From positions 1 through 29,074 of the IMG/VR virus record IMGVR_UViG_3300042923_000432: 29,074 bases of DNA. One strand, 5' to 3'. The stretch comes from a virus. The notes beneath the pieces were generated by a model. It searched no databases, was not told the DNA's origin, and saw only the letters and a program-made list of their open reading frames with translations. This document shows positions 1-29,074 of this stretch, piece by piece; the first letter of the stretch is position 1; the number at the start of each line of letters is the position of its first letter. The translations under genes were made by a program, and so were the position numbers.

Positions 1-843
1 AGTTACCCGAACAGCCTGAGCATCATGCACAAGGTCGCACCCCTGAAGCGATGTTAAATCTTGACGGGTAGGATCCGGCACCTGAGATAAACGCATCGCT
101 TGCCGGCGAATGGAGCGCTCAACATGATTACGCACTGTTCGAGCATTGCCGAAATGCGGTTTTCCCTTCTCAATCCACAGCACGCTGGTTAATGCGTCCA
201 GGTAATCTGGCGTAGCAGTAAACTCCTGATCGGCAAGCAACTGCTGGGCGATGAGAATCAAATCGGGCACGGCATAGTCAGGAAAATGCACACGATTGGG
301 GAAACGGGACCGAAGCCCGGGATTGCTGTCCAAAAAGGACTCCATGTCTTCGGGGTAACCTGCGGCAATCACCATGATCTCGTTGCGCATGTCCTCCATA
401 AGCTGAACAATGGTAGCAATCACTTTATCATCTGTCCGATGACTACTTTCCCCGTCAACAAACGCATACGCTTCGTCAATGAAGATCACGCCGCCTTTTG
501 CCTGCTTAAATTTATCTTGAATTGTCCGTTCCGCTTGGCCTACGTGAGGGTGTATTACATCAGCGTGATGAATTTCCACAAAGGGTAACTCATCGTTCGG
601 ATTGCGAGATCTTCTATTTAGCAGCCCTATTTGGGCGAAAGCTTCACCGATTAGGCGAGCTGCTGTCGTTTTCCCCGTACCCGGGTTTCCCGTGAAAATC
701 ATGTGATTCGTTTGAGCCTGGCATTTCAGGCCTTGTTTTTTACGCATAGCCGATATACGTGAAAATTGTATAATCTGCTTTACTTGGTCTTTTACATCAG
801 ACATGCCCGGCATTTCGCCCAATCGCTTAAGTGCTTCCCCCAC
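1..843 (-). CDS. AAA+ ATPase, CbxX/SpoVK-like (3' end beyond window)
   Basis: The frame is open from a GTG at 843 to the window edge, giving 281 residues without the C-terminus. The Walker A motif GNPGTGKT is at about residues 52-59, Walker B VIFIDEA at 119-125, a VIAAGYPEDM segment at 158-167, and NPGLRSRF with likely arginine fingers at 174-181. This order is typical of CbxX/CfqX and SpoVK AAA+ proteins, which are hexameric ATPase remodellers. The GTG start lies about 10 bases after AGAAGGA inside the polymerase stop region; a TTG at 852 is possible but sits too close to that ribosome site. It is the gene after the phage DNA polymerase in the same transcript, so a role in remodelling replication complexes is an inference. 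A sporulation role is not implied by homology to SpoVK. Confidence 0.85.
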   Translation of the reverse strand, partial: MGEALKRLGEMPGMSDVKDQVKQIIQFSRISAMRKKQGLKCQAQTNHMIFTGNPGTGKTTAARLIGEAFAQIGLLNRRSRNPNDELPFVEIHHADVIHPHVGQAERTIQDKFKQAKGGVIFIDEAYAFVDGESSHRTDDKVIATIVQLMEDMRNEIMVIAAGYPEDMESFLDSNPGLRSRFPNRVHFPDYAVPDLILIAQQLLADQEFTATPDYLDALTSVLWIEKGKPHFGNARTVRNHVERSIRRQAMRLSQVPDPTRQDLTSLQGCDLVHDAQAVRVT

Positions 844-848
844 CCTAA

Positions 849-2810
849 TCAATCCTTCTGATAAAATTTAGTAACAAACCCGTCAGCCTTCAGCGGCAGT
901 CCCGGCGCCCATGGGATCGGCTGCGCCATGATCTCCAGTACCCGGTCAAGGTCCTCCGTCCTTCCGACCTCGATGCCTACCTCGTCATGAACGTGCAGCA
1001 CCGTTTCGAATCCGGTCTGTTCGAGACGGATCAGCGACACGGCCAAGCAGTCCCGTGCGATCGCCTGGACAACGTTCTCCGTCAGCTTCCCGCCGTACGT
1101 GGACAGCACCGTCCATTTCTTTGTTTGCTGGTCCATGCCCCAATAGTGAAGCGCCTGCTTGCCGAAATCGTTCTCCTTGAGGAATGGCTTCGCATAGTAC
1201 AGCTTCCGGCCGCTTGGGAGCTGGATTGTGAAGAAGTCCTGCCCCGTTCCGTAATGGCTTTCCCGGGCGAAGATCAGCCCCTTTACCCCCACCGCCTGAC
1301 CGGTCTCCATAACCTCCAGTGCGGCTGCTTCTAGGCTGAACCACAGGTCAACAATTCGCCGGTTAGCGTTGCGCCACCGAAGCACGATCTCGGGAAGCTC
1401 ATCTTCCGTTAGCCCTTGATCTAGTGCCCCCATCGCGATCAACGCGCCCTTCCCGCCTTGGTACCCGAGAGCCAGCTCGGCCACTTTCCCCTTTTGACGC
1501 AGATCGCTGCCCTTGCCGATCTCCTCGATCGGAACGCCGAACATCTGCGAAGCCGACGCTTCATAGATCTTGCCGTGCGTCGCGAATACATCCAGTCTCC
1601 ACTGCTCTCCGGCCAGCCAGGCGATGACGCGGGCCTCGATCGCCGAATAATCCGCGACCCCTAGATCTTTACCGTCAGGAGCGATAAACGCCGTCCGGAT
1701 CAGCTGCGACAGTGTATCCGGCACATTGCCGTACATGAATTTGAGCATAGGCACGTTCTGAGAGGAAACGAGCTGCCGTGCAAACTCCAATGTAGAAAGA
1801 TAATTGCGTGGTAGATTCTGAATCTGCACAAGCCGCCCAGCCCAGCGCCCCGTCCGGTTCGCACCGTAGAACTGGAGCAACCCACGTACCCGGCCATCAC
1901 TGCAAGCAGCCGCGCGCATCGCCGCGTACTTCTTGGTGCTTGTTTTGGAAAGTTCCTGCCGGATCTCCAGGACGCGCTTTGCATCGCCGTCGTCAAGCTT
2001 GCCGATTAACTTGCTTACGGTCCCTTTTTGCAGGTTCTCGACCTCTTCTCCGGTCTCTTCCTCCAGCCATTTCGAAAGCTGCTGTACGCTCTTCGGGTTA
2101 TCGAGCCCGGTCAGCTTAATCGCTTCTTGCCGCAGTTCCGCGGTTACCGTCTCGTCTACTGCCAGCGCCCCCTCGACCATATCCAGATCGCAGGCCAGCC
2201 CGCGGGCATTGATTCGTTGGTCGAGCTCCCATAGCTTTTGTTCCTGTTCCGGAACCGGGAAAACAGAGAGGCGGCGAAGCATTTCCATTTCGGCAACGAC
2301 GTCGCCGACACAGTAGTCCTTAAAGAGCTTCCACTTGTCCGGCTCGTGATGCGGCAGCGTCCGGGTCCGGCCGCCGTTCGTCTTGGTTGGCTTGCACGGC
2401 ACACAGAAAGTCCGGATCAGCGCCCCGCCCGTTCCAAGCTTGCGTTTATCCTGCTGGATGCCCATCGCTTCGCCAGTCGGGCCCAGCCCCGAAGTATAGC
2501 CACAGTATAGGCCGTGCATCATCGTGCAGCGCCATTGCTCGATTGGCGAATGCATTACACTGTTGATGCAGTACCACTCGAAAGCGGCATTGTATGCGTG
2601 CTTGACGACATGGGGGTCATATAAAGCGTGTATAACCTCCATTGGCAATGACTCTTTCTGTGCCAGGTCGACGATCTGCACAGGGCCGAAGTCCCACGAA
2701 TAAGCGAAGAGCAGGATCTCGAAATCAGGTGACTGTGCATATTTGTAAGCGCCGGCTTTCTTAATGTCAACGCTGGAGAAAGTCTCAATGTCTATAGATA
2801 AATGCCGCAT
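849..2810 (-). CDS. Family A DNA polymerase with 3'-5' exonuclease domain
   Basis: This 653-residue protein is a phage replicative DNA polymerase of family A (Pol I/T7 type). The N-terminal DnaQ-like proofreading domain has D7-x-E9 in DIETFSS, N74 in the exoII region and Y166...D170 in exoIII. The polymerase domain has motif A DYSAIEARV at 387-395, motif B R438...K442...Y450 and motif C HDE at 608-610, so all catalytic residues are present. There is no 5' nuclease domain, which is usual for phage versions. The ATG follows GAAAGGAG by 6 bases. It lies downstream of the ssDNA-binding protein and upstream of the AAA+ gene, separated from the former by a short hairpin with a T tract. It would copy the phage genome. 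Confidence 0.96.
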   Translation of the reverse strand: MRHLSIDIETFSSVDIKKAGAYKYAQSPDFEILLFAYSWDFGPVQIVDLAQKESLPMEVIHALYDPHVVKHAYNAAFEWYCINSVMHSPIEQWRCTMMHGLYCGYTSGLGPTGEAMGIQQDKRKLGTGGALIRTFCVPCKPTKTNGGRTRTLPHHEPDKWKLFKDYCVGDVVAEMEMLRRLSVFPVPEQEQKLWELDQRINARGLACDLDMVEGALAVDETVTAELRQEAIKLTGLDNPKSVQQLSKWLEEETGEEVENLQKGTVSKLIGKLDDGDAKRVLEIRQELSKTSTKKYAAMRAAACSDGRVRGLLQFYGANRTGRWAGRLVQIQNLPRNYLSTLEFARQLVSSQNVPMLKFMYGNVPDTLSQLIRTAFIAPDGKDLGVADYSAIEARVIAWLAGEQWRLDVFATHGKIYEASASQMFGVPIEEIGKGSDLRQKGKVAELALGYQGGKGALIAMGALDQGLTEDELPEIVLRWRNANRRIVDLWFSLEAAALEVMETGQAVGVKGLIFARESHYGTGQDFFTIQLPSGRKLYYAKPFLKENDFGKQALHYWGMDQQTKKWTVLSTYGGKLTENVVQAIARDCLAVSLIRLEQTGFETVLHVHDEVGIEVGRTEDLDRVLEIMAQPIPWAPGLPLKADGFVTKFYQKD

Positions 2811-2834
2811 ATATTCTCCTTTCGGGGAAAGAAA

Positions 2835-2857
2835 AGGGGCCCCGTGAAGAAGCCCCT
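2835..2857 (-). terminator. Intra-operon hairpin with T tract before the polymerase
   Basis: Read on the minus strand, a GGGGC/GCCCC stem with an 11-12 base loop is followed by TTTTC. It lies between the stop of the ssDNA-binding gene and the ribosome site of the polymerase. It could attenuate readthrough, lowering polymerase relative to the abundant ssDNA-binding protein. The stem is short, so termination is likely partial. Confidence 0.5.
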
Positions 2858-2863
2858 ATTTCC

Positions 2864-3721
2864 TTAAATCCCCCAAACGCCCCCGCCTTGCAGCGGCTTG
2901 CCTGTGATCGGATCAATCTGCGGTTGGGGTGGTTGCCCATAGCCCGGCTGCGCAGGCGGTTGGCCGTAGGCAGGTGGCTGTTGACCGTAGCCTTGTTGCC
3001 CCGGTTGGTTGTAAGTCTGACCGTAACCGGGCTGCTGACCATAACCGGGTTGAACCGGGGGCTGCTGGCCGTAGCCAGGCTGCGCGGGTGGCTGTCCATA
3101 TGCTGGCGGTTGACTGTAACCGGGCTGTTGATTGTATTGCTGGGGCGGTATTTGGTCGAAGCCCTGCGGCGCTTCCCCAAAATCTGCAGCTGCGGTACGA
3201 CCTCCCCCGCTAAGAGGAACACCGTCTTCGAGCTTTTGAACGTTGCCCAGTCCGCAACCGATCCCTTTCTTCCCCTCGGCATTGTAAGGGAAAAACCGAA
3301 TCGATACCCGAGCATACACGCCGGAATAAATCTCGGACTGATTCATAATCGGGTTAAGGTTCGCATCGACAATGTCCGGCTTCCGATCCGCCTTACTGGA
3401 CGCGGTAAGCACCCAATGCCCTTTGCACTCAGGACCGAACGGCATGCCATCGCTAGGCTTTACACCGTCGCCGTCATGAATTGGCATGTGGATCAGCGGG
3501 GGACGTACACCATTCCAAACTTTCCCCGTTCCATCCTGCACTGCTGCGTTAATCGCGGCATCCAGCCGCTGCTTGGTCGCAAAATCGGTCTTAGGGATCA
3601 GCAGGGTCGCGCTAAATTTAGGTTCCTTCCCCTGCTGCTTGGCATAAGGCGTGAAGAGGTGAACAAAGCTAAGTCTTACCTTTCCTGTTACTACCCGTTG
3701 CGCGTCTTGGTTTGTTGTCAT
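2864..3721 (-). CDS. DUF2815-type phage ssDNA-binding protein with PQYG-rich tail
   Basis: The 285-residue protein has an N-terminal domain (about 1-175) of the DUF2815 family, which is found in phage replication operons and is related in role to T7 gp2.5-like single-strand binding proteins. Residues around [16 protein letters not shown] and [11 protein letters not shown] are the recognisable start of the family. Residues 192-268 form a low-complexity tail with about ten tyrosines in repeats such as QPGYGQQPP; the protein ends with a compact VWGI after IDPITGKP. The start codon overlaps the stop of the DUF2800 gene (ATGA), so the two are translationally coupled. Known SSBs use disordered tails to recruit partners, so this tail may do the same; that is inference. 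Confidence 0.88.
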
Positions 3722-4914
3722 TGGTCGTTTCCTCCATTATCGTTAAAGTCGTCTGCAGCGCTTAATCGTGTAATCGCTTCTCGTTTATCTTCAATTGGTG
3801 CCAGAGTCGGGGCTCCAGCCTTTTTCAACACATGACCTGGGGTTTCTAGCAGCTCCTTGTACTGCTTCTTACCAAGTGCTTCTTCAAGCTGCGGCGGCGT
3901 CAGCGGCTCACGATTGTACAAAAGCGCTTCGTCAATGCCTTTCGCTCTCAGATGTGCGAATGCCGCATCGAGATTGGTATAGTCTCGGCTGCCGCGCCCT
4001 TCTACTGCCTTCCAGCCAGGTACACGCTCCCCGGTGAGGATCCGCGAAAGCGCGATATTTTTGAGCCCTTTATACCAGGACACAATCCCTTCAGCTCTGT
4101 GCAGCGCGTCGCCGACCTCCTCCCACGAAATCAGGGGTGGCTTAAGCGGCGCTTTGCCCCCTACCGACATAAACTGTTCAACCCTAGCTCGGCACGTGTC
4201 CCGAGCCCGGCAAAATCCACAATGCTCCCCGACAACGTACTCGCCCTCGCCGGCATATGCGGCCGCGGCGACCGGCTTGATGGATTCGCCCCATGCAATG
4301 AGCTCTGCTGCAGGAAGCGACCATTCCGACGGACGTTCCCATACTTTCGGTTGGAAGATTGCTAGGTGAACCGTTTCAATTTCGTACAGCAGCGAATAGG
4401 CACGCAACGCCCCAAGCGCATACAGCTTCATTTGCGGATTATCCTCGGCTTCCACCGGCACGCCCTTACCGTTTTTGTAGTCGATGATGTGCAACTCTTT
4501 GCTGCCGATCACGATGCAGTCCCCCGTACCGAAGCCCTCGGGAACGATATGGCTGTAATCCAGCCGGCGCTCGATGGCGATATAGGGCGGCGAACTAAAG
4601 CCGTGGACTACCCCCTGCACATATTCCAGATAGGAGGTCGTGTTCGTATCCATATCCGGCTCGTACAAAGGGTTTGCCTTGAACTTTTTCATGGCTGCTG
4701 CAAACTTCTGCGGCCCGATCGGCTCCACGAAATACTTTCGCAGCTTCAGCTCCGCAATCTCGTGGGCCAGCGTGCCCTTCTTAGCCGCCTCGCTCTCCGT
4801 ATCCGGAAGCGTTGCTTCAAGCCGTGCGCTCGGCGGGCAAGCCAGCCAGCGGTGCGCCCCGCTGGCCGACAGAAGCGCATGGGCGCGCTCCGCGTGTGCT
4901 ACCTGCTGCGTCAT
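3718..4914 (-). CDS. DUF2800 PD-(D/E)XK nuclease, Cas4/RecB-like
   Basis: The start is taken at ATG 4914, which overlaps the upstream stop as ATGA, giving 398 residues; an in-frame start at 5010 would bury 97 bases of the preceding gene. The protein shows a RecB/Cas4-like nuclease fold: H51 in GTLAHE, D132 in GTGD, D145-x-K147 in IIDYKNGKG, and Q161...Y165. An early cysteine (C26 in WLACPPS) and a cluster C232-x2-C235-x5-C241 match the four-cysteine iron-sulfur pattern of Cas4/AddB-type nucleases. DUF2800 proteins sit with DUF2815 and polymerase genes in many phages and are thought to act in recombination or DNA-end processing. The nuclease assignment is good; the exact substrate is unknown. 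Confidence 0.88.
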
Positions 4915-5417
4915 ATCTTGGCCCCCAGGCTGCGCAAGAACATGGCGAATTCTCCGTAATGCGCTTTGTCCAGGGACGAAAGAGCTGCAGCCCCGCGCTG
5001 GTTGATCCACGCCAGCAGCTCCGGGCTCCGGCCTGCATCGATCAGTGGCCCAGCCGCAACGCCAAGCTGTTCCATTGTGTAAGTAGGGGCGTCAGTCGGC
5101 ACTCCGGCAGGCGGCTGCTGGACGGGCTGTTGCGGTTGCGCCGGCTGTGGAGGAGCTACAGGCACAGCTGGCGTATAAGCTGGCGGCTGTTGACTGTATG
5201 CCGGCTGTTGGCTGTATGCCGGCTGTTGCGGCTGCTGGGCATACGCGGGCTGTGCCGAAGGCTCTGTATAAACGGGCTGCGCTGGCTGCTGCATCGGAAG
5301 CGCAGGCGCTGCCGGCTCAGCTACTACAGGCTGCGGGAACTTAGCCCCCAAAGCATTTGCTAAATTGTTGATTGCGCCAACCAGCTCCGGCGCCTGAATG
5401 TTGATCGATATTTGCAT
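4911..5417 (-). CDS. Replication-operon protein with Pro/Gln/Tyr-rich linker
   Basis: The start is set at ATG 5417, nine bases after AGGAGG; an in-frame ATG at 5435 actually overlaps that ribosome site. The 168-residue product has a short helical N-terminus (MQISINIQAPELVGAINNL), a Pro/Gln/Ala/Tyr-rich linker at about 28-112 with PAYSQQ repeats, and a folded C-terminal region at 113-168 ending in [15 protein letters not shown] do not recognise a characterised family. The linker resembles in composition the tail of the DUF2815 protein two genes downstream, and the gene is coupled to the DUF2800 nuclease by ATGA. A scaffolding or loading role in replication or recombination is a guess. Confidence 0.8.
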   Translation of the reverse strand: MQISINIQAPELVGAINNLANALGAKFPQPVVAEPAAPALPMQQPAQPVYTEPSAQPAYAQQPQQPAYSQQPAYSQQPPAYTPAVPVAPPQPAQPQQPVQQPPAGVPTDAPTYTMEQLGVAAGPLIDAGRSPELLAWINQRGAAALSSLDKAHYGEFAMFLRSLGAKI

Positions 5418-5559
5418 GAATGATAGCCTCCTCATTAATTTCGCGGATACAATAGTTACAAGCCATAATGCCGTTCCATTCTTGCAAAAACGTCGGGTGC
5501 GCCTCTTGGCCGCAAACGTCGCATTCGGGAAGAAGTAGATAAATAGCGACCTTGCTCAT
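5341..5559 (-). CDS. Small CxxC/CxxC zinc-ribbon-like protein
   Basis: The 72-residue product begins at an ATG that overlaps the AbrB stop (ATGA). C13-x2-C16 and C34-x2-C37 form a four-cysteine set expected to bind zinc. Its last 25 codons overlap the next gene in another frame by 77 bases, an unusually long overlap; the C-terminal part (HSGAGAGWRNQQ) has the look of sequence constrained by the overlapping frame. The cysteine pairs resemble those at the end of the preceding AbrB protein. The function is unknown. Confidence 0.68.
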   Translation of the reverse strand: MSKVAIYLLLPECDVCGQEAHPTFLQEWNGIMACNYCIREINEEAIIHANIDQHSGAGAGWRNQQFSKCFGG

Positions 5560-5828
5560 GGCACAGCGGGAAACAATCGATCTATATGTTTGGCCATCAC
5601 TTCAACACACGGTTTGCAGATGATTCTTCCGTTGAAATTGCTCATGTCGCCGCGAATTTCCCCGCACACAACGCAACCGGGGGCGTACTTCTTCAGGACG
5701 ATCTGCTCCCCTTGAACGAAAACTTCCACCGGATCGCCTTCTTTAATTCCAAGCGTCCTCCGCAATTCTTTCGGAAGAACAATCCGACCAAGCTCGTCAA
5801 TTCGTCTCACAATGCCTGTTGCTTTCAT
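5556..5828 (-). CDS. AbrB/SpoVT-type transcription regulator with C-terminal zinc ribbon
   Basis: The 90-residue product has an N-terminal swapped-hairpin AbrB DNA-binding domain (GIVRRIDELGRIVLPKELR at 5-23, then LGIKEGDPVEVF) and a C-terminal extension with C52-x2-C55 and C71-x2-C74. AbrB proteins are transition-state regulators that dimerise to bind AT-rich DNA. The start follows AAGGAGG by about 11 bases. Phage-borne AbrB homologues are common in Bacillales and may tune host or phage transcription; its place in the replication operon suggests early expression. The target sites cannot be read from this window. Confidence 0.93.
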   Translation of the reverse strand: MKATGIVRRIDELGRIVLPKELRRTLGIKEGDPVEVFVQGEQIVLKKYAPGCVVCGEIRGDMSNFNGRIICKPCVEVMAKHIDRLFPAVP

Positions 5829-5849
5829 ATTGATAGGATTCCTCCTTGA

Positions 5850-6026
5850 TTAGTTGTCTTCCGCGCTTACTTTCTTGGCGCCGATCCCCTCGGCCAGATG
5901 CTGCAACGTGCAATACACGTCACAGCCGAACTTCCAAACCTTCTCACCGGGGTAAATCGGCTGCTGACAGCTGTTGAGCGCACACTCGTCGATTTGCTCA
6001 TACGTCTCACCATTTTTCGGAAACAT
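5850..6026 (-). CDS. Small four-cysteine protein (58 aa)
   Basis: An ATG at 6026 follows AAGGAGG by 5 bases and opens a 58-codon frame. Cysteines at 15, 20, 35 and 39 are arranged as C-x4-C and C-x3-C, suggesting a small zinc-binding fold. It lies in the early operon just upstream of the AbrB gene, 23 bases from its start. There is no recognised family. It is the third small cysteine-pair protein in a row, with the AbrB protein and the 72-residue protein downstream. Confidence 0.72.
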   Translation of the reverse strand: MFPKNGETYEQIDECALNSCQQPIYPGEKVWKFGCDVYCTLQHLAEGIGAKKVSAEDN

Positions 6027-6094
6027 ACGTTCCTCCTTGCTCCATTGAAGCGTTGTGCGTTACAATGAAGCTAACAATTTTATTCTTTTCTGAA

Positions 6095-6247
6095 TTAGCT
6101 GCCCTGGCCGGCGGCTTTTTCGTTTTCCCCATAAAATACTTCGTAGTCCTCGACTGCATCCCCGATCGAAATCACCCGGGCTTCGTCCTGGCGATCGCCG
6201 TCACAAGCATCGGCAATCCATTTAACCGTTTGCTGAGCCTCGCGCAT
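6095..6247 (-). CDS. Small acidic protein (50 aa), unknown
   Basis: The chosen ATG at 6247 lies 8 bases after a very strong AAGGAGGTGA that itself starts at the stop codon of the Toprim gene. A longer in-frame start at 6283 would overlap that gene and place the ribosome site inside the coding sequence. The product, beginning MREAQQTVKWI and containing DGDRQDEARV, is acidic and probably helical at its N-terminus. No family is recognised. The tight spacing suggests joint expression with the Spo11/TopoVIA-like protein. Confidence 0.6.
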   Translation of the reverse strand: MREAQQTVKWIADACDGDRQDEARVISIGDAVEDYEVFYGENEKAAGQGS

Positions 6248-6263
6248 CTGCTGTATCACCTCC

Positions 6264-7154
6264 TTAACCATACTTTTCTTCAATCTCTGACCAATTCGTT
6301 GCGGCAGCTCGCAGAGTCACTTTTGCTGATTCCTCTCGCTCTTTCGCCGCTTCAAAGGCTTCCAAGTCGCAATATTGGAGCACTTTCTCCCGAATCAGAT
6401 CTTCGATGACTTCAGGTTTCAAAGCGTCCAGTTCCCAGCACTCATGGCCAAATTCTTCGATATATTTGGTTGCACGGCTGTCGGTAAGTTTCGTCGGATT
6501 CGGCGGCGGGCTGTACTGCTCGATCTGATTGAAATTTAAGGCGATTCGTTCAAACTCCACGCTTACCCCGAACAATTCAAGTCGGTCTACGATATCCCGG
6601 CTCATGTCTTTGCCACTTGGATCATGGTCGCCAAGGTGGATAATGTGAATTTCCTTCTGCCCGGCTACATCTTCGAGCCGTTGCGCCGCACTCCACATTT
6701 CGGATTGGCTGACGTAGCCACGGCAGCTAAAGTACGGTACATCGAGTTTCTCGCATATCTGACCGACTATGCCAACGAGAGCATCCTTCTCGACCCATAC
6801 CTCGACGTAGTTGTCCTGGTCCTCCCATTTGTCGATCGCATAGCTGTAGGCAGCCGAGTGGATAATGCTTCCCGGTGAAGACCAATGGCTGTTTTTCCGA
6901 AGATTTCGCGTCCGGTCTTCTATGGCGTCCCAGTCAATAAGCCCGGACATCCGGCCGTCTGAAATTAGATTTCCGAGGTTCTTATAAGACCGCTCATTGT
7001 TTGGAATCACGTCCCGAGCCACAAGCTGATAATATACCTGCCGGAGCGTGAGGCTGTACCCTTTCGCCTGGTATTCGGCGATTATCCCGTTGACGCGTTC
7101 GATTAACCGTAAGCTTTCTGGTCGAAAGTTAATTTCCCGGTAGCAGATTTTCAT
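6264..7154 (-). CDS. Spo11/TopoVIA-related Toprim protein, Mini-A-like
   Basis: The 296-residue protein combines a winged-helix-like N-terminal part with RQVYY at 38-42, matching the region that carries the catalytic tyrosine in Spo11 and topoisomerase VI subunit A, and a Toprim domain. The Toprim glutamate is E122 in VWVEKDALVG, the DxD pair is D176 and D178 in HLGDHDPSGKD, and SCRGYVSQSE at 143-152 fits the strand between them. This pairing of domains is diagnostic of the type IIB topoisomerase A family. At about 300 residues it is shorter than TopoVIA and best fits the solitary Mini-A group known from mobile elements. No GHKL ATPase B subunit is encoded in the window. It could cleave or nick DNA during replication, recombination or packaging; that is inference. 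Confidence 0.82.
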   Translation of the reverse strand: MKICYREINFRPESLRLIERVNGIIAEYQAKGYSLTLRQVYYQLVARDVIPNNERSYKNLGNLISDGRMSGLIDWDAIEDRTRNLRKNSHWSSPGSIIHSAAYSYAIDKWEDQDNYVEVWVEKDALVGIVGQICEKLDVPYFSCRGYVSQSEMWSAAQRLEDVAGQKEIHIIHLGDHDPSGKDMSRDIVDRLELFGVSVEFERIALNFNQIEQYSPPPNPTKLTDSRATKYIEEFGHECWELDALKPEVIEDLIREKVLQYCDLEAFEAAKEREESAKVTLRAAATNWSEIEEKYG

Positions 7155-7175
7155 GGTCTTTGTTCCCTCCCCCTC

Positions 7176-7403
7176 TCAATACAGCTTCATAACCTTGTCG
7201 TACTCAGGCATCAGCTGCTCGAACCATGCCCAGTCCCTCGTTTGCCTGGCCAAGTGGAGTTTGTTCAAAACTGCCGCGTATCGCCACTCCCGGTACACAA
7301 TAAACTTGTGCGACTCGCGCAGCTCGTGAGCCTCCGTTGGGGTTAGCTCCCGTTCAAACATGACGCCTACGATCTCCAGCAGCCGCTTGTCGACGGTGCT
7401 CAT
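7176..7403 (-). CDS. Early phage protein, unknown (75 aa)
   Basis: The ATG at 7403 overlaps the upstream stop as ATGA. The product is mostly helical in appearance, with several aromatic residues (YREWRYAAVLNKLHLARQ and WAWFEQLMPEYDKV). I do not recognise the family. It lies between the HTH protein and the Spo11-like protein in the early operon and is certainly co-transcribed with them. Confidence 0.75.
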   Translation of the reverse strand: MSTVDKRLLEIVGVMFERELTPTEAHELRESHKFIVYREWRYAAVLNKLHLARQTRDWAWFEQLMPEYDKVMKLY

Positions 7404-7702
7404 TTGGCAGCACCCGCATAGTTTTCTGCTTCTCGATCCTTAATCCATTTGTCCAAGCTGCTGGAACTGAATAGGTAACGCGGGTTTCTGCTTCCGTCAG
7501 ATCCAACCGTCCGATAAGGAACTTTCTTAGTACGACAAAGATTCCGGAGTGTGTAATCACTCATTCCCAGGTAGTCACAAGCTTCTTGAAATGTCAGCGT
7601 TACATCGGACTGGACGTTCAAACTTTCACGAATCCGACGTTCTGCTGCGGCGACTTCCTCGACAATGATGGCTCGAATGGCGGCTTCGATTGAAACGTTC
7701 AT
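7400..7702 (-). CDS. Excisionase-type helix-turn-helix protein
   Basis: The 100-residue product has an N-terminal amphipathic helix (about 1-30) and a winged-helix HTH of the excisionase/MerR-like class: LTFQEACDYLGMSDYTLRNL at about 37-56, then KKVPYRTVG and RYLFSSSSLDKWI. Such proteins bind DNA as recombination directionality factors or small regulators. The start overlaps the stop of the Rha gene (ATGA). It is a candidate excisionase for the integrase, but it is encoded in the early operon 2.4 kb away rather than beside int, and a replication-initiator adaptor role is equally possible. Confidence 0.8.
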   Translation of the reverse strand: MNVSIEAAIRAIIVEEVAAAERRIRESLNVQSDVTLTFQEACDYLGMSDYTLRNLCRTKKVPYRTVGSDGSRNPRYLFSSSSLDKWIKDREAENYAGAAK

Positions 7703-8478
7703 GACGCTACACCGTCCATATCAACTTTGTTTTGAATCGCCATTTCTTTCACGATTGCAAAATAAATCTCTGTGAGTCTGCTGTCATCGAAAATAACGTC
7801 GATCTTACTTACCTTGTCGATCTTGGATTTCGCAACACCTTCCAGCGCCATCTTCTTGCGCTTGTTGGTCTGCCGGATCGAAAGATTGCAGTCGGCTCTG
7901 CTCTCTAAACGTTGGTAGCTATCTGAGCGAACATCTTGGTACGAACTCCCGCCGCCAAGCTGCTGAGCGATCTTGTTCAAAAGTGCTGTAACCTTTTTCC
8001 GGCCGTCGATCGTATTTAGGCTCATGATCTCTACCGCGTCGTCGAATTTCTTTTCGACCGCCGAAAGCCGTTTTGCTTGTTCGGCCTGTTCACGTTCGAT
8101 ATTGACCAGGTGAGCGATCGAAGCCTGCAAGATTTCGAGCTGTGTTTGCGGCGACTTGGATTGCTCCCTTTCCATTTCCTCAAAACGAGTAACATATGCT
8201 GCGGTGAACAAAACGCCTTTTTCTCCGGTCATCTTATTTGCTACCATGTCGCAGCCTTTTCGGGTGAGCAGGTAGCATGGTTTAACCCGATTTAGGTTGT
8301 CTTGATAGGTGCTTTCAATGAAGAAATCAGATGAACGGAATTCTCCGTTTAACAAATACTGGATATACCCCTTAATCTTTTCAAGAAGATCGGAATGGCG
8401 AACATCGGTCATTTCAGCAACGTTTCGGCTATCTACGAGAAGTTGACCGCTTTGATTGACGATTTGCAAGTGGGCCAA
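7699..8478 (-). CDS. Rha-family antirepressor-type protein with ORF6C-like domain
   Basis: The 259-residue product starts at TTG, 8 bases after AGGAGG. The N-terminal 110 residues match phage pRha regulatory proteins (DSRNVAEMTDVRHSDLLEKI, the YLLTRKGCDMVANKMTGEKG segment and FTAAYVTRFEEME). A coiled-coil-like stretch follows at about 110-150 and an ORF6C-like DNA-binding region at about 160-255 (KVTALLNKIAQQLG and YQRLESRA). Rha proteins interfere with phage growth in some hosts, and related KilA-N/BRO proteins are antirepressors. The gene follows the Cro-like repressor and has its own -35-like TTGACA and an operator half-site upstream. Confidence 0.88.
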   Translation of the reverse strand: MAHLQIVNQSGQLLVDSRNVAEMTDVRHSDLLEKIKGYIQYLLNGEFRSSDFFIESTYQDNLNRVKPCYLLTRKGCDMVANKMTGEKGVLFTAAYVTRFEEMEREQSKSPQTQLEILQASIAHLVNIEREQAEQAKRLSAVEKKFDDAVEIMSLNTIDGRKKVTALLNKIAQQLGGGSSYQDVRSDSYQRLESRADCNLSIRQTNKRKKMALEGVAKSKIDKVSKIDVIFDDSRLTEIYFAIVKEMAIQNKVDMDGVAS

Positions 8479-8498
8479 TGAATTCCCCTCCTATAGTT

Positions 8499-8554
8499 TT
8501 TTAAGGATCGCTAAATAAACGCTGTCAATTTCTATTGCGTTAATTTAGATAACG
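8499..8554 (-). promoter_or_regulatory. Possible second early promoter with repressor half-site
   Basis: On the minus strand a perfect -35 TTGACA lies at 8528-8523. A weak -10 TTAAAA follows after 18 bases, so promoter strength is uncertain. Just upstream, 8544-8554 reads TTTAGATAACG on the plus strand, ten of eleven matches to the operator half-sites between the two repressor genes, and is embedded in a CGTTA/TAACG inverted repeat (8538-8554). This would put the Rha gene under separate repressor control. Confidence 0.4.
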
Positions 8555-8565
8555 GTATATAATGG

Positions 8566-8838
8566 TTATTGTTGGTGGACGGGCTGGACAACACTCTCTG
8601 CCATCAATACCAAGTCCGGAAAAAGCTCTTCTGGCGGTGCGTCAAAGAACTTTGCTAGTTTGAAAAGCAGTTCAGCACTTGGGTTACTACGAGCCGCTTC
8701 AATCTGGCGGACCTGGCCTTCGCTTACACCAAGGGCAAGAGAGACATCCCTTTGAGAAACGTTAAATTTCTTTCTATAAAGCTGGAACCTCTCCCGCCGT
8801 GGATTGACCCGGGTTTGCTGATTTGATTGGGGCAACAT
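8566..8838 (-). CDS. Cro-like XRE-family repressor
   Basis: The 90-residue product carries a single XRE helix-turn-helix at about 17-72 (YRKKFNVSQRDVSLALGVSE, then GQVRQIEAARSNPSAELLFKLAKFF). It is divergent from the larger repressor gene and is the first gene of the leftward early operon, the usual place for Cro. The strong sigma-A promoter upstream overlaps the operator repeats. It probably shuts off the lysogenic promoter after induction. The C-terminal 20 residues are unstructured. Confidence 0.9.
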   Translation of the reverse strand: MLPQSNQQTRVNPRRERFQLYRKKFNVSQRDVSLALGVSEGQVRQIEAARSNPSAELLFKLAKFFDAPPEELFPDLVLMAESVVQPVHQQ

Positions 8839-8866
8839 TGACTGGTCCTCCTTTCCTTTTGTTTTG

Positions 8867-8928
8867 TTTAGATTACGTACTCAGTATATTCGTAATCTAA
8901 ATAAACGTCAAGGGTTATTTTAGATTAC
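8867..8928. promoter_or_regulatory. Operator region: three TTTAGATTAC half-sites
   Basis: Between the divergent repressor genes, TTTAGATTACG (8867-8877) and its exact reverse complement CGTAATCTAAA (8891-8901) form an 11-bp inverted repeat with a 13-base spacer. A third direct copy, TTTAGATTAC, lies at 8919-8928 just before the ribosome site of the rightward repressor. The second half-site falls between the -35 and -10 of the leftward promoter, so occupancy would block early transcription. These are the likely binding sites of the ImmR-like and Cro-like proteins. Confidence 0.85.
8883..8911 (-). promoter_or_regulatory. Leftward early promoter
   Basis: On the minus strand TTGACG (8911-8906) and TATACT (8888-8883) are separated by exactly 17 bases, a strong sigma-A match. 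It points into the Cro-like gene and the whole replication operon. The operator half-site at 8891-8901 lies in its spacer. Confidence 0.85.
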
Positions 8929-8946
8929 TTTTTTCGGAGGTTATTT

Positions 8947-9582
8947 ATGAACGTCGAAGAAAAGAAGGAAATGGGCCGGAGAATACGCGCAGCGCGGGAA
9001 GAAAAAGGGCTGACTCAAGACGAGCTCGCCAATAAACTCGGGGTGAAAAACAGGGCTAGCGTGGCTAATTATGAAGCCGGTAGAACAGTTCCTCCAGGAG
9101 ATGTTATTCGTGAATTAGCTAATATCTTGAATATCGATTCTGACTACATTCTCGCTAGGGACTATGCATCAAAAAGTCATATAGATATTAGTGACGCCAT
9201 AAAAGAAGAACGGTTAAAACATGGATATTCTCAACAGCAATTAGCGCAGATAGTTGGTGTAAGCCAAAAACAGATATCTAATTATGAGGCTGGACTGGTA
9301 ATGGTCCCCTTTGATGTAATTGATAAATTAATGGACGCTTTTGACATATCGTATCAGGCATTTTTGAACAGGTATAATATGTGGGACGGATACGTCCATC
9401 CGGAATTCGATGGTGATGTAGATAAACAAATCGCATTCGAGAAAGCACGGGATGAGGATGCTATGAGCGAATCTCCGCCTCAAACCATAGCGGCCCATTT
9501 TGACGGGGACGATCTGACCCCCGAAGAGTTGGAAGAGATTAGAGAATACGCAAAATATTTAAAATCCAAGCGAAAGGAATGA
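8947..9582 (+). CDS. ImmR-like repressor with two XRE domains
   Basis: The 211-residue product starts at an ATG 7 bases after CGGAGG. The first XRE domain is at about 10-68 (LTQDELANKLGV, then SVANYEAGRTVPPGDVI), the second at about 81-140 (YSQQQLAQIVGVSQKQISNY). The C-terminus has an acidic stretch (FDGDDLTPEEL) and a final helix EEIREYAKYLKSKRK, resembling the tail of ImmR-type repressors that are inactivated by ImmA proteolysis. It lies 7 bases upstream of the ImmA-type gene. Two HTH domains in one chain are unusual for this group and could let a monomer contact both half-sites of an operator. There is no LexA-like autocleavage domain. Confidence 0.9.
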   Translation: MNVEEKKEMGRRIRAAREEKGLTQDELANKLGVKNRASVANYEAGRTVPPGDVIRELANILNIDSDYILARDYASKSHIDISDAIKEERLKHGYSQQQLAQIVGVSQKQISNYEAGLVMVPFDVIDKLMDAFDISYQAFLNRYNMWDGYVHPEFDGDVDKQIAFEKARDEDAMSESPPQTIAAHFDGDDLTPEELEEIREYAKYLKSKRKE

Positions 9583-9589
9583 GCTATTA

Positions 9590-10069
9590 TTGACGTTACC
9601 GCTCGATAATTTACTAGCAGAAGCTGAGCAAGAAGGCGTAGAAATTGTTGATAGACGCTTAAAAGGGCGTTACCGCGCCCTTTATATAGACAGTACTATT
9701 ACGATTAATACGCGCTTCCGACGAACGCGGAAGAAGCTTACAGAGTTAATTGCGGAGGAGCTCGGTCACCATTACACTAGTAGCGGCAATATACTTGACC
9801 AGCGAGATATACGCAAACGAAAACAAGAGCTGGTTGCCAGAGCATGGGCATACCAACGCCTCATCCCCCTATCTGGACTAATAAACGCTTACTGCGATCG
9901 TATTTCTGGGCGCACCGATCTTGCAGATTACTTTGACGTTCCAGAAAAGTTTTTTCAAGAGGCCATAGATTACTATAAGAGCAAATATGGAGTGTATAAA
10001 CTTTACGGGGAAAGATTCTTAATCCGCTTCGATCCTCTAGGAGTTGTAGAGATGCGACACTTCGAATAA
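9590..10069 (+). CDS. ImmA/IrrE-type metallopeptidase
   Basis: The 159-residue product starts at TTG 9590, with AAAGGA about a dozen bases upstream. The metal motif region reads LIAEELGHHYTSSGN at about 53-67, and a helix with E80 (RKQELVARAWAYQRLIP) supplies the likely third ligand. In canonical ImmA proteins the motif is HExxH; here the first position is E56, giving EELGH. ImmA-type proteases cleave their partner ImmR repressor to derepress the element, and the gene pair here is in that order. Activity with the altered motif is likely but unproven, because phage relatives with AEELGH occur. Confidence 0.88.
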   Translation: MTLPLDNLLAEAEQEGVEIVDRRLKGRYRALYIDSTITINTRFRRTRKKLTELIAEELGHHYTSSGNILDQRDIRKRKQELVARAWAYQRLIPLSGLINAYCDRISGRTDLADYFDVPEKFFQEAIDYYKSKYGVYKLYGERFLIRFDPLGVVEMRHFE

Positions 10070-10114
10070 CTTTGCGCTTTCCAGCTGCAAGGCTGTTTAT
10101 CATACATAAAAATA

Positions 10115-10126
10115 GAACATATGTTC
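10115..10126. promoter_or_regulatory. LexA (SOS) box-like palindrome before the integrase
   Basis: The perfect palindrome GAACATATGTTC lies 20 bases before the integrase start codon. The Gram-positive LexA box is CGAAC-N4-GTTCG; this site has the core GAAC-N4-GTTC but A and C at the outer positions. It would place the integrase under DNA-damage control. Confidence 0.6.
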
Positions 10127-10145
10127 CCAGTAGGAGGGTGACAAC

Positions 10146-11429
10146 TTGGCAAAAGGTAGTATTGAAAAACGAGGCGAAAATTCTTGGAGGCTACGGGTTG
10201 ATCTCGGCTACCACAGCGACGGCAGCCGAAACCGACCATCAAAGACGATTACGGTAGACGATCCGGCTTTGCTCCGGACGACGAAAAAATTGCGAGAATA
10301 CCTTGAGGACCAACTACACGAATACAAGCGAGAAGTCGAGTCAGGCGAATACATAAAGCCGACCAAAATGACATTCAAGGAATTTTATGAAAATGAATGG
10401 AAACCAAAACATGCTAAAATTGAGTATAAAAACAGCACAACCTTGAAAACGCACTGTTCAAAAATCGACAATCATGTGCTTCCAAAAATCGGACACAAAG
10501 TTTTAGAAGAAATCACTACCATGGCTCTTGTCGAATTATTTGCGAACATGCACAAACCGGGGCACAGGGTTGATAAGCGCGGCGGGAAAGAGACTTTAAA
10601 AACCCGTACAATTCAGTACACTTACGATGTTACGATGAATATTTTTAAACGCGCTGTTGAATGGAATGTACTTAAAAATAATCCGTTAGACGGAGTTAAA
10701 CGCCCCCAGATCAGCAAGGAGGATAAGAAGGCCCGTAAGGACCGCAAGAACTATTTCGATGAAGATGAAGCCGCCCAAGTGATCGAGGCGCTCCTTAAGA
10801 CAACATCGAAGTGGAGGCTATATTTTCTTGGGGCAATTATAGGCGGATTCCGGCGCGGAGAATTAATCGCTTTGGATGAGGACGATTGCGATTTTGAAAA
10901 TTACAGGTTACGGATCGATGAAAGTATATCGGGTACCGAGAATGGGAAAGCAGACATATCAGACACAAAAAATGAAGCATCGAATGATTATGTTGATATG
11001 CCCAAATGGTACATGGATGAGCTTCACATACACATAAAGAACCAACGGAAACAAAATCTCAAGATCAAGGCCGAGGGGGTGTGGAAAGGCGGGGATCGAA
11101 ATTTTGTCTTCCATTCGGGGTACGGGAAACCATACTACCACACTTCGCCGACGCAAATGTGGAAGGAATGGTGCGAGAAAAACGAATTCAGATATGTAAC
11201 GCTTCATGGTCTGCGTCATACGAATGCAACATTCTTATTGGGTCAAGGAGTGTCCATCAAGGAGATTCAGCATCGACTCCGTCACTCAACAGCTCAAGTT
11301 ACTTCGGATACCTATGCGCACGTTACTAAGAAGCTGAGTCGAAAGACGACCTCCCACCTCGATATGTTCGATCCGAAATCTCGTCCCCAATCCGTCCCCA
11401 ATGAGAAGAACAGCACTCAATCGTCGTAA
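10146..11429 (+). CDS. int: Tyrosine site-specific integrase
   Basis: The 427-residue product starts at TTG, about 8 bases after TAGGAGG. The N-terminus (GSIEKRGENSWRLRV) is an arm-type DNA-binding domain, followed by a SAM-like core-binding domain at about 75-180. The catalytic domain has R236 in GGFRRGEL, K275, HGLRH (H354, R357), H380 in HRLRHST and the nucleophile Y390 in SDTYAHV, so it appears complete. It lies beside a tRNA-derived att core and probably recombines attP with the 3' end of a host tRNA-Leu gene. The last codons contain two copies of the candidate arm-site repeat. Confidence 0.97.
   Translation: MAKGSIEKRGENSWRLRVDLGYHSDGSRNRPSKTITVDDPALLRTTKKLREYLEDQLHEYKREVESGEYIKPTKMTFKEFYENEWKPKHAKIEYKNSTTLKTHCSKIDNHVLPKIGHKVLEEITTMALVELFANMHKPGHRVDKRGGKETLKTRTIQYTYDVTMNIFKRAVEWNVLKNNPLDGVKRPQISKEDKKARKDRKNYFDEDEAAQVIEALLKTTSKWRLYFLGAIIGGFRRGELIALDEDDCDFENYRLRIDESISGTENGKADISDTKNEASNDYVDMPKWYMDELHIHIKNQRKQNLKIKAEGVWKGGDRNFVFHSGYGKPYYHTSPTQMWKEWCEKNEFRYVTLHGLRHTNATFLLGQGVSIKEIQHRLRHSTAQVTSDTYAHVTKKLSRKTTSHLDMFDPKSRPQSVPNEKNSTQSS
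11382..11402 (+). repeat. Left candidate integrase arm sites
   Basis: Two direct copies of CGTCCCCAAT start at 11382 and 11393, spaced 11 bases, one helical turn. They overlap the 3' end of the integrase gene, about 100 bases from the att core. The same repeat with the same spacing occurs on the other side of the core. Confidence 0.7.
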
Positions 11430-11467
11430 ATTTGCCGAAGTAAAACTGTTTGTAAAAATAACAAAAA

Positions 11468-11484
11468 CCCTTGCGTATCAAGGG
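11468..11484 (-). terminator. Terminator between integrase end and att core
   Basis: CCCTTG/CAAGGG with a 5-base loop is followed on the minus strand by TTTTTGTTATTTTT, a good intrinsic terminator for leftward transcription arriving from the conversion gene. On the plus strand the T run is weaker. Confidence 0.8.
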
Positions 11485-11505
11485 CTTTCGCTGTTCTTCT
11501 TATAC

Positions 11506-11559
11506 TGCCGAGGACGAGACTCGAACTCGTACGGGGTTGCCCCCGCAGGATTTTAAGTC
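11506..11559 (-). other. attP: attP core: 3' part of a tRNA-Leu(UAA) gene
   Basis: On the minus strand the sequence runs from the anticodon loop CTTAAAA (anticodon UAA) through the 3' anticodon stem, the long class II variable arm (GGGG-CAA-CCCC), a T arm with ACGAG/CTCGT stem and TTCGAGT loop, to the 3' acceptor strand CCTCGGC and discriminator A. The 5' half of the tRNA is absent, so this is not a working tRNA gene. Such tRNA 3' ends are the classic core of integrase attachment sites. No CCA follows the discriminator base. Confidence 0.87.
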
Positions 11560-11587
11560 ACATTCAACGCACTATGCATATACTTGC

Positions 11588-11628
11588 AAATCCTCAAAAC
11601 ACTTGATAGATAAGGGTTTTGAGGATTT
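11588..11628 (+). terminator. Terminator for the rightward integrase transcript
   Basis: A 13-bp perfect stem, AAATCCTCAAAAC with GTTTTGAGGATTT, and a 15-base loop are followed by a T-rich stretch on the plus strand. It would end transcription of the repressor-integrase side and keep it from entering the convergent conversion gene. Confidence 0.85.
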
Positions 11629-11654
11629 TTTTCTTTGTACTTGCGAATCAATTC

Positions 11655-11695
11655 TTGGGGACAGGAATAACGAACGTCCCCAATTCGTCCCCGTA
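11655..11695. repeat. Right candidate integrase arm sites
   Basis: CGTCCCCAAT at 11675 and CGTCCCCGTA at 11686 are spaced 11 bases as on the left side, and an inverted copy TTGGGGACA lies at 11655-11663. The set is about 115-190 bases from the att core. The mirrored pairs flanking the core fit P and P' arm sites of a lambda-like integrase. Confidence 0.65.
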
Positions 11696-11727
11696 CGATT
11701 ATGCGTTGAAATGCTGGTACGGTTAGA

Positions 11728-12318
11728 TTAATATTGTAGGTCGACCTGAAACTTCATCGACTTATACTTCTCTACCCCATCATCTGAAGTCATAAACTGT
11801 AGTGTCTTGGACTCTCCAGATTTGAGGTTCTGAACGCTTCCCATAGCCGTTCCGATCCTCTTATCGTCTGCACCGTAGAAAGTAATTGTGAATGTCGCAC
11901 CTTTTACATCCTTAGAGGATTTTACTTCTGCAGCAATTTCTGGACCAATAATCCCACTTTTTACGGTTACATCAGTAAAGGTAAAATCCCCCACCTTATA
12001 AGATCCTTCTGGAACCTTTTCAGCAGGCTGCCCCTCACCAAGCACTACCGTCTGCGTTTCAGCGTTCCAGCCGACCTTCAGGCCAACAGCTTCACCAACG
12101 GCACGAACCGGAAGATATGTACTGCCGTTATATGTAATCGGGTGCAGCACATTCCCGTCTTCGTCCTTTGGAGTCCACGCGTTCCCTTTCAATTCAATGG
12201 ATACGCCTTTGTTCAAATACGCCTTAATTTCCTCTAGGGCTGTGTCCGCGACAGCTCCAATCGACATAGAGACAGCAGCAACAGCGGTAATAAGACCAAC
12301 TTTCAAGGACTTCTTCAA
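11728..12318 (-). CDS. Secreted protein with copper-amine-oxidase-like (stalk) domain
   Basis: The 196-residue product starts at TTG 12318, ten bases after AAAGGAG. It has a signal peptide (KKSLKVGLITAVAAVSMSIGA, cleaved near VADTA), a copper-amine-oxidase N-terminal-like domain at about 30-95 (ITYNGSTYLPVRAVGEAVGL, then GWNAETQTVVL), and a beta-rich C-terminal part resembling FxLYD-type domains (GPEIAAEVKSSKDVKGATFTITFYG). Proteins with this domain are abundant at the surface of Paenibacillus. The gene has its own promoter and is set between two terminators at the attP-proximal end of the genome, typical of lysogenic conversion genes expressed from the prophage. The function is unknown. Confidence 0.88.
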   Translation of the reverse strand: MKKSLKVGLITAVAAVSMSIGAVADTALEEIKAYLNKGVSIELKGNAWTPKDEDGNVLHPITYNGSTYLPVRAVGEAVGLKVGWNAETQTVVLGEGQPAEKVPEGSYKVGDFTFTDVTVKSGIIGPEIAAEVKSSKDVKGATFTITFYGADDKRIGTAMGSVQNLKSGESKTLQFMTSDDGVEKYKSMKFQVDLQY

Positions 12319-12354
12319 AATTTGTCATCTCCTTTGGGAAATTGTTCCTACTCC

Positions 12355-12382
12355 ATTCTAGCATCTATTTACGTTTCAGCAA
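12355..12382 (-). promoter_or_regulatory. Own promoter of the secreted-protein gene
   Basis: On the minus strand TTGCTG (12382-12377) and TAGAAT (12360-12355) are separated by 16 bases, about 36 bases ahead of the start codon and downstream of the lysis terminator. This gives the gene independent expression. Confidence 0.6.
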
Positions 12383-12405
12383 TCCCAAAGTTCCATAAAC
12401 GAAAA

Positions 12406-12435
12406 AATCCCCGCCGGCCGAAGCCAGCGGGGATT
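12406..12435 (-). terminator. Terminator of the late/lysis operon
   Basis: On the minus strand AATCCCCGCTGG and CCGGCGGGGATT pair around a short CTTCGG-containing loop and are followed by a T run. It lies 7 bases after the lysin stop codon and is the end of the long leftward late operon. Confidence 0.92.
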
Positions 12436-12441
12436 CACCTA

Positions 12442-13839
12442 TCACTTCATTTTACGCAATACCACCCCGAGCTCTGCCCAGGTCGGCGTGGTGTCCGGGT
12501 CGCGGACGACATCGGTCAGTCCTTGAGCATTCAGCCATTCGACAGACTCCTGCTTCCAGTCCTTCGGCTGCTCGACCGGCTGCAAGAATATCAGTAGCGC
12601 ATGATGTACGGCGCGCTCATTTGTCCCGACATTTTGATCTTGGTTAAGCCCGCCGGACTGATCCGCGATCACGGAGCTGCCCCCGCCGTCGCCATTGATC
12701 GCCCATACCGCTCCTTTGTCGAGCATGTAAAGCGCCATCTCCTCAAGGGTCAGCCCCTGATCGGATCGAGTACGGCCATCGGAGACCGCAAGCAGCAGGT
12801 TCCCTTCGGCGTCGATCCCGGCAAACGTCCGCTGACAGCGCACCAGGTTTCCGTTTGCGTCCCGGCCGATATCCGTCGCTGTTCCCTCTACCTCCCGGTA
12901 GTAGTCCCAGGCTGCCCGGCCGTTGCTGACGAGCAGCGGCGATCCCGAGAAAGCACAGTCGCTATCATCGACGGCCGATCCCGGCAGGCGGATTTCCGCG
13001 CAGCCATCTTTAAACGTGAGAAAATGCCATTTGTGCGTCTTGCCCCACGCACCGTTGATGTAGCCGGTGCCGTCCCATACCGTCCCGACCGGCAGCTTGG
13101 CCGCAGGATCGAAGTACGGGAAATTGAATCCGAAATCAGCGTCATGCTCCTTGACCAACTCGGACACCTTTGCATCTGGTCGGGCGACTAACTTAAATTT
13201 GGCTTTGCCGCGTTCAATCTTAAGCAGCCGGACATCGGTTCCGGGCTTATTATAGTCAAACGTGAGGTATTCGAGTTTGCCATCACGGGCAATGATCCGC
13301 TCTTTGATGACGGTTGGTCTATTCACAGGTACATACACCTCTTTGGATTTGATCGCCTTTTCTACCGCCTGCCGGAAGTCCTCCCACGCTCCCGGATCGT
13401 CTACGTAAGGGGCCGGACAGCGCTTCCCGGTTACATCATAATGCCGGATCACATCCCGCAGGGGGTTCAGCTCGTACCGCCTGCATAGCTCCGCAACGAT
13501 CGCCACGGTGCGCCGAACCGTCTCCAGGTGGAACGATCCGTCTTTTTCGATGCACATTTCTACGCCGATACTGTATGGATTTGCTTGACTGGCATGATAC
13601 GCAAGCTCGGCCAGCGGAATAATGAGCACGGCGTCGCCCGGATCGACGAAATAATGAGCCGATGCGTAGCGTTCCTTGGATGCGGGGAGCGTCTTGCCGA
13701 AATAGCGAACATGATTCGCCGCCGACGCTCCAGGGTTGCCGGTATAATGTATGACGATATTACGAACAAGCCGGAGAGGAGTCCCCGGCCTTGTGATTGG
13801 ATTGATTGGAATCAGTTCTTCGCGCCAAAGGGCTGTCAT
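12442..13839 (-). CDS. Endolysin: amidase fused to phosphodiester glycosidase (NAGPA) domain
   Basis: The 465-residue protein begins with an Amidase_2/PGRP N-acetylmuramoyl-L-alanine amidase (about 20-165): zinc ligands H31 in VIHYTG, H133 in IRHYDVTGKRCP and C141, with E94 in IGVEMCIEKDG. Residues about 185-420 look like the NAGPA phosphodiester glycosidase family: TFDYNKPGTDVRLLKI near the start, VSDGRTRSDQGLTLEEMA, the INGDGGGSS motif at 381-389 and NERAVHHALLIF. A short C-terminal module (SVEWLNAQGL...TPTWAELG) resembles cell-wall-associated helper repeats. The first domain cuts the stem peptide from muramic acid; the second may remove sugars linked through phosphodiesters, such as on wall polymers. 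It overlaps the holin stop by ATGA. Confidence 0.93.
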   Translation of the reverse strand: MTALWREELIPINPITRPGTPLRLVRNIVIHYTGNPGASAANHVRYFGKTLPASKERYASAHYFVDPGDAVLIIPLAELAYHASQANPYSIGVEMCIEKDGSFHLETVRRTVAIVAELCRRYELNPLRDVIRHYDVTGKRCPAPYVDDPGAWEDFRQAVEKAIKSKEVYVPVNRPTVIKERIIARDGKLEYLTFDYNKPGTDVRLLKIERGKAKFKLVARPDAKVSELVKEHDADFGFNFPYFDPAAKLPVGTVWDGTGYINGAWGKTHKWHFLTFKDGCAEIRLPGSAVDDSDCAFSGSPLLVSNGRAAWDYYREVEGTATDIGRDANGNLVRCQRTFAGIDAEGNLLLAVSDGRTRSDQGLTLEEMALYMLDKGAVWAINGDGGGSSVIADQSGGLNQDQNVGTNERAVHHALLIFLQPVEQPKDWKQESVEWLNAQGLTDVVRDPDTTPTWAELGVVLRKMK

Positions 13840-14231
13840 GTCTGATCACCCTTTCCCCGCAACACTTCGACCGCCTTTTTGATCACGGGAGGGATCGGCA
13901 CCCCAAGTCGCCCCGTATTCTCGATCAGGGATAAAAGTTCACCGGCGAGATAAAAGAAGATGGCCGCGTCCCGGATCAAATGGGCATCACCGATGGTAGT
14001 GTCGAGCAGATGCGCGACGGCAACGATTGCGAGTGTCCCGATTTTGCGAGTAACCCCGACCCATAATTCCCAACTTGTCGCCCTTCCTTCCTTACCGGCC
14101 AGAGTCAAACCGCTTGCAAAATCGATCACCATAAATACAACCAGAACGGTCATTAGCTGCGACCACCCTCCGAATAAGAATGACGCGGCAGCTCCCCCGC
14201 CCGCAATAATGCTCTTCACAATCGTGTCCAT
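13836..14231 (-). CDS. Holin, phage_holin_4/TcdE-like family
   Basis: The 131-residue product has three or more hydrophobic segments: about 8-22, 26-46 (LMTVLVVFMVIDFASGLTLA) and 60-80 (IGTLAIVAVAHLLD), plus AAIFFYLAGELLSLIENTGRLG, which is the family signature. It ends in a charged KKAVEVLRGKG tail. It forms pores that release the endolysin, encoded immediately downstream with an ATGA overlap. The ATG follows GGAGAGGGG; a perfect small hairpin GCCCG/CGGGC at 14247-14260 lies immediately before the ribosome site. Confidence 0.94.
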   Translation of the reverse strand: MDTIVKSIIAGGGAAASFLFGGWSQLMTVLVVFMVIDFASGLTLAGKEGRATSWELWVGVTRKIGTLAIVAVAHLLDTTIGDAHLIRDAAIFFYLAGELLSLIENTGRLGVPIPPVIKKAVEVLRGKGDQT

Positions 14232-14269
14232 GCTTGTCCCCTCTCCGCCCGTTTGCGGGCAATAAAATA

Positions 14270-14288
14270 GCCCCGATCGGCTCGGGGC
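14270..14288 (-). terminator. Terminator between tail module and holin
   Basis: On the minus strand GCCCCGA/TCGGGGC is followed by TATTTTATT. The 17-base core CCCCGATCGGCTCGGGG is identical to the hairpin at 25164-25180. It would reduce readthrough from tail genes into lysis genes. Confidence 0.8.
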
Positions 14289-14298
14289 GTGGTACTGG

Positions 14299-14673
14299 TT
14301 ATTCAGCAGCTTCCGTGACAGTTACTTTAAGCGTCTGCATCGTACCAATGATCGTAAAGGTAACTTCCCCCGGCTCCGTCGGTGTAAACCCCATCGAAGC
14401 TTTGCCGTCTACCGGCGTGAGCGCGTGAGCTGCTGTCCCGTCGAATACATTGATCACATCCGCGCGAATGGTATCGGTCACATAGTCCGCAGAAGTTTGA
14501 TCGAACTTTTGCCATTCTACCTCGATATCAACCGGGCTACCGACAACCGCCGCAATCGGTCCGGAAGAGGTAAAGGTGACTTGTTTTTCACCGCCAATCG
14601 CTGATTGAGCAAATACTTCCATTTTATAAACGACGCCGCTGTCAATGTAAAAGAATTTGTTTACTGTGGACAT
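14299..14673 (-). CDS. Phage structural protein with Ig-like C-terminal region
   Basis: The 124-residue product starts at ATG after AAAGGAGG. It begins MSTVNKFFYIDSGVVYKMEVF and ends with a beta-rich Ig-like stretch (DGKASMGFTPTEPGEVTFTI). It is the last gene before the lysis cassette in the tail module, between the fibre gene and the holin, and is followed by a terminator. A virion decoration or fibre-accessory role is plausible from location only; no characterised family is recognised. Confidence 0.75.
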   Translation of the reverse strand: MSTVNKFFYIDSGVVYKMEVFAQSAIGGEKQVTFTSSGPIAAVVGSPVDIEVEWQKFDQTSADYVTDTIRADVINVFDGTAAHALTPVDGKASMGFTPTEPGEVTFTIIGTMQTLKVTVTEAAE

Positions 14674-14689
14674 AGAGAGTAGTCCTCCT

Positions 14690-15754
14690 TTAGTATGCTT
14701 GTCTGTAATCTAGAGCGTACGTTGTGTTGTATCCGCTTTTGCTGAAATGTACTTCGAGCAAAAAACGCTGGTTAAAGTAAATCGGTGCAGGCACGTGTAC
14801 AGTGGTAGAAGCAGCTCCGTTGCTTAGATATGTGAAAATCAATCCAGGATGGTCCGTCACAAACTGAGCAGGCGTTGAGACAACTTTCCCGTCCATTGTA
14901 ATGCGGTACGTTGCAGTGTAATGTGAGCTTGGATCTTCATTGTTAGCGCTACCTGATACAAAGTTCAAATATTCGATACGCCCTCTCATGTTTAGGTCGA
15001 TCAGCGTAGTCCACGCATTTTGAGGGACCGCAGTACCCGATGAACCTAACCGACGCAACTCCGATAACGGACCTCCTCCTCCCACTGGTATCCACTCCCC
15101 TCCTATTAAAACTTCTAAGACTCCGTTGTTGATGCGGAGCATTCCTGTGTGCCATAAATTGTGACCGTTGTAGGTTTTGACAATATCATCAGATGCGCCC
15201 AAACGTAACGTGTCGTCGGATGCTATGTGTAAAATTATTCGCGATCCTCCGAGGGCATTGCCTCCCATAAGCCCAACATTGTTTGGTATTGTGATGTTTC
15301 CGTTAACGGACAATGGTCCACCTATCGTCTGTCCTCCTGCGGAGGTGATGACGTCTGCATCAACGCCACCGCTCCAATACTTAAGCGGTCCTGATCCACG
15401 TATCCTTGTTGTTACAGCAGGATCGCCAAGTGCGGTGACGTTATCACCTCCAACGTAGAGAAGTGCCAGACCGTCCCCTCCGGTGCCTTTACTCACAATA
15501 CCGACGTTGTTAGGTAGACTGATGCCACCATTAGCATTTAGTCCGCCCGTCATCGTCCCGCCCGCTTTAGGTAACGCCGCCGCTATGCCTTGCTCAATAT
15601 GATTGAGGTTTCCCGCATTAACAGGAGTACCGCCTTCATATACAGTTCCGGGAGTCGGAATAAGTGTAACCGTTCCATCGCCGTTCTCCTGCATTGTATA
15701 CGTTCTCGGCTTTTCGACCGCTCGGTCTTTCCAAGTTGTTGGAGTGTATGCCAT
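14690..15754 (-). CDS. Tail fibre / receptor-binding protein
   Basis: The start is taken as ATG 15754, which overlaps the previous stop as TAATG, giving 354 residues; an upstream TTG at 15781 would add nine residues inside the previous gene. The N-terminus (YTPTTWKDRAVEKPRTYTM, then GTPVNAGNLNHIEQGI) is the virion-attachment segment common in Bacillales phage fibres. Residues about 60-200 hold glycine-rich repeats with two copies of a unit, LNANGGISLPNNVGIV and LSVNGNITIPNNVGLM, typical of trimeric fibre shafts. The C-terminus is a beta-rich head (IEYLNFVSGSANNED...). No S74 chaperone domain is seen. Confidence 0.87.
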   Translation of the reverse strand: MAYTPTTWKDRAVEKPRTYTMQENGDGTVTLIPTPGTVYEGGTPVNAGNLNHIEQGIAAALPKAGGTMTGGLNANGGISLPNNVGIVSKGTGGDGLALLYVGGDNVTALGDPAVTTRIRGSGPLKYWSGGVDADVITSAGGQTIGGPLSVNGNITIPNNVGLMGGNALGGSRIILHIASDDTLRLGASDDIVKTYNGHNLWHTGMLRINNGVLEVLIGGEWIPVGGGGPLSELRRLGSSGTAVPQNAWTTLIDLNMRGRIEYLNFVSGSANNEDPSSHYTATYRITMDGKVVSTPAQFVTDHPGLIFTYLSNGAASTTVHVPAPIYFNQRFLLEVHFSKSGYNTTYALDYRQAY

Positions 15755-16167
15755 TAGTAAATATCGCCGTCCTCTCCACAAGCAAACGTGCCGCAGTACT
15801 TAAAGCTGTCTATCGACTTAAGAAGCAAATCATAGATGATTAACAGGTTATTCTCCAGCCGCCGTGCATCCTTCCAAGAAAACGCCTGACCAGATGCCCA
15901 GTTTGTCTTTGGATTCTCCCACCCTGTCGGCCTATAGAAGTTGTCTGCTAAGATATTGAGGTTTCCCTCGATCCGGTTCATACTGTCGAAAAACTCAAAC
16001 CGACTCGTATTTCGGTTGGTTACCACGACCACGGTTACCGGCTGCCCGCCGCCGTATGCCGTCATCGTAGTGGCTACGTGGGCGGTGTTGCCTTCTACCC
16101 GGTCCAGGTCGCCGAAGTTGTAAAAATCATCGAACTTCCAGTCCGTTTTGGGTGTCTGCCAAGCCAC
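15754..16167 (-). CDS. Baseplate/tail-tip protein (137 aa)
   Basis: The start is GTG 16167, two bases after the upstream stop and nine bases after AAAGGGG. The protein contains two similar segments, QTPKTDWKFDDFYNFGDLDRVEGNT and NPKTNWASGQAFSWKDARRLENN, each with PKTxW and a following RxE-N helix. This internal duplication is seen in small tail proteins next to fibres in Paenibacillus-type phages. It probably joins the fibre to the tail tip; the exact role is unknown. Confidence 0.78.
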   Translation of the reverse strand: MAWQTPKTDWKFDDFYNFGDLDRVEGNTAHVATTMTAYGGGQPVTVVVVTNRNTSRFEFFDSMNRIEGNLNILADNFYRPTGWENPKTNWASGQAFSWKDARRLENNLLIIYDLLLKSIDSFKYCGTFACGEDGDIY

Positions 16168-16168
16168 G

Positions 16169-17725
16169 TTACACCGCCCCTTTCGACTTCGTTTTGCCGC
16201 TCAGATATCCAGCGTACTCGTATTCCTGTCCTACGATCCGGCTTGTCTTGTTGGCCCCGTATGTGTCCTCGATGGTTACGATATCCACGCACTCCAGCGC
16301 CGGATTCTGCCGCCAGTTGACCTCGTAGAGCGCCCGGTTGTTGGATTCATCCATAATCCAAGCAGCAACGTTCTGAGCGTGCTGGAGGCTGTTGATCAGT
16401 GTGTTTTCGACCTTAAGCGTAGCGCCGCCGTCTGACGGACCGGTGAGGACGTGTGTGCCGGTTACTGTCTCCCCGGAGTAATAAGCCACCTCGACACGGG
16501 TCACGAGCTTATCCAGCTTTATTTGCGGCTCCCGGTATACGTTGTCAAAGTCGATGGTATCGACCGGACTGCCGGACGGAAGACGTAGGAGGCTCAAGAA
16601 GTCCTCTCGGTCCACGAACATAGAGCATTGACCGGCAATCGCGATATTTTGCAGCAGCTGCCGGTAGGTCTGCTTTTTATAAACGCCTTGAGTCGTGATC
16701 GATGTTAAAGCCGGATCGAGACGATAATTAGTGATTCCTGCCGCGCTGATGATTGATAAGGCCAAGGCGTGCAACGTCGTGCCTGCCGGAGTCAGGTTTT
16801 CGACTTCCACGGACGGAATAAAGTCAATCCGGTTCCGGGCCGTGAATGTCGTTGTCAAGCTCCCCTCGTCGCTCTGCCAATCGGTGAGGAAGTAATACCC
16901 GGCCCCGACATACTCGAACACTCCCGGACTGATCTCGACGCCGAACTGAACAGTCGCCGCCTGCCGTTGCTGTAGGAATTTGTACGAACCGTCAGGATTA
17001 AGAATATTGAATTCACGGCTGCTGTTATCGACCGTGAACTTCAACTCGTTGGCCGGGACCGTGTCGCTGGTAGGGCTGATCTCTTCGATCAGGTTAAGTT
17101 TGATGAGCTGATCGTCGCCGTACTCCCGGACCACTCCGAACGATACTTCCGTCACTTTCGCCCTGCGGTTTGGCTTGCTCCACTTCTTCAACGTGACCAC
17201 GATCCGCCGATATTCGAAAAGCTGCTCCCGATCGATCACATATCGACTTAACGTATTGCCGGTTACTGGTATGCTTTTAATAATTGCCCCAGCTCCGTCA
17301 TATACGACGATGTCGAAGTCTACGGCGTATTCGTTGGCTGGCATATCAAAGGTGATTGTTATCCCTATGCTGCTGTGCGGAGCGGTGAATGTAAACTCCA
17401 TCACCTGATGAGGGCTAAAGACGCCGCCCGCACCGCTCATTGCAGCCGAATACCAACCAACCTCAAAACCCGGCTCCGTTACCTTCGGAGGAAGCACAAA
17501 AGAGCCGTCAAGCTTCCAGTAATCCTCCTCGAAAGTCGCATATGCCGGCCGGTCCAGCCGCTGGTTCGTGAGCTGGTCCTTGCGACTGATCTCGGCTTCG
17601 CTGGTTACGGTCTCCGTTGCATCGTCAGATGCGGTCACATCGGATATATCAAAGGTGACGCGGGCCGCTGTGCGTCTCACAGGAGCGTACACAGCGGGTT
17701 GGAATTCTGGACTAACGTTTTCCAT
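16169..17725 (-). CDS. Large tail-tip/baseplate hub protein
   Basis: The 518-residue product starts at ATG after GAGAGGTG. The N-terminus (about 15-60) has VRRTAARVTFDISDV, followed by a beta-sandwich with galactose-binding-like features at about 65-200 (TEPGFEVGWYSAAMSG, AVDFDIVVYDGAG, YRRIVVTLKKW). Residues about 205-300 carry the LNLIEEISPTSDTVPANELKFTVDN and YYFLTDWQSDEGS segments seen in tail proteins that combine Dit- and Tal-like hub functions. No peptidase motif is seen. It follows the tape measure and a DUF6711-like gene, so it likely forms the tail tip. Confidence 0.82.
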   Translation of the reverse strand: MENVSPEFQPAVYAPVRRTAARVTFDISDVTASDDATETVTSEAEISRKDQLTNQRLDRPAYATFEEDYWKLDGSFVLPPKVTEPGFEVGWYSAAMSGAGGVFSPHQVMEFTFTAPHSSIGITITFDMPANEYAVDFDIVVYDGAGAIIKSIPVTGNTLSRYVIDREQLFEYRRIVVTLKKWSKPNRRAKVTEVSFGVVREYGDDQLIKLNLIEEISPTSDTVPANELKFTVDNSSREFNILNPDGSYKFLQQRQAATVQFGVEISPGVFEYVGAGYYFLTDWQSDEGSLTTTFTARNRIDFIPSVEVENLTPAGTTLHALALSIISAAGITNYRLDPALTSITTQGVYKKQTYRQLLQNIAIAGQCSMFVDREDFLSLLRLPSGSPVDTIDFDNVYREPQIKLDKLVTRVEVAYYSGETVTGTHVLTGPSDGGATLKVENTLINSLQHAQNVAAWIMDESNNRALYEVNWRQNPALECVDIVTIEDTYGANKTSRIVGQEYEYAGYLSGKTKSKGAV

Positions 17726-17729
17726 GACG

Positions 17730-18080
17730 TCACCTCTCGATGATGTTGAATTTGATGTCTTTGTAACGGAGCACGCCGTTTATGTAATCCATCACGGGCA
17801 TGCTCCTGCCGCCTTTATAGAACATAGCCGTCCGTAAAGTGTTGGTTACCGGATCGGTATAGGTTACGTTGAAAAATTGCGGCTTTATTGCCGTTAATAA
17901 TTGTTGCAATTGTTCTGCGGCGAGAAATGACCAGGCGAGCTCAAGTTTTGCTTTTGTCGCAATAATCTCCCCGATCATCGTCCCCCGTGCGTTCCGTTCC
18001 CACTTCCCGATATCCTCCTCACCGGGAACCATCGAGGAAGGGGTCGGCATCTCAACGCCGTTGATTTTTAAAAGTGACAC
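17730..18080 (-). CDS. DUF6711-like phage tail protein
   Basis: The 116-residue product starts at GTG 18080 after GAGGAGGGGG. It opens LLKINGVEMPTPSSM and ends YINGVLRYKDIKFNIIER, as do small tail proteins located directly after the tape measure in Bacillales siphoviruses. It contains RNARGTMIGEIIATKAKLELAW. It may serve as a short distal tail protein that replaces classical Dit, judged from position and length. Confidence 0.85.
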   Translation of the reverse strand: MSLLKINGVEMPTPSSMVPGEEDIGKWERNARGTMIGEIIATKAKLELAWSFLAAEQLQQLLTAIKPQFFNVTYTDPVTNTLRTAMFYKGGRSMPVMDYINGVLRYKDIKFNIIER

Positions 18081-18094
18081 TTGAATCCCCCTCC

Positions 18095-20716
18095 TCAGAT
18101 TTGGACAATGGCCGCAGAACCGCGCCGTTGCTGCTCTCGTTGATAGTAAGGGTACGTAACCCTAGCAATTGTCGTCCCATCGACGTTAATGACGATGTCA
18201 CCAGAACCATTGCCTGATTCTTGTTGCTGTGAACCGAATCCTGACATTTGCACGGCTGTCATGAAGGCATTTCCGACAGCGCTGGCTATCATCCCTTGTA
18301 GCTTCGATAACGGTGCGATGACCTCCGGGTCTGCGGAGGCATTACGGTTATCGCCGACGACAGCAAGCGTCGGGCCGAATGCGAGCCCACCTTTGGCGAG
18401 CTTCGGGATTTGCGGGATATTGATCGCGAACGATTTCCCTCCGAGGCCGGGAACCCATTCCGGAAAGTCGAATTTGATGCTGTTCAAACCTCTGATAAGA
18501 GTATTAATTCCGTCGATGATGAGATTGAGCGGAAACTGTACGATTCCCCACAGGCTGTCAAATACGCCTTTGAAAATATCCTTGACGCCTCCCCATGCTT
18601 TCTCCCAATCACCGGTAAATACGCCGGTAATGAAGTTCATCAATCCGATGAATGCCGTTTTAAGCCCCTCGATTAGTTTCCCGATCGAATTAAATGCGTT
18701 CGTAAAGACCGAAGACATAATACCGCCAACAAATGTGGTAAGCGGGCGCAGCACCTCTTTCCACAGAAACGTGAAGGTATCGATAAGATCACTTAAGACA
18801 CCCTTGATCAAGTCCGCGAGGAACGTACCTAACGGCACTAAGACGTCATTCCATAAGAATGACAGTACTGCAGAGACAGCCTCAACCGTAGGACCAAACA
18901 TTTCACTTAGCGCCTGTCCGAGAGGAACGAGTACATCCTTCCAGAACGACTCAGCGATTTCAGCAACTATCTGAAACGCTACGCCGAGCACATCTGATAG
19001 AACTGACCCCACAGGTACCAGCACGTTATCCCACAGCCAATTGAGAAATTCACCGAACGGAACTAGGACGTTCTTCCAAAGCCACTCAGCTGCTTTCGTT
19101 ACGGCTTCCCACGCAAGCGGCATGACATCTTTCAGCCAGGCCCCGAGAGGCTTCAGTACGTTATCCCATAGCCAAGTGGCAGCAGCTCCGACAGCCTCCC
19201 ACGCGGCGACCATGGCCGTACCGAGCCATTGCCCGAACGGAACCATTACATTGAGCCATAACCATGAGGCCGTTTCACCGATCGATTGAAGAATCGTATC
19301 TATGGTGTTGCGGAACCCCTCGTTGGTTCTGTAGAAGTAGACAAAGGCTGTTGTCAGCCCAGCTACTGCTGCTACGATCAACGTGATCGGAAGCGATATC
19401 GCTCCCAGTGCCGTTGCGATCACGGACCCTGCCCGTTGTACCGTGGCAACAATCGAACCCCATTTCGATGCTGCAAACACAACTGCGAGCGCGGTGCCAA
19501 CTCCAGCGAGCGCTGCGATGATGATGTCAGAATGCTGTTGGATAAAAGCAGAAAGCTGACCGTATGCTTCCTTCACTTTAGTGGCCATCTCCTGGGCCTT
19601 CGCGGACACGCCTTCCATGGCGTCGGCGACTCCGGACAATACGCCAGTATCAGCAGCCGTATCACCCGGAATCGGTCCTGCTGCAGCTCCTCCAGTGACT
19701 TCCCCGGCTCCTCCTCCAGCGTCTGCAAGCGTATTAACCTCATCAAACCCGGCAACAGCGCCCTTTGCTTGCTTTCCCGCCTTCTCGAAGGCGTCCCCCA
19801 GCCCGCCAACCGATGCGGCCTGTGCGTCGGTCGCCTTGCTCTGCTGCGTCTGGCCGCCGCCAAACAGCGCCTGGGAGAATGCCGCGACGTAGCGCATAGC
19901 TGTGGCAAGTGCTGCGGCCATTCGGGTTAATGCTGGCAATACGAGGTTGTAGATCGGCAGGAACGCTTGACCGAGTGCAAGCTTCGCATCCTTGAGCTGG
20001 GCGATAAACATCGCTTGACTCGTGGCCGTGTTCTGCGCGAGCTCGTTCCCGTACTTCTTGGCCGCTTGCTCCAGGATGCCGTAGTACAAGATGGTTTGCT
20101 GGGTTTGGAAGCTGAGCTGCTGCCAACTCCGACCGTTGGCAAACTGCTGAAAGGCCTTGGTCGACTCCAACATGGCGACGTTGACGTTAATGCCCAAGTC
20201 CTCGATGGCGTCCGTCTCCCCAAGCAGACCTGACCTAATCCGCTCCATAACATCCTCGAGCTCACGCCCGGTGCCCGAGGCGACAACGGTCGACGCTTTA
20301 AGCAGATCCTGTGTGCGCCGAGTCGTCTCCTCCGTCGTCTTGGAGAATCCGCTGATCAAGTTGGCGTAGGTCGCGCCGTAGCGGACCGCCTCGGATCGGG
20401 CCAAGCCGAAAGCAGAGGCTTGTGTATTGGACCACTCAACGAACGTTTTGGCGTGTTCGCCCATCATTCGGTTGATCTGCTGCAGCGAGGATTCGTAAAG
20501 CATGGCGTCCTTTTTTGCACTCCGAAACACAGCGCCAATTCCGAGGGTCGCGATCGTTGCCGCCAGCCCTTTAAACACGGAAGACATCGAGCTAGTGATT
20601 TTTCCCACTTCGCGCGATGTCTCGCCCATTCGCTGTTTGACCTTATTCAGCTCTTTCCGTAGCCCCTCCGTCTTGGCCGTGATCAGGATCTGCAGCTCCT
20701 CGATGGTCATTGCCAC
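18095..20716 (-). CDS. Tail tape measure protein
   Basis: The 873-residue product starts at GTG 20716 (ATG 20710 also possible) after GAGGTGAG. The N-terminal third is coiled coil and contains the tape-measure domain (residues about 50-290, AKKDAMLYESSLQQI, RSEAVRYGATYANL). Hydrophobic segments at about 398-462 follow. Residues 484-660 hold seven copies of a W/F-LW-x-x-VL-x-P-LG unit with 30-residue spacing. By the usual 0.15 nm per residue, the tail would be about 130 nm long. The start overlaps the end of the frameshifted chaperone by 74 bases, typical for this gene order. Confidence 0.95.
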   Translation of the reverse strand: MAMTIEELQILITAKTEGLRKELNKVKQRMGETSREVGKITSSMSSVFKGLAATIATLGIGAVFRSAKKDAMLYESSLQQINRMMGEHAKTFVEWSNTQASAFGLARSEAVRYGATYANLISGFSKTTEETTRRTQDLLKASTVVASGTGRELEDVMERIRSGLLGETDAIEDLGINVNVAMLESTKAFQQFANGRSWQQLSFQTQQTILYYGILEQAAKKYGNELAQNTATSQAMFIAQLKDAKLALGQAFLPIYNLVLPALTRMAAALATAMRYVAAFSQALFGGGQTQQSKATDAQAASVGGLGDAFEKAGKQAKGAVAGFDEVNTLADAGGGAGEVTGGAAAGPIPGDTAADTGVLSGVADAMEGVSAKAQEMATKVKEAYGQLSAFIQQHSDIIIAALAGVGTALAVVFAASKWGSIVATVQRAGSVIATALGAISLPITLIVAAVAGLTTAFVYFYRTNEGFRNTIDTILQSIGETASWLWLNVMVPFGQWLGTAMVAAWEAVGAAATWLWDNVLKPLGAWLKDVMPLAWEAVTKAAEWLWKNVLVPFGEFLNWLWDNVLVPVGSVLSDVLGVAFQIVAEIAESFWKDVLVPLGQALSEMFGPTVEAVSAVLSFLWNDVLVPLGTFLADLIKGVLSDLIDTFTFLWKEVLRPLTTFVGGIMSSVFTNAFNSIGKLIEGLKTAFIGLMNFITGVFTGDWEKAWGGVKDIFKGVFDSLWGIVQFPLNLIIDGINTLIRGLNSIKFDFPEWVPGLGGKSFAINIPQIPKLAKGGLAFGPTLAVVGDNRNASADPEVIAPLSKLQGMIASAVGNAFMTAVQMSGFGSQQQESGNGSGDIVINVDGTTIARVTYPYYQREQQRRGSAAIVQI

Positions 20717-21439
20717 GCTTCATCTCACCTCGCTTTCGCCGCTCTGCCGCGTATGCCTCGACGCGAGCTTTCATCAGTTGCCAGTTTTGCTGACGTGGTT
20801 TCGCTTCCTCTTCGGGGAAAATACCCGGGAACGCCTCGTGAATCGTCGGCTGCTTGGCATTGCTCCCGAATACACGCGCAACCATCACAGATGTAAGGTC
20901 CGCTTGCCGATAGGCGATGACAGCCCGTATGCGCGTTTCCGCGTCAAGCTTGTCGGCTTCGAACTTCATCCGTTTCTCGTAAGCGCGGATCGCGGCCATG
21001 ATCTCGCCATACGTCATATCCCAATAGGCAACGGGATCGGCGCCGCATTCGCAGGCGATGGGGTACAGCTTTTCAAACAAATCCTTAAGCGAGGTTATAG
21101 GCTCCCCGTCTCCGCCGCCTTGCTCTTCGGAAAAAAACCGCTGACCTCAAAAACCTCCGTAATCACGGGGATCAAGTCGGTGTAATCCTTGCCGGAATCG
21201 ACATATTCGTCGTATTGCTCCATCACCTTCTGCAGCGTCATGCCGTGGTGAAACTTCTGCATCGCCGCATGCAAGGTTAGCAAAACACTCGTCTGGGGTG
21301 GCATTTGTCCGGACTCGACAGCCATCAGCATATTAAGTGGATTTTGTCCACCAAGCCTCTTTTCAAGCTCCATTGTCGTCTGCGCCGTCAGCCGCAGTTT
21401 GTATTCGTTACCGCCCATTTCGAAAGACACGTATCGCAT
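20643..21439 (-). CDS. Tail assembly chaperone, frameshifted long form (G-T type)
   Basis: Translation from ATG 21439 reaches the T7 run at 21137-21131 after residue 103 (EVSGFF). A -1 slip there continues as SEEQGGGDGEPITSLKD and runs without a stop into the downstream frame that starts LFEKLYPIACECG, ending at 20643, giving about 265 residues. The downstream frame alone has only a poorly placed TTG at 21080. In lambda-like phages the short and frameshifted long chaperones (gpG and gpGT) recruit tail tube subunits to the tape measure, and the gene order here is the same. The C-terminal part is charged (AYAAERRKRGEMKRGN) and overlaps the tape measure start. Confidence 0.88.
21095..21439 (-). 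CDS. Tail assembly chaperone, short form (gpG type)
   Basis: This is the 114-residue unshifted product. The ATG at 21439 follows AAGGAGG by 7 bases; a start at 21472 would put that ribosome site inside the gene. It begins MRYVSFEMGGNEYKLRL and matches the tail-assembly chaperone family found between tail tube and tape measure genes. After the slippery site it adds only PKSKAAETGSL before the stop. Confidence 0.88.
   Translation of the reverse strand: MRYVSFEMGGNEYKLRLTAQTTMELEKRLGGQNPLNMLMAVESGQMPPQTSVLLTLHAAMQKFHHGMTLQKVMEQYDEYVDSGKDYTDLIPVITEVFEVSGFFPKSKAAETGSL
21131..21137 (-). promoter_or_regulatory. -1 ribosomal frameshift site (T TTT TTT)
   Basis: The minus strand reads GGT TTT TTT CCG in the zero frame, a heptamer that allows re-pairing of both P- and A-site tRNAs after a -1 slip. 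It lies 11 codons before the zero-frame stop and in the correct register to fuse both chaperone frames. Confidence 0.87.
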
Positions 21440-21455
21440 AAAGCTTCCTCCTTCA

Positions 21456-21483
21456 AATAAAAAAGCGCCCACAAAGGAGCGCT
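21456..21483 (-). terminator. Attenuating hairpin after the tail tube gene
   Basis: On the minus strand AGCGC/GCGCT with a 10-base loop is followed by TTTTTTATTT. It lies 8 bases after the tube gene stop and before the chaperone ribosome site, and would leave less message for the tail chaperones and tape measure than for the abundant tube protein. Confidence 0.6.
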
Positions 21484-21490
21484 CTTATCG

Positions 21491-21913
21491 TTATGGTGCC
21501 GGATTGGTTGTCGTAATTTCCGATTGCAGGAACATCGTCGCCGTAAAGGTAAGGGCCGCGTTAACCGCGCCGCTGTCAATCTTTACGTTGACATAGGCGG
21601 AAAACTCATGCGCCGTGCCATCCGGATACTCGAGTTTGAAGTCCGCCGCAGTATTGCCGTCTTGCAGCCCTTTCAACACCCGGTAATTGGACGTCGTTGT
21701 AGCATTATCGTAGAGAAACTTAAATGCCAGATCGCCAAGATCCTTTACACCGGGGATGTATTTGCGTACACCGTCTTTCAGCGTCGTGACGTCCACTTGT
21801 TCCGGATCGCCGCCGAGCTCGGGCACTTCCATAAGCAGATCGATCTCCGTAAACGTCGATCCACCGCTGGCTTTATAGGAAAGCGTGGTATCTTTCGTCA
21901 AAATACCTGCCAT
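21491..21913 (-). CDS. Major tail tube protein
   Basis: The 140-residue product starts at ATG about 11 bases after AAAGGAGG. It is beta-rich with KASGGSTFTEIDLLMEVPELGG at the N-terminus and FKFLYDNATTTSNYRVLKGL, then a C-terminal strand ALTFTATMFLQSEI, as in TTP-family tube proteins of siphoviruses. It polymerises around the tape measure. The gene precedes the chaperones and is followed by an attenuating hairpin, fitting high expression. Confidence 0.9.
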   Translation of the reverse strand: MAGILTKDTTLSYKASGGSTFTEIDLLMEVPELGGDPEQVDVTTLKDGVRKYIPGVKDLGDLAFKFLYDNATTTSNYRVLKGLQDGNTAADFKLEYPDGTAHEFSAYVNVKIDSGAVNAALTFTATMFLQSEITTTNPAP

Positions 21914-21930
21914 ATTCTGATCATCCTCCT

Positions 21931-22284
21931 TTATTGAGTAACGCGCCCGGTCCGCGTATCGACTACGCCCCGGTAACGCATGGTCTTACGTTTTAATCCG
22001 GACGGGTCCGGGATGTCGGCGGCCATCTGCCGGCGGAATCCGATGCCGTTCATGGCGTCGTCTACGGCCGCTGCAAGAGGTCCGGTTGATCGCTTATGCC
22101 AAACATCGATTTGGATTGCGATGTCCGAGAGAGGCCCGTTTGCGATCGTCAGCGGGTCGCCATTCGCAAGCTCGTAGAACGTAATTCGTGGCGTGTCTGC
22201 CGGTCCTTTAGGAAACACATCCGTCACCGTTACGCCGGGAATCGATTCCAGCAGGGCCGTGATCTCAGGCTTTACGTCATACAT
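21931..22284 (-). CDS. Tail terminator/completion protein
   Basis: The 117-residue product begins at ATG 22284, overlapping the previous stop as TGATG; a GTG one codon earlier is equally possible. It opens MYDVKPEITALLESIPGV and has PRITFYELANGDP and SDIAIQIDVWHKRSTGPL, matching small tail-completion proteins (DUF3168-like) that cap the tail tube at the head end. Position between the gp10-like gene and the tube gene supports this. Confidence 0.85.
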   Translation of the reverse strand: MYDVKPEITALLESIPGVTVTDVFPKGPADTPRITFYELANGDPLTIANGPLSDIAIQIDVWHKRSTGPLAAAVDDAMNGIGFRRQMAADIPDPSGLKRKTMRYRGVVDTRTGRVTQ

Positions 22285-22721
22285 CACGAACCACCCAGCT
22301 TTCGAATATCCTCCCGGAGCTGACTTGCTACGATCTTCGGAACGATCTCCTTGTTCTGCTCAGCTGCAGGATACAGGTACGGTTGCGCCGGCATCCCTGC
22401 CCAGTCCTGCCGATAGCTCAGCTTCTCCGGGGACTTCGGCGGGGACGGCGACTCTTCGCCGCGCTGCCCGGTGCCGAACTCCACATAAGCCGCGTACTCG
22501 ACGTTAGTCGCCACCTTGCCGACGAGCTCGCCGCCTTGCTCCTCGACTGTCGCCTCAATGCTATTCCGCAGCCGGCCGCCGTCGATGTTCGCCACGGGAG
22601 CTAACATTTTGGCGTCGCCCTGCACCTGCTTGGTTGCCTGGAGCATCCCAACCCTTAGCGATTTCCGGCTGTCTCCGCCTAATCGATCCAATTTGCGCAT
22701 TAAGCTGCTGAGATTGATCAT
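22284..22721 (-). CDS. HK97 gp10-like head-tail protein
   Basis: The 145-residue product has the family signature: basic N-terminus SSLMRKLDRLGG, LLAPV-like AKMLAPVANIDGGRLRNSI, then VATNVEYAAYVEFGTG and PAQPYLYPAAEQNK. HK97 gp10-like proteins act in head-tail joining or tail completion. The gene overlaps its neighbours by 4 and 3 bases. Confidence 0.92.
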   Translation of the reverse strand: MINLSSLMRKLDRLGGDSRKSLRVGMLQATKQVQGDAKMLAPVANIDGGRLRNSIEATVEEQGGELVGKVATNVEYAAYVEFGTGQRGEESPSPPKSPEKLSYRQDWAGMPAQPYLYPAAEQNKEIVPKIVASQLREDIRKLGGS

Positions 22722-23038
22722 GGTCGGATCGCCTCCAAATCAATAACGGTATGGGCGCTCCAAGGCCGTATGGCGACGATCCGATAGTCCGGATCGGGCG
22801 TGTACAGGCAAGCACCGGCGCCCTCAGAAATAGCCGGCTTGCCCTCGACATACATCGCCTGCATATAGGCCAGCCGTTCACCATATATTTCCGCCATCAA
22901 CCGACCGCCAGCAGGCTGCACGTGCCCGTAAACCGTCACCGGGTCGCCCCAGCCCTCGTAAGTCGTAGCGTCGGGCTCTTTGACCGTGATACGGGGCCGG
23001 AAGATGACGGGGCGCTTATCACGTTGTCGGAGCCGCAT
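22718..23038 (-). CDS. Head-tail closure protein
   Basis: The 106-residue product matches the phage head-tail joining (SPP1 gp16-like stopper) family in size and content: RDKRPVIFRPRITV, DPVTVYGHVQPAGG and the C-terminal DYRIVAIRPWSAHTVIDLEAI. It would close the portal channel after packaging. It overlaps the connector gene by 20 bases. Confidence 0.88.
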   Translation of the reverse strand: MRLRQRDKRPVIFRPRITVKEPDATTYEGWGDPVTVYGHVQPAGGRLMAEIYGERLAYMQAMYVEGKPAISEGAGACLYTPDPDYRIVAIRPWSAHTVIDLEAIRP

Positions 23039-23345
23039 AGCGCACCACCTTCAGGAGCCGGTATTGGGAAATGCTGCTTTGAATCGAAGCCGGCAGTTCC
23101 TCGAAGGATCGGCTCGTACCGCCTTCGGAATGGGCGGTCTGGCCCTCGACCCCCTGCATGTTGTAGCGGATGACAGCAATCTGCCGCTGCGTCGACTCCA
23201 GAGCGGCCGGAAGCGTGCTCCGGTTCGTCCAGGTAAGCAGATCGGCAGAGACGTCATCGAGCAGCAACTGCAGCTCGCCATCCTGGCTCCCATCCTTGAT
23301 TCCAAGCATGATTTTCAACTTTTCGAGCTGCGTCAACGTTATCAC
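23019..23345 (-). CDS. Head-tail connector (gp15/gp6-like adaptor)
   Basis: The 108-residue helical product begins MITLTQLEKLKIMLGIKDGSQDG and contains LLLDDVSADLLTWTNRS and IAVIRYNMQGVEG, the typical pattern of phage connector proteins that dock below the portal (SPP1 gp15, HK97 gp6). Its place directly after the capsid gene fits. Confidence 0.9.
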   Translation of the reverse strand: MITLTQLEKLKIMLGIKDGSQDGELQLLLDDVSADLLTWTNRSTLPAALESTQRQIAVIRYNMQGVEGQTAHSEGGTSRSFEELPASIQSSISQYRLLKVVRYAAPTT

Positions 23346-23356
23346 CCCATAGGAAA

Positions 23357-23377
23357 AGGGCGGTTAGTCTCCGCCCT
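23357..23377 (-). terminator. Hairpin spanning the stop of the 49-aa gene
   Basis: On the minus strand AGGGCGG/CCGCCCT with a 7-base loop that contains the TAA stop is followed by TTTTCC. The stem is strong but the T run short, so it is likely a partial terminator separating highly expressed capsid genes from the connector genes, or an mRNA-stabilising 3' structure. Confidence 0.55.
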
Positions 23378-23513
23378 CTGTTTTCTTGCCACGTGCCGGC
23401 TTCTTATCCTCTTCTTGCTCCTCGACCAGCTCGAAGCCCTGACGGATCAGGGCCTTGGCTTTGACTTCCGACTCGACCATTTTTACGACATTAAGCCGTT
23501 TCAATGTGATCAC
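23364..23513 (-). CDS. Small post-capsid protein (49 aa)
   Basis: A GTG at 23513 overlaps the capsid stop (GTGA) and opens a 49-codon frame: an N-terminal strand ITLKRLNVVKMVESEVKAK, then LIRQGFELVEEQEED and a basic end KKPARGKKTEGG. Short proteins of this type follow the capsid gene in many Bacillales siphoviruses. The function is unknown; a head-accessory role is inferred from position. Confidence 0.72.
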   Translation of the reverse strand: MITLKRLNVVKMVESEVKAKALIRQGFELVEEQEEDKKPARGKKTEGGD

Positions 23514-24427
23514 GAGCTCACCGCCACTTGCATATTCTCAACCTTGTTGTCTGGAATGATCACGTCATGATATTTCCGGTAGTCGATCTTCCAGGCGTTA
23601 GCCTTTTGGTTCGTCATCGGATCGAAGATGCGGACAACGTCCGTTTTCGAAATGCCGATCGGCGCCGAACGACTCGTGACGATCCAGTGGATGTCCTTCG
23701 CTCCGGCAGCCGGCACGAAGCCGCCAGCCTCTTGCCCGGTCGTGGTACCGTCGCGGAACACGTACGCCGTTTTCATACGATTGCTGGATACCGGGATCAG
23801 CGGGATCCCTTCAAGCGATTTGACGGTCAAGGTAAGGCCACCCTGGGAAAACTGAGCTGCATCAATCCGCTTTTGGATGGACGTGTTATTGGTCAGCACC
23901 TCATAAGCTTTCCAGCTCATCGGAATAACGAGCTGCGACATGTCCAGACCGAGATCCGTCAGCTTGAAGATGTGCGAGTACAACTTCTTGACGATGTCCG
24001 CTTCGGCCAGCGTGTACGTCTCGCTTTTGCCGCCTGCTGATGCTTTAGCCGAAATAAAGCTGTAACGGTAGGCGTCGATCTCCGGAATAACGTGAAGGCG
24101 CTGGAACTCGCTCATGACGTTTGCGGCGGATGCGCCAAAATTCGTTTCATCAACGTCCATTGCATCGAGCTGGAACGTCCGGCCGCGGTCTTGGGTCAGC
24201 GTGTGCGTCTGGTACTTGTAGGTAACAGACCCTTGGTTAAAACCATTGTCCCGATCGTAGTCCGCCAAGCCCTGGACAACGATGTCCGGGATTTTGATCT
24301 CATTCCCGCCGTTGTACTTCACCTGGCCAGCATTCGCTTCCATCCAGCCGGACGTCGCTTGTTGCGCGACTTGCTTGTCCAATTCGGTTTGGAACAGTTT
24401 TGCATATTCTAATGTGTTAATTGCCAT
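23510..24427 (-). CDS. Major capsid protein, HK97-like fold
   Basis: The start is ATG 24427, 10 bases after AAGGAG; a TTG two codons earlier is too close to the ribosome site. The 305-residue product begins MAINTLEYAKLFQTELDKQV and contains the features of this capsid group: VKYNGGNEIKIPDIVVQGLADYDRDNGF, TYKYQTHTLTQDRGRTFQLDAMDVDETNF and an extended C-terminal region NQKANAWKIDYRKYHDVIIPDNKV. No prohead protease gene is seen nearby and a separate scaffold gene precedes it, so maturation probably resembles SPP1 rather than HK97. Confidence 0.94.
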   Translation of the reverse strand: MAINTLEYAKLFQTELDKQVAQQATSGWMEANAGQVKYNGGNEIKIPDIVVQGLADYDRDNGFNQGSVTYKYQTHTLTQDRGRTFQLDAMDVDETNFGASAANVMSEFQRLHVIPEIDAYRYSFISAKASAGGKSETYTLAEADIVKKLYSHIFKLTDLGLDMSQLVIPMSWKAYEVLTNNTSIQKRIDAAQFSQGGLTLTVKSLEGIPLIPVSSNRMKTAYVFRDGTTTGQEAGGFVPAAGAKDIHWIVTSRSAPIGISKTDVVRIFDPMTNQKANAWKIDYRKYHDVIIPDNKVENMQVAVSS

Positions 24428-24441
24428 GAACAATCATCTCC

Positions 24442-25077
24442 TTATCGCTGTGCGAAAATTTTAGAAATTTCTTCATGAGCAGCGTTACCTTTCCCGCCGC
24501 CACCCTTCGGCGTATCGCCTTTCAGCCGCTCATTGACCGCAGCCTCGACAGCATCTCGAAACGATTTCTCCACGGATTCAATCGACTTACTAGTGCTGTC
24601 GGCATCCGTGTACACGAGGATGTCGGCGAGCTGCTTCGGCAGCCCCTTCTCGGCCAGCGTCTCGAGTGCGGTCGCCCGGAGCTCCCGGCGGGTAATCTCG
24701 CCTTCACGTTCCGTGAGCTTCGTCTCCCGTTGCTGGCGCTCATAATCGTCCTTTTGCTGGGCGTTCATCTTGGCAAGCTTCTCGGCCTCCGTCTTGGCTT
24801 CCGTGAGCTTGGTTTCGAAGTCCTTTTCCCATTTGGTGCGCTCGCGTGCGATCGTCTTGTTCACGATCTTGTCGATATCCTCCTGGGTAAAGGTTTTGGA
24901 CCCCTCACCTTGTCCCTGCCCGCCTTGACCGCTGTCTTTTCCTTCACCTTCCCCGCCGGAGCCGCCGGAGCCACCGGTCCCACCATCACCAGATCCACCG
25001 CTGCCACCTTCGCCAGCGCCGCCATCAGCAGCGAATAATTGCAAATTCAAAGGTAACCAGAATCTATGCTTTTCCAT
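24442..25077 (-). CDS. Capsid scaffold protein (DUF4355-type)
   Basis: The 211-residue product starts with the conserved N-terminal WLPLNLQLFA segment, followed by a Gly/Ser/Glu-rich low-complexity linker at about 17-60. A long charged coiled coil runs at about 63-140 (TFTQEDIDKIVNKTIARER), and the C-terminal helical domain ends HEEISKIFAQR. This is the layout of phage DUF4355 scaffold proteins, which direct procapsid assembly and then leave. It lies directly upstream of the capsid gene. Confidence 0.92.
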   Translation of the reverse strand: MEKHRFWLPLNLQLFAADGGAGEGGSGGSGDGGTGGSGGSGGEGEGKDSGQGGQGQGEGSKTFTQEDIDKIVNKTIARERTKWEKDFETKLTEAKTEAEKLAKMNAQQKDDYERQQRETKLTEREGEITRRELRATALETLAEKGLPKQLADILVYTDADSTSKSIESVEKSFRDAVEAAVNERLKGDTPKGGGGKGNAAHEEISKIFAQR

Positions 25078-25109
25078 CGTCGTATCCTCCTGTTTTGCGC
25101 CCGTCGGCT

Positions 25110-25149
25110 ATGCTCGCGTTTAGCAGTTTATAGCGTCATGCTCGCGTTT
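25110..25149. repeat. Twelve-base direct repeat before the scaffold gene
   Basis: ATGCTCGCGTTT occurs at 25110-25121 and again at 25138-25149, 28 bases apart, in the 110-base gap between the hydrolase terminator and the scaffold ribosome site. A TATAAA lies between them on the minus strand but without a good -35. It could be a regulatory site or a duplication left by insertion of the upstream cassette. Confidence 0.5.
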
Positions 25150-25163
25150 TGGACATAAGAAAA

Positions 25164-25180
25164 CCCCGATCGGCTCGGGG
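25164..25180 (-). terminator. Terminator after the SGNH hydrolase gene
   Basis: On the minus strand CCCCGAG...CTCGGGG-type pairing (CCCCGA/TCGGGG) is followed by TTTTCTTAT. The core 17 bases are identical to the terminator at 14270-14288. Confidence 0.8.
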
Positions 25181-25187
25181 CATCACT

Positions 25188-26408
25188 TTACAACGTCTTC
25201 ATCCACGCTTCAATCTGTGGTACTAGAAATTCTTTATATCCTGCTTCGTTTGGATGACAGCCATCACCCGCGCCAGCAGTCTGCAACGAATACTGGTCCC
25301 TAATCTCATCCAGTTCGTAATTGAGTCCGCTACTATTGAACAAATCAAGGTACGGAATGCTCCACTTCTTGCAAATTTCACGAGCTTTTTCCCAATACGG
25401 ATTGGACTTGGTATTTCCGACAACATCGAAGGTTCCCCTGATCTTGAACGTGATGATAAATCCGATCTTTTTGCCGCGCCATTTCAACTGTGCTTGCTTG
25501 AAAATACTCTCCAGTCCACCGCAAAAAGTCGTATCATTCAGCGTTGCGCTGTATGTTGTAGTCACTGTTCCGAGAGGGACACTAAGCCAGTAGTCATTTA
25601 TGCCGCCTTGAAAGATAATATAGTCGGCTTTTTCATCCATGTTCACAATGTCTTGGCATATCCAATGACGTTTCGAACCACCACTTCCATACGTTTCAGC
25701 GGCAATAGTTCCGCCACTTACAGCATACCCGGCGGCACTCATGCCGTTTCTACGCGCAATTTCAGTACACCATCCGGTGTTACTTTTGGGATACAATGTT
25801 GCGGGGGGATTCGCCCACCCTGCTCCAGCAGTAATGCTGTCACCGTTGTAAAGCGCTCGCTTTCCTGCTAACGGATTGTCACTTGATAATACAGGGTTGT
25901 TCATACAAGTGTAATGAGCAGAAGCGGAAGATTCGGACGGGTATGTCGTTCCCTCAACAACAACATCCCTACTCAAACTATTCAATTGCCCACAGACACG
26001 CATGGTGGCGGCATTTGCAGGAGCTATGAAGGTGAACGGAGATGCTGTTCCTGACGCTGTTCCGATTTGTCCCGCATACTCTCCAGTTGATGTGAAGAAC
26101 GATCCGAAAAAGCGATCAGCATGCCGAATCGTATATTGAGTTCCAGGAATTACTTTTATAGAGTGACTTGTGTAATACGACGCACCTGCTACAAGATTAC
26201 CTGCCTGCATGTAGTATCCAATAGAATTTTCGGGATTGTACATATCAAACAGGTTAATACTCTTCCCAACAAAGTCTACGTCAGTCGTTGTGATTTGAAC
26301 CGATTTATCGCGCTTGCCGGACACCTCAGACGTAACCGTGTTTAGGTCTTGACGCAACTCGGCATTGTCAATAACGACGAAGCTGGGGTTCATCCCCTGG
26401 AAGCTCAT
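25188..26408 (-). CDS. SGNH/GDSL-family hydrolase, probable fibre-like esterase
   Basis: The 406-residue product starts at ATG after AGGAGG. Residues about 45-165 are a beta-rich N-terminal domain resembling carbohydrate-binding or fibre modules (GTQYTIRHADRF, PANAATMRVCG). The C-terminal SGNH domain has S191 in YNGDSITAG, the oxyanion glycine in VSGG at 231-234, N271 in QGGIND, and D382/H385 in DGCHPNEAGY, so the catalytic set is complete. Such enzymes on phages deacetylate surface polysaccharides. It sits between head genes, not tail genes, in a pair with the 102-residue protein, bounded by terminators on both sides. It could be a head fibre or a late-acquired accessory enzyme. Confidence 0.9.
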   Translation of the reverse strand: MSFQGMNPSFVVIDNAELRQDLNTVTSEVSGKRDKSVQITTTDVDFVGKSINLFDMYNPENSIGYYMQAGNLVAGASYYTSHSIKVIPGTQYTIRHADRFFGSFFTSTGEYAGQIGTASGTASPFTFIAPANAATMRVCGQLNSLSRDVVVEGTTYPSESSASAHYTCMNNPVLSSDNPLAGKRALYNGDSITAGAGWANPPATLYPKSNTGWCTEIARRNGMSAAGYAVSGGTIAAETYGSGGSKRHWICQDIVNMDEKADYIIFQGGINDYWLSVPLGTVTTTYSATLNDTTFCGGLESIFKQAQLKWRGKKIGFIITFKIRGTFDVVGNTKSNPYWEKAREICKKWSIPYLDLFNSSGLNYELDEIRDQYSLQTAGAGDGCHPNEAGYKEFLVPQIEAWMKTL

Positions 26409-26419
26409 GCTGGCTCCTC

Positions 26420-26728
26420 CTACTCATACGTGGTTAAAATATAAGATGTTGATCCGCTGCACTGTACCGTTGTCCGGGGTGTACCGCCGAATTGAGCGGA
26501 AAACACCCGACCTGCTGGTACGGTTACATTAATGCCGTTTACGTTAAATACCCCCGCGTTGGTCTCATCTAGGTTATAGATTTCAAGCCTTGCGACGGGT
26601 TTCGAAAAGGTAATTGTGCCGGATACTGCATCAGCCTGTGTTTTTTGCTCCGCTAATGTGTTCCCTGCTGATCTTATTGGCAACGGATCAGCGTCACTCA
26701 CAACCTTGTTATTTGCGTAAATGTTCAC
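26420..26728 (-). CDS. Small beta-rich fibre/decoration-like protein
   Basis: The 102-residue product starts at GTG 26728 after GGGGGTGA. It has the pattern KPVARLEIYNLDETNAGVF, VNGINVTVPAGRVFSAQFGG and a terminal YILTTYE, similar to small beta-sandwich proteins found beside phage fibre genes in Paenibacillus-type elements. It is 11 bases upstream of the SGNH hydrolase gene and shares its cassette. A trimeric adhesin or anchor for the hydrolase is plausible but inferred. Confidence 0.75.
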   Translation of the reverse strand: MNIYANNKVVSDADPLPIRSAGNTLAEQKTQADAVSGTITFSKPVARLEIYNLDETNAGVFNVNGINVTVPAGRVFSAQFGGTPRTTVQCSGSTSYILTTYE

Positions 26729-26754
26729 GTCGGTTCACCCCCTGAAAATAAAAA

Positions 26755-26779
26755 ACCACCGATCCATGGAATCAGTGGT
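26755..26779 (-). terminator. Terminator upstream of the hydrolase cassette
   Basis: On the minus strand ACCACTGAT/ATCGGTGGT (one G-U pair) with a 7-base loop is followed by TTTTTATTTT. It lies 3 bases after the stop of the small acidic gene and ahead of the cassette. Confidence 0.88.
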
Positions 26780-26782
26780 TAA

Positions 26783-26935
26783 TCATTGCTTATTTTTATC
26801 GCTCTTTTCTTTTGTTTCGAGCTCCTCGTCCGGCAGATCGTCGAACGACTGATCCGGCCTCAGTCCGAGCATTTCCTTCAGATCTTTTACCGCGTCTTCG
26901 TTTGGCCCGTCTAATCTCGTTCTGATTTTATCCAC
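26783..26935 (-). CDS. Small acidic protein after MuF (50 aa)
   Basis: A GTG at 26935, 8 bases after GGAGGG, opens a 50-codon frame overlapping the MuF gene end by 25 bases. The product has an acidic central part (DGPNEDAVKDLKEMLG and FDDLPDEELE) and a lysine-rich end. No family is recognised; its place in the head operon suggests a head-assembly accessory. Confidence 0.68.
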   Translation of the reverse strand: MDKIRTRLDGPNEDAVKDLKEMLGLRPDQSFDDLPDEELETKEKSDKNKQ

Positions 26936-28515
26936 TCGAGCATCCCTCCGTTCCAGTCTTTAAGGCAAGCTTTGACAACTTTATCGTATTCGGCGTCAGA
27001 TCCTTGCTTAACGACTTTTTTGATTCGCCGAGCAAGAGATCTTGACATTTCTTGTTTATCAAAGCCTTCCAATTTGGTTATTACCTCTACGTTACCATTG
27101 TTCTTTACGATCGACAAGGTCTTAATGTTATCGCCCATAAAAAACATAAGGTCCGTCATCGAATAGCTCTTATTCTTAGGATGATTGTGCATGATAAACA
27201 AGTCAGTTCCCGAGTACAACGCGTCCAGCGATGCTTTTGATGTGAAATCAAGCTTATCGCTTTGTCCGATTTCGGCAGCACGTTTCGCTAGCTTACGGTC
27301 GAAAATAAAGGCGCATTCGTTGCCGCTGTTCTTATCTCGGGCATACCGCAGCAACGCTTTATGCTGTTCTTGGATGAGGGCACTTTGGTTGTCATCCAAT
27401 CCATGCAATTTAGCGTAAGGCACACCGTTAATAGCTTCATCGGTAATGGCCGTTAGTTTGCCTTTGGACGGTTCTTGCAAGCGCTGGGTTTCTGTACGCC
27501 ATTGCTCGTAGCTCATATTCGCCGGGACAAGCATGGTTTTGCCCGTCTCCGGGTCCCGTGCTCGCCGTTGGATACCCCGGACCGTTTCGTCACCGATAAC
27601 CGCGACCGTCGTCGATCGGCAAAACGGATGCAACGGCGGCATGTTCTTGCCCGGGACTGCTTCGGACACCTGATAGACCTTCAGATCATGGGAGCGGCAT
27701 TGCGGCGATGTGCGGTTATCCAGCGTCGCCACAAACCGATACCGGTCGATCTCCGCCTCTTCGTAGCTCTCCAACTCGGCCGCATTCGCCATGTACGTCG
27801 TTTCCGTCCGAATGAGCCGGTTCGCCGCGTGCTTGCCGACCTCGGTTCGCTCCAGCAGCTCCTCGACCATCTTGCGGACGCCTGTGCCGGACATAAAACC
27901 GCCGGTTAGCACTTCGTTAAGCAAGCGGGCCAGTGCATCGGTGTTGTCCCATATGCGGCTGCTGTAGTGTTCCCCGCTCCAAGGACGCTTGAGGATCGTC
28001 TCAATCACCCGAGCCGGCATGGCCGCAAACTCGAAGCCGACGCCGATCCCTTTCTGCAAATCGAACATCGTCCGGTAATAGGCTTCGTTTAGGATCCGCA
28101 CGTAACCGGCTGTACTGGCCGTAATTTCGGCGTCGGCGATCATCTTCGACTGCAAGTACACTTGCTCTTTGAGCGCCTGCAGCCGGGTAATACGGGCCCG
28201 ATACGCTGGGGCGTTCATCCTGTTAAGCATCCAGCGCCGAACACGTTCGCTTTTCACCCGTGGGTACATTCTTTTCGCGAAGCTCAGCAGCGGATTCGGG
28301 ATTTGCTGGTTCAGAATCTTGCGAGCCTGCGCCGGGTCCATCTGGCCGTTCTTGCCGAACGTGTAAAAAATCTTATCGACCTCGGCCTGAATGTCCCGAA
28401 TCGCCTTATCGTACGCCTGGTTGATCGTCTGAACGGTGGAGTCGGCGGCCCGATGGTACCCGGCCATGCGCTGCATGGAGCGCCGCTCCCAATATGCGTT
28501 ACTCCGCTTTTTCAT
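26911..28515 (-). CDS. MuF-type minor head protein with HNHP C-terminal domain
   Basis: The 534-residue product has an N-terminal helical part, then the SPP1 gp7/MuF domain (about 180-310) ending with the signature C273, YQVSEAVPGKNMPPLHPFCRS at 281-301, where D266/C273/H296/C299 are likely metal-site residues. After a linker (310-365) comes an extra domain of about 165 residues with E400, AFIFDRKLAKR, and H443-N-H445-P, S452 and D455, then a TLSIVKNNGNVEVITK strand pair. The H-x-H-P...S-x2-D arrangement resembles JAB/RadC-type metal sites, one residue shorter than usual. MuF proteins in temperate phages often carry variable C-terminal effector domains. It overlaps the portal gene by 17 bases. 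Confidence 0.9.
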   Translation of the reverse strand: MKKRSNAYWERRSMQRMAGYHRAADSTVQTINQAYDKAIRDIQAEVDKIFYTFGKNGQMDPAQARKILNQQIPNPLLSFAKRMYPRVKSERVRRWMLNRMNAPAYRARITRLQALKEQVYLQSKMIADAEITASTAGYVRILNEAYYRTMFDLQKGIGVGFEFAAMPARVIETILKRPWSGEHYSSRIWDNTDALARLLNEVLTGGFMSGTGVRKMVEELLERTEVGKHAANRLIRTETTYMANAAELESYEEAEIDRYRFVATLDNRTSPQCRSHDLKVYQVSEAVPGKNMPPLHPFCRSTTVAVIGDETVRGIQRRARDPETGKTMLVPANMSYEQWRTETQRLQEPSKGKLTAITDEAINGVPYAKLHGLDDNQSALIQEQHKALLRYARDKNSGNECAFIFDRKLAKRAAEIGQSDKLDFTSKASLDALYSGTDLFIMHNHPKNKSYSMTDLMFFMGDNIKTLSIVKNNGNVEVITKLEGFDKQEMSRSLARRIKKVVKQGSDAEYDKVVKACLKDWNGGMLEWIKSERD

Positions 28516-29074
28516 CGCCCGTCACGTCCTGATTGTCGCCCATCGGCATACCGAATGCTTTCTGCTGTCGCTCCATCTCGACGTCTTTCTCGACGTTCAG
28601 GCGCTCCACCTCATCGGCCGCGTCATCGACGAATGAGAGCTGCGTGATCAAAGTTTCGGTGCTGACGGAGCCGGAAAGCGTACTGATCATCTGCGCCGTC
28701 TCCAGGTCGTTCGCTGGTAGGTTCCGCGTCATCGTGATCGTCACGTCAGACACGTCAACGGCCTTCCCTTTCACCTTTAGGACGTTCGAGAACAGCTTCA
28801 GTCGCTCGCGGAGTCCTTGGATGAAATAACGTTCTTTGTTCTTCGCGAGCTGTTCAAGTCCAAGCAGCTTATACTTCATCGCCACGCCGGACGCGTTAGC
28901 GGCAAAGTTCACGTCCGTCAGGTTCGGGACCATCGCGAATTGGTGAATGTCCTCCCTGATCGCATTCCGTAGCACCTCGACATCGGCTTCGTTCAGATTC
29001 TTGATCAGCCATTCCGCATCAGCGTCAGGCATCCCTGGGAGTTCTAAAACCTTGTATTTCTTGAGCATCCGGAT
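28499..29074 (-). CDS. Portal protein, C-terminal part (5' end beyond window)
   Basis: The open frame enters from the window edge and gives the last 191 residues of the protein. KYKVLELPGMPDADAEWLIKNL, then VPNLTDVNFAANASGVAMKYKLLGLEQLA and ITMTRNLPANDLETAQMI identify the SPP1 gp6-like portal family; the end is acidic (GDNQDVTGDEKAE). The portal forms the ring through which DNA enters the head. An ATG at 29068 is internal, not the true start. The large terminase subunit is expected just beyond the window. Confidence 0.93.
   Translation of the reverse strand: MRMLKKYKVLELPGMPDADAEWLIKNLNEADVEVLRNAIREDIHQFAMVPNLTDVNFAANASGVAMKYKLLGLEQLAKNKERYFIQGLRERLKLFSNVLKVKGKAVDVSDVTITMTRNLPANDLETAQMISTLSGSVSTETLITQLSFVDDAADEVERLNVEKDVEMERQQKAFGMPMGDNQDVTGDEKAE

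Follow-up and report, generated by a model that had tools for sequence, protein, structure and literature searches.

A phage Mini-A protein as a probable stand-alone, truncated homologue of Topo VI-A and Spo11

Overview

The DNA analyzed here, referred to as the window, is an entire IMG/VR virus record of 29,074 bases (IMGVR_UViG_3300042923_000432). It encodes a 296-residue protein that, by direct sequence homology, is a member of the already known Mini-A group. This protein is probably a shortened homologue, working alone, of the Topo VI A subunit and of Spo11, the enzyme whose DNA cuts initiate meiotic recombination; it would cut DNA, or nick and reseal it. The favored reading is a tyrosine-dependent enzyme that cleaves DNA as a dimer, needs no ATP, and serves phage replication or recombination; we infer the chemistry from residue conservation, while the role is a guess from the neighboring genes alone. 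A search of the literature found no reported activity for Mini-A proteins. New here are the conservation census, the assignment of Y42, the correspondence to the Topo VI clasp, the Q variants that occur naturally at that clasp, and the finding that a B subunit is systematically missing.

The Mini-A Locus

The original prediction had given the gene its correct coordinates and length; the one correction is that the gene lies on the minus strand. It had also placed the gene in an early operon between regulators and replication genes, and the profile matches bear this out: the minus-strand order runs from the Rha antirepressor and HTH_17 genes through Mini-A to the exonuclease, the ssDNA-annealing protein, and the DNA polymerase. 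The relevant features are as follows.

7699..8478, minus strand: Rha-type antirepressor gene (profile matches)
7400..7702, minus strand: HTH_17 DNA-binding (excisionase-like) gene, with a 4-base overlap with each neighbor
7176..7403, minus strand: DUF7667 gene (75 aa), same operon, just upstream of the Mini-A gene
6264..7154, minus strand: Mini-A gene (296 aa), with an N-terminal 5Y-CAP winged helix (R38...Y42) and a Toprim domain (E122, D176, D178, E241)
7029..7043, minus strand: RQVYY codons (R38-Q39-V40-Y41-Y42, residues 38-42); Y42 predicted catalytic tyrosine, R38 predicted clasp arginine
6789..6791, minus strand: codon of E122, Toprim metal ligand within VWVEKDAL, conserved in 173/173
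6621..6629, minus strand: D176-H177-D178 codons, the Toprim DxD within HLGDHDPSG, each Asp in 173/173
6423..6434, minus strand: E241-L-D-A244 codons, candidate counterpart of the ExxA motif at E342 in Topo VI-A, from conservation and PMC13040014
6095..6283, minus strand: 62-aa ORF sharing bases with the 3′ end of the Mini-A gene
3718..5010, minus strand: DUF2800/PD-(D/E)XK exonuclease, downstream of the Mini-A gene
2864..3721, minus strand: Enc34/Gp2.5-like ssDNA-binding and annealing protein (profile matches)
849..2810, minus strand: phage family-A DNA polymerase (profile matches)

The 62-aa ORF had no match in a PHROG search, and its overlap with the Mini-A gene makes translational coupling of the two possible. 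The Mini-A gene is carried by a mobile element: the phage record also encodes an integrase, a portal protein, and a MuF protein, and relatives of the gene occur on plasmids as well as phages. The record is probably a fragment, because the portal gene is cut at its right end. Judged by the closest Mini-A relatives and the sole phage record with nucleotide similarity, the phage appears to be of a Paenibacillus type. Purifying selection on the Mini-A gene is strong (pN/pS 0.08-0.19 versus the closest relatives, with synonymous sites saturated).

Several other genes of the window have unusual features. The 90-aa protein at 5556-5828 (minus strand) joins an AbrB/MazE-type DNA-binding domain to a CxxC zinc-ribbon-like tail (CVVCGE...CKPC), and an endolysin-like fusion at 12442-13839 (minus strand) combines Amidase_2 with an NAGPA phosphodiester glycosidase domain. 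A GDSL/SGNH hydrolase gene (25188-26408, minus strand) occupies an unusual site, with the portal/MuF genes on one side and the capsid scaffold gene on the other. The Phage Mu F-like head protein at 26911-28515 (minus strand), whose Pfam match is confined to the MuF part, carries a C-terminal extension with H-N-H-P...S..D resembling a JAB/JAMM metalloprotease motif.

Family Membership and Fold

Mini-A membership, for which the criteria given in reviews were applied, follows directly from homology to the locus of Pseudomonas phage NP1 and to an archaeal Topo Mini-A. In tblastn searches, the protein is 47.8% identical to the NP1 locus over 90% of the query (E 4e-74) and 32% identical to the protein of archaeal plasmid LC711082 annotated as "Topo Mini-A" (E 7e-33); whole-protein identity to the NP1 Mini-A, the example that PMC7614492 names for the group, is 45%. 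Both named proteins match the window protein in length, in two-domain layout, and in every catalytic residue, and no feature distinguishes them from it. PHROG 6247 ("DNA topoisomerase") matches the protein over its full length (E 6.7e-115). Searches of Pfam and NCBIfam gave no significant match, including none to DUF2399 (JetD) above the Pfam cut-off, and a sequence search of the PDB returned nothing relevant; PADLOC gave no match. In the NP1 record, a 63-aa ORF (10497-10688) is annotated as "putative DNA topoisomerase," and the real Mini-A gene (7959-8861) is called hypothetical.

Matches from tblastn comprise 76 phage and 53 plasmid records, 43 of the matching records being Streptomyces plasmids, and there are at least 90 relatives in IMG/VR and at least 154 in GTDB genomes. 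Among the matches listed, the closest copies lie in prophages of Paenibacillus and other Firmicutes, with P. hemerocallicola at 91%. Conservation was assessed in a 173-member alignment drawn from phages, prophages, plasmids, and one archaeal plasmid.

An AlphaFold2 model built from a 58-member alignment has a pLDDT of 94.9. Foldseek against the PDB gave just three matches at E<1e-3, all to Methanosarcina mazei Topo VI-A, with 282-288 alignment columns, probability 1.00, E 2e-4, and a TM-score of 0.34. Since the TM-score is low despite a full-length alignment, the packing of the two domains in the monomer model may differ from that in Topo VI-A, or may have been mispredicted. Best matches solely to OLD or primase Toprim families, the outcome set beforehand as speaking against the original prediction, did not occur; OLD, primase, and RecR Toprim families gave weak, lower-ranked fold matches and were rejected. 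A BFVD fold search was uninformative. The full-length Topo VI-A fold match joins the two homologies in backing the Mini-A assignment.

The claimed winged helix agrees with the secondary structure of the model and with a weak TP6A_N profile match over residues 20-46 (E 0.005), which is seen in 10/58 members. In profile alignments, the YY of Mini-A aligns with the YY of Topo VI-A, with weak scores, and HHalign against a narrow euryarchaeal Topo VI-A set found no significant match. For the Toprim half, HHalign matched JetD (E 1e-5), and 14/58 relatives have weak DUF2399 matches (best E 1.5e-4). The proposed type IIB A/Spo11 architecture is supported, with the qualification that the Toprim half is closer in sequence to DUF2399/JetD than to archaeal Topo VI-A. 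Mini-A shares with Topo VI-A and Spo11 the winged-helix R-x3-Y, the Toprim E...DxD, and the C-terminal ExxA, and Topo VI-A supplies its only significant matches among solved structures. It differs from them in having neither latch segment nor B subunit, in its low overall identity (11-13%), and in the domain packing of the model.

Active Site and the Putative Clasp

The motifs RQVYY, E122, and D176-x-D178 had been placed correctly, and their conservation shows that they did not arise by chance. Nine positions are invariant in the 173 aligned relatives: R38, Y42, D80, E122, G146, D176, D178, G181, and A244. The original prediction had left open whether Y41 or Y42 is catalytic, and conservation favors Y42 as the likely nucleophile, because position 41 varies (Y, F, H, W, or A) while Y42 never does. 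In the structural references, the second tyrosine of the archaeal Topo VI-A YY is aligned with 1d3y chain position 35, which we take to be Y103 in protein numbering, and with M. mazei Y106. The latter is the catalytic tyrosine of M. mazei Topo VI-A (PMC13040014), and of the two tandem tyrosines in mouse SPO11 it is again the second that is used (PMC11922746).

In Topo VI, a clasp between R102 and E342 holds the tyrosine off the DNA, and the E342Q change renders the enzyme cleavage-prone (PMC13040014, 2026). R38 and Y42 are four residues apart, as are R102 and Y106 in the M. mazei enzyme, and E241-L-D-A fits the ExxA motif to which E342 belongs. By motif and position, E241 would be equivalent to E342, and the R38/E241 pair appears to correspond to the Topo VI clasp. 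Both residues are kept in 169/173 members; the remaining four, all from actinobacterial plasmids, carry Q at 241 together with E at 243. By analogy with E342Q, Q at 241 is predicted to release cleavage in these copies. They come from Rubrobacter and Streptomyces plasmids and form a deep Mini-A branch, in which A or T replaces K123.

Absence of a B Subunit and of the Latch Segment

The original prediction had noted that no B-subunit ATPase was in view, and the wider search upholds this. No GHKL ATPase is encoded in the window, and a Topo VI-B transducer was found in 0/46 related viral, phage, and plasmid records, some of which may be fragments; for five named phage and plasmid records, the search covered the full length. 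GHKL matches in the related records amounted to one histidine kinase and one weak match. The former was considered as a B subunit and rejected, as its sequence looks like that of a histidine kinase. Topo VIII, another type IIB relative on mobile elements, carries a GHKL ATPase part, in contrast to the window protein.

Mini-A also lacks N-terminal sequence. Its 296 residues compare with 360-390 in Topo VI-A, and 41 residues precede the tyrosine versus 105 in M. mazei Topo VI-A (~64 fewer). The missing stretch includes the latch of Topo VI-A (residues 44-67); mutating this latch abolishes relaxation by Topo VI (PMC13040014).

Genomic Neighborhoods

No fixed neighbor or conserved partner gene of Mini-A was found across 166 loci, where the most frequent neighbor families are regulators (33/166) and integrases (26/166). 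Recurrent neighbors include helicases, primases, polymerases, a ligase, a Sak4-like annealing protein, and ssDNA-binding proteins, and no SMC-type partner is among them. In NP1, the gene has a RecA-type ATPase on one side and, beyond one small ORF, a DNA ligase on the other. A 420-aa "neighbor family" in 14 loci proved to be an ORF read antisense to Mini-A and was discarded.

Proposed Mechanism and Alternatives

In the proposed mechanism, two Mini-A copies would form a single DNA-binding channel with hybrid active sites, Y42 coming from one copy and the E122/D176/D178 metal site from the other. Each strand would be broken in a transesterification that attaches the protein to the 5′ end; we infer this dimer, covalent chemistry, and polarity. 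Contact between R38 and E241 may restrain the tyrosine until the DNA bends or the dimer forms. Because the B subunit and the latch segment are absent, cutting or nick-resealing is expected rather than a full ATP-driven topoisomerase cycle. That a solitary A-type subunit could be active is plausible, given that SPO11 dimers cut DNA in vitro without partners (PMC11922746) and that ATP is dispensable for DNA relaxation by one Topo VIII enzyme (PMC7614492). Mini-A would probably supply breaks or topological relief to the replication and recombination module, with the ends processed by the downstream exonuclease and annealing protein. Against a role in recombination, the conserved neighbor that would prove it is absent. 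The host-takeover role that the original prediction also suggested would likewise be a guess from the gene's surroundings.

Tyrosine-dependent cleavage or nick-resealing is, overall, a likely activity, and this estimate overlaps with one particular form of it, a possible though less than even prospect: that Mini-A is an ATP-independent relaxase, which nicks and reseals to remove supercoils ahead of phage replication and leaves no lasting breaks. The ATP-free Topo VIII enzyme offers a precedent, and helicases, primases, and polymerases are found close to many Mini-A genes; however, the latch on which relaxation by Topo VI depends falls within the stretch missing from Mini-A, and strand passage by Topo VI is ATP-driven. 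A more specific and rather doubtful idea is that Mini-A is the phage counterpart of Spo11, a programmed break maker that would start recombination-dependent replication and be held in check by the R38-E241 clasp, the Q241 actinobacterial plasmid branch being naturally released and cleavage-prone.

The main alternative chemistry is that of a JetD/MksG-like nuclease, in which the Toprim domain hydrolyzes DNA in a metal-dependent manner and the winged helix just binds, with no tyrosine nucleophile. Beyond the better profile fit of the Toprim half, Mini-A has in common with JetD/MksG (DUF2399), the Wadjet nuclease, the closely similar motifs E-[NK], G-[QY]-x-S, GDxDxxG, and a C-terminal glutamate. 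However, the tyrosine kept throughout Mini-A is missing from JetD and MksG, which makes this reading unlikely: Y42 and R38 are invariant in Mini-A, a near-invariant tyrosine is absent from the JetD set, and the 5Y-CAP region of MksG has no tyrosine candidate (PMC10123090). Furthermore, JetD acts with an SMC complex, and Mini-A has no such recurrent neighbor. Finally, Mini-A might borrow a host GHKL ATPase (GyrB, ParE, MutL, or similar) as B subunit, given that HATPase_c proteins are encoded in 14/14 control genomes and that Topo VI and Spo11 work with B-type partners in vivo, but this is very improbable, as a match to the Topo VI-B transducer is missing from 33/35 host genomes (the other two are archaeal MAGs, one with a weak match), the N-terminal segment of Topo VI-A is absent, and close relatives are spread over hosts from Paenibacillus to archaea.

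Significance

Mini-A is widespread, with at least 170 relatives over phages, plasmids, bacterial prophages, and archaeal elements. Small, made of one subunit, and related to Spo11, it may cut DNA without ATP or partners and would then reveal what the bare type IIB cleavage module can do. Ultimately, it could also provide an easy model for the cleavage-control clasp of Topo VI described in 2026.
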